Shown: piece after piece, positions 1 through 64,000 of the stretch | Position numbering within the stretch: the stretch's first letter is position 1 | How the letters are laid out: each line of letters begins with the position of its first letter | Assembly (NCBI RefSeq): GCF_027925385.1 | Contig: NZ_AP027146.1 | Span: 1-64,000 of the forward strand | DNA: 64,000 bases | DNA from: Methylocystis iwaonis | GTDB taxonomy: Bacteria > Pseudomonadota > Alphaproteobacteria > Rhizobiales > Beijerinckiaceae | Direction of reading: 5' to 3' | Position numbers and translations under genes: made by a program | Notes under the pieces: generated by a model | What the model was told of the DNA's origin: nothing | Database searches by the model: none | The model's input: only the letters and a program-made list of their open reading frames with translations

Positions 1-82
1 GATAGCGTATCAAGCCTGCGTTCCGTTGCCGAATGCAGCGCTTGTGTCAACAGCAAGTCCTTCGACTTCCAACGGGCGCGCT

Positions 83-1057
83 ATGGAAATCGTCGTCCTC
101 GGTTTCAACGGCTGTTTAGGAGCAGGATTCGTTGGGTCCGTGGATATGTTGAAGCTTGGCTCACAAATTATAAGCAAGGAAGGCAGATATCGGCCTTTTA
201 AGGTTTTGACCGCAAGTTTTAATGGCAAACCGTTTGAGGATAGCAGTGGGCGACTCTTGAATGTCGAAACAGACATAGCAGCGCTTACTGGTTCAACTGC
301 GATATTGGTGCCCGGCTACCTCTGCGATGATAATGCCGAGTATCTTTCGACGCCAGAGATTGCGACTTTGGCAGCGTGGCTTCGTCGCCAGCACGCCATG
401 GGGGCCTTGGTGTGTGCATCGTGCAGCGGTGTATTCATTCTTGGCGAAGCGGGCTTGCTCGATGGACGTCGCTGCACGACCACGTGGTGGCGTCACGACG
501 AATTGAAAGCAAGATATCCAAGAGCCAATGCGATATGGGGTGCTCCGCTGATCGAGGAACAAAGGATCGTAACCTCAGGCGGTCCGCTGTCGTGGATTGA
601 CTTGTGTTTGCATATTATTCGATCGCTTTGTGGTGACGATGCAGCGAAGTTAACCGCTGATTTTGCTGTCGTCGATACCGCGCCCTCAACGCGCACGGTA
701 TATGTTCCGCTTAGTCATTTATCGACAGCCAATTCTTTTTTGCTTGAGGCAGAACATGCGGTCAGAGTTGCGGGTGAAGAATCTGTGACAGCGCAGGATC
801 TTGCCCGCACGCTGGGGACCTCGGATCGGACACTGAATCGGCGATTGAAAGAAGCGACTGGCGAGACGCCCAAGCAATTTATTGATCGTGTACGTTTCGA
901 AACCGCGCGCATGTTGCTCGAGACGACCAACTTTCCTGTGAAGCAACTAGCTGCGAATTCTGGGTATTCGGACACGGCGAGCTTTCGTCGAGCGTTTTAT
1001 AGATACTCCGGTATGACGCCTGCTGCGTACCGCCGAAATCGCGGCCGTGCGAATTAA
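83..1057 (+). CDS. GlxA/AraC-type transcriptional regulator, copy 1
   Basis: A cytoplasmic DNA-binding regulator of about 324 residues. The N-terminal two-thirds is a DJ-1/PfpI (class I glutamine amidotransferase-like) domain with a VCASCSGVFILGEAGLLDG segment, as in GlxA-type regulators. The C-terminal ~100 residues hold the paired AraC helix-turn-helix, ending in SGYSDTASFRRAFYRYSGMTP. I chose ATG 83 because the protein then begins MEIVVLGF, matching MDVVVLGY of the paralogue at 8305-9300; a TTG at 26 is an in-frame alternative. The two paralogues are clearly similar over their whole length and bracket the pmoC cluster. Effector and target genes are unknown. Confidence 0.88.
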   Translation: MEIVVLGFNGCLGAGFVGSVDMLKLGSQIISKEGRYRPFKVLTASFNGKPFEDSSGRLLNVETDIAALTGSTAILVPGYLCDDNAEYLSTPEIATLAAWLRRQHAMGALVCASCSGVFILGEAGLLDGRRCTTTWWRHDELKARYPRANAIWGAPLIEEQRIVTSGGPLSWIDLCLHIIRSLCGDDAAKLTADFAVVDTAPSTRTVYVPLSHLSTANSFLLEAEHAVRVAGEESVTAQDLARTLGTSDRTLNRRLKEATGETPKQFIDRVRFETARMLLETTNFPVKQLAANSGYSDTASFRRAFYRYSGMTPAAYRRNRGRAN

Positions 1058-1530
1058 TTTATGCCCTCGCTCATCGAGCGATGGTGCGCGACTTTCGGAA
1101 GGGGGGACTTCGACCCGCTGTTTCGCTGGTTGCTTCGGCCCGGGATCCGATCCCGTCTGGGATCATTCGGTGTTCTCGAAGAACCACGGTCAGCCGCTCT
1201 ACAGCGACGTTGCGCCTCGCGGGACGGCTCACAGAACGGGGGCGGAAAAGTTTCAAGCTGCGACAAGGCGGGCTTTTGCGGCGGCGTGAAGCAAGTAAAG
1301 CCGCACGCGGAGTGTCTTCGAGAGCCGATACGCGTCTTTATACTGGACTACCTCCCCAACGAGCTGCGCACCGCGCCTGGGGAGCCTTTCAAGCGTCTCG
1401 TCGATGTCGTCCACGGCGAACATAGCCTAGACCTTATGTTCGCTTGGTGAGGACGATGGCGGCCCGCCCTACTGCATGTCCCTAGTCGAGGATCGCGCCG
1501 GGCTGGCCGACGCCGAACCAGAAGTGGATC
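1058..1530. other. Intergenic region with a short IS3 remnant
   Basis: No convincing gene. A frame at 1061-1450 (+) has no recognisable domain and atypical composition, so it is not called. The last ~40 bases encode PNQKWI in frame, the residues just before the DDE domain of IS3-family OrfB. The matching continuation lies at 4069, on the far side of the IS66 element. Only this tip of the left part of the IS3 copy is recognisable, so the rest was deleted or scrambled. Confidence 0.6.
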
Positions 1531-1552
1531 GTAAGCGTCGATTCGGCGGCGT

Positions 1553-3202
1553 TCACTCTGCGGGCTTGAAATTCCACGGCATCAGCGCCTCGATGTCCTT
1601 ATTGGGCCATCGGTTGGCGATTCGCTCCAGAGTCTGTTTCGCCCAGGCTTGAGAGTCGACGCCGTTCATCTTGCAGGTTTGCAGCATGGTTGCGATGGAC
1701 GCCCATGTCCGCCCGCCGCCGGCAGAACCGGCAAAAAGTGAGTTTTTTCTCGTGATTGTTTGGGGCCTAATGGCTCGCTCGACTATGTTGGAGTCGATTT
1801 CCACGCGGCCATCCTCAAGGAAGCGCTCGAGAACCGTTCGATGCGATCGGGCATAACGGATCGCTTCCGCCAATTTCGATTTGCCGGAGATGCGTGGCAG
1901 TTCGCGCTCCCAGAGATCGAACAACGCGCGCACGATATCGGCCGACGTCGCCTTTCGCGCCGCCAGGCGCGCCTCTGGCGGCTGACCGCGCACCTTGTCC
2001 TCGACGGCCCACAGATGCTTCATCCGTTCGACCGTCGCCGTCGCGACGAGCGACTCGCCGTTGACGTGAAGGTCGAAGAATCGGCGGCGCAGATGAGCCC
2101 AGCATCCGGCCAGGCGCAGACCGTTGGCCTGCGGGGCGCTTGAGAGCTTGCGATATCCCGCGTAGCCGTCGCATTGCAGGATGCCACGATAATCGCCTAA
2201 ATGGCGCGCCGCGCAATCACCCGATCGACTGTCTTCGTAGCGGTAAGCGACCATTGGCGGTCCGGCCCCTCCAAATGGCCGATCATCCCGCGCATATGCC
2301 CACAACCACGAGGTCTTGGTCTTTCCGGCGCCGGGGTTCAACGTGGGGAGCGTTGTCTCGTCGGCGAAAATCCTCTCGGCCTCGCGGATGCGCGCGAGCA
2401 CGTAGGCCGCCAGCGGCTCGAAGTGGTAACCGACAGCTCCCATCCACTGGGCCATCAGCGAACGGCTGAGTTCGACGCTGTCGCGCGCGTAGATCGCCTC
2501 CTGGCGGTAAAGCGGCAGGCCGTCGGCGTATTTTGACACCGCGACGTGCGCGAGCAGCGCCTCCGTCGGCAGGCCGGCTTCGACGATGTGTTCGGGCGCC
2601 GGCGCCTGCACGATCGCGACGGGCTCCTTGTAGACGTATTTGGGCCGGATCGTCACGATCAGCCGGAAACGCGCCCGCACGACGTCGAGCCTGACGCTCT
2701 CCTCCTGGCCGATCCTGACCCGCTCCTTGCCTTCGAAGCCAGGCGGAACCTCCGGCTCCAGGATCACCTCGACCCGCTCCAGATGCGAGGGGAACCGCGG
2801 CTTGTCGGGAGATGTCTTGCGCGGCTTGGCGTCCGCCTTCGCCGCCAGCCGCGTCGCGATCGCCGCGAGACCGGTTTCGACCTCCTCGAAGACAAAACTC
2901 TGTTGCTCGGCCTCGTCGGCGCCGAGCTTTTCGGAACGTTTGCCGAAGCGGTCGCGACGCAGGGTCATGATGATCGAGGTCAGCCGATCGATCTCGGCTT
3001 TCGCAGCCGCGTTCGTCTGCGTGAGGTCCTCAACCTTCGCCGTCAGGCTCAGAGTCTGGGAACGAAGAGCCTCGGCGTCAATCTTGTTGGAACGAGCTTG
3101 CGTCTCTAAAAGAGCAGCGCGCGCCAACGCGTCGAGCGCCAGCGCCTTAAGTTGATCAACGTCGTCTGGAAGTACGCCGAAGCGCTCTATCATGCCTCGC
3201 AT
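1553..3202 (-). CDS. tnpC: IS66 family transposase TnpC
   Basis: The 549-residue DDE transposase of the IS66 element. It has an N-terminal leucine-rich coiled region (about residues 15-95), a zinc-finger-like and helix-turn-helix middle, and the catalytic core with the FADETTLPTLNPG segment and a YAGYRKL motif. It ends with the conserved IS66 C-terminal tail (ANRWPNKDIEALMPWN). Length is normal for the family. It lies about 70 bases downstream of tnpB and is probably co-transcribed with it. No frameshift or stop is seen. Confidence 0.95.
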   Translation of the reverse strand: MRGMIERFGVLPDDVDQLKALALDALARAALLETQARSNKIDAEALRSQTLSLTAKVEDLTQTNAAAKAEIDRLTSIIMTLRRDRFGKRSEKLGADEAEQQSFVFEEVETGLAAIATRLAAKADAKPRKTSPDKPRFPSHLERVEVILEPEVPPGFEGKERVRIGQEESVRLDVVRARFRLIVTIRPKYVYKEPVAIVQAPAPEHIVEAGLPTEALLAHVAVSKYADGLPLYRQEAIYARDSVELSRSLMAQWMGAVGYHFEPLAAYVLARIREAERIFADETTLPTLNPGAGKTKTSWLWAYARDDRPFGGAGPPMVAYRYEDSRSGDCAARHLGDYRGILQCDGYAGYRKLSSAPQANGLRLAGCWAHLRRRFFDLHVNGESLVATATVERMKHLWAVEDKVRGQPPEARLAARKATSADIVRALFDLWERELPRISGKSKLAEAIRYARSHRTVLERFLEDGRVEIDSNIVERAIRPQTITRKNSLFAGSAGGGRTWASIATMLQTCKMNGVDSQAWAKQTLERIANRWPNKDIEALMPWNFKPAE

Positions 3203-3273
3203 GATACCGCTTTCGTCGCGCGAAGTACAATATTCTCTTGGCGTTTCAGAGATTCAAGCGCAGCTTTCTCGCA

Positions 3274-3618
3274 TTAGCCGCCGCTTTGCGGCGCCGGCAC
3301 ATCCACCGCGCGAACGCGCTTCCAATCCAGCCCTTCGACCAGCGCCATGACTTGCGCGTAACTCAGACGAATCTCGTGGCTTCCCGCCATGGGCCAGCAA
3401 AAATGCGAACGTTCAAGACGCTTTGCGAATAGACAAAGACCCGACCCGTCCCACCAGACGATCTTGATCCGGTCCGCTCTTTTCGCCCGAAAAACATACA
3501 AAGAGCCGTCAAAGGGATCGGCCCCGGCATCCCGAACCAGAGAAACGAGTCCTTCCGGACCCTTGCGGAAATCCACCGCCGCCGCCCGCAACAGAACCCT
3601 TGCGCCGGGCGGGATCAT
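3274..3618 (-). CDS. tnpB: IS66 accessory protein TnpB (Orf2)
   Basis: A 114-residue protein of the IS66 Orf2 family. Characteristic segments are MIPPGARVLLRAAAVDFRKG near the start and the DGSLYVFRAKRADRIKIVWWDGSG core, followed by LCLFAKRLE. Start ATG 3618 is chosen because it begins the conserved family N-terminus and overlaps the tnpA stop (ATGA), implying translational coupling. IS66 elements need it for efficient transposition, but its biochemical role is not established. Confidence 0.93.
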   Translation of the reverse strand: MIPPGARVLLRAAAVDFRKGPEGLVSLVRDAGADPFDGSLYVFRAKRADRIKIVWWDGSGLCLFAKRLERSHFCWPMAGSHEIRLSYAQVMALVEGLDWKRVRAVDVPAPQSGG

Positions 3619-3992
3619 GCTTCGCGCACCGCGCGCAGTAGACGGCAAAGGTCGGCTTCCGAAATGTCCGCGCTCACCCGCACCAACGCTCCGCCAGTCT
3701 CGATCTCGACCCGATGCGTCTTGGCCGCCCGCGTTTCCGCCGGCGTCTGGCGCTCAATTCTCTCCATCCGCAAAACCGCAGTCCGCCGCCATGCGAAAAG
3801 TTGCGACGGCGTAATATTCAACGAACGCGCCAGCGCCGAGATGTTCGTGCCCGGCTCCAGAGCCGCTGCTATGGCTCGATGCTTGAACTCGTCGGACCAG
3901 CGCCGGCGTTCTCCAACCGGCGCGCCTTCGAGACGTTCGGCTCTGACCTCTATGAACTGGTTCGGGTTAGTTCTGCGCATAGGCGTAGACAC
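3615..3992 (-). CDS. tnpA: IS66 accessory protein TnpA (Orf1)
   Basis: A roughly 125-residue IS66 Orf1/IS3 Orf8-like protein with a helix-turn-helix of the transposase-8 type (RRWSDEFKHRAIAAALEPGTNISALARSLNI is the recognisable region, about residues 30-60). It is first in the three-gene IS66 operon and overlaps tnpB by 4 bases. ATG 3980 is an alternative start. It is presumed to bind DNA for the transposition complex. Confidence 0.9.
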   Translation of the reverse strand: MSTPMRRTNPNQFIEVRAERLEGAPVGERRRWSDEFKHRAIAAALEPGTNISALARSLNITPSQLFAWRRTAVLRMERIERQTPAETRAAKTHRVEIETGGALVRVSADISEADLCRLLRAVREA

Positions 3993-4068
3993 AGATGTTG
4001 CTATCCATGTCCGACCATTACCAAACGCGCGCCCCGCGCAGCTAGAATGGCGCCGGGAGGACGCTTAC

Positions 4069-4555
4069 AGTGGATCGCGGACTTCACCTATATCTGGACG
4101 GCGGAAGGCTGGCTCTACGTCGCCGCAGTCATCGACCTATTTTCGCGAAGGGTCGTCGGCTGGTCGATGAGGGCCGAAATGCCCGCTGGGCTTGTCGCCG
4201 ATGCATTGATGATGGCGATCTGGCGTCGCGGGAAGCCGGGAAGCCGGACGCCTTGTTGCATCACTCCGACAGGGGCAGCCCAATATACGAGCGAGCAGTT
4301 CCAGCGCCTGATGGCCGACAATGGCGTCGTTTGCTCGATGAGCCGATCCGGCAATGTCTGGGACAATGCGGCGATGGAGAGCTTCTTCTCTTCACTGAAG
4401 ACAGAGCGGATAGGGAAGAAACTCTACCGCACGCGCGACGATGCTCGGGCGGACGTCTTCGATTCCGTCGGGCGGTTCTACAATCCCGTCCGTAGGCATT
4501 CACGATCGGCTACGTCAGCCCGGTTGAGTTCGAAAACAAAGTGAGAGTAACTTAA
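4069..4555 (+). pseudogene. IS3-family transposase OrfB, 3' fragment, frameshifted
   Basis: The C-terminal part of an IS3-family OrfB integrase: WIADFTYIWTAEGWLYVAAVIDLFSRRVVGW, then HSDRG-like and NVWDNAAMESFF segments. The gene is cut at codon WI by the IS66 insertion; its 5' neighbour PNQKWI is at about 1513-1530. Near the end, the expected HSTIGYVSPVEFENKV is reached only if one base is restored at about 4500; the sequence reads cattcacgatcggc where one more A is expected. The gene is therefore doubly broken. Confidence 0.9.
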
Positions 4556-4563
4556 CTCGGTGC

Positions 4564-4587
4564 GTCCATGAAACCGGCAGCAGCTCA
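4564..4587 (+). repeat. Right terminal inverted repeat of the IS3-family remnant
   Basis: The sequence from GTCCATGAAACCGG to the terminal CA resembles the right end of IS3-family elements and lies just downstream of the orfB remnant. The outermost TGA, read on the minus strand, is the stop codon of the gene at 4585-5151. No intact left end was found, so a target duplication cannot be checked. Confidence 0.7.
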
Positions 4588-5151
4588 ATGCGCGTAATTA
4601 AATTTCTTTCTATACCACAGCCAAAAACCGCCAAGGGCGCTGATGGATAGGAAAATGGTTGTGATTAATTCTCGGGTCGACGTCTCGCCAACCGTGAACT
4701 CGAAAGTTGCATTATACTCTTTTGATCCATTTTGATCCTTCGCTCTAATAAGAGCAATATATTTCCCTCGTTCCAAGAAATTGTGTTCGTACGTAAGAGT
4801 CCCGGTGTTGAATTTTGCGGGAGGGAGATATGCCTCAAGTGATGTTTCATCCCATACCATCTCGCTGTCTATGTTTTCAGTAGCCTTAATTAGACGAAGC
4901 TCAATGGTCATATCACGCAGCTCATCTTGCATAGAGTCGATTACGATTATTGTCGGACCAGTTTCGGGAATTTCCTCGCAAAATTGATTTCGAGATTTTA
5001 GCGGCTGGTAGAATGTAAAGGTAAGGACATCAGGACCTATCTTTGTAACGCATTGCTCTATCTGCTGGATCGGGCCCCCCGTAACCTGCTGAGCTTCTAC
5101 CGGCGTTTTAAGCCAGATTGCGGCGGTGAATGCGAGTAGCAACCTCATCAT
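4585..5151 (-). CDS. Signal-peptide, membrane-anchored protein of unknown function, 3' end truncated by IS3
   Basis: I do not recognise the family. The protein has an N-terminal signal peptide (MMRLLLAFTAAIWLKTPVEAQ), a ~135-residue mostly beta-like extracytoplasmic domain with two cysteines (in EQCVTK and QFCEEI), and one membrane helix near the C-terminus (ITTIFLSISALGGFWLWY) followed by a short basic cytoplasmic tail. ATG 5151 is preferred over an upstream TTG (5175) because it starts the signal peptide. The ftsH stop lies 17 bases upstream, so the two are probably co-transcribed. The TGA stop comes from the terminal bases of the IS3 inverted repeat, so the original C-terminus was probably longer. 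It may be an envelope partner of FtsH or PmoC; that is inference. Confidence 0.75.
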   Translation of the reverse strand: MMRLLLAFTAAIWLKTPVEAQQVTGGPIQQIEQCVTKIGPDVLTFTFYQPLKSRNQFCEEIPETGPTIIVIDSMQDELRDMTIELRLIKATENIDSEMVWDETSLEAYLPPAKFNTGTLTYEHNFLERGKYIALIRAKDQNGSKEYNATFEFTVGETSTRELITTIFLSISALGGFWLWYRKKFNYAH

Positions 5152-5167
5152 CGTTTTTTCACCCGCT

Positions 5168-7147
<1,980 letters not shown>

Positions 7148-7251
7148 AATGCACCCCTTAGCGCTGATCGGGTCTTGGCTCTTGCTTGTGCTTGGTGGTT
7201 CGCTACTCTGCGGTCGCTAAAAATCGGATCGTGGGCTAACGGTCGTTAAGT

Positions 7252-7282
7252 CCCCTCTCGGCCTGGGAACCGCCGAGAGGGG
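7252..7282. terminator. Strong hairpin between pmoC and ftsH
   Basis: A perfect 11-bp inverted repeat, CCCCTCTCGGC (7252-7262) and GCCGAGAGGGG (7272-7282), with a 9-base loop. No T-run follows on either strand, so a classical intrinsic terminator is doubtful. Its position after pmoC fits a partial terminator or a 3' RNA-stabilising structure that makes pmoC transcript more abundant than ftsH transcript. The ftsH ribosome-binding site (AGGGGTGC) lies about 100 bases further on. Confidence 0.6.
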
Positions 7283-7363
7283 TAAACATCCCTGGGAGCA
7301 ATGGATACATTCCCCGTGCTGACTTTCGTTAGGAGGTCCGACGGACAACGCGGGGAACAGGCA

Positions 7364-8137
7364 TTACTCGCCAGTAAGAAGGGCGACGCCTTCCTTGCCG
7401 AGCAGTCGATGGACGTTCAGCAGGAGCTGCAACACGACGCCGAACACGCCGAGAGCCATCCAACCGAAGAACACGAAGCCCCAGTGCAGCGGAGCCACGA
7501 ACAGCTCTTCCATGAACCAGAAGGTGTGGCCCCATTCATTGAGACCAACGTTCGGGATGATCATGAATGGGCCAATCGACACGATCAGATAGGCGAGCGA
7601 ATAGCCCTTCGAGAAGTAGGGGATCCGCGTCTTCGCATGGAAGAAACAGCCAATCGCCAGGATCGAGTAGATCGGATAGCTCATGTAGAATTCGATGATA
7701 TGCGACGGAGTGAAGTCGGTGTCGCGAATCACCGTCATATGCCAAGTGCCATCCTGCTCGGTGAAGAAGGAGGCGCCCCAGTAGATCGCCGCGGCGTAGC
7801 AGACGAGCCATTTCACATTATCGACGATGGAGCGCATCTCCTGACGCGGCGTGACGGTCGACATGTCGCGCACGCGGGTCTTCCAGAGATAGCCGGCGAG
7901 CGCCAGCCCTGAAATGAGCTCCAGCGGAATTTCCGTCCACAGGATCGACATCCAGTAGGTCTGGAACTCGGGCGCGAAGGAATCGAGCCCCGCGCGCCAG
8001 CCGTAGATTTGCTCGTAGATGCGCACGATCAGATAGAAGCTGTTGAGAAGAGCAAGTCCGATCCATAGGCCTCTGAGGTCAACGATTGGCTTGGCGTCGT
8101 CAGCCACGCCGACCGCAGTCTGCGTTGATATGCTCAT
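7364..8137 (-). CDS. pmoC: Particulate methane monooxygenase subunit C
   Basis: PmoC is the mostly helical integral-membrane subunit of the copper enzyme that oxidises methane to methanol in intracytoplasmic membranes. This 257-residue protein has the normal length. By counting spacing, D129/H133/H146 (in DGTWHMTVIRDTDFTPSH) match the CuC ligands, and N200/H204/H218 (in NEWGHTFWFMEELFVAPLH) match the CuD ligands of characterised pMMOs. ATG 8137 has a GGAGGATC ribosome-binding site; an open frame continues upstream but without family similarity. No pmoA or pmoB is adjacent, so this is an orphan copy. It is divergent from a GlxA/AraC-type regulator gene that may control it. Confidence 0.97.
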   Translation of the reverse strand: MSISTQTAVGVADDAKPIVDLRGLWIGLALLNSFYLIVRIYEQIYGWRAGLDSFAPEFQTYWMSILWTEIPLELISGLALAGYLWKTRVRDMSTVTPRQEMRSIVDNVKWLVCYAAAIYWGASFFTEQDGTWHMTVIRDTDFTPSHIIEFYMSYPIYSILAIGCFFHAKTRIPYFSKGYSLAYLIVSIGPFMIIPNVGLNEWGHTFWFMEELFVAPLHWGFVFFGWMALGVFGVVLQLLLNVHRLLGKEGVALLTGE

Positions 8138-8161
8138 TATTGATCCTCCGTTTTCCCGGGG

Positions 8162-8173
8162 GGAAACGTTTCC
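8162..8173. promoter_or_regulatory. 12-bp palindrome in the pmoC leader
   Basis: GGAAACGTTTCC is a perfect palindrome centred about 30 bases upstream of the pmoC start codon, inside its probable 5' leader. It could be an operator or part of a leader RNA structure. I cannot name the protein that binds it. Confidence 0.4.
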
Positions 8174-8244
8174 TCCGGTGACGCAAATGTGCTCGACCTT
8201 GCGATTGATTGCAGCTAGTCTGGTTAGACAATAATGATACCGGG

Positions 8245-8264
8245 TCTGCCAGCGCATCTGCCAG
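8245..8264. promoter_or_regulatory. Tandem TCTGCCAG repeats between pmoC and the regulator gene
   Basis: TCTGCCAG occurs at 8245-8252 and 8257-8264, spaced 12 bp start to start, in the 167-bp gap between divergent pmoC and the GlxA/AraC-type gene. AraC-family proteins commonly bind direct repeats at roughly helical spacing, so this is a candidate regulator site acting on either promoter. Clear -35/-10 boxes were not assigned. Confidence 0.4.
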
Positions 8265-8304
8265 ATTCGATACAAAGTTTGCCAACCAATCATTGGGGCG
8301 TGCC

Positions 8305-9300
8305 ATGGATGTCGTAGTTCTCGGCTACCGCAACTGCATCGGATCGGCGTTTCTTGGCGCTTCCGACTTGCTCACGATGGGCCTCCGGATGCTCGCAAAG
8401 CCGACCAAACCGCTCCCATTTGAGGTTGTCACCGCCAGCTTCAGCGGAGAGCCATTCCAAGACGGAAACGGAAGGCGCCTGGAGGTTGCCAAAGGCCTCG
8501 AGTCGATCAAATCCTGCGGCGCGATCATTGTTCCGGGTTACATCTGTGATGGAACAAATCGACTCGATCTCTCACCTGAAATCGGTGCAGTCGCAGCATG
8601 GTTGAGGCATCAACACGCACTTGGAGCCACCGTGTGCGCCTCTTGCAACGGAGTTTTCGTTCTTGGACAAGCTGGCCTTCTAGACCGAAGGCGGTGCACA
8701 ACCACGTGGTGGCGTCACGACGATTTAAAAGGCCATTATCCCCGCGCACAGGTTGTCTGGGGCGCGTCTCTTATCGAAGATAATCGTATCGTCACTGCCG
8801 GCGGTCCCTTGTCGTGGATCGATCTCTCGCTACGGGTCATTCGCTCCCTTTGCGGCGATGATGCGGCGAAAAAGGCGGCAGATTTCACGGTTGTCGATAC
8901 CACGCCGTCCACTCAGACGGTTTATATTCCTCCTGGTCATTTGGCCGCGTCCAACCAGTTCTTGCTGGAAGCAGAGCGCGTCATTCGCCAGGCTGGCGAC
9001 GCACCGCTTACGGCTCGGCAACTCGCCGTCGCACTTAATTCCTCAGAAAGAACTCTCCATAGGCGTCTCAAAGAAGTCTCGGGAGAGACACCCAAAAGTT
9101 TTATCGACCGGGTGCGCTTCGAGAAGGCGCGGACGTTGCTTGAAACGACAGGGCACTCAATCAAGGAACTGGCGCAGACATCAGGATATGCGGATCAAAC
9201 CAGCTTTCGTCGCGCTTTTCTGCGGTATTCAGGAATGACGCCAGGCACCTATAGGACATGGATAAAGGCCCGAAGTGGAGGCGCGCAGAAATCACCCTAA
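8305..9300 (+). CDS. GlxA/AraC-type transcriptional regulator, copy 2
   Basis: 331 residues, with an N-terminal DJ-1/PfpI-like domain (VCASCNGVFVLGQAGLLD region) and a C-terminal AraC helix-turn-helix pair (SGYADQTSFRRAFLRYSGMTP). ATG 8305 gives MDVVVLGY, aligning with the paralogue at 83. The sequence upstream of 8305 is open but overlaps the presumed promoter region shared with pmoC, so it is not included. The gene is divergent from pmoC and followed after 33 bases by the dehalogenase-like gene, so it may regulate either or both. Confidence 0.9.
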   Translation: MDVVVLGYRNCIGSAFLGASDLLTMGLRMLAKPTKPLPFEVVTASFSGEPFQDGNGRRLEVAKGLESIKSCGAIIVPGYICDGTNRLDLSPEIGAVAAWLRHQHALGATVCASCNGVFVLGQAGLLDRRRCTTTWWRHDDLKGHYPRAQVVWGASLIEDNRIVTAGGPLSWIDLSLRVIRSLCGDDAAKKAADFTVVDTTPSTQTVYIPPGHLAASNQFLLEAERVIRQAGDAPLTARQLAVALNSSERTLHRRLKEVSGETPKSFIDRVRFEKARTLLETTGHSIKELAQTSGYADQTSFRRAFLRYSGMTPGTYRTWIKARSGGAQKSP

Positions 9301-9333
9301 AGCGGAGAATTTCAGCGACTAGAAGACCCGCGT

Positions 9334-10023
9334 ATGGGCGCATCAGTTGGAGCAAACGCAGTGTCTGTTCGAATAGACGCCTTTGATGCCTTCGGGACTA
9401 TCTTTGATGTCCAATCTGCGACCCTCAGTTATCCAGACGTCCTCGGGCACAAAGCGGATCAGCTTGCTTCTCTCTGGCGCGCGAAGCAGCTCGAATATAC
9501 CTGGTTCTTAAACAGCCTCGGGCGTTACGAGCCGTTCGACGTGCTGACCGCCAGAGCATTGGATTTTGCTCTTGAAACTCTTGGCTTTGGCGCGAACCAT
9601 TCCATTCGCACGGAACTTCTCAAAGCGTATGTACGGCTGACGATATTTCCTGACGTACTCCCAGCACTCGAGCGGTTGAAATCAGCTGATCGCAAGGTCG
9701 TGATATTTAGCAATGCTCCCCGACGGATGCTAGAGGCCTCGTTGGCGGGCTCTGAGATCGGTCATATGATTGACGAAGTCATTTCGGTTGAGCAAGCGAG
9801 GGTCTTTAAGCCAGACCCAAGAGCTTATGCTCTCCTGGATCGATGGCGAAAGGATCCGAGTGAGCTGGTATTTTATTCATCAAACCGATGGGATATTGCG
9901 GGGGCGGCGTCGTTTGGGCTGCGGGCCATTTGGATTAATCGAAGACGCAGCGCGGATGAGTATCTCGATTTAACTCCAGCTGGTGTCGCCGAGACGATGA
10001 TTCATGCTGTCTCAATGATATAA
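9334..10023 (+). CDS. HAD-superfamily hydrolase, L-2-haloacid dehalogenase-like (type II)
   Basis: 229 residues, the usual length for type II haloacid dehalogenases. These hydrolyse L-2-haloalkanoic acids through an aspartyl ester. The FDAFGTIFD motif carries the predicted nucleophile D18. Later motifs are IFSNAP (motif II), VFKPDPRAY (motif III lysine) and YSSNRWDIAGAASFGLRAIWINR (motif IV region typical of this subfamily). It follows the second AraC-type gene on the same strand. Halide substrate use is not proven; other HAD phosphatase activity is possible. Confidence 0.85.
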   Translation: MGASVGANAVSVRIDAFDAFGTIFDVQSATLSYPDVLGHKADQLASLWRAKQLEYTWFLNSLGRYEPFDVLTARALDFALETLGFGANHSIRTELLKAYVRLTIFPDVLPALERLKSADRKVVIFSNAPRRMLEASLAGSEIGHMIDEVISVEQARVFKPDPRAYALLDRWRKDPSELVFYSSNRWDIAGAASFGLRAIWINRRRSADEYLDLTPAGVAETMIHAVSMI

Positions 10024-10160
10024 CAAGCGCAATTGATCAGGCTGCGTTTTCTCGGATTCCTGCTGTGTAGCGTAACACCATACCGCCACCAGAAAACGGA
10101 TACCTTCTTTGCCTCGATCGCGAGGCCTGTTTGTCGATTTACAGTCCAATGTGAGACCTA

Positions 10161-11025
10161 GAGGGTGTTATGTACTTTGGTCGTTGATTGCCTTAGTAGA
10201 ATCGGATGTCTCCGATTCGGAAGCCTTATCCGTCTGACGTCAACGACGAAGAGTGGTCGCTGGTTGCGCCGTATCTGACGCTCATGGACGAAAGCGCGCC
10301 GCAGCGTCGACATTCGCTGCGCGAACTGTTCAACGGGCTACGTTACGTGCTGCGCTACGGCATCGCATGGCGCGCCATGCCTAATGATCTGCCGCCGTGG
10401 TCGGCCGTGTATCAGCAATCGCAGCGCTGGCTGGCGGCGGGCGTATTCGAGGCGCTGGCGCAGGATTTGCGCGCCGTCTTGCGCGTCGCCTCCGGGCGGG
10501 CTGCCGAGCCGACGGCGGCGATCATCGACAGCCGCACCTTGCGGTCGACCCCGGAGAGCGGCCCGCGAGCCGGTTATGACGGCGCAAAGCGCAAGCGTGG
10601 CTCGAAGCTGCACATGGCGGTCGACACATTGGGCCATCTACTGGCGCTGCATGTCACGCCGGCCAACGTCGACGACCGCGCCGAGGTCGGCAAGCTCATC
10701 GCAGCCGTGCAGGATGTGACAGGCGAAAGCGTCGAACTCGTTTATGTCGATCAGGGCTACACCGGCGAAAAGGCGTACGAGGCGGCAAAGGCGCAGGGCG
10801 CCGAGCTTTGCGTCGTCAAACTCGCCGAGGCGAAGAAGGGCTTCGTGCTGCTGCCCAAGCGCTGGGTGGTCGAGCGTTCATTCGCTTGGGCGACGCGATG
10901 CAGGCGGCTCGTCAAAGATTACGAGCGCTATGCTCAGACCCTCGCAGGACTACACGTCGTCGCTTTCGCATGTCTCATGCTCAAGCGCGCCGCGGAGTTC
11001 ATCATCCAGAGTGCATAACACCCTC
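10161..11025 (+). mobile_element. IS5-family insertion sequence, complete
   Basis: An element of about 865 bp with inverted repeats beginning GAGGGTGTTATG (10161-10172, and reversed at 11014-11025). Similarity continues to about 21 bp. It is flanked by TA on both sides, or CTAG if the first G is counted as target (10158-10161 and 11025-11028); both are known IS5-family duplications. One intact transposase gene lies inside. It is inserted between the dehalogenase and the decayed tni module. Confidence 0.92.
10206..11018 (+). CDS. IS5-family transposase
   Basis: 270 residues. An N-terminal DUF4096-type domain (SDVNDEEWSLVAPYL, then RELFNGLRYVLRYGIAWRAMP) precedes a DDE domain with the AAIIDSRTLRSTP, DQGYTGEKAY and KRWVVERSFAWATRCRRLVKDYE segments, which carry the DDE residues. 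It resembles the single-frame transposases of the IS5 family. It runs intact almost to the right inverted repeat. Confidence 0.94.
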   Translation: MSPIRKPYPSDVNDEEWSLVAPYLTLMDESAPQRRHSLRELFNGLRYVLRYGIAWRAMPNDLPPWSAVYQQSQRWLAAGVFEALAQDLRAVLRVASGRAAEPTAAIIDSRTLRSTPESGPRAGYDGAKRKRGSKLHMAVDTLGHLLALHVTPANVDDRAEVGKLIAAVQDVTGESVELVYVDQGYTGEKAYEAAKAQGAELCVVKLAEAKKGFVLLPKRWVVERSFAWATRCRRLVKDYERYAQTLAGLHVVAFACLMLKRAAEFIIQSA

Positions 11026-11113
11026 TAGGCTGTCACGTTGCACTTAATTGCAATAATGCGCCAGTTCTCGCCGGTCACTGCAGCAAATTGGAGAATCTTT
11101 TGGGGCAAAATTA

Positions 11114-11986
11114 TCAAATATGCTGCAATAATGATAATGCTGCAGACTCGGGCGGAATGCCGAGCATGGTCGTGGCGAGTTCGCTGAAGCGCGTACGGTT
11201 CTGACCAATGGTTTTGCTTTGCAGCCATCCCAGCATAGCCGGTCCCTCGCGATCGACGATCGAGACTCCCGCGAGAAGTGCAGTCCGGACGCATAGGGGC
11301 AAGATCGGGCTTGCCGGGGAAGGCAGCGAGACCTGGCTAGCCACGACAACGGAGTCCGTTTCCGGAACGATGAGGCCAAGAAGCCGGAAGCTACCGCTGC
11401 GCTTCAAATGTGTTGTTCGTGGGTCGCGTTGCATCAGCAGGAGACGCGCCAGTTCCAATGGCGGCGCCCAGCTTTGAACACCATGTTCCGCTTCGTCGTT
11501 AATCAGACGTTGGCCATTGAGCGCTTCGGTCCAATATGAGTTGATAGGTGACGCGATCGCATTCCCTTCATTGGCGCTAAGCGACGAACCGCATTGCGAG
11601 CATGTGATGCGCCATCCGAGAAGTTGACTTCGTCGCACAGGCTCCGGTTCATTCGAATTCGCCTGGCGTCGGCAATTCGCACAGAACTGCATTGACTTTG
11701 CAGCGATCAATCGATGCGACTCTGGGGAAAAATTTGCAAAACTCATCCGCCGAACGATGGACGCGTCCGTTCTGAACGTGTGAGCGATATGAGCGCCTTG
11801 TTCTGTAGTCAGGCCGAGATCGATCGCGCGCATCGCTGACGCATCAGACAGACAATGTCGAAGCATGGTGACAGGCGGAACGCCATAAAAGACGGCGTGC
11901 CGACAGATCCATGACGACAAAAGCTCATCTGTCATGGGTGGAAGCACGACCGGGAGTTGGCCGCAACGAGGAAGTTCCGGCGTCAT
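11114..11986 (-). CDS. tniQ: TniQ-family transposition protein
   Basis: About 290 residues of the TniQ family, which guides target choice in Tn5053/Tn402- and Tn7-like transposition. It has the N-terminal LPPMTDELLSSWICRHAVFYG segment and a zinc ribbon formed by CANCRR and CSQCGS. ATG 11986 is chosen because it overlaps the tniB stop (ATGA). The gene is open, but its partners are not: tniB is broken and tniA is absent. It is therefore probably no longer functional in transposition. Confidence 0.85.
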   Translation of the reverse strand: MTPELPRCGQLPVVLPPMTDELLSSWICRHAVFYGVPPVTMLRHCLSDASAMRAIDLGLTTEQGAHIAHTFRTDASIVRRMSFANFSPESHRLIAAKSMQFCANCRRQANSNEPEPVRRSQLLGWRITCSQCGSSLSANEGNAIASPINSYWTEALNGQRLINDEAEHGVQSWAPPLELARLLLMQRDPRTTHLKRSGSFRLLGLIVPETDSVVVASQVSLPSPASPILPLCVRTALLAGVSIVDREGPAMLGWLQSKTIGQNRTRFSELATTMLGIPPESAALSLLQHI

Positions 11987-12796
11987 GCGAATGCCGCTTC
12001 CATATCGATTTCCGGCCGCCAACTCTCGACGGCCTCGTCGCAGATTTGCTCTCTTCCAGTTTCAACCGCCTCTACGGCGAGATTGTTGATCAAATGGAAG
12101 ATGTTTGCCGTGATGCCCTCGGTCACCTGCAGCATCCAACGCAATGAATTCGGGCTGAGCACGGACGGATTGCGTAACGGCGTGTTGCGCAGAATGGACG
12201 CGACGAGCGCTTCAAATTGTTCATCCGCCGCCCAACGGTTCAACGTGAACTGTTCAAAACGGCGGGCGAGTTGAACATCGCCGCTGATCGCTTCACGCGC
12301 TTCGTTGACGCCAAAGCAGACGAGCGAGATTTGGAGGCGATTGCTCAAGAATCGAAGGGTGTTGAGCACAACCCTCTGTTCCCGATAGGAGCCCGCGAGA
12401 ATATTATGGACTTCGTCGATAACGAGCACCTGAACGCCGATCGCCTCCATGATCCGCAATGCAGACTGCTCCATCGGCGCAATGTCTGCACGGGAGGCGC
12501 TGTGGCGCGCCGAGGAGCGTGAGCAGTTCAGCATAGAAGCGGCGTTCTCCAGGTCGACTGGTCATCTCCATCGCGAGCACAGGCGTTCGGAGCGCTCCCG
12601 TGACCGCATTGAAGCCCGCCGGGTGTTCGTCACGGAATCGCTTCATGATCATGGTTTTGCCCATGCCGCTGTCGCCATAAATCGCAACGGATGGCATCCT
12701 CGTTCCCCGAGGATGGTCGAGCAGGAGCCCCAAACGGTCGAGGGCCTGTTTGGCCCGCGGATACAGCACCCAGCGGCGCGTGAGGGAAAGCCACAA
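11983..12796 (-). pseudogene. tniB: TniB-like AAA ATPase, frameshifted and N-terminally truncated
   Basis: The first part (about 12490-12796) carries YPRAKQALDRL and the Walker A GDSGMGKT. The second (from about 12500 down to 11983) carries the Walker B VLVIDEVHNIL and sensor regions. They lie in different frames that switch near 12500, just after ELLTLLGAP, so one indel breaks the gene. The N-terminus also lacks the residues that usually precede WxxYPRA and is cut by a stop a few codons upstream. With no tniA nearby, the module is a relic. Confidence 0.85.
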
Positions 12797-12973
12797 AATT
12801 TGGTCTGAATTAGACTAGACGGTGCGGTTTATGGTAGCTGCCGCGAAGGTCAAAATCGAGCGCTCATCTGGAAGTTTATGGGGGCTTTTCGTCGGGACGG
12901 AGGGCCCAACGACTCCAGACTTTGTCGCTTCTTGGCGGTGAGCATAGTGTTAGAGTATGGATTGGTTTCTCCG

Positions 12974-13019
12974 TGACGGGTTGACGGGAGAGAGGCTCCC
13001 GGTTCTCCGTCGCGGAGAG
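12974..13019 (+). promoter_or_regulatory. Structured leader of the DUF932 gene, copy A of a repeated element
   Basis: Contains GGGAGAGAGGCTCCC, which can fold as a hairpin, then CTCCGTCGCGGAG, a second hairpin, directly before the start codon at 13024. A closely similar sequence precedes the ParB-like gene at 14389. The ribosome-binding site is inside or next to the second hairpin, so shared translational or autogenous control is plausible. Confidence 0.5.
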
Positions 13020-13023
13020 GACC

Positions 13024-14220
13024 ATGATGCAATCAGATATGCTCAACAACGCCCGCGGGTTCACCGGTGCCTACAAGGTAGATTCTAGCCGCGGCGAGCG
13101 CATTGGCCGCGTGTCGTCAGAGTGGTTTTCCAGGCCTTCTGACGAGCGCTACCTCTCCCTGTCGGATCTGTTCGCCGCCGTGCGTGGCCGCACTGAGTGT
13201 AGCCGCACGCGGACAATCGAGAGCGCCGCGATCCGGATGCAAGCGGACCGCGACGACGCTGAACGCCTTTTACTTGCAATGCCGGGTTCAGACAATCCAG
13301 TCGCCATGACGCATTGGAGTTTCAGCCAGCTCGCGACCCTCGTCGGCGCGCCGGCGGCTTACCTTCGCCTGCTCCCGGCCCCGCTCGCCGGGATCAATCT
13401 GCAGTATGGCTTGACTGCCCATCGCGCCGAGCAAGTCAAGACACTGGAGATCGAAAGCGGCCGCGTTGAGTTGCGCGCGGTGACCGGTCCCGACTATGGC
13501 CGAATCTACGACCATGAGCTCGTCTCCGCCGTCCAGCGCATCGCTGGCGATGGCGTGGGCGACACCCGCTGGAAAGTGCCGGGCGTTCTCGACTGGTCGA
13601 CTGGGATCTACAATCCCCATGTCGACGTCACCGAGGAGACAACGACGCTCTATGCCTCCGACCGCGATGTCTTCCTCTTTCTCGTCGACGACTTGAACCC
13701 GATTGAAGCTGGCCGCCTTGCCGACGGCTCGCCCGATCTCTTCTTCCGCGGCTTCTACTGCTGGAATTCAGAAGTGGGGGCGAAGACGCTGGGAATTGCA
13801 AGCTTTTATCTGCGCGCCGTGTGTCAAAACCGTAATCTGTGGGGCGTTGAGGATTTCGAGGAGATTACGATCCGCCACTCAAAATACGCCGCCGCACGCT
13901 TCGCGCATGAGGCGGCGCCGGCGTTGACCCGATTCGCCAATTCCTCACCCCTGCCCTTCATCAACGGCGTCAAGGCGGCGCGGCAGCGGATCGTCGCTCG
14001 CAGCGATGACGACCGCTCGGAATTCTTGCGCAAGCGCGGGTTCTCGAAAACCGAGACGGCGAAGATCATCCAGGCGGTCCTGACCGAAGAGGGCCGCAAG
14101 CCGGAGAGCGTCTTCGATTTCGTGCAAGGCATCACGGCTGTCGCGCGCGGGAAGACCCACCAGGATGCCCGGCTCGATTTCGAGGCGCGCGCCAAGAAAC
14201 TCTTCGAGCGCGCCTCCTGA
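13024..14220 (+). CDS. DUF932 domain protein (plasmid backbone)
   Basis: 398 residues matching the DUF932 family, common on conjugative plasmids and phages of Proteobacteria. Recognisable segments are TTLYASDRDVFLFLVDD and FFRGFYCWNSEVGAKTLGIASFYLRAVCQNRNLWG in the middle. The function of the family is not established. It is the first gene of the run DUF932 / ParB-like / Toprim primase. It shares a near-identical structured leader with the ParB-like gene 168 bases downstream. Two consecutive ATGs (13024, 13027) are equally possible starts. Confidence 0.85.
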   Translation: MMQSDMLNNARGFTGAYKVDSSRGERIGRVSSEWFSRPSDERYLSLSDLFAAVRGRTECSRTRTIESAAIRMQADRDDAERLLLAMPGSDNPVAMTHWSFSQLATLVGAPAAYLRLLPAPLAGINLQYGLTAHRAEQVKTLEIESGRVELRAVTGPDYGRIYDHELVSAVQRIAGDGVGDTRWKVPGVLDWSTGIYNPHVDVTEETTTLYASDRDVFLFLVDDLNPIEAGRLADGSPDLFFRGFYCWNSEVGAKTLGIASFYLRAVCQNRNLWGVEDFEEITIRHSKYAAARFAHEAAPALTRFANSSPLPFINGVKAARQRIVARSDDDRSEFLRKRGFSKTETAKIIQAVLTEEGRKPESVFDFVQGITAVARGKTHQDARLDFEARAKKLFERAS

Positions 14221-14331
14221 CATCCACGTCGTTGAAAGCTTTTCGTGCAGCCTGCAGCTGTCGCGGAGGCTCCCGACCCGATTAAGTTTTCGCGGCGTCG
14301 TCCTCAAGAGTTAGAGGGCGGCGCTGCGCTT

Positions 14332-14380
14332 CGTGACGGTTGCAAGTCGAGAGAGAGGCTCTCGGTCGCCCGTCGCGGAG
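14332..14380 (+). promoter_or_regulatory. Structured leader of the ParB-like gene, copy B of a repeated element
   Basis: Matches the leader upstream of 13024: CGTGACGG-TTG, then GAGAGAGGCTCTC (self-complementary arms), then CCGTCGCGGAG just before the start codon at 14389. Base differences keep the hairpin pairing (CTCCC versus CTCTC with matching changes), which supports selection on structure. Confidence 0.5.
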
Positions 14381-14388
14381 TTGAAGAA

Positions 14389-16530
14389 ATGACAAAGTCG
14401 GTGCAGAAAATCCAGTTGAGCGCCTCACGCGATATCCCCTTCAACAAGCTGGTGCTATCGCAGGCGAATGTCCGCCGCATCAAGGCGGGCGTCTCGATCG
14501 AAGAGCTGGCGGAAGATATTGCCCGTCGAACGCTCTTGCAGAGCATCACCGTGCGGCCGGTGCTCGACGATCAAGGCGCCGAAACCGGCATGTTCGAAAT
14601 CCCCGCCGGCGGGCGCCGTTACCGAGCGCTGGAGCTTCTCGTGAAGCAGAAGCGCCTGGCCCGCAACGCCCCTATCCCTTGCGTGGTGCGGACAGACGGA
14701 ATCGCGGAAGAAGACAGTCTTGCGGAAAACGTCCAACGTGCGCCGCTGCATCCGCTCGATCAGTTCCGCGCGTTCCTGACCTTGCGCGAGAAAGGAAATA
14801 GCGAGGAGGAGATCGCCGCCGCCTTCTTCGTCAGCGTCGCAGTCGTCAAACAGCGCTTGCGGCTGGCCTCGGTGTCACCTGCGCTTCTCGATGTCTATGC
14901 CGAGGACGGCATGACCCTCGACCAGCTGATGGCCTTCACGGTGAACCCCGACCATGAGCGCCAGGAACAGGTCTGGGAGGCGATCCAGCGCTCCTACAAC
15001 AAGGAAGCCTATCAGATCCGCCGGCTTCTCACCGAGGACGCTGTCCGCGCCTCCGACAAACGGGCGCTCTACGCGGCGGAGGACTACAACGCCGCCGGCG
15101 GGCCGATCATGCGCGACCTCTTCCAGAGCGACGACGGCGGCTGGCTCCAGGACGTTCCCCTGCTCGAACGGCTCGTCGCCGAGAAGCTGGCCCGCGACGC
15201 CGAGCCCCTTCGGGCGGAAGGCTGGAAATGGGTCGAGACGGCCATCGATTTCCCTTACGGTCACACCTATGGGCTCCGCCATCTTCAGGGCGAGCGCCAG
15301 CCTTTAACCGAGGACGAAGCAGCGGCTCGCGAGGCGCTCCGGAACGAGGCCGAACAATTGGAAGCGGCGTATTCGGAGGCGGAAGAAATCCCCAACGAGG
15401 TCGACGCGCGTCTCGCCGAGATTGAGGCGGCGCTCGAAGCTTTCGAGGATCGCCTGGTTCTCTATGCCCCAGAGGAGATCGCCCGCGCCGGCGTCTTTCT
15501 AAGCATCGATGGGAGCGGACGTCCGCGGGTCGAGCGCGGCTATGTGCGGCCGGAGGACGAAGCTCCAATCGAAGAACCTGAGACGCCCGCGGTCGAGACC
15601 GGGGCGGCGAGCTACGCCGCGCGTGCAGAGACTTCTGTCTCCTCTTGTAGCGAACTCGACGAGAACGCAGACGGGCGATCTGCGACCGCTGCGGACGAGG
15701 AGGAAGAAGGGCTCAGGCCCCTGCCCGACAAATTGCTCACCGAGTTGACGGCCTATCGTACGCTGGCGCTGCGCGAGGCGGTCGGCAAGGATCCGGCGAT
15801 CGCACACCTCTTGGCCCTCCACGCCATGTGCCTGCGGCTTTTCTATCGGTACGCCGTAGATAATTGCCTTGAGATCGAGGCCAAAAACGTCTCCTTCGGC
15901 GCCCAGGCGCCGGGACTCTCCGACACGCCGCTCGCGGCAAAGGTCGACGCCCGCCATCTCGACTGGTACCAGCAATTGCCGGCGGAGCCGCAGGACCTGT
16001 GGGACGTACTGCCGACCTTCGATGCCGATACCCGCCAGCGTCTGTTCGCGCACTGTGTCTCTCTGACCCTGAACGCCGTGCACGAGCCCTGGAGCCGCCG
16101 GCCACGGGCAATCGCCCATGCCGACCGTCTCGCCTCGGCGCTCTCTCTCGACGTCGCAGGAACGGGGTGGACACCCACGGTCGACAATTTCCTCGGCCGG
16201 GTCACCAAGGCGCGCATTGTCCAGGCAGTTCGCGAGGCGAAAGGCGCCGATGTCGCCCGACGGATCGAGACGCTCAAGAAGGGCGATATGGCGCGGGAAG
16301 CGGAAACGCTTCTGACAGGCGCGGGCTGGCTGCCCGAGCCGCTGCGAACCCCGGGCCACGGGCCGCACGCTTCATTGGAAGCAAGCTCTTCTTCAGCGCC
16401 GGAGGAAGCCGCGGCGATCGAGGAAGGCGCAACGGCGGAAGGCGATCCCGCCTTCGACGAAATTGTTGCGTCTGATGACGATGCCGAGCCGGCGCCGGTC
16501 GACGACGTTCAAAGCGTCGCCGCCGAGTAG
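14389..16530 (+). CDS. ParB/Spo0J-like nuclease-domain protein, large plasmid form
   Basis: 713 residues. The N-terminal ~110 residues are a ParB/sulfiredoxin-like domain (NVRRIKAGVSIEELAEDIARRTLLQSITVRPV, then the GGRRYRALELL segment). A helical region follows with an HTH-like stretch (EEEIAAAFFVSVAVVKQRLRLASVSP). The long C-terminal extension is acidic and rich in alanine and glutamate. ATG 14389 is preferred; the open frame upstream lacks family similarity and contains the leader element. Such long ParB-like proteins are frequent on conjugative plasmids and are not necessarily partition proteins. An intrinsic terminator follows. Confidence 0.85.
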   Translation: MTKSVQKIQLSASRDIPFNKLVLSQANVRRIKAGVSIEELAEDIARRTLLQSITVRPVLDDQGAETGMFEIPAGGRRYRALELLVKQKRLARNAPIPCVVRTDGIAEEDSLAENVQRAPLHPLDQFRAFLTLREKGNSEEEIAAAFFVSVAVVKQRLRLASVSPALLDVYAEDGMTLDQLMAFTVNPDHERQEQVWEAIQRSYNKEAYQIRRLLTEDAVRASDKRALYAAEDYNAAGGPIMRDLFQSDDGGWLQDVPLLERLVAEKLARDAEPLRAEGWKWVETAIDFPYGHTYGLRHLQGERQPLTEDEAAAREALRNEAEQLEAAYSEAEEIPNEVDARLAEIEAALEAFEDRLVLYAPEEIARAGVFLSIDGSGRPRVERGYVRPEDEAPIEEPETPAVETGAASYAARAETSVSSCSELDENADGRSATAADEEEEGLRPLPDKLLTELTAYRTLALREAVGKDPAIAHLLALHAMCLRLFYRYAVDNCLEIEAKNVSFGAQAPGLSDTPLAAKVDARHLDWYQQLPAEPQDLWDVLPTFDADTRQRLFAHCVSLTLNAVHEPWSRRPRAIAHADRLASALSLDVAGTGWTPTVDNFLGRVTKARIVQAVREAKGADVARRIETLKKGDMAREAETLLTGAGWLPEPLRTPGHGPHASLEASSSSAPEEAAAIEEGATAEGDPAFDEIVASDDDAEPAPVDDVQSVAAE

Positions 16531-16554
16531 ACCTTCAAGAGGTCAACTGCGCAT

Positions 16555-16587
16555 GGGCTCGCCAGAAATGGCGGGCCCTTTTTTTGT
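16555..16587 (+). terminator. Rho-independent terminator after the ParB-like gene
   Basis: GGGCTCGCCA-GAAA-TGGCGGGCCC, a 10-bp stem with one G-U pair and a GAAA tetraloop, followed by seven T residues. It lies between the ParB-like stop codon and the ribosome-binding site (GGAGGAGA) of the primase-like gene, so that gene needs read-through or its own promoter. Confidence 0.9.
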
Positions 16588-16600
16588 TGGAGGAGATTCC

Positions 16601-17644
16601 ATGTCGAGTTCAGTTGCGTCGGATTTGTCGCGCCGCCTTGCCCAGGACGCCGAGGCGGTCTGCCGATACTATTTGTCGAACGGGCGCCGCCACGGCCGTT
16701 ACTGGATCGTTGGCGACGCCCGCAATACGCCGGGTCGCAGCCTGTTCGTTCGGTTGACGGGTCCAGAGAGCGGCAAGGGCGCAGCGGGGCATTGGACTGA
16801 TGCGGCCTCGGGCGACTACGGCGACCTCCTGGACGTTATTCGCGAAAGCGTGGGTCTGAAAGATTTCTCGGACGTTCTCGACGAAGCGCGGCGATTCCTC
16901 AGCCTGCCACGCGCTGATCCACGGTCGAAGCAGAGGCTCGATCGCAAACAGCGGCCGACAGGCTCTCCGGATTCGGCGCGCCGCCTGTTTGCCTTGTCAC
17001 GGCCGATCGCCGGCACATTGGCCGAGCGCTATCTGCATCATCGGGGGATCGCAACGCCACGGAATCTCGAAAGCCTCCGTTTTCATCCACGCTGCTACTA
17101 TCGATCCGGGGACGGGTTCGCCCCTGAAACCTGGCCCGCGATGATCGCGGCGGTCACCGATCGCGACAACAAGATCACCGGCGTGCATCGCACATGGCTC
17201 GACAGATCGGGGCGCGGCAAGGCGCCGATCGCCTCCCCTCGACGCGCCATGGGCGAGTTGCTCGGCCATGGCGTCCGATTTGGCGGGCCGCTCGACGTGA
17301 TGGCGGCTGGCGAAGGGATCGAAACCGTGCTCTCGGTTCGATGTCTTCTGTCCAGCATGCCGATGATCGCGGCGCTCTCTTCCGCCCATCTCGCCGCTAT
17401 CCATTTCCCTCAGACCTTGCGCCGCCTTTATGTCCTGCGCGACAAGGACTCCGCCGGCGAAAGGGCATCAGTGACCCTTCTTGACCGCGCGACGGCCGCG
17501 GGAATTGAGGCCGTCGTTCTCACCTCCGAACTTGGCGACTTCAACGATGATCTCCGCCGCCTTTGCAAGGCCCGGTTGCAAGCGGCGATCAGAGGCCAAC
17601 TCGCCCCTCAGGACATCAGCCGGTTCATGAGGCCGGTGCGGTGA
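16601..17644 (+). CDS. Toprim-domain primase-like protein
   Basis: 347 residues. The N-terminal part (to about residue 150) resembles the DUF7146/zinc-binding region of plasmid and phage primases (RYWIVGDARNTPGRSLFVRL, then GHWTDAASGDYGDLLDVI). The C-terminal part is a Toprim domain: VMAAGEGIETVLS supplies the acidic glutamate and LYVLRDKDSAGE the DxD motif. It probably acts in plasmid DNA replication or primes complementary-strand synthesis after conjugation. ATG 16601 has a strong GGAGGAGA site 5 bases upstream. No helicase domain is fused. Confidence 0.85.
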   Translation: MSSSVASDLSRRLAQDAEAVCRYYLSNGRRHGRYWIVGDARNTPGRSLFVRLTGPESGKGAAGHWTDAASGDYGDLLDVIRESVGLKDFSDVLDEARRFLSLPRADPRSKQRLDRKQRPTGSPDSARRLFALSRPIAGTLAERYLHHRGIATPRNLESLRFHPRCYYRSGDGFAPETWPAMIAAVTDRDNKITGVHRTWLDRSGRGKAPIASPRRAMGELLGHGVRFGGPLDVMAAGEGIETVLSVRCLLSSMPMIAALSSAHLAAIHFPQTLRRLYVLRDKDSAGERASVTLLDRATAAGIEAVVLTSELGDFNDDLRRLCKARLQAAIRGQLAPQDISRFMRPVR

Positions 17645-17792
17645 TGTCGGCTTGCGACGCAAGGAGCGCCCCATCCCCTGCCCTCACTCGATTGCATTAA
17701 TTATCTTCTTTTCCTTCTCGGAGCCTGCCGCGTCCCGGCCTTCTGAGAGGGCGACCCTTGCGTCGGGCGCGCCGGCTTAGGCAATGGCTGCG

Positions 17793-17851
17793 GCCGGCTA
17801 TTTTCCGTCGCGCCCTGCGGGCGCTTTACAGCGCGAACCAAAATAGCCGGC
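17793..17851. repeat. 12-bp inverted repeat with structured loop upstream of the DUF2493 gene
   Basis: GCCGGCTATTTT (17793-17804) is perfectly complementary to AAAATAGCCGGC (17840-17851). The 35-base loop contains a smaller GCGCCctgcGGGCGC hairpin. It sits in a 332-bp gap with no gene, about 125 bases before the DUF2493 start. The rest of the gap is GC-rich without a recognisable gene. The fold could matter in single-stranded transferred DNA (see findings). Confidence 0.6.
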
Positions 17852-17976
17852 GCTTCGCCATCCTTCGCTACGCTGCGGCCGGTCGCTGCGCGCCCGGTGC
17901 CAGCCGGTCCCGCCCGCGCCTTCTGTCGCCACGAAGGCCGCGAGGGTCGCGGCCGATCCGACGAAGGAGAGCGCCA

Positions 17977-18915
17977 ATGACGACCAAATTCAACGACCAA
18001 GGCCTCGAGACAATTCCTGCCGCCTCCTCGACCGAGCGCGTTCTCGCCGAGCTTCAACTCTATGGCTACCGGCCCTTCCAGGACGAGCCCGACCCCCGGC
18101 CGCTGCCCGACGCCCAAGCGATTACCGGCGCCGTCGCTGACATCTTCGATGCCCTCCTGGTGACATTCACGGACACGCGTCTGGAGCCCGATCTCGAGGA
18201 ACTGCTCTGGTCGACTGTCAACCTCTTCCACCGGGCAGTGCTTCGCGTTGAGCGGGAGCTCGACGACAATGAGCAGGCACAGCGGCGCAGCCAAAAGGAA
18301 CAGGACGGCTCGGAAATCCGCTCGGTGGAGCTGGAGCGCCTGATCTGCGAGGGGCAAACGCTGCTCGAACGCCGCGACAGCCTGGAACTCTTCCGCGACC
18401 AAGCCGCCGACGCCTTCGAAGTGCACACTGGCTCGTCCTGGCGTCCCCGCTCGGGCTCCAAGGTGAATCATCGATCCTTGACGGCCGCCATGATCGACAG
18501 CCGCGACTTTCTCGCCGCCAAGCGCCGGATAGAGTCTGAGCCGCTCCTTCCGGCCGGGCCGCGGATCGCTTTCACCGGCGGGCTCGACTTCAACGACCAT
18601 CGCGCGATCTGGGATCGCCTCGACAAGGCTCTCGCCAAACATCCCGGCATGGTGCTGTTGCATGGCGGGTCGCCCAAGGGAGCGGAACTCATTGCCTCCT
18701 GCTGGGCGAATAATCGCAAAGTCACGCAGATAGCGTTCAAGCCAGACTGGACCCGCCACGCCAAGGCGGCCCCCTTCAAGCGCAACGATCAGATCCTCGA
18801 GACACTCCCAATAGGTGTCATCGTCTTCCCCGGCTCGGGCGTTTCCGCAAATCTTGCCGACAAGGCGCGCAAGCTCGGCATCCCGGTGTGGAGGTTCGAG
18901 GACGGCGGCGCATGA
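17977..18915 (+). CDS. DUF2493 (SLOG-superfamily) domain protein
   Basis: 312 residues. The N-terminal ~190 residues are mostly helical, with an acidic stretch and QAADAFEVHTGSSWRPRSGS near the junction. The C-terminal ~120 residues are a DUF2493 domain: IAFTGGLDFNDHRAIWDRLDKAL, then LLHGGSPKGAELIASCWA and PGSGVSANLADKARKLGIPVW, a Rossmann-like fold of the YspA/SLOG group predicted to bind nucleotides. Role unknown; frequent next to plasmid ssb genes. ATG 17977 has an AAGGAGA site 6 bases upstream. Confidence 0.82.
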   Translation: MTTKFNDQGLETIPAASSTERVLAELQLYGYRPFQDEPDPRPLPDAQAITGAVADIFDALLVTFTDTRLEPDLEELLWSTVNLFHRAVLRVERELDDNEQAQRRSQKEQDGSEIRSVELERLICEGQTLLERRDSLELFRDQAADAFEVHTGSSWRPRSGSKVNHRSLTAAMIDSRDFLAAKRRIESEPLLPAGPRIAFTGGLDFNDHRAIWDRLDKALAKHPGMVLLHGGSPKGAELIASCWANNRKVTQIAFKPDWTRHAKAAPFKRNDQILETLPIGVIVFPGSGVSANLADKARKLGIPVWRFEDGGA

Positions 18916-19056
18916 GCGCCGTCCATCTTCTCGTTGCGACCCGGCGACGATTTTCGCTCGAGTCATGCGACGCTCGATCGCATCTTGGACAATGACGGAT
19001 TCAAGCATGGCCATGGTCCAGAGGGATGGAAAGCGCCTTCCGAACGTTGCGGCGCT

Positions 19057-19080
19057 ATGCTAAAATATATGATATAGCAT
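19057..19080. promoter_or_regulatory. AT-rich palindromic promoter/operator motif, site 1 (ssb)
   Basis: ATGCTA and TAGCAT arms enclose an AT-only core (AAATATAT...GATA), ending 21 bases before the ssb start. It shares CTAAAATATA and TATAG elements with about ten other sites in the window and can supply an alphaproteobacterial -10 box. Confidence 0.6.
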
Positions 19081-19101
19081 TCAGCAGCGGACGCAAGCGC
19101 C

Positions 19102-19458
19102 ATGACCTCTCGAAATCTCTTCATCATTTCCGGAAACGTCTCGCAAAATCCCCGTCGATTCGGCGACAACGCGCCAAAGACAGTCCTCACGGTCGCAGTC
19201 GACGATATTTGGACGGATCGCGAGACTGGAGAGAGAAAGAAGCGAACGGATTTCCTGACGGCCTATACGTTTAACAAGAAAATTGGCGACTTTGTCTTGG
19301 CGCAGGTAAAGCCAGGATATCAGGTCACGATTGACGGCCGCATCCGATCAAACTCTTACGAGAAGGGCGGCGACCGGGTCTATTCGACCGACCTCGAAAT
19401 CATTCGCATCGATGCGCACCCGCCGCGGGCAGAAGCCGGCAGCGGCCTTCCCGAATGA
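19102..19458 (+). CDS. ssb: Single-stranded DNA-binding protein (plasmid SSB 1)
   Basis: 118 residues with an OB-fold SSB signature: NLFIISGNVSQNPR at the N-terminus, TDFLTAYTFNKKIGDFVLAQVKPG in the middle and VTIDGRIRSNSYEKGGDRVYSTDLEI. The acidic C-terminal tip of chromosomal SSB is absent, as in several plasmid SSBs. It would coat single-stranded plasmid DNA during replication or after conjugative entry. It is preceded by an AT-rich promoter motif and overlaps the next gene by 4 bases (ATGA). Confidence 0.88.
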   Translation: MTSRNLFIISGNVSQNPRRFGDNAPKTVLTVAVDDIWTDRETGERKKRTDFLTAYTFNKKIGDFVLAQVKPGYQVTIDGRIRSNSYEKGGDRVYSTDLEIIRIDAHPPRAEAGSGLPE

Positions 19459-20003
19459 TCCGTCAAATGCTGATTTCCTTGCTTGCGGTTGGCCTTAGGC
19501 TGAGCGTCGCCAGCGCTGAGGAAGCAAGCGTCTACACGCCGCAGAGCGCGCTGCAATCGACGCCCATGCGTGTCGAAGTGATCGACGCGACGTCTTTTCG
19601 CGACATAGAGACCGGCGCAAGGTACCGGCTCTATGGCGTCGACTCCTGCTTGGCGATGCAGACCGCGAATTTGAATCGTCAATCCTGGCCTTGCGGCGCC
19701 GTCGCAATCGCTTGGCTCACGAACGCGACCCTCGGCAAATGGGTATCCTGCAATGCTTTGCGGGAAACGGCCGGCCAGCTTCTATCCCGCTGCGCGTCGT
19801 CAGAGCATCAGGATCTCGCGGCCGACATGTTGAAAGAAGGCCTCGCGATTGTCTTGCCGATTGCCGAGGGCCAGGAGGTGCGCGCCTACAGCCAGCTGCA
19901 GGATCAGGCTCGCAAGCAATATAAGGGATTATGGTCCAGTCAGTTCATGATGCCCTGGGATTTGAGGGCCAAGCAGGCTGAAGGGTCGGCCTCAAGCCGC
20001 TGA
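19455..20003 (+). CDS. Exported thermonuclease (SNase)-like protein, catalytic residues apparently lost
   Basis: 182 residues with a signal peptide (MIRQMLISLLAVGLRLSVASA). The pattern follows the staphylococcal nuclease fold: VIDATSFRDIETGARYRLYGVD, CGAVAIAWLTNATLGKWVSC, and DLAADMLKEGLAIV. The residues expected for calcium binding and catalysis are not evident: the DGDT motif reads DATS, the glutamate after GVD is missing, and the YGR arginine region reads ETAGQLLSRC. It may be a binding protein rather than a nuclease. It is translationally coupled to ssb. Confidence 0.65.
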   Translation: MIRQMLISLLAVGLRLSVASAEEASVYTPQSALQSTPMRVEVIDATSFRDIETGARYRLYGVDSCLAMQTANLNRQSWPCGAVAIAWLTNATLGKWVSCNALRETAGQLLSRCASSEHQDLAADMLKEGLAIVLPIAEGQEVRAYSQLQDQARKQYKGLWSSQFMMPWDLRAKQAEGSASSR

Positions 20004-20052
20004 GCAAGGACGGCGAGCGACTTGCTCTCGCGCTCAAAATCGGGTTAGAGTC

Positions 20053-20075
20053 CTCTATCATACTATATGGTAGAG
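20053..20075. promoter_or_regulatory. AT-rich palindromic promoter/operator motif, site 2 (lipoprotein)
   Basis: CTCTAtCATA and TATGgTAGAG form near-perfect arms around CTAT. The motif ends 2 bases before the ATG at 20078. If CTATAT is a -10 box, the transcript would be leaderless or nearly so. Confidence 0.55.
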
Positions 20076-20077
20076 AG

Positions 20078-20683
20078 ATGCCCGCGCACGCTGCCCTTCT
20101 TATCGCTCCCTTGATCTTGGGCGGCCTCGTCGGCTGCGAGGCGCCAAGGGCTCAATACGCTTCTATGGCCGAGGCGCCTGCGCGCGATCGACTTCTCGCG
20201 CCCCGGGAGGTGGTTCCCGGCCGTCTCGCATACGCCGACGCGCCGGATGCTTTCGCGCCAGTTCTGGCAAGCCATGTCGCCTATCCCACCCAGGCCCAGG
20301 CGAATCACGCCTTCCAGCGCTCCTGGGCGTCGAGCGAGCAGTCCGACGGCGATCCCTTGGCCCTCATCGTTGGTGATCCCAAGGGCTCCGGTCGCGGGCC
20401 GGTACGCGTTCGGCTCTTCGCCTGTCGCTCGGGGGCCTTGGACGACATCACCGGACGAATTGTCCCGGCTCGCGGACGCGTCGTGCACTGCGCGACGGAT
20501 TTCCTCGACGCGCAGGATCGTCGGTTGTTCCGCGAAACCGTGAACTTCTTCTATGAGCGCGGCGCATGGCGCATGGCGCAAACGGCCCCGCCCCAAGCCC
20601 AGGCGCCGTGGATTGCTCCTGAATCCTCTCCGAAGGATTATTTTTCATGGTCGCCGTGGGGACCGCGCACGACGCCCTACTGA
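20078..20683 (+). CDS. Predicted lipoprotein of unknown function
   Basis: 201 residues. The N-terminus MPAHAALLIAPLILGGLVGC ends in a lipobox (LVGC), predicting acylation at Cys20. The rest is soluble, with two further cysteines, and ends in a proline-rich segment (QAPWIAPESSP). I do not recognise the family. It is expressed from an AT-rich motif directly at its start and lies among plasmid backbone genes, so an envelope role in conjugation is possible but unproven. Confidence 0.7.
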   Translation: MPAHAALLIAPLILGGLVGCEAPRAQYASMAEAPARDRLLAPREVVPGRLAYADAPDAFAPVLASHVAYPTQAQANHAFQRSWASSEQSDGDPLALIVGDPKGSGRGPVRVRLFACRSGALDDITGRIVPARGRVVHCATDFLDAQDRRLFRETVNFFYERGAWRMAQTAPPQAQAPWIAPESSPKDYFSWSPWGPRTTPY

Positions 20684-20951
20684 CCCGTTGCAGGGTGACA
20701 CTTCCTGGCCCAGCGACGCGATCGACCTCATCGGCGCTGGACGGGCGCGGAAGCTTTCCGGAGCCCGGATGGGGGAAGATCGACCAAAGGGAACGGCGCA
20801 TCAAGCGTTTGTGCTCGGAACGTTGAACTCCCGACACCGGCATTGGTGGATCAGAAAATCGACAAGTACGGCTGCGCAGGACCCAGGCTTTTCTGCGGGG
20901 GGCCCAGAAGGCGCAGTGAGACGACACTGAGGACCGTTTCCTTGTGCGTCA

Positions 20952-22043
20952 TCACAGTGCGACGCGCGTCAGCGTCCGTTCGGCTCGGTCGCACACCCAT
21001 TCCGAGATGCGCTTTCCCAGAATTTGCGCCGGCCTTGTCAGGAGAGCTTCGAGCAGCAAAGCAAGAACCACGGTTAAGCCTGCTGCAATGCTTAAAACCA
21101 GGATCGGTGGCGCCAGGTCGCCAAGCGACTGATGGATCCCAGACATAATTGGGAGATGCACGAGATAGATCGAGAAAGATAGCTCGCCAAGTCTTTGCAG
21201 CACGCTTCCTCCCTGAGGCTGAGGTCTTTGTTGGATGGCCGAGGCGACGACAAGTCCGAATATGATCGCGACCATGGCGATCACCGATCCTGAGGCCAAA
21301 GCTCCAAACACGCGCGCGAGAATTGACGCAGCTACGAGCCAAAAAGCGGCGATGGCCTTGCTAAAGCGCGGCAAGGGCCATTGCCTCGTCAGGCCGAGCG
21401 AGAGCAGGACGCCCACAGCGAAGCCGTCGAGGCGGAATGTCCACCAAAAGCCGCCCCAGGGGCGTTCGCTCAGGGCGCCGGCGGCGAGAGTCGTCATGCA
21501 GACCACGGCCGTCAGTTTAGAGCTCAGCGCGATCAGAAATGGCGCCGCCAAATAGAATTGCATTTCGCTCGCGAGCGACCAGAAATGCGAGGTGGCCGTC
21601 GGCGCGCCACAGCCGACCGCGCCATCAAAACAGGGAGCCCAATACAGATTTGCGTAAAAGCCGGCGGCCGCTTTCAAATCGTCTGCTGTTTCGCCCAGCG
21701 AAATCCCGTGCGCCTGAGAGAGTGCGATCAGGTCGATCACGGCCCAGGCCGGCAGGCCGATCCGGAGAATTCGACGGATCCAGAACGCAATCGCGCCGCG
21801 CCAGAAGCCGCCATCCGCCTCCAAGCGTAATCGCCTCGCGCTTTCGGCGGCGGCAAATCCGGAAATGACGAAAAACAAGTCGACGCCCACGCCGAGCGCT
21901 GGAACGCTCAAGACGCGCACTGCGGCCAGGTCGGACCCAAAAACCAGACCAGTGTGGGACGCGACGACCGCCAGGATCGCGAGGCCGCGCAGTTCGTCGA
22001 GGGCGCGGATCCGCCCCGCAACGCGATCGAAATTCGGCCCCAT
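20952..22043 (-). CDS. Membrane acyltransferase, OafA/YrhL (acyltransferase 3) family
   Basis: 363 residues with about ten hydrophobic helices. The N-terminus RIRALDELRGLAILAVVASHTG carries the family motif with the catalytic histidine, and GVDLFFVISGFAAAES follows. Members transfer acyl groups to surface polysaccharides or peptidoglycan at the inner membrane. It is divergent from the exported protein gene at 22085, with an AT-rich palindrome between. Its place among conjugation genes suggests surface modification of the host, perhaps affecting phage or mating contacts; that is inference. Confidence 0.9.
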   Translation of the reverse strand: MGPNFDRVAGRIRALDELRGLAILAVVASHTGLVFGSDLAAVRVLSVPALGVGVDLFFVISGFAAAESARRLRLEADGGFWRGAIAFWIRRILRIGLPAWAVIDLIALSQAHGISLGETADDLKAAAGFYANLYWAPCFDGAVGCGAPTATSHFWSLASEMQFYLAAPFLIALSSKLTAVVCMTTLAAGALSERPWGGFWWTFRLDGFAVGVLLSLGLTRQWPLPRFSKAIAAFWLVAASILARVFGALASGSVIAMVAIIFGLVVASAIQQRPQPQGGSVLQRLGELSFSIYLVHLPIMSGIHQSLGDLAPPILVLSIAAGLTVVLALLLEALLTRPAQILGKRISEWVCDRAERTLTRVAL

Positions 22044-22065
22044 GAGCGACTTGCCTTTGCGCCTT

Positions 22066-22087
22066 CACTATATAATATAGCATAGTG
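22066..22087. promoter_or_regulatory. AT-rich palindromic promoter/operator motif, site 3 (divergent)
   Basis: CACTAT and ATAGTG arms flank ATAATATAGC. The motif lies between the divergent acyltransferase and exported-protein genes and includes a TATAAT box (22071-22076). The GTG at 22085-22087 is its last three bases. Confidence 0.55.
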
Positions 22088-22696
22088 CACCACCCGCCAA
22101 ATCGTTCCGCCTTGAAACGCCGACGCGCCCTGCTGGCGGCGGCGCTTTGTTTCGCGGCGGCGACGGCCCAAGCGCAGGAGCTCACGCCCCATCCGGAAAA
22201 TTGGCGGCCGATCGTTTATCGCGACCTGCAAATTCCGGGGCCCCAAGATCGAATTTATGCCGACCTTTGGGCCGATGTGATCCAGAGCAATAACCGCCGC
22301 TATCTCGCCGCGGGAGATCGGCGTTTTCTGCTCGGCAATGCGCCAGTGCGCGAAGCGCATGCGCTCGTGCGCGGCGGCGATAAGGTCGCGCTCCTGAGCA
22401 TTCTCGATACGGCCACCCATTGCGTCGCCGTGGCGAGAGATCCGAGCAGCGACCTTTCGGTAAAGATGTGCCCGATGCGGCTTGCTGTTTGGAATGGGAG
22501 CTCGACGACGCTCAGAGAGGCCAAAGGCTGCTATCTCGAACCAGGCGCTGGGGCGCAGAAAACCATGGCGAACTCGTCTTACGCCGCCTCATACACATCC
22601 TACGATGTCTTCACGAAATCGATCAGGCTTGGAGTCATCCTTGGGCGCCGCGTCGTCGAGCAGTGTTCGCAAACCGTGCCGCTCTACCTCGATTGA
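22085..22696 (+). CDS. Exported protein of unknown function
   Basis: About 203 residues. A clear signal peptide (KRRRALLAAALCFAAATAQA) precedes a mature domain with four cysteines. The start is uncertain. GTG 22085 is the last codon of the AT-rich palindrome and would give a leaderless message from the TATAAT at 22071. TTG 22112, directly before KRRR, is the alternative. I do not recognise the family. It is followed after 11 bases by a small membrane protein. Confidence 0.65.
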   Translation: MHHPPNRSALKRRRALLAAALCFAAATAQAQELTPHPENWRPIVYRDLQIPGPQDRIYADLWADVIQSNNRRYLAAGDRRFLLGNAPVREAHALVRGGDKVALLSILDTATHCVAVARDPSSDLSVKMCPMRLAVWNGSSTTLREAKGCYLEPGAGAQKTMANSSYAASYTSYDVFTKSIRLGVILGRRVVEQCSQTVPLYLD

Positions 22697-22707
22697 GGCC
22701 TCTCTCG

Positions 22708-23073
22708 ATGCATCGGATCTACGCCGTTTCCTACGCAATCTACTACTGGTCGGAGTGGCTGTTTCTTCTGGCTTTTGCCAGCTTGTTCGTCATTCCGTTC
22801 ACATCGCTCGAGGCGCGCTTTGCGGTCTGGTGCGTCGCGCTTGTGGTCGCGTTTGCAAGCCTTGCCGCGGGAGTCCTGTCGGAGGCGTTATGCCGAGCCC
22901 TGTTGCGCTGGCGCCGCGAGAGGCGAGGATTTTCAGAGGAGGAGGCGCGGCGGGTCGAGTTCCTTGAAGAGGACAGGCGCGTTACGCATGTCGAACAAGA
23001 GGCAAGCCGACTCGCGGCCGACCGCCATCAACAGAGCGTCGAGGCGTGGTGGATAAACAACCGCCGTGGCTGA
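22708..23073 (+). CDS. Small membrane protein with two helices
   Basis: 121 residues. Two hydrophobic helices (about residues 10-32 and 38-60; YWSEWLFLLAFASLFVIPF and FAVWCVALVVAFASLAAGVL) are followed by a charged, probably coiled cytoplasmic tail rich in Arg and Glu. It begins 11 bases after the exported-protein gene, so is probably co-transcribed. Family unknown. The large upstream extension of the same frame has no start of its own that fits and is ignored. Confidence 0.6.
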   Translation: MHRIYAVSYAIYYWSEWLFLLAFASLFVIPFTSLEARFAVWCVALVVAFASLAAGVLSEALCRALLRWRRERRGFSEEEARRVEFLEEDRRVTHVEQEASRLAADRHQQSVEAWWINNRRG

Positions 23074-23206
23074 GCGCGTGTCGACGACTGTCTCTGATCC
23101 TTCCAGGCGAATACGGGGCGGCGGTTCACCCTCTCTTCTCGGCGCGGCGCCATAGCGCCCTGCCCGGTGAGAGGCCTCGCAGCCGCCTTGAAGGCTTTCG
23201 AAGAGT

Positions 23207-23482
23207 TCAGAATGGCCAACGTGTGGAATCGTCGAGCAACGCTTGCAATTCTTGGCGCGTCGCTTGGCTGAGCGCATTCCGTTCGCGTCGCGCGAAGACG
23301 GAGCACCAGAACAGGGCTTCGTCCGGTTCCTTTTCGTAAACGGCTTTTCCGATCAGGATGGCGATCAGCGCCAATCGGTCGCATTCGTCTGGGCCGAAAT
23401 GATCATTCAGAATACTGACGGTCTCTTCGGCGGATCGCCTCTTCTCTGCGCTTTGTTCCAAGATGGGAGAAGAAGCAATCAT
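23207..23482 (-). CDS. Small soluble protein of unknown function
   Basis: 91 residues, beginning MIASSPILEQSAEKRRSAEETVSILNDHFGPDE and mostly helical. ATG 23482 has a good GGAGGCTAA ribosome-binding site. The longer frame upstream lacks protein-like composition. It probably ends a minus-strand operon headed by the Xre regulator at 24233. Function unknown. Confidence 0.6.
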   Translation of the reverse strand: MIASSPILEQSAEKRRSAEETVSILNDHFGPDECDRLALIAILIGKAVYEKEPDEALFWCSVFARRERNALSQATRQELQALLDDSTRWPF

Positions 23483-23484
23483 TT

Positions 23485-23727
23485 TTAGCCTCCATTCGCC
23501 GTCAAGACCGGCCCTAAGCGATTCATCACTGCAAGCGCCAAGAGAAGCGCCTCTGCGGGCGTCTGCGCTCCCGTAGCCAAAACACCCTGTCCCGTTGCGG
23601 TCTCCTCTCCTGTTGCCGACTCGATGCAGCCTCTCCCAGCCGACAAAGCTTGGCGCCGGCGACATTCGTGCAGCGAAAGGCTCAGCAAGAGTCGCTTGGA
23701 TGAAGTCGCTGGCGCGACCGGAGCCAT
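23485..23727 (-). CDS. Possible small protein between the Xre gene and the 91-residue gene
   Basis: 80 residues, starting 24 bases after the Xre stop and ending 3 bases before the next start. It ends with QTPAEALLLALAVMNRLGPVLTANGG. Its tight fit in the operon is the main argument that it is translated. The first 40 residues look low in complexity and no family is recognised. Confidence 0.35.
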   Translation of the reverse strand: MAPVAPATSSKRLLLSLSLHECRRRQALSAGRGCIESATGEETATGQGVLATGAQTPAEALLLALAVMNRLGPVLTANGG

Positions 23728-23750
23728 TTTCTGCGTTACTTTGTCGGAAG

Positions 23751-24233
23751 TTAGGCTCTCTTGCGCGACTTGGTCTTTCGTGTCGCCTTTGCCTTCGACG
23801 CCGAAGCGGGCTTATCGACGGCGGACGGTTTCGCCTCGGCGGGTTGTTCAGCGGGTTTCGACGCCGGGGGGGTGATTGCGAATTGATCTGCGGCAAATTT
23901 TGACCGCGTCTGGCGTCGCGCCTCTACGCTTTGCGTCAGCCGGTCGAGATCGATGTTCTGGCCGGCGAGCCAGGCGCGCATGACCTTCTCGTCAATGCCG
24001 AGCATGTCCCAAACCGAGAGGTCCAGCGCTTTGGCGGTCCGTTCGATCGTCCAAAACGTCGGATTGCCGATGCCCTTTTCCAAATTGTAGTAGGCAGCCA
24101 TCGACATGCCGATCTTATCGAGGAAGGTTTTGAGGTTGGGGTATTCCTTGGCTTTGCGCTGCAAGATAATGGCGAACAAGGCGGTCGCGACAGAATCCCT
24201 GTCTTCGCCTTCTTGTTGTTTTGGCATCGCCAT
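23751..24233 (-). CDS. Xre-type helix-turn-helix regulator with a basic C-terminal tail
   Basis: About 160 residues. The HTH lies at roughly residues 20-80 (LKTFLDKIGMSMAAYYNLEKGIGNPTFWTIERTAKALDLSVWDML). A Pro/Ala/Lys-rich tail ends KSRKRA and may bind DNA non-specifically. Start choices are ATG 24257, 24233 or 24227; the last two lack a basic, glycine-rich prefix. An AT-rich motif of the plasmid-wide set lies about 90 bases upstream, as expected for an autoregulated repressor. It is the best candidate in the window for the protein binding those motifs; that is inference. Confidence 0.75.
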   Translation of the reverse strand: MAMPKQQEGEDRDSVATALFAIILQRKAKEYPNLKTFLDKIGMSMAAYYNLEKGIGNPTFWTIERTAKALDLSVWDMLGIDEKVMRAWLAGQNIDLDRLTQSVEARRQTRSKFAADQFAITPPASKPAEQPAEAKPSAVDKPASASKAKATRKTKSRKRA

Positions 24234-24323
24234 AACTGTTCTACCTCCCCTCCCCAAATGACGAACCGTGACGCCTTGCGCCGAGCCCGAAACGAGCGAC
24301 TCACATTACCGTCAGGCTTTCGC

Positions 24324-24345
24324 CTAAAATATATCATATTCTATC
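24324..24345. promoter_or_regulatory. AT-rich promoter/operator motif, site 4 (Xre gene)
   Basis: CCTAAAATATATCATATTCT, about 90 bases upstream of the Xre-type gene on the minus strand. It contains the same CTAAAATATAT string as site 1. The rest of the 24258-24712 gap holds site 5 and no gene. Confidence 0.5.
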
Positions 24346-24626
24346 CTGCCAGAAGATCATTGAGTTATCCTTTATGATAAGGCAAAGCTTGGACCGCCCT
24401 TTGTCTTCTCCCCCGCCCTTTCCCGGTAAGGCCTCACAAGCTCATGGGGCGTTGTGGGAGTCGATCGAGGGCGCGCCTCTGATGCTCTAAGCCTCTGAAT
24501 TATAAGTCTGAAGGTTGGGGCTGTCGAAAAGTTTGCTCACAGGCCGCAAGGCCATGGAGGCTCGGGCGTGGCCTAGAGGCGCTGCGCTTCTGATGCCGCC
24601 TATGAAAGCAGGTCGAGCGGCTCGAT

Positions 24627-24655
24627 GCTCTATCGAATAATATAGTATAAAGAGC
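24627..24655. promoter_or_regulatory. AT-rich palindromic promoter/operator motif, site 5
   Basis: GCTCT (24627-24631) and AGAGC (24651-24655) enclose an AT-rich core with AATATAGTATAA. It lies about 60 bases upstream of the exported protein/transglycosylase operon starting at 24713. Confidence 0.5.
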
Positions 24656-24712
24656 TTCGGTGCGTTATGCTCCGAGCCAGGCCGTTGCGGGCAAACTTTC
24701 AGGAGGAGGATC

Positions 24713-25171
24713 ATGTCGCGACCTTTTCTCTCGGGAGAGGGGGCGTTAGCGCCGACTCATTGCATGAGGGTTGGTCGGCGTAAATCGCGCGGCAGGCTGA
24801 ACCTTTGGGCGTCTTTATGCATCATTTTGCTCGCTTTCTCGGGCAGAGCGCTTGCCGACGAACGCGACCGTTTGGCGCCGGGGCTTTATGTCGCCGCGAC
24901 GGTCGGATGCGACGGCCTTGGCGGCGGCGGCACGGTTGATTTCGACGGCAAGAATTTCTCGCCGCACTACCAGGCATGCCTCAGTCAGGCGCTTGGGCAA
25001 AACGCGCGCTATCGTCAGACCTGCATTGAGGGACAAGGCGCAAACTATCCCACGACGGCGCAAATCCAGGGTGACCCTTCCAAGACGATGAGGGACGTGA
25101 CGATCGCGGTTCTCTCCCGAAACGCCTTCTCCATGAATGGTGTTCGATACGACTATTGCGGGGCAAGATGA
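24713..25171 (+). CDS. Exported protein of unknown function upstream of the transglycosylase
   Basis: 152 residues. A basic N-terminal extension leads into a signal sequence (LNLWASLCIILLAFSGRALA). The mature domain has four cysteines and a CLSQALGQNARYRQTCIEG segment. A strong AGGAGGAGG ribosome-binding site supports ATG 24713, though a later start closer to the signal helix is possible. The stop overlaps the transglycosylase start (ATGATG at 25168), so the two probably act together in the periplasm. Family not recognised. Confidence 0.68.
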   Translation: MSRPFLSGEGALAPTHCMRVGRRKSRGRLNLWASLCIILLAFSGRALADERDRLAPGLYVAATVGCDGLGGGGTVDFDGKNFSPHYQACLSQALGQNARYRQTCIEGQGANYPTTAQIQGDPSKTMRDVTIAVLSRNAFSMNGVRYDYCGAR

Positions 25172-25884
25172 TGCGTCGGGCCGCTTTGCTTCTCGTGTCG
25201 CTCGCCTCTACGCTTGCCTTCGCGAGCGACTGTCCCAACGGCGACAATCTGCTCAAAAACAACACGCCGCTCAGCCAGTTGTGTTCAAAGGGTTTCGGCC
25301 AGTTTAACCCCGGCTCGTTACAGCAGGCGATCGGCAACCAGCCGAACAATGTCGCGATGATCACCGCAGCCGCTGAGCAGCAGGGCGTGCCCGTCGATCT
25401 CGCGCTGGCGGTTTCCTATCACGAGTCGGAAGGCTTCAACTCCTGCGCCGGATCCGACACCGGCGTCAAAGGTCCGATGCAGCTTACGCAACGGACCGGA
25501 GATAGCCTCGGCTACAACCGCGACATCAACGAACAGAATATCATGGGCGGCATGAAGCTGCTCAAACAATGCGACAATAAATGTGGCGATACGGCCTTTT
25601 CCTGTCTCTCGGCGTGCTACAACGGCTCGCCGCGGCCTGGAGAACAGGCCGGCTGGGCGAGAGGCGTGCAGAACGCCTACGGGAAGCTCCACAGCGATCC
25701 TTCGCTTCTGGCCTCCGCCACAAGCAACTGCTCTTCCTCGGGCTCGAATTCGAGCTGTCCCGACGCCGCCGGCGGCGTGGTGGCGTCCTCGGCGACGCCG
25801 AGCGCCCCGACAACGCTCCCGAGCCTCGGCGCGCCGCCCGCGCTCGCCAGCAGCGACATCGTCGTGGCGCCGACGCAAATCTGA
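25168..25884 (+). CDS. Cysteine-rich lytic transglycosylase (SLT family)
   Basis: 238 residues with a signal peptide (MMRRAALLLVSLASTLAFA). The SLT fold includes PVDLALAVSYHESEGFN, where the first glutamate is the likely catalytic acid, followed by GPMQLTQRTGDSLGYN. About eleven cysteines are spread through the domain and tail, suggesting disulfides. The C-terminal tail is Ala/Pro/Ser-rich. It is a second peptidoglycan lyase besides VirB1 at 53654, and probably opens the wall for the conjugation apparatus or for entry. Confidence 0.82.
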   Translation: MMRRAALLLVSLASTLAFASDCPNGDNLLKNNTPLSQLCSKGFGQFNPGSLQQAIGNQPNNVAMITAAAEQQGVPVDLALAVSYHESEGFNSCAGSDTGVKGPMQLTQRTGDSLGYNRDINEQNIMGGMKLLKQCDNKCGDTAFSCLSACYNGSPRPGEQAGWARGVQNAYGKLHSDPSLLASATSNCSSSGSNSSCPDAAGGVVASSATPSAPTTLPSLGAPPALASSDIVVAPTQI

Positions 25885-26165
25885 GCGGCGCATTTGGCGG
25901 CGCAGTCTCAATCCGCGCCGTTGCCCAAAGAGGCGCCGGGTTGGCACGCGTTTGGCGTGTTATTGTCCTATTTTAGCAGATGCCTCACCGACATGGTTCC
26001 GCGGATTTACGGCCTTTGACATAGCCGCGTTCAATCGGAGTCACCGCCTCAGGCGGGAACAAATTTCGAATTTTCGCTGATTTTTTGCGCAGCTCGTCCA
26101 TCAACGCGCGTCTGCGCGCGACCATCCTTTCCCGGCGAGCGAGCTGCCGGGTGGCCTTTCTGATT

Positions 26166-26186
26166 CTACTAAACTATAAACTGTGC
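26166..26186. promoter_or_regulatory. AT-rich promoter/operator motif, site 6 (repC)
   Basis: TACTAAACTATAAACTG, nearly identical in its CTAAACTATAAA core to the site upstream of parA (30331-30341). It lies about 230 bases upstream of repC, on the far side of the antisense RNA region, where the repC mRNA promoter is expected. The rest of the gap from 25885 holds no gene. Confidence 0.55.
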
Positions 26187-26221
26187 TTCCCAGAGTCGCA
26201 TGGAGGGAAGCAGGCCCCAAA

Positions 26222-26307
26222 AAGGAAAAGCCCGGCGCGAAGGCCGGACCTCTCGAATAGCTGGCTAGAAGGGACGGCAACCCCTTCACACCCGAACACC
26301 AACCGTG
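26222..26307 (-). ncRNA. Predicted counter-transcribed RNA regulating repC
   Basis: On the minus strand, a promoter (26314-26341) is followed by a hairpin CCCGAACAC/GTGTTCGGG. About 60 bases later comes a terminator stem CCGGC/GCCGG ending in GCTTTTCCTTTTT (26221-26232). This predicts an ~85-nt RNA antisense to the repC leader. RepABC-type plasmids carry such an antisense RNA between repB and repC; it lowers RepC synthesis and sets incompatibility. On the sense strand, AAAAGCCCG (about 26226) can pair with CGGGCTTTT (about 26321), giving the long-range fold expected of a target leader. Confidence 0.72.
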
Positions 26308-26313
26308 TTCGGG

Positions 26314-26341
26314 ATTCTAGCGGGCTTTTCTCATTACGCAA
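26314..26341 (-). promoter_or_regulatory. Promoter of the antisense RNA
   Basis: Read on the minus strand: TTGCGT (26336-26341), a 16-bp spacer, then TAGAAT (26314-26319). This is a good sigma70-type match with plausible spacing, pointing into the repC leader. Confidence 0.6.
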
Positions 26342-26408
26342 GAGGTTTGCGCGTTTCGCGCCACGGAAATTCTTTGCCTGCTTTCCGCTTAAACGCGGAG
26401 AGCAAAGG

Positions 26409-27659
26409 ATGACCCATGCCCAATCGAACGCAACGGGCCGCCGCCGCGATTCCGCGACGAGCTGGCGCGTTGGCAAGCTTTTTGACGCGCCGCTCTTCGC
26501 CGTCTCGCGTAAGGAACTTCTAAAAGCCGCGCGGGACGCCGTGCGTGCGCTTGCGCTCGACCGCAGCGAACGTCAGCTGATCGAGTGCCTCGCGGTTTGC
26601 TTCGGCGAACAGCAGCTGGCGCATGGTCTGCTCTGCTGGCCGTCGAACACGCAGATCGAGAAGAAGACCGGCATGAGCGAGCGCACGATCCGTCGGACGA
26701 TCGTAAAGCTTCGCGAGCGCGGTGTGATCGTGATGCGCGACAGCGCCAATGGGAAGCGCTTTCCAATTTCCAACGCCAAGGGCGAGCTCGTCGACGCGAG
26801 AGGCTTCGATCTGACGCCGCTGCACGCGCGCGCCGCGGAATTCGCTGAGCGCGCTCGCGCCCTTGATATTGAAGATCGCGTGCGCCGGCAGCTGCGCGAC
26901 GACCTCACGGCCGCCCGCAACGCCTTGCTCGATCTGTGTGCCGAGGATCCGTCCGGCGCCTATGCGGAAATTCTGGCGCGCGCGAAGGTCGTGTCGCGGC
27001 CCTCGAAAGCCGCCGCGCCAGAGGAATACGCCACGGCGATCGAAGCCTATGTCGAGTTAGCCGAGGAATCTCGCGCGGTCCGCTATCGGGTCGATCCTTC
27101 GGCTGAGTCGCCCGGCTCTGCCGGCCATGCGGGCCGTCACTCAGAGCAAAAATCCAAACCCTCTACCGAAGATTGCAACGCCCCTCGCCACCGCTCCCCA
27201 CCGCCATCCGACCAGCCCGACTATTCCAGCAATGACGCTTTTCGAGAAAGGAAGGGGGGCGACGTTCGGCGAAACGAACGGACGACGCTGGGGACGGCGG
27301 ACCGAGCGATCCCCAAGGACCTCGCCCTCTGGCTCGCCGCCTGCCCCGAGCTCGGGGAGTGGGGAACAGTCACGACGATCGAGCGCGCGGCGACCCTGGG
27401 CGCTCAATTCATTCGGGCCTGCGGGCTCGCCCGGCACGCTTTTGACGCAGCCTCTACACGGCTCGGCGCCGTCAACGCCGGCCTACTTGGTCTCTTTGTC
27501 GTTCAGCGACATGCCGATGGGGAGCAGCGCGGCGGCACGCCGATACGCTCTCCGGGAGGGCTATTCGTCATGCTCGCCCGCGAGATCGAGCGTGGCCGCC
27601 ATCCACTCGAGAAGGAGTTGATCGCGATGCAGCGCCGGCGCGGGCGCAATTGGCGCTGA
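26409..27659 (+). CDS. repC: Replication initiator RepC
   Basis: 416 residues, typical for RepC. The N-terminal part has a winged-helix/HTH (WPSNTQIEKKTGMSERTIRRTIVKLRERGVI). The middle is variable and Pro/Ser-rich. The C-terminal domain has the RepC pattern LALWLAACPEL and AATLGAQFIRACGL, and ends LVMLAREIERG-like then RRGRNW. RepC initiates replication of RepABC-family plasmids, whose origin usually lies inside repC. No repA or repB stands upstream, so this is a repC-only arrangement under an antisense RNA. ATG 26409 follows AGCAAAGG; the upstream open frame is leader sequence. Confidence 0.9.
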   Translation: MTHAQSNATGRRRDSATSWRVGKLFDAPLFAVSRKELLKAARDAVRALALDRSERQLIECLAVCFGEQQLAHGLLCWPSNTQIEKKTGMSERTIRRTIVKLRERGVIVMRDSANGKRFPISNAKGELVDARGFDLTPLHARAAEFAERARALDIEDRVRRQLRDDLTAARNALLDLCAEDPSGAYAEILARAKVVSRPSKAAAPEEYATAIEAYVELAEESRAVRYRVDPSAESPGSAGHAGRHSEQKSKPSTEDCNAPRHRSPPPSDQPDYSSNDAFRERKGGDVRRNERTTLGTADRAIPKDLALWLAACPELGEWGTVTTIERAATLGAQFIRACGLARHAFDAASTRLGAVNAGLLGLFVVQRHADGEQRGGTPIRSPGGLFVMLAREIERGRHPLEKELIAMQRRRGRNWR

Positions 27660-28308
27660 CGCCTACGTGAGGGATCATCCCGCCCAACGTGCGGCCTTCT
27701 CGGGAGCGGTCAGCCGTTTGGTCTGTCCTGTTCTGGGTCGACTCTATGCGGGTGCCCGTGACGACCTCATGGGAGGCCGAACCCGAGATCGCCATCGGGC
27801 GTTTTGAGCCGTGCTTCGGCGATGCCCCGCGCGGTAGGGATCGTTGGCTGGATCGATCGGAGCTCACACTGATACGAAGGTCGAAACACGAAGGTGAACC
27901 GTTCCATCAGCGTCCAGCCAATGTCGAGCTTCGATCTTGGCCGTTTCAGGCGCCATCGACGCAGTCATATCGAAGGTCCTCGCCGAGGCGGCTCGCGAGA
28001 ACTGGCGACAACGTCGAACGCTTTCTCCCTAAACCTCCAAGACGCCTCCCCTTTCGCTTAAGTCATTGACGCATACGTTCGGCGGGCCGTGGCGTCGGCC
28101 ACTGGCGTCGAAAATTTTCCCCTTGCCGCCTGCGTTGGCAATTCCTCGCGCTCGCGCGCAAGCGCCCTCAAAATTTCCGTCGCCGGGCGTGGCGCGGCGC
28201 TTCGCTGGCCCCTCGCCTCCGGCTCGGGCTCTGCCAGGCCCTGTGCCGCCCGTCTGGCGCGACATAAGCGAAGGGGATGGCTCCTTCGCGGATAAAAGGA
28301 GAAAGACG
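27660..28308. other. 649-base gap downstream of repC, no gene seen
   Basis: No protein frame with recognisable composition and no terminator or iteron series was found. The last ~250 bases before the second ssb are very GC-rich. They include two AAAATTT tracts about 65 bases apart around GCGC-rich sequence, reminiscent of the hairpin region before the DUF2493 gene. Confidence 0.5.
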
Positions 28309-28644
28309 ATGTTCGACTTCGCCCGCTTCCACATCCTCGGCCGCGTCGGCAAGATCAAGACCTTCGAGAAAAACATCCGCGTGTCAATCGCCGCCAACGC
28401 CTCCTACAAAAAGGACGGCCAATGGGTGGACGAGACCGACTGGAACAAGATCGTGATTTTCGACAAGAACACGCGTCAATATGTGACCGAAAACGTCGAA
28501 TCCGGCGACTACGTCCGCGCGCAGGGCCGCCTGCGCCAGAACAGCTTCAAGCGCGACGGCGAGACGGTCTATGTTGTCGAACTCATCTGCGACGAGTTCA
28601 GTCGCGCCCCGAAAAAGAAGGCCGCCGACTCCGCTGCGGCCTAA
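28309..28644 (+). CDS. ssb: Single-stranded DNA-binding protein (plasmid SSB 2)
   Basis: 111 residues with an OB-fold SSB pattern: FHILGRVGKIKTFEKNIRVSIAANASYKKD, WNKIVIF, then VESGDYVRAQGRLRQNSFKRDGETVY. It ends in a basic KKK then alanine tail without the acidic SSB tip. It diverges clearly from SSB 1 (19102). ATG 28309 has an AAAGGAGAAAG ribosome-binding site; an upstream in-frame extension is low-complexity and not included. Confidence 0.85.
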   Translation: MFDFARFHILGRVGKIKTFEKNIRVSIAANASYKKDGQWVDETDWNKIVIFDKNTRQYVTENVESGDYVRAQGRLRQNSFKRDGETVYVVELICDEFSRAPKKKAADSAAA

Positions 28645-28651
28645 ACCGCAA

Positions 28652-28674
28652 GGGCCGCTCCTCTGGGGCGGCCC
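28652..28674. terminator. Bidirectional hairpin between convergent genes
   Basis: GGGCCGC and GCGGCCC arms with a 9-base loop lie between the SSB 2 stop and the stop of the convergent gene at 28683. There is no long T-run, so termination efficiency is uncertain. Confidence 0.55.
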
Positions 28675-28682
28675 AATTGCCT

Positions 28683-29495
28683 TCACAAATCCAGGAGCCA
28701 TCTCACCGAGCGGCTGCGCCGGAATTCCACCAAAAATCTCCTCAACAAGGCGCCTGCCGCCAGACCCAGCGTCGCCCAGACGGCGGCAGGCAGGCCGGCG
28801 ACCCAACCCATGACGGAGAGCCCCCGTCCTGCGGCGTTCGCCGGCGCGCCGGGTGGCGCATCAAGCCACAGCGGCGGCGCGCAAGCGCGGGCGCCTTGAA
28901 CCACATAGACGCCTTTACCGCCGTCACAGTTGTCGCGAAGCGTCTTCGTCAGATCGCCATTGGCCCGCATCAAGTCGAGCCAGCTGTCGGCGTCTGCGCG
29001 GGCGGCGAGGGCCTCTGCCCCCTGTCGGAGTTGCGCTTGGTCCGTGCGACCCGCGGCATATCCCAATCCACCGCCGAGGGCCGCCGCAAGACAGAGCGCC
29101 GCGATCTGGAAAAACCGCGCCTGCCCCTCCTCGCGGCTGGAAAGCTCTCGCAACGCATTCGTCGCCGCTTGGCGAACGTCGCCCTTGGTCCCTTCGACCA
29201 TTCTCGCGATCTGGCCCGCGACATTTTCTCGCGCGGCCGCGACAGCAGCGTCGGTCAACGGCTTGACCGCTTCCTTCGCCGCGTCCTGAACCCCTTGCGG
29301 AAAGCTGTAAATCGCCGCCGGGATGTCGATCGCAGCCTTCTCCAGGATCCCGGCGACGGCGAGAAACACGACGGTGGGATCATCCGGGGAAAGCTGCAGA
29401 TCGCCGATCCGCCGCCACATGGTTTCGCGGATCGCGGGATCGACGCCAAGCACGTCCGCGGCCCTCTCAAAACGGGATTTGGCGCCCGCATCCAT
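28683..29495 (-). CDS. Membrane protein coupled to ParA, function unknown
   Basis: 270 residues. An N-terminal soluble helical domain leads to a membrane helix (FFQIAALCLAAALGGGLGYAAG, about residues 130-150), a loop with two cysteines, and a second C-terminal helix (VMGWVAGLPAAVWATLGLAAGALL) with a basic end. Its start overlaps the parA stop (TGATG at 29493-29497). The family is not recognised; the coupling suggests it works with ParA at the membrane, perhaps delivering the plasmid or relaxosome to the transfer site. Confidence 0.65.
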   Translation of the reverse strand: MDAGAKSRFERAADVLGVDPAIRETMWRRIGDLQLSPDDPTVVFLAVAGILEKAAIDIPAAIYSFPQGVQDAAKEAVKPLTDAAVAAARENVAGQIARMVEGTKGDVRQAATNALRELSSREEGQARFFQIAALCLAAALGGGLGYAAGRTDQAQLRQGAEALAARADADSWLDLMRANGDLTKTLRDNCDGGKGVYVVQGARACAPPLWLDAPPGAPANAAGRGLSVMGWVAGLPAAVWATLGLAAGALLRRFLVEFRRSRSVRWLLDL

Positions 29496-30304
29496 CAGGC
29501 GCCTGAGAGGCCGAGCAGAGGCAAGGCTGGAGCGATCATCGCCACGAAGTCGCGTTGGAACTTGGCGACATGCGCTTGTTCCGTGATCGTCAGCAACCCA
29601 ACGGCCTGCGCCTGCGAGAAGCGAATGTTTTCGGCGTCCAATTTCGCGAAGGTGCCGCTCTGCAGCGAGGGGAACTCGATTTCGAGCCCGCCTTCTTGCA
29701 GCAGGCGCCGGCGTGTGCCGCCGCCTTTGCTCTCGCCCTTAGCGTCCCGGAAGCCGTACCAGAAGGGAAAGTCGCCTGGCGGCTTGCCGTGCTTCAGATT
29801 GACGACGGCGACATGGTCGACGCTCGCGCCGGTCAAGTCGAGCCAGCGCGCGACGGACTGCGTGGAGCCGATGTCGGGCGAGATCACGTGGAACACGGTC
29901 AGCCGACACCCATGCGTCGCGAAGGCGTCGAGCAGGCCGGAGAGCCCCTCGCCGTCGTCGACGATCTTCGTCAGATCGGCGAGTAGTCCGCCGGCGAGAT
30001 CGTGGATGTAAAGCGGATCGTTCGAGGCGATCGAGTCAAGCAGAATGTTGCGCTCGTTGTCGCTGCGGCCATTGTAGAAGCCGATTCCGACCGCGGGATC
30101 CTGGGTCTTGGACAGGGACCCTTCAGTCTCTCGCGTCCCAAGCACGCGGATGGTTGCGCCGATCGAGCCATCCGCGTCGAAGGCAAGGACGCGCTCTCCC
30201 TGCGTCCGCAGCCAGTCCACCAAAGCGCGGGTGAATACGGACTTGCCAACGCCGCCTTTTTCGTTGGCGATCAACGCCACCCGCCGCTTGCCGTCCGACG
30301 CCAT
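29495..30304 (-). CDS. ParA/MinD-type P-loop ATPase
   Basis: 269 residues. The deviant Walker A motif NEKGGVGKS is at about 14-22, as in ParA, MinD and VirC1-type ATPases. LAFDADGS and IYIHDLAGG-like segments follow. It lies between a candidate oriT/mob region and repC and shares an operon with a membrane protein, so it could serve partition or, like VirC1, bring the relaxosome to the type IV secretion pore. An AT-rich palindrome overlaps its promoter region. Confidence 0.85.
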   Translation of the reverse strand: MASDGKRRVALIANEKGGVGKSVFTRALVDWLRTQGERVLAFDADGSIGATIRVLGTRETEGSLSKTQDPAVGIGFYNGRSDNERNILLDSIASNDPLYIHDLAGGLLADLTKIVDDGEGLSGLLDAFATHGCRLTVFHVISPDIGSTQSVARWLDLTGASVDHVAVVNLKHGKPPGDFPFWYGFRDAKGESKGGGTRRRLLQEGGLEIEFPSLQSGTFAKLDAENIRFSQAQAVGLLTITEQAHVAKFQRDFVAMIAPALPLLGLSGA

Positions 30305-30323
30305 TCGTCATCTCCAGAGCTAC

Positions 30324-30347
30324 TATTCTCCTAAACTATAAAGAATA
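30324..30347. promoter_or_regulatory. AT-rich palindromic promoter/operator motif, site 7 (parA)
   Basis: TATTCT and AGAATA arms, 24 bp overall, enclose CCTAAACTATAA. The motif ends 20 bases upstream of the parA start. The core matches the repC site at 26166. Confidence 0.6.
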
Positions 30348-30396
30348 ATCCTCCGAGCGCCTACCCCATCCGAGGCCGAGGCCTGCCGCTTTCCAC

Positions 30397-30930
30397 TCAA
30401 ACGTCTTCGTTGAAGCGGTGGCCGAGCACCTCAGCGGCCGTCTTTCCCGTTTGTCTCAGTGGTTTTACGACCGCCTGTGAAATCGGCGCCGGAGCGTCCT
30501 GCGTGCGCGACATCGCCGGCGGCGCCACGGGCGTATCAACGCATTGCTCCGCGGTCGCCTCCGGCCTCGTCGCGTCTGCTTCGCGGCTGTTTTCCGCCTT
30601 TGTTGTCTGCGCATGGCTGAAGATATCGGGGCTATGTGCATTTGATGCGCGCGCGGCTTTGCCCCTTCCCCCCGATGCTTGCTGCGCCTTCGCGCGTTGC
30701 GCTTGTCGTACATATTGGCGAAACGTATGCAGGCTCATGTGGACTCCGTTTCGCGCGAATATCGCGACGATATCGCTGTCCGTATGCCCCCTCTGTCGGC
30801 AGGATGTGACGTCATCTATCGCATCTTCGATCGCCTGCCTGAGGCTTTTTGCGCCACGGGGTTTTGCAGGCGCCTCCCGCAAATCGGCGAGGGCTTGCGC
30901 CCAGTTCGCGTCGGTGTGTTTCTGCGTCAT
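30397..30930 (-). CDS. Mobilization-linked protein with HTH-like N-terminal region
   Basis: About 177 residues. The N-terminal part SLRQAIEDAIDDVTSCRQRGHTDSDIVAIFARNGVHMSLHTFRQYVRQAQ resembles the HTH region of small plasmid mobilization and partition accessory proteins. The C-terminal half is Ala/Pro/Thr-rich and disordered. It is read away from the candidate oriT toward parA. ATG 30930 (MTQKHTD) is preferred over an upstream in-frame start at 30969, which lies close to the oriT hairpin. Exact role unknown. Confidence 0.6.
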   Translation of the reverse strand: MTQKHTDANWAQALADLREAPAKPRGAKSLRQAIEDAIDDVTSCRQRGHTDSDIVAIFARNGVHMSLHTFRQYVRQAQRAKAQQASGGRGKAARASNAHSPDIFSHAQTTKAENSREADATRPEATAEQCVDTPVAPPAMSRTQDAPAPISQAVVKPLRQTGKTAAEVLGHRFNEDV

Positions 30931-30971
30931 GCGCGCGAATCCTCTGTGACATTGTGCTCGGACATTCACGA

Positions 30972-31011
30972 GACGTATCGACGCATTGTCGTGATGCGTG
31001 CGCGATACGTC
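30972..31011. other. Candidate origin of transfer (oriT) hairpin
   Basis: GACGTATCGACGCAT (30972-30986) pairs with ATGCGT-gcg-CGATACGTC (30994-31011). This is a 15-bp stem interrupted by 3 bases with a 7-base loop. It sits in the 320-base gap between the divergent mobilization genes and next to the relaxase operon, the usual position of an oriT. The nic site cannot be assigned by eye. Confidence 0.55.
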
Positions 31012-31051
31012 CTCCGATACCTTTCAGGTACGCACCGGCGCATCCATCAAT

Positions 31052-31070
31052 ATGCTAAAGTGTAAAGTGA
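31052..31070. promoter_or_regulatory. AT-rich motif, site 8 (mob intergenic region)
   Basis: ATGCTAAAGTGTAAAGTG, a weaker member of the plasmid-wide set, sharing ATGCTAAA with sites 1 and 11. It lies between the divergent mobilization genes. Confidence 0.4.
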
Positions 31071-31188
31071 GACAATGCACATAAGGAGATGAGACGCGTT
31101 GGCGAGACAAAATTGCGATAGAGTGCTGATAAAGAGAGGGTTAGCAGGCGTTTTGGTTGTTTCCTAGTTTGACAAGATACCGGTTTGT

Positions 31189-31212
31189 TGAGTATCGTAT
31201 AAAATATAGAAG
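31189..31212. promoter_or_regulatory. AT-rich motif, site 9 (mobC-relaxase operon)
   Basis: TATCGTATAAAATATAGAAG, about 40 bases upstream of the MobC-like start at 31251. It contains TATAAAATATAG, usable as a -10 box, and an upstream TTGACA (31169-31174) with a ~20-base spacer. Confidence 0.5.
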
Positions 31213-31250
31213 AAGCCAAGCGCCCGCTCTCCTCGCCGCTCAGGATCGCC

Positions 31251-31670
31251 GTGCCCCGACCGCGCAAGCCCGACATCGCCAAGCATCGCGTCCAGGCGGA
31301 CTTTTCGCCGGAGGATTTCGCGCGGCTCGAGCAGGCCTGCGCGATTTTCGGGCTGGGTAAGTCCGATCTGCTGCGCCGGCTTGTGCGCGCGTCGATCGAC
31401 CTAGGCCCCGCGCTCAGCGTCGAGAACGGCAAGGCGCTCGCGGCGACGGCGCGGGAGCTGCGCGCCTGCGGGCGAAATATCGCGCAGATCGTCAAGGGCA
31501 TTAATCTCGGCTATGCGCCGCAGCTTGCCGAGGACAAGGAGCTTTTCGTCGCCACCCACCGGGCGCTCTCCGAGATCAGCGCGCTCGTCCATGAGATGAC
31601 CGTCGCCTATGGCGCGCGGCTACGTCGCGCCGCAGGCTTAAAGCCGCTTCCCGGGACGGAGGCGTCATGA
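31251..31670 (+). CDS. mobC: MobC-like relaxosome accessory protein
   Basis: 139 residues. The N-terminus RVQADFSPEDFARLEQACAIFGLGKSDLLRRLVRASID is a ribbon-helix-helix-like DNA-binding region. The central ELRACGRNIAQIVKGINLG matches the bacterial mobilisation protein motif. Such proteins bind oriT and help the relaxase open the strands. Start GTG 31251; the stop overlaps the relaxase start (ATGA). Confidence 0.8.
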   Translation: MPRPRKPDIAKHRVQADFSPEDFARLEQACAIFGLGKSDLLRRLVRASIDLGPALSVENGKALAATARELRACGRNIAQIVKGINLGYAPQLAEDKELFVATHRALSEISALVHEMTVAYGARLRRAAGLKPLPGTEAS

Positions 31671-33982
31671 GCGAGGCTCGAGCGAACCTCCGCGCCTCCC
31701 TTGTGCTGGAAATGAACCGGCTCGCCGTTATGGCGGACGCCGTCCGGCGTTCTCGCGCGGCGCGGGAGAAGCAGGGACTCGAGGAGCGGCCTGATAGGGT
31801 GGTAGGACTGAGGCCGTCGACGGCCTCCTCATTGGAGCATTCACGGGTCTCGGCCCAGGAGCCAGCCCCGCGTGCCCTGGCTTCGGATCGCGTTCTACGC
31901 GGAATGACCATCACGGGCGCGGAGGATGAAGAGAAGCGGCGGCGGTTGCCGGACGTCTCCGCCAAGGGCGGGAAGCCGCCGCGCCTAAGCGTCGACGTCG
32001 GGTCTTCCCCCGCCGTGATCGGCCGGGGGGCGCCGCTGATCTCACGGGCGCGGGCCTTGGCGCAAGGCTATCAACCGGCCGTCGTCAAGGTCGTCTCCTA
32101 TGCGCATGGCGCGGCGCGGGCCTCGGCGACCGCGAATTATGTCGACCGCGAAGACGCCATTCTCGAAACCCAGGACGGCGTCGAGTTGAAGGGGCGCGCG
32201 GCGATCAACGGCGAAATCGCGGAATGGGCGAAAGATTTCGAGCCGCGCAAGGAAAGCCAGGACGTCGCCGGCGTGCGCTTCCAGGTCATGGGCCTCAAAG
32301 ACACGCCGGGCGACCGCGGCACTTTGGAGAAGGCGATGTCAGCCGCCTTTGTCGGGCATCGCTACGCTTATCGCATCAACGCCTTGACGGATGGCGCGAT
32401 CGAAGCGCGGGCCGTCGTCGCCTTTGCCGGAACGCTCCGCGAAGGGGAAACGGACACGCGGGAGCGCTTCTATGTAACCGAACGCCACGTCGCCGAGGGT
32501 TTTGAAGCCCGCGTTTTCGCGCCGAAATCCGAGGCGCGAATGAAGGCTCGCATTGAGGCGGCGACCGGGATCGGCCAGCACCGCATCGTGCTCGAGCCCG
32601 GCGCGCCTGGCAACGGCCCAACGAGCGTCGTCGATCGCCTGACGCGGCTCCAGGAGCATGGCGCGGCGGCCTCAGATAGCGGCGCCCTCCTCGACAACGC
32701 GAGCGCCATCCAGGCCGAGTCGCGCGCCTGGCGGCGGGACCTGCGCTCCTTCAAGCCACGCGACACGATGCACCTTATCGTCTCCACCAAGGCGGGCGTC
32801 GACGTCGGCGCCTTCAGGACCGCCGTGCGGGGCTTCGTCCATGAGCAGTTCGCCGCGCACAAATTCATGTTCGGCGTGCACACCGACAAGGCGGACGCTG
32901 GGCATGTCCACGCCCATGTGATCGTCGCTGTCCGGGACGCCGAGGGCGTGAAAATTCATTCCGGGCCGCAGGATTTTCGACACTGGCGCGAGACCTTCGC
33001 GGAGCACGCCCAGATGCAAGGGCTAAAGATCGTTGCGACCTCCGCGGCCGAGCGCGCTTCGTCGCAGAGCTATGGCCCTAAGGACAAGGCGATCGTCGAC
33101 GCCGCCGATCATCCTCGGCCGGGCCGAGAGGCGCGGGATCGCGCCTATGCGAGCGACCCGGCCAACAAGACGCTCATCGACAATGCGCGCCGACGCATCG
33201 AGATTGCGCGAACAAATCCAATTCGCATGCCGGCCTCGGAGCGTCAGCTCGCCGTCGCGAACGACTCGGCCTCAACGTGGCGACAGCTGGCGCAGGAGGA
33301 ACCGCAGAGCGCGACGGCAAGCGCTCTTGCCCAGCGGACGCAATTCTCTCAAGCCGCCGGGCAAGCAATCGCCACGCTCGTCAATCAGGCTCTCATCACC
33401 CAAACCACGAGGAGCAGCGCCATGCCGATCACCGCCGCGCAAATGGGATCCGACCTCAAGCTGCTCAACGAAGCCGTGGACAGGGTCGGCGCCGTCCTGC
33501 CGGCGGATACGAGAGCCGCATTTTTCGAGCGCTCGGGGCGCTATCTCGAAAAGCTTGCGGCGCGCGTCGATATGCAGCGTGAATTCGAGGCCAAATCCTC
33601 GCAAGCCGCGCTCGCTCCTGTCGTGGAACAGTCCGCGGGAATCGCTCGCGTCGAACAACGCGAAGCGATCAGCGCGCAGAGGCTCGTGGAAAGGGCCGAG
33701 ACGGCAACGAATGCGACACCGGCAGACGCGCGTGATATCGACACGTCTCGCGTCATCGTGCGGGAAGCCCGGAGAACAGCAGCTGGCAAGCTAGCAGGTA
33801 CGCACGTGGTCGTTGAAGCTCAGCGTGCGCTAACGGCCATTGCCGTGGAGCCTGCGGAGGCTTCGCTCGCTGTCGATCCAAGGCTCGAAGTATTAAGGCG
33901 CCAACAAGCAGAAAAGCTGACTCAAAGTGCTGCCGAGCGAGAGGCTACGGTTAAGGCAATTGAGGCCGAGATCGAAGAGTGA
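31667..33982 (+). CDS. Relaxase / mobilization nuclease
   Basis: 771 residues. The relaxase nicks oriT and stays covalently linked to the transferred strand. A domain with VVKVVSYAHGAARASATANYVDRE (about residue 143) begins the conserved part. The metal-binding three-histidine motif is GHVHAHVIV at about residues 409-417, preceded by MHLIVSTKAG and KFMFGVHTDKADA. The ~260-residue C-terminal part is helical and Ala-rich and probably carries the secretion signal. It overlaps mobC by 4 bases and is the natural substrate partner of VirD4 at 41745. Confidence 0.9.
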   Translation: MSEARANLRASLVLEMNRLAVMADAVRRSRAAREKQGLEERPDRVVGLRPSTASSLEHSRVSAQEPAPRALASDRVLRGMTITGAEDEEKRRRLPDVSAKGGKPPRLSVDVGSSPAVIGRGAPLISRARALAQGYQPAVVKVVSYAHGAARASATANYVDREDAILETQDGVELKGRAAINGEIAEWAKDFEPRKESQDVAGVRFQVMGLKDTPGDRGTLEKAMSAAFVGHRYAYRINALTDGAIEARAVVAFAGTLREGETDTRERFYVTERHVAEGFEARVFAPKSEARMKARIEAATGIGQHRIVLEPGAPGNGPTSVVDRLTRLQEHGAAASDSGALLDNASAIQAESRAWRRDLRSFKPRDTMHLIVSTKAGVDVGAFRTAVRGFVHEQFAAHKFMFGVHTDKADAGHVHAHVIVAVRDAEGVKIHSGPQDFRHWRETFAEHAQMQGLKIVATSAAERASSQSYGPKDKAIVDAADHPRPGREARDRAYASDPANKTLIDNARRRIEIARTNPIRMPASERQLAVANDSASTWRQLAQEEPQSATASALAQRTQFSQAAGQAIATLVNQALITQTTRSSAMPITAAQMGSDLKLLNEAVDRVGAVLPADTRAAFFERSGRYLEKLAARVDMQREFEAKSSQAALAPVVEQSAGIARVEQREAISAQRLVERAETATNATPADARDIDTSRVIVREARRTAAGKLAGTHVVVEAQRALTAIAVEPAEASLAVDPRLEVLRRQQAEKLTQSAAEREATVKAIEAEIEE

Positions 33983-34267
33983 TGATTAGTGAGACGCAAG
34001 GCGTTCCTACTGATGCGAAGTGGATTTGCTGCGCAACCCGGCTTAGCATAGCGATAGACTTCGAAGCGCGGCGGTTTAATGAGGGCCTTCGGATGCAGGC
34101 GATCCAGAGCCTGTTTCTCACCGACCTGCAAAGCCGCCACATCCTGGATAAGAGGACAACCAACTGGCTATGATTTGCTCGCATGCACTAGGCTCTCACT
34201 GACCTTGGGTAGGCGTTATCCCATACAGATTTTTAACGAGTCAGCCAAGAGCGCTGTGTGCGCACTG

Positions 34268-35161
34268 CTACATCGAAATTGAAACGTAATTGGATTCGAA
34301 AATGCGTTGTTCGCTTTCGATCGCAAGCCGGAGGTGGCAGTAGAGTGCCCAATACTTGCGCCACAGGGGAGCCGTCGGTGGCAAATACTCGATCGGCAAT
34401 CCCATTGTCCGCGCTGCCTCCCAGCCAATCATTTGCCCATGCGAAGGATAGCGGTTGATATCCATCAGTTCGCTGGCGATCTTCGAGAAGTTAGCTCCAC
34501 GTCGCTTCAGAAGATTTTCTGCAAACAGGCGGGCGCGGTCTCTGACCGATTGAAATTTGCGCACGATCACTGGATCAAATTTATCGAAGGTGAGGCGGGT
34601 CGCTTCGTCGTCGGAAGTTTGCGTTAGCGCCTGCCTTGCCTCCTCGTAGGCGGTGAGATATGTCAGTACCGAATAGACGATGTCATGGCCATTCCCGTCT
34701 TTGGAAGATACCTGAGGATCAATCGGTCCTAGCTCGGAGGAATCGCTCATGATGATAGTGTTGGCGCCCAGCGCCATCAGTGTGCCCGCGCTCTTGGCAT
34801 AATCGGGCACGATGACACGCAGCTGCCCCTCCTCGCCGGTCGCATTCCTGACCAGCGTGATCAGTTTCTCGGCGGCATCCACATCGCCGCCAGGCGTGTG
34901 CAGCATCAAATCAATCGGTTCTCCAGGTGTGACGTTGTGGAGCATGTCAACGAACCCGAGCGTGTCGAATCGGTCGACCGGGGCCTTAGTGCCGGCGACA
35001 TAGCAAAGAAGCTTCGGCTGGCTAGCCTCGATTTCACGGATCAAGGTCTGGCGCTGATAGCGCGCCGCATTCATTGCCGTGAACATCGGGGTCTTTTCGA
35101 TCGCTCGCGCCGGCTGGGGCGTGAGCGGTTGCGATTCGACGTCTCTTCCATGGTCATTCAT
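34268..35161 (-). CDS. ClpP-fold serine protease, SDH_sah (serine dehydrogenase proteinase) family
   Basis: 297 residues. The clan SK fold is shown by IDLMLHTPGGDVDAAEKL (oxyanion-hole region) and PDYAKSAGTLMALGA, where S124 is the predicted nucleophile. DSSELGPIDPQ follows, matching the family. ATG 35161 is chosen because it overlaps the DUF6527 stop (ATGA); an upstream ATG (35182) is possible. It is the last gene of the ubiquitin-like operon and could remove or process the Ub-like tag. The tail is helical. Substrate unknown. Confidence 0.82.
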   Translation of the reverse strand: MNDHGRDVESQPLTPQPARAIEKTPMFTAMNAARYQRQTLIREIEASQPKLLCYVAGTKAPVDRFDTLGFVDMLHNVTPGEPIDLMLHTPGGDVDAAEKLITLVRNATGEEGQLRVIVPDYAKSAGTLMALGANTIIMSDSSELGPIDPQVSSKDGNGHDIVYSVLTYLTAYEEARQALTQTSDDEATRLTFDKFDPVIVRKFQSVRDRARLFAENLLKRRGANFSKIASELMDINRYPSHGQMIGWEAARTMGLPIEYLPPTAPLWRKYWALYCHLRLAIESEQRIFESNYVSISM

Positions 35162-35493
35162 CGGTCGCTGTCCTTGGTCCATATGATTTTGCCGTTACGA
35201 ACAAAATAATGACAGCGTCTGTCTGTACCGCGATAATCGACGCTAGGATAGATACCTAATCGAGACGAAGCATTCAGCGTCCAGTAGGGCCGGCGGACCG
35301 GGTCAGAGTTCAACATAATTCTATGTCCGGTACGACACGGACAGTCGAAGACAATCCATTTGATATGGCGCAGATCTCCGACTAAAACGATGGCGTTACG
35401 CGGCAACCGTTGGGGCACCTCGTCGGCAGAGGATACTGAGCCGATTGTACGCCAGCGCCAGAAAGGCAGCCATTGCCACCACGCGATTTTCAT
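35158..35493 (-). CDS. DUF6527 family protein of the ubiquitin-like operon
   Basis: 111 residues. The core has IKWIVFDCPCRTGHRIMLN with a CPC motif and HYFVRNGKIIW near the end, typical of small DUF6527 proteins found next to multiubiquitin/E1 genes. Tryptophan-rich N-terminus. ATG 35493 overlaps the upstream E1 stop (ATGA), and its own stop overlaps the protease start. The CPC and histidine could bind a metal. Role in tagging unknown. Confidence 0.75.
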   Translation of the reverse strand: MKIAWWQWLPFWRWRTIGSVSSADEVPQRLPRNAIVLVGDLRHIKWIVFDCPCRTGHRIMLNSDPVRRPYWTLNASSRLGIYPSVDYRGTDRRCHYFVRNGKIIWTKDSDR

Positions 35494-36875
35494 ACTGTCA
35501 CCCACAGTTGTCCAAGGAACGGGTCTTCATCGCCGGCACCCCATTTGCCCTGTGCTTGATGGCAGTAGTGAGCGTCATGTGGGAAAGCGCGATTCGTTGA
35601 AATCTCGCGTTCGTGGAGTCTGAGCAGCGTCTCGGTAGGTCGCTCCGGGGGGCCATATCCGATCAGGCGATCAAGCAATTCATTCACGGCCGCGGCGGCG
35701 ACGGCGGTGGTGAACGCCACCACCGCCGGCTCAACCCGACCAAGCGCGGGGGCGTATCCTTCGTTGGCCAACCGTTGTCTCTCGTCAGGCGACTTCATCT
35801 CGGCGGATGCACGACCTAAGTCGACTCGGTTACGGCAAACCAGACAGCCCGCGCCAGGCGTCAGCGTCGTGACCCGCGCGTCAATACCAATGAGCGTGCC
35901 CGCTTGATCGCTGCTTAACAATACCCCAACGTCTATTACCGGGGTCAGGAGATAGGTAGAGATTCTGGAGAGCACGAGCCGGCCAGCATTGTCGTCGGTG
36001 CATCCGAAAATCAGGTCGCAGCTGCGCAGCGCCCAAGCAACGCTCCGAGTAGTAATCATCCCGTCCACGATAGAACAGTCGAGGTCTGAAGCGATTGCCA
36101 GGAGATGATCGCGTAGCACCTCAACCTTTAGTTGACCGACGCGCCCAGGCGTGGAGCCGTAGACCCGTGTGACATTGCTCTCGGATAAGCTGTCGTTATC
36201 AATCAGCAGCAGATGGCGAACGCCCAGCCGGACGAGCTGCTCGGCGACAGCCGACCCTGTCCCTCCGGCTCCGACGATGCCAATGCGCAGGTCTCCGAGA
36301 ATCGTCTGGATAGCTGGGCCGAAAGCGCGAACGTTACGGTCAAACAGCGCTTCCGGCAGAGTGGCCTGCCGCGCGAAGGCTGGCATGAGCTTCCAGCGCT
36401 CGCCGACCACCCACAACCGGTCAATCGACGACGTCTCCCCGGTCTCCGGTGTCAACTCGCCGCTGAATACGTAATCCGCGCCTCGCGGAGATGCGATCAA
36501 CGTTCCGTATAAGCCTGAGCCACTGCGCAGCTGAAAGAGGTCAGCTATCTCGCGATCGACCTGACGATCGTGATTGCTCGGCAACGGTGCACCCTCTTCG
36601 CCGGGATGGGTGTGAAACCAAATTGGAACGGCGTGATCCGCTTCGGCTGCACCGAGCGCCGGCACATAACCTTGAGAAGCTATCAGCAGATGGTGCGGGC
36701 TCTGTTCGATGTAGGCCTCCGGCGGAACCGGATGCAAGCTACGCGCGAGAAGTCGGACATCTCGCCCCGCCTCGATTCGGCGAGCGAGGAGAACAGCAGC
36801 GCATTCCATCGAATTGCGCGAGGCCGTCGCGACCTCCTCCGAGAGCGGACCCGGAATTACGAGCGTCGTTGTCAT
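35490..36875 (-). CDS. JAB (JAMM) isopeptidase-E1 (ThiF) fusion protein
   Basis: 461 residues. The N-terminal JAB domain (to about 160) has E24, the H88-x-H90 pair in WFHTHPGE and S100/D103 in PLPSNHD, matching the JAMM zinc-protease signature. The C-terminal ThiF/E1 domain (about 165-410) has the ATP loop VGAGGTGS (201-208), LLLIDNDSLSESNVTR and a C344LVC347 pair. E1 enzymes adenylate the C-terminus of Ub-like proteins, and JAB domains cleave isopeptide or precursor bonds. ATG 36875 overlaps the E2-like stop; upstream frame sequence is low-complexity. Both active sites appear intact. Confidence 0.9.
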   Translation of the reverse strand: MTTTLVIPGPLSEEVATASRNSMECAAVLLARRIEAGRDVRLLARSLHPVPPEAYIEQSPHHLLIASQGYVPALGAAEADHAVPIWFHTHPGEEGAPLPSNHDRQVDREIADLFQLRSGSGLYGTLIASPRGADYVFSGELTPETGETSSIDRLWVVGERWKLMPAFARQATLPEALFDRNVRAFGPAIQTILGDLRIGIVGAGGTGSAVAEQLVRLGVRHLLLIDNDSLSESNVTRVYGSTPGRVGQLKVEVLRDHLLAIASDLDCSIVDGMITTRSVAWALRSCDLIFGCTDDNAGRLVLSRISTYLLTPVIDVGVLLSSDQAGTLIGIDARVTTLTPGAGCLVCRNRVDLGRASAEMKSPDERQRLANEGYAPALGRVEPAVVAFTTAVAAAAVNELLDRLIGYGPPERPTETLLRLHEREISTNRAFPHDAHYCHQAQGKWGAGDEDPFLGQLWVTV

Positions 36876-37261
36876 GCTGCCAGCGCCGCAGCGGCGGCGG
36901 CGACCTCTTTGCGGACGAGCGCCAGATAGCTTTCCAGCGAGTCGAGCCCGGAGCGCCACTGGCCCGGATTGAGGTGGCGTGACCAGCGCTGCCAAGTGCG
37001 CCCAAGGTAGACCTCTTGAGATTCAGTTGCGGCGATAAGGCGCCCATCGATGCGGCGCACAGCCGGCTCAAACCACCACATGTCAGGTGCGATGTCGGGG
37101 TAACCTGGCGACAGACGCAGGAGAAGATCGGCGCTTGAGTGGTTGAATCCCTCCGGCAAGGAGAAGGCGGGAATGACAACGCAAATCATGCCACCCTCCA
37201 GCGTCACGGAGCTGCCCGGCGCTCGCGCCTCAAGGTAATTTTGATCGATAGTAGGCAACAT
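36872..37261 (-). CDS. E2-like (ubiquitin-conjugating fold) protein without a canonical catalytic cysteine
   Basis: 129 residues. The pattern of an E2/RWD-like fold is visible: CVVIPAFSLPEGFNHSSADLLLRLSPGYPDIAPDMWWFEPAV, followed by a helical WSRHLNPGQWRSGLDSLESYLALVRKEV end. The only cysteine (C27, in an early strand) is not where the E2 nucleophile lies. Any covalent transfer would need another residue, or the protein acts as an adaptor. It lies 14 bases after the multiubiquitin gene and overlaps the E1 start. Confidence 0.8.
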   Translation of the reverse strand: MLPTIDQNYLEARAPGSSVTLEGGMICVVIPAFSLPEGFNHSSADLLLRLSPGYPDIAPDMWWFEPAVRRIDGRLIAATESQEVYLGRTWQRWSRHLNPGQWRSGLDSLESYLALVRKEVAAAAAALAA

Positions 37262-37275
37262 CAGCGTACTCCCTA

Positions 37276-37545
37276 CTAGCGGCCGGGGTTGATCTGGGCC
37301 GGTGCAGTGAAGAAACGCAAGCCGTTGCGCATCTCCACCTTGGTATCCGTATCGATTTTCACATCGGATCCTCCCGGCACCACTTCGAAAAGGTCACGGT
37401 CTGGCCCGATGTCAGGCTCCGGTAAACGCCGCAGCTCGCCGCCAGTCAGCACCATTTCTCGAACTTTGTAGTTTGTGCGGTCGATCTTGATCTCGAATGC
37501 CTGGGGACGATCAGGCCTTAGCGCGTCCACACGATCATTATCCAT
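37276..37545 (-). CDS. Multiubiquitin-domain (Ub-like) protein, single domain
   Basis: 89 residues matching the multiubiquitin family: FEIKIDRTNYKV, VLTGGELRRLPEPDIGPDRDLFEVVPGG, then VEMRNGLRFFTAPAQINPGR. There is one domain only. The C-terminus is -NPGR, so a protease must remove Arg, or conjugation uses an unusual end, if Gly is to be activated. It is the first gene of a five-gene operon (tag, E2-like, JAB-E1, DUF6527, protease). ATG 37545 has a GGAGGTGG site. It is divergent from an RHH gene with 8-bp repeats between. Confidence 0.9.
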   Translation of the reverse strand: MDNDRVDALRPDRPQAFEIKIDRTNYKVREMVLTGGELRRLPEPDIGPDRDLFEVVPGGSDVKIDTDTKVEMRNGLRFFTAPAQINPGR

Positions 37546-37564
37546 TTTGCCACCTCCATGTCTT

Positions 37565-37588
37565 GATACCCTGATACCACGACACCAC
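37565..37588. promoter_or_regulatory. Three tandem 8-bp repeats in the Ub-operon/RHH intergenic region
   Basis: GATACCCT, GATACCAC and GACACCAC follow head to tail (37565, 37573, 37581). They sit between the divergent multiubiquitin and RHH genes, just after the Ub-operon start and before a TTGACA (37594-37599). RHH proteins typically bind such closely spaced tandem repeats, so the RHH protein may repress both directions. Confidence 0.6.
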
Positions 37589-37628
37589 GTATATTGACAA
37601 GCAGTCTGATTTGGTTCAGAAAAGCACT

Positions 37629-37835
37629 ATGAAACAAGTCAAAGCGATGACTGTCCGCCTCTCCGAAGATCAGGCTCAGGCCCTCGAGATGCTCGCAAGC
37701 GTTGAAAATCGGCCCGTGTCGGACGTGATTCGTTCTGCTATCACCACCCACATTGAGACACGCCGTCGCGATCCAAAATTTCAGGCCGGGCTTAAGGACC
37801 GTATCTCGCAAGCGCGCAAGCTTCTCGACCGATGA
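37629..37835 (+). CDS. Ribbon-helix-helix (CopG-type) DNA-binding protein
   Basis: 68 residues: MKQVKAMTVRLSEDQAQALEMLASVENRPVSDVIRSAITTHIETRR is a standard RHH (beta strand, two helices), followed by a short basic tail. It is probably an autoregulated repressor or antitoxin. ATG 37629; an in-frame TTG at 37611 is less likely. It is followed after 52 bases by the VbhA-like/Fic pair and divergent from the ubiquitin-like operon, so it may link control of both. Confidence 0.8.
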   Translation: MKQVKAMTVRLSEDQAQALEMLASVENRPVSDVIRSAITTHIETRRRDPKFQAGLKDRISQARKLLDR

Positions 37836-37887
37836 AGATCGTGGTCAGTGGGTCGGGTGCCTCAGCGAAAACCGTGACGAAGATAGA

Positions 37888-38091
37888 ATGAAGAAGACAC
37901 CGAAGCGTTTTGGCGGCACTGATCTCGTCCTCGGGCAGCAGACGTTCGCTGCCATCTCGGCGGTGGAAGGGTTAGGCCTCAGCGTCGCGAGCCGCAAGCG
38001 GCTGGCCGACATGAAGAAGCGCAAGCTATCCACCGATCAACAGCGGTCCGAAGTTATCCGCGCCTATTTGGACGCTAAGTCGCGTAGGTGA
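37888..38091 (+). CDS. VbhA-like antitoxin of the Fic toxin
   Basis: 67 residues with FAAISAVEGLGLSVASRKRLADMKKRKLSTDQQRSEVIRAY, the layout of VbhA-type Fic inhibitors. These obstruct the Fic ATP site with an (S/T)xxxE(G/N) helix. Here the helix reads ISAVEG: the glutamate-glycine pair is present but the serine is three rather than four residues before it, so the match is imperfect. ATG 37888; the stop overlaps the GTG start of the Fic gene. Confidence 0.72.
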   Translation: MKKTPKRFGGTDLVLGQQTFAAISAVEGLGLSVASRKRLADMKKRKLSTDQQRSEVIRAYLDAKSRR

Positions 38092-38666
38092 GAGCGCTCG
38101 GCTACGACGCATTCGACGACCCCTACGCCTACAAAGGCATAAACACGCTCAAGAACAAGCTCGGCCTGCGCGATCCGGATTTGCTTGAGGCGTTTGAACT
38201 CGAAATGACGGCGATCCGAGCGCGCGAGCCTTTGCCACGCGGAGTTTACGACGCGCTTCACTACCGCCGCGTCCACCGCCACCTGTTTCAGGACGTCTAC
38301 AGCTGGGCCGGAAAATATCGAACTGTGCGTACGTCTAAAGGAGGTAACCCGTTTTGCTTTCCCGAGCACATCGACGCACAAATGAAGCGCTTGTTTGGGA
38401 CGCTTGGGATAGTTTTGAATTCGCCACATGCTGATGACTTCGCCCGTGAGGCAGCGCGTTTTCTCGGTGAGTTAAACGCGATTCATCCGTTCCGAGAGGG
38501 CAATGGGCGCTCCCAGCTGACCTTTATAGCGATGATCGGGGAACGGGCCGGCTATCCGTTAGCCTTCGCGCGTGTGAAGCGCGAAAGCTTTCTGCCGGCG
38601 ATGATCCGCAGCTACGAGGGCGACCTTAATCCGTTGATCGCCGAGCTTCGCCTCCTACTTGGCTAA
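38088..38666 (+). CDS. fic: Fic/DOC family protein (AMP-transferase toxin)
   Basis: 192 residues. The catalytic motif HPFREGNGRSQ (H133-Q143) is complete. The upstream flap region FQDVYSWAGKYRTVRTSKGG is also conserved. Fic proteins usually transfer AMP to hydroxyl groups of target proteins. GTG 38088 overlaps the antitoxin stop (GTGA), typical of tightly coupled toxin-antitoxin pairs. VbhT-like Fic toxins are often linked to conjugation systems; this one has no fused secretion signal. It is probably a plasmid stabiliser or interbacterial toxin. Confidence 0.9.
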   Translation: MRALGYDAFDDPYAYKGINTLKNKLGLRDPDLLEAFELEMTAIRAREPLPRGVYDALHYRRVHRHLFQDVYSWAGKYRTVRTSKGGNPFCFPEHIDAQMKRLFGTLGIVLNSPHADDFAREAARFLGELNAIHPFREGNGRSQLTFIAMIGERAGYPLAFARVKRESFLPAMIRSYEGDLNPLIAELRLLLG

Positions 38667-39357
38667 AGCAGGCCATTTCGAAGTGCGGTATCTGAAGGCT
38701 CAGCGGGCGCTAAATTGAAATCAGCTCGAATCTCTATCCGGCACTGCCAATCCGACTCATTGATGGTTAATGGATCGTGTCCCATGACGTGGTGTAGGTG
38801 AGCGCGATCATCCCGGTCGCCGGCGAGGGCCGAACTGGTCAGGCGGCCACGGCGGCGTGTCGCAACCCGATCTTACCAGCGAACCGTCGATGACCACCGC
38901 AAGCCGCTCGCTCGCTACGGCGCTACGAAAGGCGCGCGTCGCGAGCCGCTTGCTCCGCCCGAGCTACACCAGTTCCCGGGATACGACCTGATGATGCTCT
39001 TGAAGTCTATTTGAAATTTAGCGTTTGAGGATGAGCGGCTTGTCGAGGGCGCGCTCATTCAGCCAGCCGGCCGGAAATCAATGTGCGCGGCTCTTCACAG
39101 AGTGTCTGGCGAGATCAGAAATGACTTCGAGAAAGCCGGAGCCAAGCACCTTGAGCCCGTTTCCGTCTCATCGGCGGCCGCTTCCCGGAGGGCTTCGCGC
39201 GGACGGCCTGGCGCGCAGGGCATAGTGTCGAGCGTACCGGCGACGCCAAAATGCGCACGGCCAATGCCGACCCCTTCGGATGGCTTATTCGCCCTTGACT
39301 GCGGCTTTGTGAGCAATGTAAACAGAATACTGTGAACGATGGTCACATGGAGCGAGT
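38667..39357. other. 691-base gap with no recognisable gene
   Basis: Frames are short and lack protein-like composition; one at 39025-39225 and its neighbours give no recognisable motif. The region is flanked by two complete operons on the same strand and may contain decayed insertion material, but no inverted-repeat ends were found. A weak CTGTGAACG-type palindrome is too poor to call. Confidence 0.5.
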
Positions 39358-40407
39358 GTGGCAGAATTCTGGGAAGACCTCGTCGGGATCAACGAGATCG
39401 CCGCCATGACCGGTGTCTCGCGACAGGCCGTTGCCAATTGGAGAGTCCGAGCCGCTGATTTTCCGAAGCCAGTTCGCGAGCTGGCTTCGGGCCCAATTTT
39501 CCGGCGCTCCCAGATTCGCGCCTGGTTAAAGCGCCACAAGAGAAAAGGGAAGCCGATGACCCACGTAATTTCTACGATTAACTTAAAAGGCGGAGTCGCG
39601 AAGACAACGACTACCGTTGCTCTAGCTGAGACGTTCTCTGCGAATATGGGCAAGAAGGTGCTGGTGATCGACCTTGACCCCCAAACCAACGCCACGCTGA
39701 TGTTGATTGGCGAGGAGAAATGGTTCGAATTGAACAAAAAGGAACAGACTTTAGCGCGTCTATTTAAGGATGCGATGGACCCCGACAATCGTAAATTCAA
39801 TTTGGAGGGCACGCTTCAGAAGCAAGTATCCGACGTGGGCGCTGCGCGAACCATCGACCTGCTGCCATCGAGCCTCGACCTCATCGACGTCCAGGACAAA
39901 CTCGCCTCGGCCCCCGCGGGGAAATTCTACGCGGCCAATCCGATCGATCTGCTCTGGCGAGCCGTAAAGGGAAAGCTCGATGATTACGACGTCGTCATTG
40001 TCGATTGCCCTCCTAACCTAGGGATTATCACTTTGAACGGTCTTCGAATCTCCGAAGGCTATATAATTCCCACAATTCCGGACCATCTCTCGACCTATGG
40101 CATTCCACAGATTACCACGCGCATCAGGGACTTTTCTGAAGCCATCTCCGAAACCATCGAGCCTGTTGGAATCGTTGCGACCAAGTACCAAGCCAATTCA
40201 ACGGTGCATAATAACGTGCTGAAGCAGCTTCGAGAAGATGCCGATCTTCCCGACGTGATGGATACCATTATCCGGCAGGCGAATGCGGTCGCCGCTGCGG
40301 CCGAATTCCAGATGTACTCGCGAACCCTAAAGCAGAAGTACGGAGCAGAGCTGGCGGGTCAGTACGATGACCTCGCCAGAGAGATCTGGTCTGCCCTGGA
40401 GGCGTGA
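39358..40407 (+). CDS. HTH-ParA fusion ATPase of a three-gene HEPN operon
   Basis: 349 residues. An N-terminal MerR/excisionase-like HTH (GINEIAAMTGVSRQAVANWRVRAADFP) occupies residues 8-60. A complete ParA domain follows: deviant Walker A KGGVAKT at 77-83, LVIDLDPQTN (Walker A') and VVIVDCPPNLG (Walker B region). Start GTG 39358; ATG at residue 67 would give ParA alone. Such HTH-ParA proteins repress their own promoter and can segregate DNA. The next gene starts 2 bases after its stop. It is not related closely to the ParA at 29495. Confidence 0.88.
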   Translation: MAEFWEDLVGINEIAAMTGVSRQAVANWRVRAADFPKPVRELASGPIFRRSQIRAWLKRHKRKGKPMTHVISTINLKGGVAKTTTTVALAETFSANMGKKVLVIDLDPQTNATLMLIGEEKWFELNKKEQTLARLFKDAMDPDNRKFNLEGTLQKQVSDVGAARTIDLLPSSLDLIDVQDKLASAPAGKFYAANPIDLLWRAVKGKLDDYDVVIVDCPPNLGIITLNGLRISEGYIIPTIPDHLSTYGIPQITTRIRDFSEAISETIEPVGIVATKYQANSTVHNNVLKQLREDADLPDVMDTIIRQANAVAAAAEFQMYSRTLKQKYGAELAGQYDDLAREIWSALEA

Positions 40408-40409
40408 CA

Positions 40410-40880
40410 ATGAATATCCGGAAATTCCTGACGGCGCTCGTCCGTGAAATCGCCGATGAGGCCGAGCACAACCCAAGTTTCCGAGAGAGAATCGAGCAGG
40501 CTCTCAGCGTCGCGCCGCTGGGTGCCGATGTGGCCCATGCTCCCAGGACCGCATCCAAGACGGAAGAACCCAAACGACCTAGCAATCGGCGTGCGCCGGC
40601 TGTTCTAGATCCAGTCCAGCTGGCGCGCCAAGGCGAGGGGGTCTTGCGTAATGCGCTTGGAGAGTTAAACATTGAGCAGCTGCGTGATGTCGTTGCCGAC
40701 TATGGGATGGATACCGGCAAGCTCGTGATCAAGTGGCGGACCCCGGATCGCATTATCGATCGCATTGTTGAAGTTTCTCGGCAGCGCGCACTTAAAGGCA
40801 GCGCATTTCGGGACATCGCGCCCGAAGATCCACAGGAGCGACCTTCAGCGCCCGATCTGCCCGAACCACGTGAAGGGTGA
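40410..40880 (+). CDS. Unknown protein between ParA and HEPN genes
   Basis: 156 residues. It has a helical N-terminus (RKFLTALVREIADEAEHNPSFRERIEQAL), a basic disordered linker, and a C-terminal domain LNIEQLRDVVADYGMDTGKLVIKWRTPDRIIDRIVEVSRQRALKGSAF. I do not recognise a named family. The C-terminal part could be a DNA-binding SAP/HeH-like fold, which with a ParA partner would suggest a centromere-binding or sensor role; that is inference. The HEPN gene follows after 7 bases. Confidence 0.7.
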   Translation: MNIRKFLTALVREIADEAEHNPSFRERIEQALSVAPLGADVAHAPRTASKTEEPKRPSNRRAPAVLDPVQLARQGEGVLRNALGELNIEQLRDVVADYGMDTGKLVIKWRTPDRIIDRIVEVSRQRALKGSAFRDIAPEDPQERPSAPDLPEPREG

Positions 40881-40887
40881 GACGGAA

Positions 40888-41478
40888 ATGACAGCCGTGA
40901 TCAACTTCGCGAACTTTCAAATCATGGAGCCAGAGACGAAGGACCTTGTCTTAGAACTTATGCAGAATGCCGACCGGCAGCGGTCCGCGTTCATGTCATT
41001 TGTTAATATTTGGATGGCCTTCAACGGGTGGATGGCGGCGATTACCGAGCGGGAGACCGACGCGGACATGATCCGGGACCTCTCTGTCAACCGTCGCCTG
41101 ACCGATGCCTATGCCGGCTTGATGGAAAACTCTCGCGCGTTTCATCGTCTTGTTTATGATTTCTCGGCGATGTGGCCAGTTCTAAATGTCCGAGACGTAC
41201 GGAAAAAACTTGGCCGCGACGCCTTCTGGCGGCTTCATAGCGATGAATTCGCCGCAGCCTGCAGTGCAGCCAATGTCAAGCGCCAGCCCTCGGCGTGGAA
41301 TGCCGGCGATAGGCCATCGTGGGAACAATTGTTGCGCACGATCTACCAAGTGCGGTGCAACCTGTTTCATGGCGAAAAGTCGCCGCAGAACGTGCGCGAC
41401 CGCCAGCTTATTCTTAAGTCGGATCGCATCTTGCGGACCTTTATAGTCGAGACGGGCTGCTTCGAGTGGCACGCATGA
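40888..41478 (+). CDS. HEPN-like predicted ribonuclease
   Basis: 196 residues, helical. The R156CNLFH161 segment fits the HEPN active-site motif R-x4-H, with polar residues between (RCNLFHGEKS), as in HEPN RNases of toxin and defence systems. An aromatic FNGWMAAI and DFSAMWPVLN core is also typical. ATG 40888 is preferred over upstream in-frame starts inside the previous gene. As the third gene of an HTH-ParA operon it may be the toxic effector. Confidence 0.75.
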   Translation: MTAVINFANFQIMEPETKDLVLELMQNADRQRSAFMSFVNIWMAFNGWMAAITERETDADMIRDLSVNRRLTDAYAGLMENSRAFHRLVYDFSAMWPVLNVRDVRKKLGRDAFWRLHSDEFAAACSAANVKRQPSAWNAGDRPSWEQLLRTIYQVRCNLFHGEKSPQNVRDRQLILKSDRILRTFIVETGCFEWHA

Positions 41479-41534
41479 CCGCTTCTGTCATAGCGTCTGG
41501 AGGCACAAATCGTTCGCCTCCGCTGGATGGCAGC

Positions 41535-41565
41535 GACAATCGGCGTGACCGCCCCGCCGATTGTC
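41535..41565. terminator. Hairpin between convergent HEPN and virD4 genes
   Basis: GACAATCGGC (41535-41544) and GCCGATTGTC (41556-41565) are perfectly complementary with an 11-base loop, followed by CTCCTTTAG. It stands in the 266-base gap between two convergent operons and may stop transcription from both sides. The rest of the gap contains no gene. Confidence 0.65.
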
Positions 41566-41744
41566 CTCCTTTAGTGGCGCGCAGCCGCACCCCGCGCGTC
41601 TTTTTTGCAAGGTGCTGACCGGTTGAGGGTGTCTCGCACTCATGGCCACGGGACGCTGGGCCAAGCCAATCTGCACGGAAACAGCTTCGTGTTCAGCAAA
41701 CCTGTCTAACACTTCACGGAGCCCAAGCCTTGAAGGCCCGAGAT

Positions 41745-43787
41745 CTAAGCTGCGCTCCAGCCTTTTCGGATTTTCTCCGCAATTGCCATCAATTCCTTCA
41801 GAGCGAATCCAACGTCTTCGCCCGATCCCGAGGAAGCAGAGTGGCTCGCCCGCCTCGCCTCGGCGTTTATCCCCGCGATCGCATCCGAAAGCTCGGCGCT
41901 GATGCCCACAGGGCCCCTCTGTGTGCTCTGGTTCTCTGAGCTTATAGCGGGTCCCGCGCTCGCCAGCGAGGGTAGGATGGAGCCAGACTCACCTTGCGGT
42001 GCCCTCGAGACCAGCGTCGATTTTGAATGAATCTCGAGCCATGCGGAGGGTTCCGTCCACCGCCGCAAACTTGGCGGGTCGCCTCTCGCGGCCCCCGCTT
42101 CATCGACGAGCCGCCGCATTTGGTGATCACGAAAAAAATAGAGCTTCCCAATCTCGAACGGCCGCGCATTGGCGACGAGCAGGATCGACCTATCCCTCGG
42201 CATCCGCGTCAGCTCCTGCGGCCGTCGCAGCGGCGCCGCCATGTGCCCGAGCGACACGCGAGACTGAGACAGGCCTGCTCCCATCATCTTCGTCGTGTGC
42301 GTCGCCGTGTACGTCCCAAGCGCGTCCGAGACATATTTTGCGGTCTCATTGTCGTTGATTGCGACGAAGAGCTTTAGCGCCGCGCCGGCAACAAGCGTCT
42401 CGCGCATCGCCTTGCCGTACGTCTCGTCGAGCTGGGAGATGTTTTGCAGCACGATCGTCATGCGGAAGCCATAGCCAGCGCTGACCGCGATCTTCGAGGC
42501 GAGAGACGACATCCTACCAAGCGCGTAGAATTCATCGAGGAGCAGAAGGACCTGATACGGCTCGTCGGCGCCAGGAAGATTGCGCATCAGCACATCGTGG
42601 ATCTGCTGAAACAAGATGCGAATAAGCGGGCGGTAGCTTTCGAGATCGGCAAGCGGCGAGCCGATAAAGATCGACATGCGCTTGCGGCGCAGGTCGCGGA
42701 TGTCGAAATCCGACGTTTCGGTCGCGGCGCAGATCAGCGGCGAGTCCCAGGCCGCAAAGGCGTTGTTGACGTTGAACATGACCGAGCCGCGGGTGCGGTC
42801 GGGAATCGCTACGAATTGATTGAAGGCGTCAAGCACCCAGGACGGGACAGAACCGTCATTTTCCGTCCCGGCGATGGCTTTGAGCACATCGGCGATGTCG
42901 TGCCCAGTCGAGATCACTCGCACGGCGGAGCGAATATGCCGCGCCTTCTCGAAATGGATGCTGGTCATCACATAGCCGAGCAGTGCCGCGACGGTCTTGC
43001 GCGCGGCAAGCGTCCATTCATTCTCGACTGAGCCGGTCGCGACGAGGAAGGTCGCGATATTGGCGCAGTCCGTCGCCATTTCGGGACCGGGCCGCACATA
43101 GTCGAGCGGATTGTAGCGGTGGGAGGAGGCGGAGCCCGGCGCGAAGACGAAAACACTGTCGCCCTTCGCCGCACGCGCCGCGCCGAAGGATTTCAGATTC
43201 TCGCTCTTGATGTCGAGCGTCACCATGGAGCCTGGCCAGGCGAGGCCGTTCGGGATAACAAAACTCACGCCCTTGCCGGTGCGGGTCGGGCCGACGATCA
43301 GCAAGTGCCCGGGGTCGTTCGAGATCAGCGTTTGTCCATTAAGACGGCCGAGGATGATCCCGCTTCTCGCGGCCAGACCCGCACGGCGTGCCTCGGGGAG
43401 CGTTCCGAAGCGCGCGTCGCCATGCAGCGTCGATCTGCGGTTTGCGTAAAGAAAGATCGCTAGGGCGAGGAAGAGCGCGAGCACGACGCCGGCGGCGAGG
43501 GCGCCGTTTTCCAGCGCGAGTTTGGCAACGCGCTCGTCCTGGGCATAGACATAAAAATGCTTGTAGGCGAGCGGAAAGCCATGGTCGAAGGAGATCGGCG
43601 GAAACTGCTCGAGGTCGAAGCGGGGATTTTCCGTCGTGACCCTCTTGAGAAGCGCCCATTTCTGCGCAGGCCTGGAGAAGCCGGAGCGAAAGCCGGTCAC
43701 GATCGCATAGGGCACGGCCCAAAGCAGCGCCGCGGCAATGAAAACAAACAGCCCGATAACCAGCCGCTCGAGATGTTCCCGCATCAT
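41745..43787 (-). CDS. virD4: Type IV secretion coupling protein VirD4
   Basis: 680 residues. It has two N-terminal membrane helices (about 8-30 and 75-95), then the VirD4/TraG ATPase: Walker A VGPTRTGKGVSFVIPN and the Walker B region VLLLLDEFYALG. VirD4 binds the relaxase-DNA complex and feeds it to the VirB channel. It is the last gene of the minus-strand virB operon, 14 bases after virB11. The C-terminal ~100 residues are variable, as is normal for the family. Confidence 0.95.
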   Translation of the reverse strand: MMREHLERLVIGLFVFIAAALLWAVPYAIVTGFRSGFSRPAQKWALLKRVTTENPRFDLEQFPPISFDHGFPLAYKHFYVYAQDERVAKLALENGALAAGVVLALFLALAIFLYANRRSTLHGDARFGTLPEARRAGLAARSGIILGRLNGQTLISNDPGHLLIVGPTRTGKGVSFVIPNGLAWPGSMVTLDIKSENLKSFGAARAAKGDSVFVFAPGSASSHRYNPLDYVRPGPEMATDCANIATFLVATGSVENEWTLAARKTVAALLGYVMTSIHFEKARHIRSAVRVISTGHDIADVLKAIAGTENDGSVPSWVLDAFNQFVAIPDRTRGSVMFNVNNAFAAWDSPLICAATETSDFDIRDLRRKRMSIFIGSPLADLESYRPLIRILFQQIHDVLMRNLPGADEPYQVLLLLDEFYALGRMSSLASKIAVSAGYGFRMTIVLQNISQLDETYGKAMRETLVAGAALKLFVAINDNETAKYVSDALGTYTATHTTKMMGAGLSQSRVSLGHMAAPLRRPQELTRMPRDRSILLVANARPFEIGKLYFFRDHQMRRLVDEAGAARGDPPSLRRWTEPSAWLEIHSKSTLVSRAPQGESGSILPSLASAGPAISSENQSTQRGPVGISAELSDAIAGINAEARRASHSASSGSGEDVGFALKELMAIAEKIRKGWSAA

Positions 43788-43801
43788 CGGCGCTCGACCT
43801 T

Positions 43802-44851
43802 TCAGCGCGCCCGCGCCGCGGCGCCCTGCTTCCAGGCCGCCATGCGCGAGAAATAGACCTCAGACGTTCCGCGCCAGCCGCCCAGCCGGCTTTGTTGGAC
43901 CACGATTGGCAGGACCGTCTTCACATAGGCGATGATCTCGTCCTTGCGCAGGCCGAGTCCGCTCTGCATGACCATCAGCGCGAGCTGCTCGAACGCGCCC
44001 GCGGCGCTGTCGGCGTGAATCGTTGTGATCGAGCCGGGATGGCCGGTGTTGATCGCCCGCAGGAAGGAATAGGCCTCCGACCCCCGGATTTCGCCAAGGA
44101 AAATCCGGTCCGGGCGCAGGCGCATGGCCGCTTGGAGCAGGCTCTCAATCGTGACCCGCGCCTGGCCCTGGTCGCCCTTGGAGGCGACGAGCGGCAGGAA
44201 GTTTTTTTGCAGCGGCCTTACCTCGCGCGTGTCTTCGATCGTGACGATCCGCTCCTCGAGGGCCACCTCCTTTAAAATAGCGTTGAGGAAAGTGGTCTTA
44301 CCTGACGAGGTTCCGCCGGAAAGCAAGATGGAATAGCGATTGCAGACAGCGAGCCGGATGAAGGCCTCGATCCGCCCCGCGTCCAAATGCTCGCAGAGCT
44401 CGCTATCAATCTCAGACAACTCGTTGCCGACCGAGACCTTGACTCGCTCAAACGAGCCCATGCGGCGGTAGTCTTCCAGCATGAGCTCCTTGATGACCTG
44501 CTTGCGGATTGCGAAGGCTCCGCCGTTCGTCGTCGCCGGCGGCAGCACCCCCTGAAAGCGTTCGCCGGTGGCGAGCGCAGCCGAGAGCAGCGGGTGCTCG
44601 CTATTAACGCTCTGGTTCGAAAAGCCCGCGACGCGCTCGCAGAGATGCCGAATCCAGTCACTCGTGACCGCAGGCGCCTCGATCCGCCGCATCGACGACT
44701 CCCCCATGACCTCGACGAAAAGCTCGCCCGGGCCATTGGCGACGATTTCGACAACGGTATCGTCGTTCAGCCATTGCCGCAGCGGCCCGAGCGCGTCCTC
44801 GAGAAAGACTGTGTGGGCGTCGGCGTCCCTATCGACGAGCCTTGGCTTCAC
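43802..44851 (-). CDS. virB11: Type IV secretion ATPase VirB11
   Basis: 349 residues. The hexameric traffic ATPase has Walker A GGTSSGKTTFLNAIL, an aspartate box IEDTREVRP and a Walker B region RPDRIFLGEIRGSEAYSFL. It drives substrate entry and pilus assembly. The start lies 23 bases inside the 3' end of virB10, implying translational coupling. Confidence 0.95.
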   Translation of the reverse strand: MKPRLVDRDADAHTVFLEDALGPLRQWLNDDTVVEIVANGPGELFVEVMGESSMRRIEAPAVTSDWIRHLCERVAGFSNQSVNSEHPLLSAALATGERFQGVLPPATTNGGAFAIRKQVIKELMLEDYRRMGSFERVKVSVGNELSEIDSELCEHLDAGRIEAFIRLAVCNRYSILLSGGTSSGKTTFLNAILKEVALEERIVTIEDTREVRPLQKNFLPLVASKGDQGQARVTIESLLQAAMRLRPDRIFLGEIRGSEAYSFLRAINTGHPGSITTIHADSAAGAFEQLALMVMQSGLGLRKDEIIAYVKTVLPIVVQQSRLGGWRGTSEVYFSRMAAWKQGAAARAR

Positions 44852-46130
44852 GGCGCAGCTCCCTCAGTTCCTCTTTGACGGGGTCGGGATAAAATAGGGA
44901 GAAGTCGAGATCCTTCTTGATGAAGACGACGATGCGCGCGCCCTGGTCGACGTAAACGGTGGGCGGGATGTTGATCGAATCCCGCAGCGCCTCTTGCGAG
45001 AGCCGGGTCAAGGATTGCGAAACCTGCTGCGCGCCGATCTGCCGGGCGTTGATCAAATTTTGATTGGGCAAAGTCGTGATTGCCGTGAGCTGACCGGTGA
45101 AGGGATCGAGCGCATATTGGCTTTGTTGCTGGTAGCTGTTGACGTTCTGGCCAAGCGTCGCGACGAATTGCGAGACGCCGCCGATGACGCTGAGCGCGAC
45201 TGCCGCCCCGAAACGCTCGACATAGTGATTGTCGAGGAAGCCGGAGTTCCCGGCCCGGCCGAGATCGTCGGTCCCCGGCGAACCCAGCTGAACGGAGACG
45301 CCGTCGGGGCGCAACAGCCGCGTCCAGACCACGAAAACCCTCGTCTGCCCGCGGGCGAGCCCGGAGCGATATTCGCCGATCAAGGTTGATCCCGAGGGGA
45401 TGAGCACGCGCCGACCGTCGAAGGACCAGGCGTCTTCGCGGGTGATCGCTTTCACGGAGCCCGGAAGGTCGCTCTGGATCGCGGTCAGCAGCTCGCCGCG
45501 CACCATCGTGCCTTGCGGCACGAGGGCGTCGATCCGGTCGTTTTTCGTCGCGATGGATCGCTCGACGCCGGCGGAGCCGGCGCGGGCGAGAAAGCGCCGG
45601 TTAGGGTCATCATCGGCCGTTTCCGAGGTCCCACCCGGGGTCCTCTCATCGTTCCCTGCCGCCGCGCCGAGCGCGCCATCGGCGACGAGCTGGGGCGCCC
45701 GCAGCCGCTCCCAGCGCCGCCGCTCCTCTTCGGCGGCGAGACGCCGGGCCTCGACGTCGTCGACTTTCGGTTCGCTCTCCGTCTCGAAGGCCGGCGGCGC
45801 GACAAGAGGCGTGGGCGGGGCGACCGGCGGCGGGGGGACCTCGGCGGCTGGGGGCGGCGGAGGGGCCGTCATCTTGCCGAGATCCAGATTCGGGCGCTGG
45901 TCGATCGCCGGCGCCGGAAAAGCGGTGGTGTGGAATTCCTCTTTCTCCGGCGCGGTCATCGGCCGCGTCTCCTTATGCTGGGAGGCGTAAACCATCCAGC
46001 CGACGAAGAGCGCTGCGGCGCTGGGGACGCCGATCTTGATGAAATTTCCCATGACGTGTGACGAGCGCTGGACCGAGCTTCTTGCCGCATCTTCGAGCTC
46101 GAGCGAACGATAATGTTCGGGCGACGGCAT
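44829..46130 (-). CDS. virB10: Type IV secretion core protein VirB10
   Basis: 433 residues. A short cytoplasmic N-terminus, one membrane helix (IGVPSAAALFVGWMVY), a long proline-rich periplasmic region (PPPPPAAEVPPPPVAPP) and the C-terminal TrbI/VirB10 domain (GTMVRGELLTAIQSDLPG, then VLIPSGSTLIGEY) are seen. It spans both membranes and senses ATP energy for channel opening. It begins 9 bases after virB9. Confidence 0.93.
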   Translation of the reverse strand: MPSPEHYRSLELEDAARSSVQRSSHVMGNFIKIGVPSAAALFVGWMVYASQHKETRPMTAPEKEEFHTTAFPAPAIDQRPNLDLGKMTAPPPPPAAEVPPPPVAPPTPLVAPPAFETESEPKVDDVEARRLAAEEERRRWERLRAPQLVADGALGAAAGNDERTPGGTSETADDDPNRRFLARAGSAGVERSIATKNDRIDALVPQGTMVRGELLTAIQSDLPGSVKAITREDAWSFDGRRVLIPSGSTLIGEYRSGLARGQTRVFVVWTRLLRPDGVSVQLGSPGTDDLGRAGNSGFLDNHYVERFGAAVALSVIGGVSQFVATLGQNVNSYQQQSQYALDPFTGQLTAITTLPNQNLINARQIGAQQVSQSLTRLSQEALRDSINIPPTVYVDQGARIVVFIKKDLDFSLFYPDPVKEELRELRREAKARR

Positions 46131-46139
46131 GTTCGCTCC

Positions 46140-46958
46140 TTACCAAAATTGAAAGCCGTTCGAGCCCACGCGCTCCGGCGCATAGGGCTCGAGGCCGTCA
46201 GGCTCATGGAGATTGTTCAGCCGCCGATTGAAGACGCAGGTCGCTTCCGCGCCGTTGCGCAGCGTCCACTGGAAATTGACCTTGTCGACGATGACGTAGG
46301 GACCCTCTTTATGGAAATTGACGACGCTCTCCTTGCGGTCGTGATCGACAACGAAGATCGCCGGCGTCTCCTGATCTGCGGCGAAGCGAAACCAGGTTTT
46401 GACGCCATCGTCGAAGACCGCGGTCGGCTTTGAGAGCGAGGAGCCCTTATAGGCGTAATCGCTGTTGGCGTTGGCGACGTTGAAATTCTTCGTATTGGGA
46501 TAGCTTGCGCGCTCCTTGGCGAGCGCGATGAGCCTGGCGTCGGCCTCGTCCTCAGGGAAGCGGAAGCGCACCTTGAACACTTGCGCCCTTCCCTGCCGGA
46601 AATCGGCGCGCAGAAGGAACGAATAGATGCGCTTCGACGTGACCACGTTCAAATTGGAAAAGGCGTTCTTCTCGACCGGCTTCACGAAGATGATGTTGCC
46701 GCGCTTGTTGGGCTCGACCTTCCAGGCGACAGAGTCGCCGAGCGCCAATGTCTCGATCTTCTCGTCCTCGCCCAGCACAATCATTGTGGAGACGCCATAG
46801 GAGCCGTTGATGGCGACGACCTCGTCGGGGCGGAAACTGACCTCCCGCACCCGAGCGTCGTAGCGGCCCGCCCAAGGCGACTCCTCAGCCTGCGCGAGGC
46901 TCGGAGCGCCGGTCGCGAGCAGACCGAGAAGGAGGGGGAAGCCAAGATGCCAGGTCAT
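46140..46958 (-). CDS. virB9: Type IV secretion core protein VirB9
   Basis: 272 residues with a signal peptide ending LAQAEE. The VirB9/TrbG pattern includes LGEDEKIETLALGDSVAWKVEP and FRFPEDEADAR, with WFRFAADQETPAIFVVD in the outer-membrane part. It forms the core ring with VirB7 and VirB10. It overlaps virB8 by 4 bases. Confidence 0.93.
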   Translation of the reverse strand: MTWHLGFPLLLGLLATGAPSLAQAEESPWAGRYDARVREVSFRPDEVVAINGSYGVSTMIVLGEDEKIETLALGDSVAWKVEPNKRGNIIFVKPVEKNAFSNLNVVTSKRIYSFLLRADFRQGRAQVFKVRFRFPEDEADARLIALAKERASYPNTKNFNVANANSDYAYKGSSLSKPTAVFDDGVKTWFRFAADQETPAIFVVDHDRKESVVNFHKEGPYVIVDKVNFQWTLRNGAEATCVFNRRLNNLHEPDGLEPYAPERVGSNGFQFW

Positions 46959-47731
46959 TTCTCGGCTCCCGTCGCGGTCGGGACCGTTTCCTGGTCGCGG
47001 CGGTATTCGGTCGTCTGGAAGCCGAGCGGATTGTCGAAGCGCATCTGGTTCGACATGGGCGCGCCGGAATAGCGAAAACGCACCAGCGCCACCCAGTCGC
47101 GATGGACGGTGTTGGAGGCGGATTTTTCATCCGTGCCAAAGCGCACCAGCGCCGTGCGCTGGTTTGGGAACGTCACCGATTTGACCGAGACGGCGACTTC
47201 CGTGGTGGCGCCGAAGGTTTTGACCGGGTTCTTCGGATTGGCCGGGCTGAAAATCTCGGTGAGATCGCGGGCGGCGTCGCCGGTCGAGAGCAGCTGCGCG
47301 AGATCAAAATTGTCCTTGAGCGCCTTGGGATCGTAAGTCTCGCGCGCCTTCACATAGCGCACGACGTTGAACATGGTGACGGCTTCGTCTTGGCTGAGCG
47401 CTCCCTGCGCCATCGGCCGCTTGACCTCGACGAAGCCTGAGGATTTGTCGACGACGATCATATAAGGCTCAAAGGTCTTGAGCGGCGCGAGGCTTGCGAG
47501 CGAGACGATCGCGCCAAGCGCGATGACGGTCATCACGGCGGCGATGATCCAGGCGATCGAGAGCGACGCATTTTTCCAGAGCGTCCGGTCCTCTTCCCAG
47601 GTCCCGCCCTCCTGGTAGTAGCGCGCGCCCTCCCCTGTCGCGGGGGCTCCAGGGCCCGGCGCAATGGGGGCGAACTCTTCTCGCAGGACCCTGCGGGGGA
47701 GGCGGCGAAACGGCAATTCCCACATCATCAA
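46955..47731 (-). CDS. virB8: Type IV secretion inner-membrane protein VirB8
   Basis: 258 residues. One membrane helix (ASLSIAWIIAAVMTVIALGAIVSL, about 52-75) precedes a periplasmic NTF2-like domain (LKTFEPYMIVVDKSSGFVEV and the RFRYSGAPMSNQMRFDNPLGFQTTEYRRDQE end). It is a scaffold of the inner-membrane complex. It overlaps virB6 and virB9 by 4 bases each. Confidence 0.93.
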   Translation of the reverse strand: MMMWELPFRRLPRRVLREEFAPIAPGPGAPATGEGARYYQEGGTWEEDRTLWKNASLSIAWIIAAVMTVIALGAIVSLASLAPLKTFEPYMIVVDKSSGFVEVKRPMAQGALSQDEAVTMFNVVRYVKARETYDPKALKDNFDLAQLLSTGDAARDLTEIFSPANPKNPVKTFGATTEVAVSVKSVTFPNQRTALVRFGTDEKSASNTVHRDWVALVRFRYSGAPMSNQMRFDNPLGFQTTEYRRDQETVPTATGAEK

Positions 47732-48819
47732 ATCTGGTCCATTTTCTTGGCGAGCACATCGGCGGCGCGTTGGCCATAGATGCGCTCATAGCGGGCGCGC
47801 GTGACGCGATCCTGCAGCGACCGATCGACGCCGAAGCGTGCGCCGTAGCCGAAAGGCACGCGGGCGCGATAGGCGTTTGAGGCGACCATCGCGCCGTTCG
47901 CGGTGACCGAGCGCCAGAGCCCGCCGATCGTCGTCGCATAGAGCGGAATGCCGCCGGCGATCGCCGCGGCCATGCCGGGGAGCTGGCTCAAGAGGAAAAG
48001 GCCGGTGAGGCCGACGAGAAAGAACGGCGCGAGCGCGCCCCAATCGACCTGGCCGCTGTTGATGGCGGCGCCAAGACCCGCGAAGATCGGCTGCGTGACG
48101 GTGAGGTAGAAGGCGAGAAAGGCGTAAACCAGCACCTGCAGCATCGCATACAGGACCGCCGCGGAGAGCCAACCGGAGAAAAAGCGCGAGGAGGCGTCGA
48201 AAAGCAGCAGCAGGATCATCAAGGGCGCGATGCCGAGGATCAGCCACAGAAAGACCTTCGAGAGAATGATCGTGAAGGTGGCGACCGCCAGAAACAGCGC
48301 GATGATGATCACGCAGGCAAGGCCGACGAGGGCCGAGGCGAAGGATTGCAGGCTGAACGCGAAATGCAGCTGGAAACCTTGCGCAACCTGGTTCCAGATC
48401 GCTTCCAGCGCCGAGACGACGGCGTTTGGCGAGGTGTAAGCATTATTGTTGCCGACGCTGAGCAGCCGATTGCCGATCGCAGCTGGTCCGTCATTGAAGA
48501 GTGTATAGGCAAAACTCGTGAAGTCGCTCCAGGAGGTCGCGAGCGCATAGATCACGAAGGCCCTAAACAGCCGAAAGGCGGCGTCGGTCGCCGTTCCCGT
48601 AGCGGTTCCGGCCCAAACGCCAAATCCCCAGAAGATCACATAGGCGATGAGGAGGAGCGAGGCGATCGAAGCCCCTGCCCCGCCCGCCGTCACATCCCGA
48701 GCAAGCTCCTGAAAGGCGCCCTGAACATAGGTGCAGCCGGTCTGGTCGACGCCAGAAAGGATCTGCGGGATGATTCCGGACCCGTAATTCTGCGTCGGGC
48801 AGTTCTGCAGCACGGTCAC
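47728..48819 (-). CDS. virB6: Type IV secretion polytopic protein VirB6
   Basis: 363 residues with at least six membrane helices (e.g. IASLLLIAYVIFWGFGVWAG and FLAVATFTIILSKVFLWLILGIAPLMILLLLF). It forms part of the inner-membrane channel. GTG 48819 overlaps the virB7 stop (GTGA); a GTG six bases later is possible. The long frame upstream runs through virB7 in another frame and is ignored. Confidence 0.92.
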   Translation of the reverse strand: MTVLQNCPTQNYGSGIIPQILSGVDQTGCTYVQGAFQELARDVTAGGAGASIASLLLIAYVIFWGFGVWAGTATGTATDAAFRLFRAFVIYALATSWSDFTSFAYTLFNDGPAAIGNRLLSVGNNNAYTSPNAVVSALEAIWNQVAQGFQLHFAFSLQSFASALVGLACVIIIALFLAVATFTIILSKVFLWLILGIAPLMILLLLFDASSRFFSGWLSAAVLYAMLQVLVYAFLAFYLTVTQPIFAGLGAAINSGQVDWGALAPFFLVGLTGLFLLSQLPGMAAAIAGGIPLYATTIGGLWRSVTANGAMVASNAYRARVPFGYGARFGVDRSLQDRVTRARYERIYGQRAADVLAKKMDQI

Positions 48820-49088
48820 TTGAGCCGCTCCGCGTTGATCGGGCGCAAGGAACCGCAGTCGCCAACGACGGATCTGAAGGGCGCAGGCGCGCGCGCCGCG
48901 TCCGGCTCCGCATAGAACAAGGCTTGCACGGCGTTCTGTTGCGGGCCCGCCGGCTCGGGCGTGGGTTGTTCCGCAGCAGCTGGCATGCCGCCTTCGGACA
49001 TTGCGCAAGGCGCCTCCAACGGTTTGTAGCCGCAGCCCGAGAGCGCGCCCGCGAGCAGCGCGGTGCTCGCCAAGAGAAGACGTCCCAT
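48816..49088 (-). CDS. virB7: Small lipoprotein, VirB7 equivalent
   Basis: 90 residues. MGRLLLASTALLAGALSGC carries a lipobox (LSGC, Cys19) and two more cysteines (in EAPCAM and GDCGSL). In the VirB system VirB7 is a lipoprotein disulfide-linked to VirB9 that stabilises the outer ring. It is longer than Agrobacterium VirB7 (about 55 residues) and has little sequence similarity, so the assignment rests on lipobox and position. Confidence 0.75.
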   Translation of the reverse strand: MGRLLLASTALLAGALSGCGYKPLEAPCAMSEGGMPAAAEQPTPEPAGPQQNAVQALFYAEPDAARAPAPFRSVVGDCGSLRPINAERLK

Positions 49089-49092
49089 CGCT

Positions 49093-49806
49093 CTATTGTC
49101 CGTAGGGTCGAAACTGCATGGCGCGGGCCGCGGCGGAAAGCCCGGCGATGCGGTCGAGATTGGCCTGGTTGGCGGCGGCCGCCGCCGTATTGACCGCGCC
49201 ATTGAGCTGGACGATCGACTGGCCGTTCTGCGCCTGGATCTGCGAGTTCTGATCGATCGAGCCTTTAACGTCGGGGGAGTTTCCGATCTGCTGCCCGCCG
49301 GTCGTGTAGGCGTTGCTGGCGCTCTTGACCGTCCCTTGCGTCGAGTTAATGAGCCCGAGAATGAGTTGGGCTGTGTTCGAGGAGTTGAGATAGGCCTTGT
49401 CGCTCGGGAGCGCGCCTTGCAGCCCGGATAGTGTTTTGACCAGATTGAGCCCATTGATCAGCGACGAGATGATTTGCTGAGAATCGCCGCCAAGCCCAGC
49501 GAAAGACAGCGGGCCCCCTGAAATCACCGAGCCGAGCGACGGCGCGCTCCCCATCGAAAAGCCGCTGCCGAGCGCCATTTGCGCGAGCGGCCCCTGCGCC
49601 AGCGACGAGCGGTCGCCGGTTACGGCCTGCAGGGTTTTCTGCACATTGGATAGGATATCCTGGTCGGTCGAGAGGATCTGCTTGGTGTTCGTCGCCGTCT
49701 GCTGGGACTGGGAGAGATTGGCGGCGTCGATCACCGGAACCTGGGCATGGGCGCCGCGAACAAGGAAAAGATTCGCAAGGCAGAAAGCCAATATCGCCCG
49801 TTTCAT
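49093..49806 (-). CDS. virB5: VirB5/TrbJ-like exported protein
   Basis: 237 residues with a signal peptide (MKRAILAFCLANLFLVRGAHAQ) and a mostly helical mature domain (VPVIDAANLSQSQQTATNTKQILSTDQDILSNVQKTLQAVTG). This is the usual opening of VirB5/TrbJ proteins, the minor pilus component involved in host contact. The C-terminal half is Gly/Ser/Asn/Gln-rich. It begins 60 bases after the unknown exported protein. Confidence 0.85.
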   Translation of the reverse strand: MKRAILAFCLANLFLVRGAHAQVPVIDAANLSQSQQTATNTKQILSTDQDILSNVQKTLQAVTGDRSSLAQGPLAQMALGSGFSMGSAPSLGSVISGGPLSFAGLGGDSQQIISSLINGLNLVKTLSGLQGALPSDKAYLNSSNTAQLILGLINSTQGTVKSASNAYTTGGQQIGNSPDVKGSIDQNSQIQAQNGQSIVQLNGAVNTAAAAANQANLDRIAGLSAAARAMQFRPYGQ

Positions 49807-49865
49807 GCAAAGCCCTTTTTCTAATGCGACGATGCGCGTTTGAGATAAACGACGACGTTTCCGAG

Positions 49866-50624
49866 TTAATCGGTGACGCGGCGCTCCACGCAGCCGCCAT
49901 CGAGCAGCAACTGGCAGAACTGGCTCGAGGCCAGGATGCAGGGACTATTCGCCGTGCCGTCGCCGCGGTAGCCGGCGCCGCAGGTCGCGTTGCCGGGGAG
50001 AAGCCCGCTTCCTGAGGCAAAGGAAGTGAAATTCATGCCGCGCGCGGCTTGGCTCACCTGCGACACGCGCATCATGTTGATCGCGTTATAGGCGCTGATG
50101 AGCAGATTGGCGGTTGCGAGCACCTGGTTCCAGCCGAGGCCGTTCTGCGTCCCGCCGGAGGAATTTTGGTCATAGCCGGCCATGATGGTCGACGACCCGC
50201 CGATGAGGCCGGAGGCGTTTTGATAGGTCGGCCCGTTGCTGACGATTGTCGCCTGCGTCGCCATATTGCCGGCGACGACGTCCCCTGCGGCTGAACCGAA
50301 ATTTTTTGTCGCCAACGCCGGGCCAGGCGCATTAGCGGCTGGCGCCGCCTGCATTTCCGAATCGTAGCTCTGGACCGCGGCGGCGCCCGCGGATGCATTC
50401 GGCGTCGCCGTGTTGTTCTGCACCGCGCCCCTTTGGCCGGTGTGGGTTGCGCAATCGATGCCCTTCTGCCCGTCGCGCTGCTTTTGTTGCACCGGGACCA
50501 GGGTGGTCGTCAGCGCCGAGGTCTGAATCTTTTGCGTGAGCTGCTCGGCGTCCTCGACCGGAATATCGGCGCGGGCGGCGACCGCTGAGGCGAGAAGAAA
50601 AGCCGACGTAAGAAGAACGCGCAT
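49866..50624 (-). CDS. Exported protein of unknown function between virB4 and virB5
   Basis: 252 residues with a signal peptide (MRVLLTSAFLLASAVAARA). The mature part is Asn/Gly/Ser/Ala-rich. Cysteines in GIDCATH, ATCGAGYRG, SPCILASSQFCQ and GGCVERR cluster at the end, and the pattern CQLLLDGGC closes the protein. ATG 50624 overlaps the virB4 stop (TGATG). It is not part of the minimal VirB set. It may be a second VirB5-like or pilus-associated component of this plasmid family. Confidence 0.7.
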   Translation of the reverse strand: MRVLLTSAFLLASAVAARADIPVEDAEQLTQKIQTSALTTTLVPVQQKQRDGQKGIDCATHTGQRGAVQNNTATPNASAGAAAVQSYDSEMQAAPAANAPGPALATKNFGSAAGDVVAGNMATQATIVSNGPTYQNASGLIGGSSTIMAGYDQNSSGGTQNGLGWNQVLATANLLISAYNAINMMRVSQVSQAARGMNFTSFASGSGLLPGNATCGAGYRGDGTANSPCILASSQFCQLLLDGGCVERRVTD

Positions 50625-53047
50625 CAGGCCGTCCTCCCCATGAAAGTGGGCAGCCAGGCTTCCGGCGCGCTCCCGACCTGCTCCATTAAGGAATAGAGCT
50701 CAGCGACCGTCTCGGTGCGCCCGGAGAGCACCTTGATGACCTCCGGCATGCCGCCGAGGTCCAATTTGGCGATGACCGAATCCTGCCCATGCTTGATCAG
50801 AAAGGATCGCGCCTCGGGAACCGTCTCCCTGATCCAGCGCATTTCCCGGTCGGAAAGCTGGAAGGCCCTGCGGTAGCTTTCGTCATCCGCCTTGGCGTTG
50901 GCGAAGAACACATTGGTCGCGGTTTGCTCGATCAAGGTGTTCGCGGCCTTGGAGCGCACGATGTCGGCGGCGCTTTGGGTGCCAAAGCCGATGATGCCGT
51001 TCTGCTTGCGGAGGGTCTTGAGCTTGTCCTTGATAAAGTAAGAGAAAACCTCGTCATCGAGCAACCGCCAGCCCTCGTCGAGGAAGATCATGATGGGCGT
51101 CCCATCGATCAGTTCCTCGATCCGGTGGAAGATATAGAGCAGCGCCGCCGTGCGGATCGTCGGATTGTCGAGGACCCGCGTCATGTCGAAGCCGAAGATC
51201 GCGTGAAGCGAGAAACGGTCCTCGGGGTTATTGAAGAGCCAGCCGTTCTGGTCCTTGCGGATCCACGGCTCAAGCCGCGAGGCGAGGTCGCCCTCGCTTG
51301 CCTGAATTCGGCCGCGCAGCAGCGACTGGAAAGCGGGGAGGTTCCGCCCCTCTCGCGGGCCGGAGACGACGGTCTTGATTGCATTGCGGATGACTTGCTC
51401 TTCGGTGGCCGAGAGATCCGTGTCCAATCCGCCCTTGGGCCGAAGCAGGAAGGAGAAGAGACGGTAGAGAAACTCCCGCGTCTCGCCGCCGTCGGGAAGC
51501 ATCAGGGGGTTGAAGCCCGTGGCGGTTCCAGGCTCGAGCGCCTCATATTGGCCGCCGAGCGCACGAATGAAAATTTCGGCGCCCCGGTCTTTGTCGACGA
51601 AGACGAGCCGGGGCCGAGGGGCCAAGCGTTGCGCCTGCGCCGCGATGAAGGAGAGCCACACGGTCTTCCCCGAGCCCGAGGGGCCGACGACCGTAAAATT
51701 CCCGAGATCAGACACATGGAAATTGTAGAAATAGGCCGTTTGCGAAGCCGTCTGGAACACCGAGATCGCCGAGCCCCAGTGGTTCCCGGCGGGCGAGCCG
51801 CTCGGGAAATTATGCAGCGAGACGAAGCCCGCGAGGTTCTTCGAGCTGATGATCGAGTTGCGGGCGATATAGGGAAAGTTTCCGGGCCACTGCGCCCAGA
51901 AGGCCGGTTCCATATTGAGGTCTTCGCGCACCCAGATCACGGAGCGGTCGGTGAGCGCCGCGCCCGCCGCCGTGACCGCGGCGTCGACCTCCTGCATGCT
52001 CTTACCCAACGCCAGCACCGTCATATGGTGCTCGCCGTAGAGGGCCTCGGAGGCGAGCAGTTCGTCCCGCGCGTCGTTCAAATGCTCGGCGACGATCGAC
52101 CCCGCCTCGTCGGACATGTCGACCTGGCGCGCGACGCGGTCGATATGGGATTGGGCGACGGGGCGGTCGATGATCGCGAAGGATTGCGCGACGATGAATT
52201 CGTGCGGGATGGTCAAGAGATTGTCGAGAAAGCCCGGCCCGGTCTGCGCTGGATATTCCCTCACCGACAGCGCCGCGCCAAAGCGGGTCTCGCTCGCCGA
52301 TCCGCCGCGGATTTCGAGCGCGTTCTTGCCGAAGAACACGCGCTTCGTCGCCAGCGCCTGGTCGAGCGACATTCTGGGAAGATGCATCGGCCTCGGGATG
52401 GCGCCATTGCCGAGCTGGACCAGGAATTCGAGCGGTTCCGAGAACCAGACCCCTGCCCGCTCGACGACCTTGAGAAGGCGCGGACGATAGGCAGACATGG
52501 CGGAGAGGACCGCCGTCGTAACGTCCCGCAGCTCGGCTTGCGCCTCTTGCCGGTCGAAGGAGTCGCCGTCGCCGGTCTTCTTGCCCAGGACCGTCTGCAT
52601 CAGCGCTTCAAAGGTTCCGGCGTGGCCTTGCAGGGGCCTGCGGATGATCGTGAGGTAGAGGTCGTTGACGAACATCCGCCGCTTCGAAAGCGCCGTGTGA
52701 TAGCGCTCGTCGAGCTCCCGGCAGAAGGCGTTATCGAAACTCGACGGGATTGTCGGTTCGATGTCACGCCGGATGATATGCGAATAAAGCGCGAAGCGGC
52801 TGTTGCCCAGCGTGCGCACGAGGTCGTTGCGGCCGAGCATGCGGACGTTGATGCTGGACCAGTCCGCCGTCTGGAACGAGAAGCCTTCCAGCTTGATGAA
52901 GTTCATCAACAGGCCGGACTTGGATTTGACGATGAAGTCGTCGACGTGGCGCAGATACGGCAGATGCGACGAGACTGGGCGTTCCCGCCGCGACACCGCG
53001 CCAAAGCTCATCTGGTCCTGCAGCGTCCTCAGCATCGAGCCCCTCAA
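50624..53047 (-). CDS. virB4: Type IV secretion ATPase VirB4
   Basis: 807 residues, usual length. Walker A is VVGPSGSGKTVWLSF and Walker B IMIFLDEGWRLLDD, and RKQNGIIGFGTQSAADI is the sensor-like segment. VirB4 energises pilus biogenesis and substrate transfer. It overlaps virB3 by 4 bases. There is no virB3 fusion as in some systems. Confidence 0.95.
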   Translation of the reverse strand: MRGSMLRTLQDQMSFGAVSRRERPVSSHLPYLRHVDDFIVKSKSGLLMNFIKLEGFSFQTADWSSINVRMLGRNDLVRTLGNSRFALYSHIIRRDIEPTIPSSFDNAFCRELDERYHTALSKRRMFVNDLYLTIIRRPLQGHAGTFEALMQTVLGKKTGDGDSFDRQEAQAELRDVTTAVLSAMSAYRPRLLKVVERAGVWFSEPLEFLVQLGNGAIPRPMHLPRMSLDQALATKRVFFGKNALEIRGGSASETRFGAALSVREYPAQTGPGFLDNLLTIPHEFIVAQSFAIIDRPVAQSHIDRVARQVDMSDEAGSIVAEHLNDARDELLASEALYGEHHMTVLALGKSMQEVDAAVTAAGAALTDRSVIWVREDLNMEPAFWAQWPGNFPYIARNSIISSKNLAGFVSLHNFPSGSPAGNHWGSAISVFQTASQTAYFYNFHVSDLGNFTVVGPSGSGKTVWLSFIAAQAQRLAPRPRLVFVDKDRGAEIFIRALGGQYEALEPGTATGFNPLMLPDGGETREFLYRLFSFLLRPKGGLDTDLSATEEQVIRNAIKTVVSGPREGRNLPAFQSLLRGRIQASEGDLASRLEPWIRKDQNGWLFNNPEDRFSLHAIFGFDMTRVLDNPTIRTAALLYIFHRIEELIDGTPIMIFLDEGWRLLDDEVFSYFIKDKLKTLRKQNGIIGFGTQSAADIVRSKAANTLIEQTATNVFFANAKADDESYRRAFQLSDREMRWIRETVPEARSFLIKHGQDSVIAKLDLGGMPEVIKVLSGRTETVAELYSLMEQVGSAPEAWLPTFMGRTA

Positions 53048-53340
53048 ATCTTATAGGAGTCGCAACCCCAAAATTCTCTGGAACGCGGCGGGCACTGGGA
53101 GGATCTCACGAACAGCACCTCGAAGATCCGGTCGTCTCTCAAGGTCATGACGTAGCCGAAGAGATGAAAAGGAATAATCCAGAGCAGATTGAACAGGTTG
53201 TGGGTGGCGAGAAAGATCACCGAGGTCACGACCATCTCGAACATGAAATACATGTAGGGGACGCCGACGATGGTCGGGGCCCGGGTCAGCGCCTTGACGA
53301 GCGGGACGATCATCGGCTTTTCAAGATCGGCGTTGCTCAT
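53044..53340 (-). CDS. virB3: Type IV secretion protein VirB3
   Basis: 98 residues with a hydrophobic N-terminal half (APTIVGVPYMYFMFEMVVTSVIFLATHNLFNLLWIIPFHLFGYV) forming two membrane helices, and the characteristic KALTRAPTIVGVP start. The C-terminus is CDSYKI. It is an inner-membrane partner of VirB4. ATG 53340 starts 2 bases after virB2; the upstream frame extension runs antisense-like through virB2 and is ignored. Confidence 0.9.
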   Translation of the reverse strand: MSNADLEKPMIVPLVKALTRAPTIVGVPYMYFMFEMVVTSVIFLATHNLFNLLWIIPFHLFGYVMTLRDDRIFEVLFVRSSQCPPRSREFWGCDSYKI

Positions 53341-53342
53341 CG

Positions 53343-53657
53343 TCAGCCGCCGACCGAGGACTGGAAGAACTGAACGATCTGCGTCGAGCCGAAGACCAGC
53401 ACGATGCCGAAGATGATTGAGCCGGCGATGCCCCAGGTCATTCGGCCCGCCCAAGCAAGGAAACCTGCGGCGATGACCGCGAGAATGGCGAGAGACGTCG
53501 AGATCGGCCCCGTGAGGGTTTGTACGAGCGTTTGCAGCGTCGACTGCACAGGAGAGAGCGTGCCGCCCGTCGCAAAGGCCGGAGAGCTTGCGTGGAGCAG
53601 CGCCAGCGCGGCCAGAGTTGAAATTTTGCCGCGGCCAGTTTTGCTAAAATGCCTCAT
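53343..53657 (-). CDS. virB2: Type IV secretion pilin VirB2
   Basis: 104 residues with a signal peptide (ISTLAALALLHASSPAFA) and two hydrophobic segments (LAILAVIAAGFLAWAG and IIFGIVLVFGSTQIV), the layout of the major pilin. It overlaps virB1 by 4 bases. The mature pilin would be about 73 residues. Confidence 0.9.
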   Translation of the reverse strand: MRHFSKTGRGKISTLAALALLHASSPAFATGGTLSPVQSTLQTLVQTLTGPISTSLAILAVIAAGFLAWAGRMTWGIAGSIIFGIVLVFGSTQIVQFFQSSVGG

Positions 53658-54376
53658 TCCTGTTCACCATTCTGTTCGAAGTTCCAAACGAAGCCAGACC
53701 GCCAATTGTGGTCCTTGGCGCTTTCCTGCGGCTGCGCCGCGGGGAGAGGGCCGTGCTCATCGCCTGTCTTTGCGTTGATCTTGGGCCAGTCGTAGAAGTC
53801 GTTCACGACCGCGGCGACGAAGCTCACAGTTTCCGGAAACGGCGGGACGCCGTGATGCGCGAGGAGCGCCTTCTCGCCAGCGTTGTAGGCAGCGAGGATG
53901 TAGATCGGATTCCGATAGCGGCTGTGCAAGTCGCGCAGGAACCGGACCCCGCCTCTGACGTTGTCGGCGGGGTCGCAGATATTGACGCCGTAATGTTTGG
54001 CGGTCTCGGGCTCGAGCTGCATGAGACCGATCGCTCCGCGCGGCGAAACCGCGTTGCTCTGAAAGCGGGACTCAGCGCGCGCCACGGCCAACACAAAGTC
54101 AGGGAAGAAATTTTCGTCGCGGGCGATTTTCTCGACGAGGTCGCGCGCTGCGCTCGCTGGCATCGGCCCGGGTCCCGGGCAACTCTCGGTCTTTTTCGCG
54201 CCGCCTTCGGTCGTGCGCTCGACCTCTGAGCCCGCGACGGGCGCTGGAACCACCTTGCCAGACGGCGAGACCATCGCTTCCAGGGCGCGCCCGCGCGCGA
54301 TCAGCGCTGCTTCGCCCGAGAGAGCTTGCGACGCAGCGCCTAAAGCAAAGAGAATTCCGAGAGCGGCGCCGCGCAT
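53654..54376 (-). CDS. virB1: Lytic transglycosylase VirB1
   Basis: 240 residues with a signal peptide (MRGAALGILFALGAASQALS). The SLT domain has FVLAVARAESRFQSNAVSPRGAIGLMQLEPETAKHYGV, with the catalytic glutamate in AESR, and NPIYILAAYNAGE. It cuts peptidoglycan for pilus passage. It is the first gene of the operon; an AT-rich motif (54391-54412) lies just upstream and probably drives all thirteen genes. Confidence 0.93.
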   Translation of the reverse strand: MRGAALGILFALGAASQALSGEAALIARGRALEAMVSPSGKVVPAPVAGSEVERTTEGGAKKTESCPGPGPMPASAARDLVEKIARDENFFPDFVLAVARAESRFQSNAVSPRGAIGLMQLEPETAKHYGVNICDPADNVRGGVRFLRDLHSRYRNPIYILAAYNAGEKALLAHHGVPPFPETVSFVAAVVNDFYDWPKINAKTGDEHGPLPAAQPQESAKDHNWRSGFVWNFEQNGEQE

Positions 54377-54390
54377 CTTGCCTCTGTGTT

Positions 54391-54412
54391 CTATTAAAAT
54401 ATATACTAAACG
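54391..54412. promoter_or_regulatory. AT-rich promoter/operator motif, site 10 (virB operon)
   Basis: CTATTAAAATATATACTAAA, which read on the minus strand gives TTTAGTATATATTTTAATAG, 15 bases before virB1. Same A/T strings as sites 1 and 4. Confidence 0.6.
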
Positions 54413-54656
54413 AACTCGAGCCGACGGCGCAAGCGCCCCGAGACGGAATTTTTCACCGACGGCGGGAGCTTCCGGCGGGATCCCGGCTATGGAATCCTGG
54501 CTATGCCTACGGGCCCTGAGGCACCAATGGTTGAAACTGTCATTATAGACAGTGCCTTAGAGCGCACCAGGAATCCCTGTCGCGGTTCGATCGAGATGGA
54601 TCCGTTTTCGCGCCGGCGCGCAGTGCCCCCTGTCTGCCAAGCGGGCGGCGTTTCAA

Positions 54657-54677
54657 TGCTAAAATATAATCTAGAGC
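54657..54677. promoter_or_regulatory. AT-rich promoter/operator motif, site 11
   Basis: ATGCTAAAATATAATCTAGA shares its first 13 bases, ATGCTAAAATATA, with site 1. It lies upstream of the small gene at 54822. The remaining part of the 54377-54821 gap shows no gene. Confidence 0.55.
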
Positions 54678-54821
54678 GTCTCTGGGGCCCCCTCTTCAAA
54701 GAGACGAGCGTTCTTGGCACTACGCGTCACGCCTTGCTTTCATTCCTCGGTGGCCAGGATAGTTGTGAGGATGCGGGTTTTGCGACATTCTTGCATGAGT
54801 ACGAGTTCTGAGAGGTTGCCC

Positions 54822-55040
54822 ATGACGAACGACGCCATTGCTCAACTCTCAATCCTCACGGAAGCGTTGACGGAGATTGTCGACTTGGCGACAGCTCGAT
54901 CGAGCTCGGTCGCTCTGTCGAATGATCTGCTCGATCGAATGGGGGAAATCGCTGCGGGAGCGCTCACAGCCGCCGCAACCTACGGGCAGTTGCCGCCGTT
55001 TCCGATGGAGATCGGTTTTCGCGGGGAGACGCTGAATTAG
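54822..55040 (+). CDS. Small protein of unknown function
   Basis: 72 residues, acidic and helical (MTNDAIAQLSILTEALTEIVDLATARSSSVALSNDLLDRMGEIAAGALTAAATYG). ATG 54822 follows AGAGGTT. It is read from an AT-rich motif of the plasmid set and so probably belongs to the transfer or maintenance genes. If the IS630 copy is removed it would converge on the cupin gene with a gap of about 28 bases. Confidence 0.6.
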   Translation: MTNDAIAQLSILTEALTEIVDLATARSSSVALSNDLLDRMGEIAAGALTAAATYGQLPPFPMEIGFRGETLN

Positions 55041-55067
55041 CGTCGCTTGATCGCTGAAGCGCGCTTC

Positions 55068-56250
55068 TAGTGTCCCGTCTCTCAAATATCGACTATTATT
55101 TCCCCTGCGAGTGATTTGCAGGAAGTCTTATTGGGATGGCACGGCCAATCAAGCAGATACAGGCTGAAGCAGAGGTCGTAGCGGAACTGCGGCGGCGGGC
55201 GCGTGCAAGGACGAGCCTAGTGCGCGAACGCGAGCGCGCCGAGATTATTCTTCTTCGACTGGACGGCGTCGGCGTCGCTGAAACAGCGGTGCGATTGAAG
55301 ACGACGGCAAAGCGTGTCTCGACATGGTCGAAACGTTTCGAGATGCACGGGCTCGCTGGCCTTGAAGAAGCCGCAGGACGGGGTCGCAAACCTTCGATCC
55401 CGGCGAGGAAAGTCGCTCGCGTCGTGACCGAAGTCACGCAGCCGCCGAAGGGACGCAAACGCTGGAGTGTGCGCAGCATGGGTCGCCATGCCGGCGTCTC
55501 CCATAGCACGGTGCAGCGCATCTGGTCGAAGAACGACTTGAAGCCCCACGTCACCAGGACGTTCAAGCTGTCGACCGATACTGACTTCGAGAGGAAATTC
55601 TGGGACGTGATCGGCCTTTATCTCGACCCGCCGACGAATGCGCTGGTGCTGTGTTGCGACGAGAAAAGCCAATGCCAAGCGCTGGAGCGCTCACAACCCA
55701 GTTTGCCGCTCGGTCCCGGCCATCCGCGCACGATCACGCATGACTACAAACGCCACGGCACAACGACGCTGTTCGCGGCGCTCGATTATCTGCAGGGCAA
55801 GCTGATTACGCGCACAGAGCAACGCCACACACATGTCGAGTGGTTGCGCTTTCTCAAGCAGATAGACCGGGAGACGCCCAAGAGCTTTGAATTGCACCTG
55901 ATCGCTGACAACTACGCGACCCACAAGCATCCTAAGGTGAAGGCGTGGCTCGCAAAGCGTCCGCGCTTCAATATGCACTTCACCCCGACATCATCATCGT
56001 GGCTCAATTTGGTCGAACGGTTCTTCGCCGATCTGACCGAGGATGTCATCCGATCGGGTAGCTTTGCCTCGGTAAAGGAGCTGGTTGACGACATCAACGC
56101 CTATCTGGCGGAACGCAACGCCAATCCCCAGCCCTATAAATGGACCGCGAAAGGCGAGGCCATCCTCGAAAAAATCAGCCGCGCCCGCAAGGCTCTCGAG
56201 AAAGCAGAAGCGGATGAGTTATTGGTCGCCAATTGAGAGTCAGGACACTA
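55068..56250 (+). mobile_element. IS630-family insertion sequence, complete
   Basis: Inverted repeats TAGTGTCCCGTCTCTCAA (55068-55085) and its near-complement (56233-56250) match at 16 of 18 positions. The ends are flanked by the TA dinucleotide, the target of IS630/Tc1-mariner elements. One intact transposase lies inside. The TA at the right end is part of the stop codon of the gene at 56248; excision would restore the same TAG, so that gene is not altered. Confidence 0.93.
55136..56236 (+). CDS. IS630-family transposase
   Basis: 366 residues. The N-terminal HTH region (AEIILLRLDGVGVAETAVRLKTTAKRVSTWSKRF) is followed by a Tc1/mariner-like DDE catalytic domain: VLCCDEKSQCQALERSQP, LIADNYATHKHPKVKAWL and SSSWLNLVERFFADLT carry the three acidic residues. 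The stop codon lies in the right inverted repeat. Intact. Confidence 0.95.
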   Translation: MARPIKQIQAEAEVVAELRRRARARTSLVRERERAEIILLRLDGVGVAETAVRLKTTAKRVSTWSKRFEMHGLAGLEEAAGRGRKPSIPARKVARVVTEVTQPPKGRKRWSVRSMGRHAGVSHSTVQRIWSKNDLKPHVTRTFKLSTDTDFERKFWDVIGLYLDPPTNALVLCCDEKSQCQALERSQPSLPLGPGHPRTITHDYKRHGTTTLFAALDYLQGKLITRTEQRHTHVEWLRFLKQIDRETPKSFELHLIADNYATHKHPKVKAWLAKRPRFNMHFTPTSSSWLNLVERFFADLTEDVIRSGSFASVKELVDDINAYLAERNANPQPYKWTAKGEAILEKISRARKALEKAEADELLVAN

Positions 56251-56877
56251 GCTTTCTTCGATTAGCGCAGTTGAGGAGGTGACCAGTTGGGCGTTAACAT
56301 GGACCGCTAGCCAAACCGTCGGCTCGGTTGCATCGGTCCATTCGATCCGATGCCGAAGACGCGCGGGTATTTCGACATAGTCCCCCGGACGCAAAATGCG
56401 TGGAGCGTCCTCCCCCTCGAACAGCAATCCTGCTGAGCCGCTCAGCAGGATGACCCATTCGGTCTGCTCTTGGTCGTACCAATAGCCAGCCGGGCTTGCT
56501 TGGCCAGTCGAGACGATGCGTTCGATCCGCGCGCCCGGCAGCTCGGCCAAGGCGGTAAATTCCTCCTCGGTCAGACGCTCGGGGATGTTGGCAAACAGAT
56601 TACCGGCTGCGAGCATTGCGTCCCTCCCGGTGGCGGTCTTCCGCACGTCCTCATGCACCCCATGGCCTGTCAAATGGAAGTAGTCACGCCTTCCGGTGAG
56701 CATTAGCGCAAGGCCGTCGATGGCTGCGACGACGGTCGACGAAGAGTGATACAGCGGGCCGCAAACCTCCATGCGCGACTGTTCGCGCGTGATTTTCTCC
56801 CGGCAGGCGCCGATCGCCGCTAAGAGACGCTCGTGATCGACGAGGCGATCCGAGCGGCGGTTCGGTTTTCGGGGCAT
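56248..56877 (-). CDS. Cupin-domain protein with an unrecognised N-terminal domain
   Basis: 209 residues. The C-terminal ~95 residues form a cupin barrel (WYDQEQTEWVILLSGSAGLLFEG, then LRPGDYVEIPARLRHRIEWT). It resembles small phosphoribosylaminomonophosphate-type/auxin-binding cupins that bind a metal, with His in the second motif. The N-terminal ~110 residues (RLLAAIGACREKITREQSRMEVCGPLYHSSSTVVAAIDGLALMLTG) match nothing I know. ATG 56877. It is divergent from the PLD nuclease gene. Substrate unknown. Confidence 0.72.
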   Translation of the reverse strand: MPRKPNRRSDRLVDHERLLAAIGACREKITREQSRMEVCGPLYHSSSTVVAAIDGLALMLTGRRDYFHLTGHGVHEDVRKTATGRDAMLAAGNLFANIPERLTEEEFTALAELPGARIERIVSTGQASPAGYWYDQEQTEWVILLSGSAGLLFEGEDAPRILRPGDYVEIPARLRHRIEWTDATEPTVWLAVHVNAQLVTSSTALIEES

Positions 56878-56942
56878 GGACAGGGCCTCTGTTGTTCTGT
56901 ATTCGTTCTTATATGAGCACGGCGGCGTGGAGAAGGCCGAAA

Positions 56943-57704
56943 ATGGGGTTGAGGACTTGGAAACGAACTGGCGGCTGCGTGGTCCTGGCGTTCGCCGCGC
57001 TTGGTCTCCTCCCCGTGTTCGCGCCGCCAGCCAGCGCCGGGGAGGTGGAAATCCACTACGCGCCTGCCGAGAACCTTGAACACCTGGATGTCGGTCTGCT
57101 GCGCTCGGCGCATACAAAGATTGACATGGCGGCTTATTCCCTGACCGATTGGCCGGTCATCGACGCCCTAATTGACGCCAGTAGGCGTGGCGTCGCCGTC
57201 CGCATCGTCCTCGATCCGGGCCAGCAGCATGCCTTCGACCGACTTCGCGAAATCGCGGGCGCCATCCGCATGAAGGCGCCAGGGCCCTATATGCATCTCA
57301 AGTCCTATGCGATCGACGGCCGGATCCTGCGCTCGGGGTCGGCAAACTTCTCAGCCTCGGGCCTGAAACAGCAGGACAATGACATCGTTGTCGTGCGCGA
57401 GCCATCCGCGGCCAACGCCTTCGAGGCTCGCTTCGAGCAGATATGGGCGGGCGCCAATCCGCTGCCGACCCCCGGCAATCAGTTCGCGAATCCCGCGCCC
57501 TCCCCCGCGCCCAAGACGGAAACGGCGATGCCTGAGAACTGCCTAATCAAGGGCAATGTCAGCCGCAGCGGCGAGCGTATCTATCATGTGCCCGGGGACC
57601 GCGCATACGCTCGCGTGCGGATGGACAAGGGGCGGGACAAGCGCTGGTTCTGTACCGAGGAGCAGGCCGTCGCCGCCGGCTGGCGTAAGGCTTCGACTTG
57701 GTAA
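56943..57704 (+). CDS. Exported phospholipase D-superfamily nuclease (Nuc-like) with C-terminal extension
   Basis: About 253 residues. A signal peptide (GGCVVLAFAALGLLPVFAPPASAG) is followed by one PLD domain with HLKSYAID and GSANFSASGL, giving the H-K-D catalytic set. Members of the Nuc/endonuclease subgroup cleave DNA in the periplasm as dimers. An added C-terminal domain (CLIKGNVSRSGERIYHVPGDRAYARVRMDKGRDKRWFCTEEQAVAAGWRKA) is a sequence also found appended to exported thermonucleases. Later starts than 56892/56913 are favoured because they lie next to the signal helix. Role: uptake-DNA nutrition, exclusion or conjugation; undecided. Confidence 0.83.
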   Translation: MGLRTWKRTGGCVVLAFAALGLLPVFAPPASAGEVEIHYAPAENLEHLDVGLLRSAHTKIDMAAYSLTDWPVIDALIDASRRGVAVRIVLDPGQQHAFDRLREIAGAIRMKAPGPYMHLKSYAIDGRILRSGSANFSASGLKQQDNDIVVVREPSAANAFEARFEQIWAGANPLPTPGNQFANPAPSPAPKTETAMPENCLIKGNVSRSGERIYHVPGDRAYARVRMDKGRDKRWFCTEEQAVAAGWRKASTW

Positions 57705-57706
57705 CT

Positions 57707-57901
57707 CTACCAAACCCGCGGCGCGAACCGATATTTTTTCCGTTCTGCATGGGCCGCATATTTCGGGAACCGATTCGCTAGCGGCAGCCTTTCAATTATG
57801 GCGCGTGTAGCCAACAGCATCACCAACGGCGGAACGAAAGCGACCCCGTAGAACGAGTCGAGCAGCAGCGGCGTCCCGAGCAGGAAGGGGCCGTTCATCA
57901 C
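57707..57901 (-). pseudogene. Fragment of an isoprenylcysteine methyltransferase-like membrane protein
   Basis: 64 residues: a membrane helix region and then ATRAIIERLPLANRFPKYAAHAERKKYRFAPRVW. This resembles the C-terminal end of the ICMT/DUF1295-like family, where the E-R-L-GY-Y-V-R-PG-W pattern is conserved. The N-terminal helices are missing, so this is a remnant. Its stop lies 3 bases from the stop of the convergent PLD nuclease gene. Confidence 0.5.
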
Positions 57902-58069
57902 GATCAGCTCCCTACCGCCGGGGTCGGAGGCCTTGCATCAGGCTGAGGCATGCTTCCCGGCCGAACTAATCGACGTGCTAAACTCTGAAGCGGATGCTAC
58001 AGGCGGTTCAAGGGCGTTGCATGACTGGCCGCTATAAAGGAGGAAGCCTCTCAAACATGGAGCTGAGCG

Positions 58070-58237
58070 ATGGCATCAGATACCCGCAATATCTATTTAA
58101 AGTGGCCCGAGAACGCATTGAAGAACCGGAGCGCGACCCCCTCAGAGGTCTATCGCTGGATCAGGGCGAATGAAGTCGTGCCCGCCTCAGAGATGACTGG
58201 GTCGCCCAATCCAAAAATCAAAGCGGCGCTTCCATGA
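58070..58237 (+). CDS. Small protein coupled to the PLD-type restriction nuclease
   Basis: 55 residues (MASDTRNIYLKWPENALKNR at the start, KIKAALP at the end). Its stop overlaps the ATG of the PLD nuclease gene (ATGA at 58234), a strong sign of translation. A ribosome-binding site AAAGGAGG lies 26 bases upstream, a little far; an overlapping shorter frame from 58057 (38 residues) is the competing reading. A YRWIRANEVVP segment could form a helix. No family recognised; it may be a regulator or DNA-binding partner. Confidence 0.5.
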   Translation: MASDTRNIYLKWPENALKNRSATPSEVYRWIRANEVVPASEMTGSPNPKIKAALP

Positions 58238-59277
58238 GGCTTGTTGTCCAATCTCCAACGCAACCGGAGCGCATTATTGGCGCGCTTGAGGACATTATCG
58301 ACAATGAGACTGCCGAAATGCGGCTGTCGGTCGCCTACGTAACCGCGTCGGGGGTCCAGCTCCTTATCGAACGCCTGACAGAAAGGCTTGGGGTTTCGAA
58401 GTGGAGAAAGATGCGCAAGAGGCTGATTACCTGCGTTGATTATGGGATAACAGAACCAGAGGCTATGACGGCGTGGGGAGCGTTACCGCTGTCATCGTTG
58501 CATGTTCACAATGCCGACCTAATCACGAGCACGGACTTCACTCCAAAAATAGCGTTTCATATCAAGATGTATGAATTTCGCACCGGCAAAAAGGCGAACC
58601 TGTTGGTCGGTTCCGCCAATCTCTCCGAGCGCGCGCTGGTCTTCAATTGGGAAGCCGCATCGGTACATGTCGGGATATCAAACCTCAAGGTCCTGGACGG
58701 TAGGTGGAAACAAATGCGTGTGGGCGCTATTGCGGCCGACGCGGCGTTGATTGCCGCCTATGATGCAGCCCGAAGAAAACATCCTCCTCCTCCGCCGCCG
58801 CCTATTCCTCCACCATCTAACAGCCCGTCCGATTCCCTGTGGGAAGCCATCAACAGTGCCACATGTGATCCAGCAGGCTACGAGTATTTCTGGGTCGACG
58901 CCGGGTATCTAAGCGGAGGCTCGCAGAATCAGCTGGAATTGCCGCGCGGCGCAAATCGGTATTTCGGCTTTAGCTTTGCCAATTATGATCTGCCGCAAGA
59001 GCCGATTGGAACGATCGGTCTTGCGGTTCGATCGGCGCTTCATTCGGATCGGCCCTTGAGCTGGCACGGCGACAATCGTATGGAACGTGTCAATCTGCCG
59101 ACCGGGTTCAACTACGCTGGCAATGTCATGCTCTTTCGTCGACGGGCGACTTGGTTCGATTTGACGTGGACCCCCCTGGGAAGCGAGCGGGCCGCAGCAT
59201 GGGCAGGAGCCTCCGAAGCTGTTGGGCGACGATATTGGGTTGGCAAAAAGGGTGGACGAGTCTGTGGGCTCTTCTGA
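58234..59277 (+). CDS. PLD-family restriction endonuclease-like protein
   Basis: 347 residues. The N-terminal PLD domain (to about 185) has FHIKMYEFRTGKKANLLVGSANLSERAL, an HxKxY and GSxN motif as in NgoFVII/BfiI-type endonucleases and helicase-linked PLD nucleases. A proline run (HPPPPPPPIPPPSNSP) then links to a C-terminal domain of about 150 residues with no recognised family, possibly target recognition. It converges on the Eco57I-like methylase gene (stops 39 bases apart). Together they look like a restriction-modification locus. Target site unknown. Confidence 0.78.
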   Translation: MRLVVQSPTQPERIIGALEDIIDNETAEMRLSVAYVTASGVQLLIERLTERLGVSKWRKMRKRLITCVDYGITEPEAMTAWGALPLSSLHVHNADLITSTDFTPKIAFHIKMYEFRTGKKANLLVGSANLSERALVFNWEAASVHVGISNLKVLDGRWKQMRVGAIAADAALIAAYDAARRKHPPPPPPPIPPPSNSPSDSLWEAINSATCDPAGYEYFWVDAGYLSGGSQNQLELPRGANRYFGFSFANYDLPQEPIGTIGLAVRSALHSDRPLSWHGDNRMERVNLPTGFNYAGNVMLFRRRATWFDLTWTPLGSERAAAWAGASEAVGRRYWVGKKGGRVCGLF

Positions 59278-59315
59278 GGCCTCACCACACGTTCGGCATC
59301 AACATGTGCGGTGCT

Positions 59316-62300
59316 TTATCCGTCGAATAGCTTGCCCATTCCATTGCCGCGGCGTGGTTTTTTGCGGACATTTGTTTTGGTCGCGTTATGACCGGCCGAG
59401 AGTTTTTCCACTAGCGGATCAATTGCGTCTAGCTCCGCCGCGAGTTGTTCCTTTAGCCGCGCCCGCACCGCTCCGAGCGCGCGCGCCTGGAGGTTCTTAA
59501 CATTTGTTGTCTTGACAAAATTCGCTGTCAGTCCCATGCATTTCCTGCCGAGCGCTGACAATGCCACGTGGTCGGCATCGTCCTTGTCGAACTTCGGGAA
59601 GGGCAGTTTTAGAATGAGCTTATGAATGTGGCGCGGACCAAACAGACCACGAGCTTGGAAATCCTTGATTTTCTCATTGGCATAGTCAGAGTTGATGTAG
59701 CTGCACACGTAGTGCGCCTCGGCTTCCGACGAGCATTCACACCAGTAGTTCATGTGATCGACAATAAACGGGTGGTCGAATGACCCCCGATCGACGACGG
59801 CAGCCGACGCATCCGTTGCGGACGATGTGTACAGAACAAGAAACCGCGCTTTCGGATTCTGATCGCTTAGCTTACTCTGCCAGTCTAGATAATCCGAGAG
59901 GCTAACTTTCATCTCCCTATTTTTGTCGGTCTTGCTTCTATCCCAATGCTTTTCCGCCTCAGAAAACCAGGCACTCCCATACCGAAAGCCGTTTTCCAAA
60001 AGGCCGTCGGCATCGAGCATTGTGAACCGCTCCCTACCTTTACCATCCTCTTTCAAGGTCACTGGCAGGACGACCAGAGGTGGGTCGACGAGGGCGAACG
60101 GGATAATGTTACGTGAGATTGACGTACGAAACAGCAATTTCCCTTCTGTCCTGCCGGAAAGCCGCTGCCCTTTCCACGGCGGCTTAGCCTCTCGATCACT
60201 CGCGTCGGATGTGCGGATCGAGACCACGCGGTCCCGCACATTCGCGTCTTCTTTAAGCTTCTGGTCGATCTGAACGAAGAAAAAATTCCGGGGGACGATC
60301 GTCGCACCCTGCGAGAACCGGGAGGCGTAGGCATTTGTCCCGGTTGAGGCTTCCATTGAGATTGCCGTCAATGCCGAGCGTGTCGCACCGCGACCGCCTT
60401 GGAGACGTGAATAATACCAGCGCCGTGTCTCGCTTGTTATGTATTTTTGGGCTTCACTCCAATGAAGCTGCGGACGCGGCAGGCGACCGGAAAAGGCTGC
60501 ACCAGGAAGTCCTGTCGACGGGATCAGTCGGGCATCACTGTTTCCGAGGGACCGGGTGCAAAAAAGGACGCAACTGGGAACTCGAAAAAGCGGAGCAACG
60601 CCCTCAAGGTCCCACGCTTCCGTCAGCTTCAGGCCGCTGACTACCCCCGCTCTCGTATTATCGTGCTGATCGGCGGACATAAAACTACGCGGTAAAACGA
60701 AGGCGAGCTTCCCGCTCGGTTTGAGGAAATAATTAACAGCGTGCGCCATGAAGATGGCAGCAATTTCGAGGTGAGGCATGTTCGCGCGGCTTTGGGGTGT
60801 GACCGCGTAGCCGTCAGAGACCTGTCGCAGCAATCCTTGATATTCCCCGTTTGAGATCGCGGAATAGGTCAGCCATGGCGGGTTGCCCACCACAAAATCG
60901 AACCGGTTCATGAGGAATACCGGCTTATACGAATTTTGGAGAATGAACTTCCAAATGCTGTCGCGGCCCTGCATGTGCGCGACCTTCATCCCGCGATAAA
61001 CATCGAACAGCTGGCCGGGCAATTCGCTCGCGTGCGCTACCTTCAGCACCGAGCGAAGCAGCCGCCCAAAACGATCGCGATCAAGCTGCTCCTGGTATCG
61101 CCCGACCATCTCATCGCAGAACGTGATAAGTTGGTCAAAGACGTCCGCGCCTTCGACACCCTTCACATCCAGCACGTAATTTTTATTGTCGACCGAAATC
61201 TGAAAATTGGTTTTGAAAAGGTCCGCCGTGCCTCTCGGCACGAGCAGCGAGTTCGCGAGATAAATATGCAAGACTACCGGCCGCTTCGCCTCGACGACGC
61301 CATTGCCGAGGCTCAGCAATACAGTCGTTTTCGCGATCAGGACCGACAGCGGATGAATGTCTATTCCGACGACCTGTTCGGCCAAGGCTTCCGCCCCCAG
61401 CCGTGGAAACTCGCGCCGCATACGCGCGATAATTGCGCGCAGGAAGGACCCGCTGCCGCAGGCCGGGTCCAGAAAAGCCGACCCCTCTTCGACTTCAAGG
61501 CACTCGACGACATGCTCGCAGAGCCAGTCGGGGGTGTAATACTCACCAAGAGCGTGCCGCGTTTCGAGATCGATCAGCTCTTGATAAAGGCCCTTGAGAA
61601 TGTCTTCGCGCACATCCGAAAAGTCATACTGGTTGAGTTGTAAGTTTAGCTCTCGAAACATCGGCCGGAGGCGCTTGAAGTAGGTGCCAGCCGTGACCCA
61701 GTGGAAGAAATCGTCCTCAACAAAGCGCTCGATGTTGAGATTCTCGAAAACCGACCCGTCGAGGATCCCCGTTATGGTGCCGTCATCGGCGATCGGCTTT
61801 CTCGTAATCACGGCGTAAGCGATGAATTTTGCGAACACCGACAAGTAAGTATGGACGAGAAACATTGCTGGCGAGTCATCGAACTTGCCATAGGCGATAG
61901 ACAGAAATCGCTTCCATTGGTCGTAAGCGACCTGCAATTCCGATTTTTTGTTCACGTCGTCGGCGCAGGCTTGTAGGCAGGCGATCGAATTGATGAACAC
62001 GCCTGACGTGTCGCCGAAGTCGTTTTGGATGTTTTCAAGCGTCGCGGCGCGCGGTTGCGACGAAAACAAAACCTCATCGAGAAAAAACGGGAATTCCGAA
62101 AAATTCTCTTCGGCGAGGTCAAAACGCCGAATCTCGCGAAGTTTAAAATCTCGTCCGAAACTCAGCTTCCCAAACTCGACCTCCGACCAGTCCGGCGCAT
62201 AGCGCCGCCAACGGATTCCATCCGTCGTCAGGAGTGTGAAACGATATTCCTGTCCCGATTTCCAATTGCCTTCGAGATACTCTTCGAGCTGCTCGCGTGC

Positions 62301-62588
62301 ATGCTCGGCGGTCCTACCGAGGTCCTTTTCCCATTCGATAATGATCGTCTCGGTTTGACTATCCGCCCTGCCCTTTGCGATCCGGCCTTTTCGCGTGATG
62401 TTGGCGACTATCCGTTCTGCGCCGAGCGCGATCGCGGAGATCAGGCTTTGCGCCCCCTGGTCCTTGGCGAACGCGACGCTGAGATATTGTAGAAAGCGCT
62501 CTTTTTTAGCCTGTTCCGTGTTCGCGCGGCGCAGATCGTTGAACAGGGCCTCCGTGTGCGCGGGCTGAAAAATGCTTCTATCAGACAT
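59316..62588 (-). CDS. Eco57I-like adenine-N6 DNA methyltransferase / type IIG-like restriction protein
   Basis: 1090 residues. A possible PD-(D/E)xK-like nuclease region near the N-terminus (IIIEWEKDL at 82-90) is followed by helical sequence, then the methylase core: SAM-binding DPACGSGSF (374-382), GIDIHPLSVLIAKTTVLL, and the catalytic NPPWLTYS (569-576). The C-terminal half resembles TaqI/Eco57I target-recognition regions. Such single-chain enzymes methylate adenine and often cleave. It follows the Xre-ImmA gene by 14 bases and faces the PLD nuclease gene. The N-terminal nuclease motif is imperfect, so cleavage may rest with the PLD protein. Confidence 0.9.
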   Translation of the reverse strand: MSDRSIFQPAHTEALFNDLRRANTEQAKKERFLQYLSVAFAKDQGAQSLISAIALGAERIVANITRKGRIAKGRADSQTETIIIEWEKDLGRTAEHAREQLEEYLEGNWKSGQEYRFTLLTTDGIRWRRYAPDWSEVEFGKLSFGRDFKLREIRRFDLAEENFSEFPFFLDEVLFSSQPRAATLENIQNDFGDTSGVFINSIACLQACADDVNKKSELQVAYDQWKRFLSIAYGKFDDSPAMFLVHTYLSVFAKFIAYAVITRKPIADDGTITGILDGSVFENLNIERFVEDDFFHWVTAGTYFKRLRPMFRELNLQLNQYDFSDVREDILKGLYQELIDLETRHALGEYYTPDWLCEHVVECLEVEEGSAFLDPACGSGSFLRAIIARMRREFPRLGAEALAEQVVGIDIHPLSVLIAKTTVLLSLGNGVVEAKRPVVLHIYLANSLLVPRGTADLFKTNFQISVDNKNYVLDVKGVEGADVFDQLITFCDEMVGRYQEQLDRDRFGRLLRSVLKVAHASELPGQLFDVYRGMKVAHMQGRDSIWKFILQNSYKPVFLMNRFDFVVGNPPWLTYSAISNGEYQGLLRQVSDGYAVTPQSRANMPHLEIAAIFMAHAVNYFLKPSGKLAFVLPRSFMSADQHDNTRAGVVSGLKLTEAWDLEGVAPLFRVPSCVLFCTRSLGNSDARLIPSTGLPGAAFSGRLPRPQLHWSEAQKYITSETRRWYYSRLQGGRGATRSALTAISMEASTGTNAYASRFSQGATIVPRNFFFVQIDQKLKEDANVRDRVVSIRTSDASDREAKPPWKGQRLSGRTEGKLLFRTSISRNIIPFALVDPPLVVLPVTLKEDGKGRERFTMLDADGLLENGFRYGSAWFSEAEKHWDRSKTDKNREMKVSLSDYLDWQSKLSDQNPKARFLVLYTSSATDASAAVVDRGSFDHPFIVDHMNYWCECSSEAEAHYVCSYINSDYANEKIKDFQARGLFGPRHIHKLILKLPFPKFDKDDADHVALSALGRKCMGLTANFVKTTNVKNLQARALGAVRARLKEQLAAELDAIDPLVEKLSAGHNATKTNVRKKPRRGNGMGKLFDG

Positions 62589-62602
62589 GTTCCCCGCCGT
62601 GG

Positions 62603-63706
62603 CTATTTTACTATGCGTAAGTCAGGTGGAGCCGAAACAGTGCGGCCGGAGGATTGCCGGCCGCCCGTAAGGCTGGTTAGCATCAATCCGAAAACCAGCT
62701 TATCAAGTTCCTCACTATCAATTTGGAGCTGATCGGCCACAGCAGCCTTGCTGACGCCTTCCTCCCGCAGTCCACCGAAGACGATTGCCAGCACCTGGGA
62801 GCGTTCCCGTTGTGCTCCTTCAGGCTCGTTTTTTCGAAAGCCTAATTGGCCCATTTCAATGCAAAGCGTCCGGTAATGCCAGTCGCTAAGCAGCTTGAGG
62901 CTATGAAGACGATGCGCCAGGGCTGCGACAGAGACGATCCAGAGTTTTTTCAGCTGAATGAGCTGCTTCAGCGTCGCCATGCGCGGCGCATTCGCTAGGA
63001 CACTCGCGCGTGGCATCAAAAACGCCGCCGCAAAGGCATTGGCCTCTTTTTCGGCGTTCGGCTGATGCGGTCCGCAATGGCGATGCAACACGAGATGACC
63101 GAGCTCATGCGCAGCGTCGAATCGACCATGTTCCGCTGATTTTAGCGTATTCAGAAACAGGAACGGCGTGTTGCTATGCCAGAGCGAAAAAGCGTCGACC
63201 TCGACGGAGTTTTCTGCGAGGGAGTAAACGCGAACACCCTTCGACTCAAGCAAGTGGACCATGTTTTTGATCGGTCGTTCGCCCAGCCGCCAATGCTGCC
63301 TTAGCGTCGCCGCAGCAGTTTCAGGGTCTTCGTCGCGGAGATCGAGCAGGTCGGGCGCGGGAAGATCAAAGCGGGTCTCTACCCAATCGTTCAGCATGAA
63401 GGCGAGCGCGCCCGCACCAAGCGCTGCGTCGCGCTGGCCGGCCGTCATGCGGGACATCGAACGAAAACTCGCCGTCTTTGGCGTGGGTTCATGTAGATCG
63501 GGACCGAAGAAGAATCCCGGTGGGAATCGTGTCGATAAGGCGAGGCGTTCGAGAGTTTCCGCTGAAGGGGGATATTCTCCTTTTTCATAGTCGCTGATGG
63601 CCTTCGAGGTTACGCCTGCGATGGCCCCCAAACGTGTCATTGTCAGCCCTCGCCTTTTGCGCGCGAGGGTCAACCGGGAAGGTGTGAAAGAATGCTCGCT
63701 GTTCAT
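62603..63706 (-). CDS. Xre-HTH / ImmA-IrrE metallopeptidase fusion
   Basis: 367 residues. The N-terminal HTH (LTLARKRRGLTMTRLGAIAGVTSKAISDYEKGEYPPS) is followed by an ImmA/IrrE zinc-protease domain with HELGH in RFDAAHELGHLVLHRHCG (about 200), and a second acidic ligand in EKEANAFAAAFLMP. Such fusions cleave repressors or sense damage and often precede restriction or toxin genes. The gene overlaps the upstream partial gene by 4 bases (ATGA), so all three are one operon. It probably regulates the restriction locus. Confidence 0.9.
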   Translation of the reverse strand: MNSEHSFTPSRLTLARKRRGLTMTRLGAIAGVTSKAISDYEKGEYPPSAETLERLALSTRFPPGFFFGPDLHEPTPKTASFRSMSRMTAGQRDAALGAGALAFMLNDWVETRFDLPAPDLLDLRDEDPETAAATLRQHWRLGERPIKNMVHLLESKGVRVYSLAENSVEVDAFSLWHSNTPFLFLNTLKSAEHGRFDAAHELGHLVLHRHCGPHQPNAEKEANAFAAAFLMPRASVLANAPRMATLKQLIQLKKLWIVSVAALAHRLHSLKLLSDWHYRTLCIEMGQLGFRKNEPEGAQRERSQVLAIVFGGLREEGVSKAAVADQLQIDSEELDKLVFGLMLTSLTGGRQSSGRTVSAPPDLRIVK

Positions 63707-64000
63707 GCTCGCCGACGCACGTCAATAATAGGATCAGGCCCGAAGTCGGGCGCGACAGGGATAATATTTCCGTCGAGCGGCAAAGCACCAAGGATGATAC
63801 GTTCTCGCCATCCATCAATGTGGCCGTCGTCGCCGATCGAGTCCGGCAACGACAATTCCGCCCGGACCTCTTCCCTGTCGCGATAGAACAACAAAATCCA
63901 CGTCGCGCGATCCGATTTACTCGCGGAGATCGCAGGCGCCGGCTCCGGGAAGAGGGATAACTGGGCGTTGGTATTAACGGCGTCGGCCGTGCTCGGTCCT
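63703..64000 (-). CDS. Partial gene at the window edge, restriction operon
   Basis: The reading frame is open from the window end to the TGA at 63703, so only the last ~99 residues are seen. They include ATWILLFYRDREEVRAELSLPDSIGDDGHIDGWRERIILGALPLD. This is too little to assign a family. The stop overlaps the Xre-ImmA start (ATGA), showing it is the upstream gene of that operon. The WRERIILGALPLDG ending is a pattern seen in many small unknown proteins next to ImmA genes. Confidence 0.7.
   Translation of the reverse strand, partial: GPSTADAVNTNAQLSLFPEPAPAISASKSDRATWILLFYRDREEVRAELSLPDSIGDDGHIDGWRERIILGALPLDGNIIPVAPDFGPDPIIDVRRRA

Follow-up and report, generated by a model that had tools for sequence, protein, structure and literature searches.

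The window, by which we mean the whole 64,000-nucleotide stretch of DNA analysed here, contains five genes on the minus strand (37545–34268) that encode, in order, a ubiquitin-like tag, a cysteine-less E2, a JAB–E1 fusion, a DUF6527 protein, and a ClpP-fold protease. The first gene (37276–37545) specifies a BubA-like ubiquitin-like (Ubl) protein of 89 aa, which matches the Multi_ubiq family (PF14452, 28 bits; cut-off 24.5). An earlier note on this DNA had described a multiubiquitin-domain tag; the family assignment stands, but the protein has a single beta-grasp domain rather than several. The remaining genes encode a BubB-like E2 of family E without the conserved cysteine (36872–37261; PF14462, 120.7 bits), a BubCD-like JAB–E1 fusion of 461 aa (35490–36875; ThiF, 121.1 bits; Prok-JAB, 21.2 bits against a cut-off of 25), a DUF6527 protein of 111 aa (35158–35493; PF20137, 63.9 bits), and an SDH-type serine protease with the ClpP fold (34268–35161; PF01972 [SDH_protease], 63.5 bits). 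A 14-base gap (37262–37275) separates the tag gene from the E2 gene, and the three other junctions are ATGA start–stop overlaps (36872–36875, 35490–35493, and 35158–35161). The Pfam matches and these coordinates bear out both the five-gene ubiquitin-like conjugation operon and the junctions that the earlier note had reported. Because of the third overlap, we take 35161 as the first position of the protease gene (297 aa) instead of the listed 35182 (304 aa); protease residue numbers refer to the 304-aa frame counted from 35182.

Divergent to the operon, three plus-strand genes follow one another (37629–38666). The first encodes a ribbon-helix-helix (RHH) protein (37629–37835; PF19807 [DUF6290], 27.3 bits, cut-off 27; RHH_1, 23.5 bits, cut-off 20.5). 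The second (37888–38091), recognised by its conservation, encodes a small protein with an FAAISAVEG segment that accompanies Fic, and the proteins of three relatives have no Pfam match above cut-off. The third encodes a Fic protein (38088–38666; PF02661, 61.3 bits) with the motif HPFREGNGRSQL. The Fic gene previously noted beside the operon is therefore there, and a putative regulator gene adjoins the operon as well. The entire cassette travels on a mobile element, a conjugative plasmid of the Methylocystis type, on which the operon lies as cargo with the relaxase on one side and the type IV secretion genes on the other. At approximately 42.0–54.1 kb, the window carries virB and virD4-type genes, and this region aligns with a plasmid of Methylocystis iwaonis (88.5% identity across 54% of the query), so that a conjugative plasmid of a methanotroph, as had been suggested, is well supported.

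Judged by its sequence, the window operon is of the Bub type (polyUbl; row 6e of Iyer et al. 2006). Its tag is a Multi_ubiq Ubl ending in INPG followed by R, its family E E2 lacks the cysteine, its JAB–E1 fusion has the active-site residues, and a small putative metal-binding protein (DUF6527) follows the E1. The row 6e operons, as described in PMC1779556, are likewise mobile and comprise a Ubl, a cysteine-less E2/RWD-like protein, a JAB–E1 fusion, and a metal-binding protein Y in the same order; their tag Ubl is usually tandem, with a solo Ubl in one species. Two differences stand out: a protease is not among the components listed for that row, and protein Y was predicted there to be a zinc finger, perhaps a treble-clef, whereas the model of the window DUF6527 protein is all-beta.

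Type II CBASS, in which a CD-NTase and an E1–E2 fusion lie beside a JAB protein, is ruled out: none of the five genes encodes a CD-NTase, the E2 is separate, and the JAB domain is fused to the E1. The Citrobacter Bub pathway and structures of BubCD and BubB were reportedly described by Ye et al. in 2026. These Citrobacter proteins (PDB 9ea4, 9ea5, 9eae, and 9eav) are the best PDB matches for the window JAB–E1 (BubCD, E 8e-26) and E2 (BubB, E 1e-13), and the RWSRH motif is common to BubB and the window E2. Bil (BilABCD), in which the E2 has a CEHH catalytic cysteine and JAB and E1 are separate (PMC11354881), is also ruled out, given the E2 without a conserved cysteine and the JAB–E1 fusion.

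Other Bub loci differ from the window in instructive ways. A Citrobacter koseri plasmid locus related to Citrobacter Bub (L010) has several Ubl domains (two by Pfam) fused to the E2, whereas in the window the E2 and a single Ubl are encoded by different genes; a scan of that locus found no protease and no RHH gene. The Synechocystis pSYSX cassette (L009; PMC4963859) resembles the window in its tag, E2, E1, and DUF6527 genes and their order, its plasmid location, and a TA-like pair alongside, but HTH and ImmA/IrrE genes replace the RHH gene, no protease was matched, and the tag ends at G. The Bub operons of Rhizobium gallicum and Rhizobium T1473 (L013 and L014) are a second link between Bub and an SDH-type protease, which follows Ubl–E2, E1–JAB, and DUF6527 genes as in the window; unlike the window, they have a fused Ubl–E2, a protease that is 25–26% identical, a distant position in the E1 tree, and no RHH match.

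Key residues of several of these proteins are conserved across relatives. The WQRWSRH motif of the E2 retains S94 and H96 in 92 of 93 alignment rows, and there is no Cys among the columns conserved at 90%. The JAB domain has a complete JAMM set (E24, H88-x-H90, S100, and D103), kept in 89–90 of 91 rows despite its sub-cut-off Prok-JAB score. INPG followed by a tail occurs not only in the window tag, where the tail is one residue, but in all 52 standalone tags from protease loci, with tails that vary in sequence and length (1–26 residues, the longest of which may be misread ends). Eleven of the 21 protease-less standalone tags also have tails (10 after INPG, 1 after LNPG), so the protease is dispensable for both maturation and the core pathway. 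Standalone tags that end exactly at G (L008, L009, L088, and L094, and L091 by eye) all come from loci without a protease. The DUF6527 gene is present in 79 of 80 Bub loci (the best 80 of 212 loci found by E2), and C51 and H95 of its product are invariant (91/91 rows). The predicted structure is all-beta (pLDDT 93.1) and has no PDB match with E ≤ 0.001. Since relative L008 retains both residues and loses the other putative metal ligands, C51 and H95 may form a catalytic pair in DUF6527, which may have an unrecognised all-beta fold; among the core proteins of Bub, we flag it as one that lacks a recognised fold match.

The protease has the fold of ClpP and 1510-N (PH1510), with the nucleophile S131 aligned to S97 of 1510-N; it differs from these proteases in having no lysine at the K138 position and in being encoded in an operon without an ATPase partner. 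S131, D155, and H248 are invariant in 45 protease rows, which makes D155 and H248 candidate catalytic partners. The gene was found in 48 of the best 80 of the 212 loci, a sample that leans to the kin of the window, and lies directly after the DUF6527 gene in 47 of them. These protease-bearing loci span seven named phyla, although many are metagenome bins whose phylum labels may hold errors. The same operon gene order occurs on Rhizobium, Methylocystis, and Phenylobacterium plasmids, and this recurrence argues against a chance arrangement. In the E1 tree, all 52 protease rows fall in one supported fork, together with five protease-less rows. Among 397 genomes of the order, the Bub-type protease adjoins Bub only, and just 2 of the 16 genomes with Bub have it, that of the window being one. 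Independent occurrence of the families, named beforehand as counting against the system, holds in this survey for weaker SDH proteases (34 genomes without an E2 match) and not for the Bub-type protease.

The protease is a conserved member of a Bub subtype, not a chance neighbour, and we are highly confident of both the identity as a Bub operon and the distinctness of this protease-bearing subtype. The first four genes are the known polyUbl/Bub system, and the addition here is the protease-bearing subtype; a gene named BubE has reportedly been described. No protease, RHH, Fic, or DUF6527 protein is described for Bub/polyUbl operons in the literature searched; the main Bub papers (PMC12885553 and PMC12145246) and Chambers 2024 (PMC11476048) lie outside that scope and may describe the protease.

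The divergent RHH gene accompanies the protease in 44 of 48 protease loci and occurs in 5 loci without it. Between this gene and the operon, the window has a tandem 8-bp repeat, GGTGTCgtGGTATCagGGTATC (37565–37586), and tandem GGTATC repeats recur in 32 of 54 RHH intergenic stretches, compared with 7 matches in the remaining 754 kb that these loci comprise and a mean of 0.045 of 54 in mononucleotide shuffles. From these counts, the repeat is probably the operator of the RHH protein. The intergenic stretch also contains TTGTCA (37595–37600), which the promoter scan did not list as a promoter part; the scan found no clear promoter at the repeat. The regulators named for Bub in PMC13373217 are CapW, CapH+CapP, and CapK+CapS, and RHH is a candidate beyond these three.

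We consider the following account, a protease-bearing Bub subtype and its proposed working, the best overall explanation and a reasonably probable one. The RHH protein, bound to the tandem GGTATC repeats, would keep the operon off until stress or invasion leads to its expression, by analogy with other Bub operons, which are under the control of CapH/P, CapW, or CapK/S. The JAB domain would remove the tail after INPG to yield a tag ending in glycine; that some such trimming is needed follows from the tag sequence. The E1 domain would adenylate this tag, and the cysteine-less E2 would transfer it to a target, perhaps via the serine or the histidine of RWSRH; Bub conjugates reportedly form through a serine oxyester/ester intermediate. 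DUF6527 would be a core partner that perhaps chooses targets, and the ClpP-fold protease would cut tagged proteins or the tag linkage. That the protease acts on the tag or on tagged proteins we regard as fairly probable; that it cleaves targets rather than removing tags is the option we favour, tentatively and at somewhat less than even chances.

One alternative casts the protease as a further maturase or as a tag remover: working beside JAB as a serine-type deconjugase, it would take off the INPG tail or break the linkage to the target. Every readable INPG tag of the protease loci does have a tail to remove, the protease is missing where the standalone tag ends exactly at G, and a serine hydrolase would suit an ester linkage, if such is the linkage; yet nearly all rows retain an intact JAMM site, protease-less loci have tails too, and tails so variable are unlike the site of one protease, all of which leaves this role on the unlikely side. 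A regulatory role for the protease, with the RHH repressor or another control protein as its substrate in the way that CapH is the substrate of CapP, appears improbable. The close association of RHH and protease genes speaks for it, as do the published cleavage of CapH by CapP and the published location of CapH+CapP beside Bub operons. However, three intact protease loci (L045, L049, and L103) have no RHH gene and instead a CapP-like peptidase gene upstream, and the operon that the protease would need to switch on has the protease gene itself at its end.

The whole cassette could also serve plasmid maintenance (addiction) or be a general stress module rather than phage defence, a possibility that we take seriously while leaning against it. 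The RHH protein is of the antitoxin kind, Fic and the small gene adjoin, and a ParDE pair occupies the same slot, between relaxase and virD4, in the related M. iwaonis plasmid. According to the Synechocystis paper (PMC4963859), 70% of PF14452 proteins adjoin potential TA loci, and an EMBO J 2026 paper states that phage protection by Bub is not demonstrated. Against this, Fic occurs in only 18 of the best 80 loci, all of them among the 48 with the protease, the contigs of several loci are hundreds of kb long and may be chromosomes, and a dCTPase-type gene directly follows the DUF6527 gene in two protease-less relatives. That gene and the CapP-like genes of three loci are thin hints of a defence role, which is unproven. 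Addiction and defence roles can coexist.

The subtype described here bears on whether bacteria use such ubiquitin-like tags to direct proteolysis: it joins tagging genes and a dedicated protease in one operon, and its protease-less close relatives provide a natural control. With a defined candidate regulator site in addition, single mutants in a laboratory host could test the question of a simple bacterial 'tag and cut' system. The fullest version of this idea, a widespread machine with no cysteine relay, a dedicated ClpP-fold protease, an RHH switch on GGTATC, and a catalytic C51–H95 pair in DUF6527, is speculative, and we would not bet on all of its parts together. If true, 'tag and cut' would amount to a mobile and self-contained equivalent of proteolysis directed by ubiquitin.

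The operon, read from Pfam matches and the sequence itself, runs on the minus strand from 37545 to 34268 and encodes a tag, an E2, a JAB-E1 fusion, a DUF6527 protein and an SDH-type protease. An earlier note had described these five genes, their coordinates, the 14-base gap that separates the tag gene from the E2 gene, and the ATGA overlaps at the remaining three junctions; Pfam and the sequence agree with it throughout. Because the last junction is such an overlap, it argues for 35161 as the putative protease start. Multi_ubiq, Prok-E2_E, ThiF, DUF6527 and SDH_protease all exceed their Pfam cut-offs; the JAB domain falls under its own, yet its JAMM motif is complete. When six proteins were submitted to PADLOC, matches were returned for E1 (E1-E2 models) and Fic only.

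Operons on mobile elements that combine a polyUbl, a cysteine-less E2/RWD-like protein, a JAB-E1 fusion and a metal-binding protein have been described (Iyer et al. 2006, PMC1779556). Synechocystis pSYSX carries this four-gene set as well, as discussed in PMC4963859 and visible in the annotated region. The polyUbl-type system is currently named Bub, with 544 operons and the regulators CapW, CapH with CapP, and CapK with CapS (PMC13373217). Since this gene set is in print and, among solved structures, Citrobacter BubCD comes closest to the window's E1 and Citrobacter BubB to its E2, the window's first four genes belong to this known kind. The window's system would perform conjugation, and its JAB domain would trim the tag. 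The cassette might also serve in defence; PMC13373217 states that phage protection by Bub is not demonstrated.

A scan with an E2 alignment, using one genome per species, confirmed 212 loci. Among the best 80 of these 212 by match to the window's E2, a sample biased to the window's relatives, with many metagenome bins, and counted with gene profiles made here from few seeds, E1 and E2 occur in 80, DUF6527 in 79, the tag domain in 77, the RHH (ribbon-helix-helix) gene in 49, the protease in 48, Fic in 18 and the small gene in 15. The 48 protease loci come from seven named phyla, with one locus unassigned at that rank, and the protease lies immediately 3' of DUF6527 in 47 of them (upstream in L054). 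An E1 tree of 90 of 92 loci (fragments L007 and L084 left out), built by a quick method with one support value and with 21 of 87 inner branches unsupported, places 52/52 protease rows inside a single fork of 57 rows (support 99), together with the protease-less L043, L063, L044, L064 and L065. Four changes in protease presence are needed. A single gain followed by three losses would explain them most simply, although the tree has no inferred root. Bub and SDH proteases are linked twice, because in two Rhizobium operons with a fused Ubl-E2 a distantly related SDH protease likewise follows DUF6527.

A less biased frequency comes from the window's order, where 16 of 397 genomes have the E2. Scoring up to five candidates per genome, we found the Bub-type protease (at least 375 bits) only in the window's genome and G375, in both about 2 kb from the E2; hence 2 of the 16 Bub genomes have it. 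The earlier note had named independent occurrence of the families elsewhere as a refutation: weaker SDH proteases (at most 127 bits) do occur so, in 34 other genomes, none with an E2 match, but in this order the Bub-type protease occurs only near E2. Five plasmid records align over the greater part of the protease with at least 46% identity, and in all five it lies beside E1; the next plasmid matches have about 30% identity, with short stretches up to 54%.

A divergent RHH gene (37629-37835, plus strand, in the window) lies 5' of the tag gene in 44 of the 48 protease loci. The remaining four comprise three loci with an upstream CapP-like (ImmA/IrrE, M78) gene and L067, which is broken. Between the RHH and tag genes stands a tandem 8-bp repeat, GGTATCnnGGTATC. 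With one mismatch allowed, it occurs in 32 of 54 RHH loci, with 44 matches in about 17 kb of RHH-tag intergenic DNA (excluding an L004 match beyond the interval used), against 7 in the other 754 kb of these loci, 1 in the 38 loci lacking RHH and 0.045 of 54 in mononucleotide-shuffled controls. The protease is present in 17 of the 22 RHH loci without the repeat, and the repeat is absent from all five RHH loci without protease. The RHH protein may be a repressor of the operon. A promoter scan listed no promoter at TTGTCA beside the repeat in the window.

DUF6527 is confidently predicted to be all-beta (93.1), and its model had no PDB match at E ≤ 0.001. Residues C51, P52, W71, P83, S84, H95 and W105 are fixed in all 91 rows of the alignment. 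Most loci of the INPG group, whose tag ends in INPG plus a C-terminal tail, have CPCxxxH...CH, and other loci CPxGC...CxC/SH; of these motif residues L008 retains C51 and H95 alone. Two unnamed viral proteins of 88-89 aa, A0A8E7FZU2 and A0A7S5UXZ9, match the DUF6527 model and are possibly phage copies or inhibitors.

Beyond the RHH gene lie a small gene (37888-38091, plus) and Fic (38088-38666, plus). The usual Fic motif ends in R; of 22 Fic ORFs beside Bub operons that bear the motif, 19 have L or M as its last residue, and three Sphingomonadales loci with another Fic type keep R. The small protein and 18 related ORFs share a near-fixed FAAI(S/T)A(V/I)EG segment, close to but not identical with the Fic-antitoxin motif, and such a small protein stands beside Fic in 19/19 loci of this Fic type.

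In its transfer genes the plasmid is similar to one of Methylocystis iwaonis, on which ParDE stands between a relaxase gene and a virD4-type gene (NZ_CP143317.1, 65327-70706); in the window the Bub-RHH-Fic block fills the ParDE slot, which there also holds a ParA-like gene (39358-40407, assigned by eye). The relaxase/virD4-type slot appears as an exchangeable cargo site. Plasmid contigs C4 (83,290 bp) and C5 (80,096 bp) of the window's genome are identical over about 46 kb, cassette included, and differ by 0.3-18% in alignable parts outside this block, so either two sister plasmids recombined recently or one stretch was assembled twice.

The protease would act on tagged proteins; what speaks most strongly against this is its absence from close relatives. 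In the INPG-type loci L043 (10056-11699) and L063 (5871-7400), a dCTPase-type deaminase gene, so called in L063 by 47% identity to that of L043, lies directly 3' of DUF6527, in the protease's place. These two cases suggest that effectors in this position are perhaps exchangeable or alternative.
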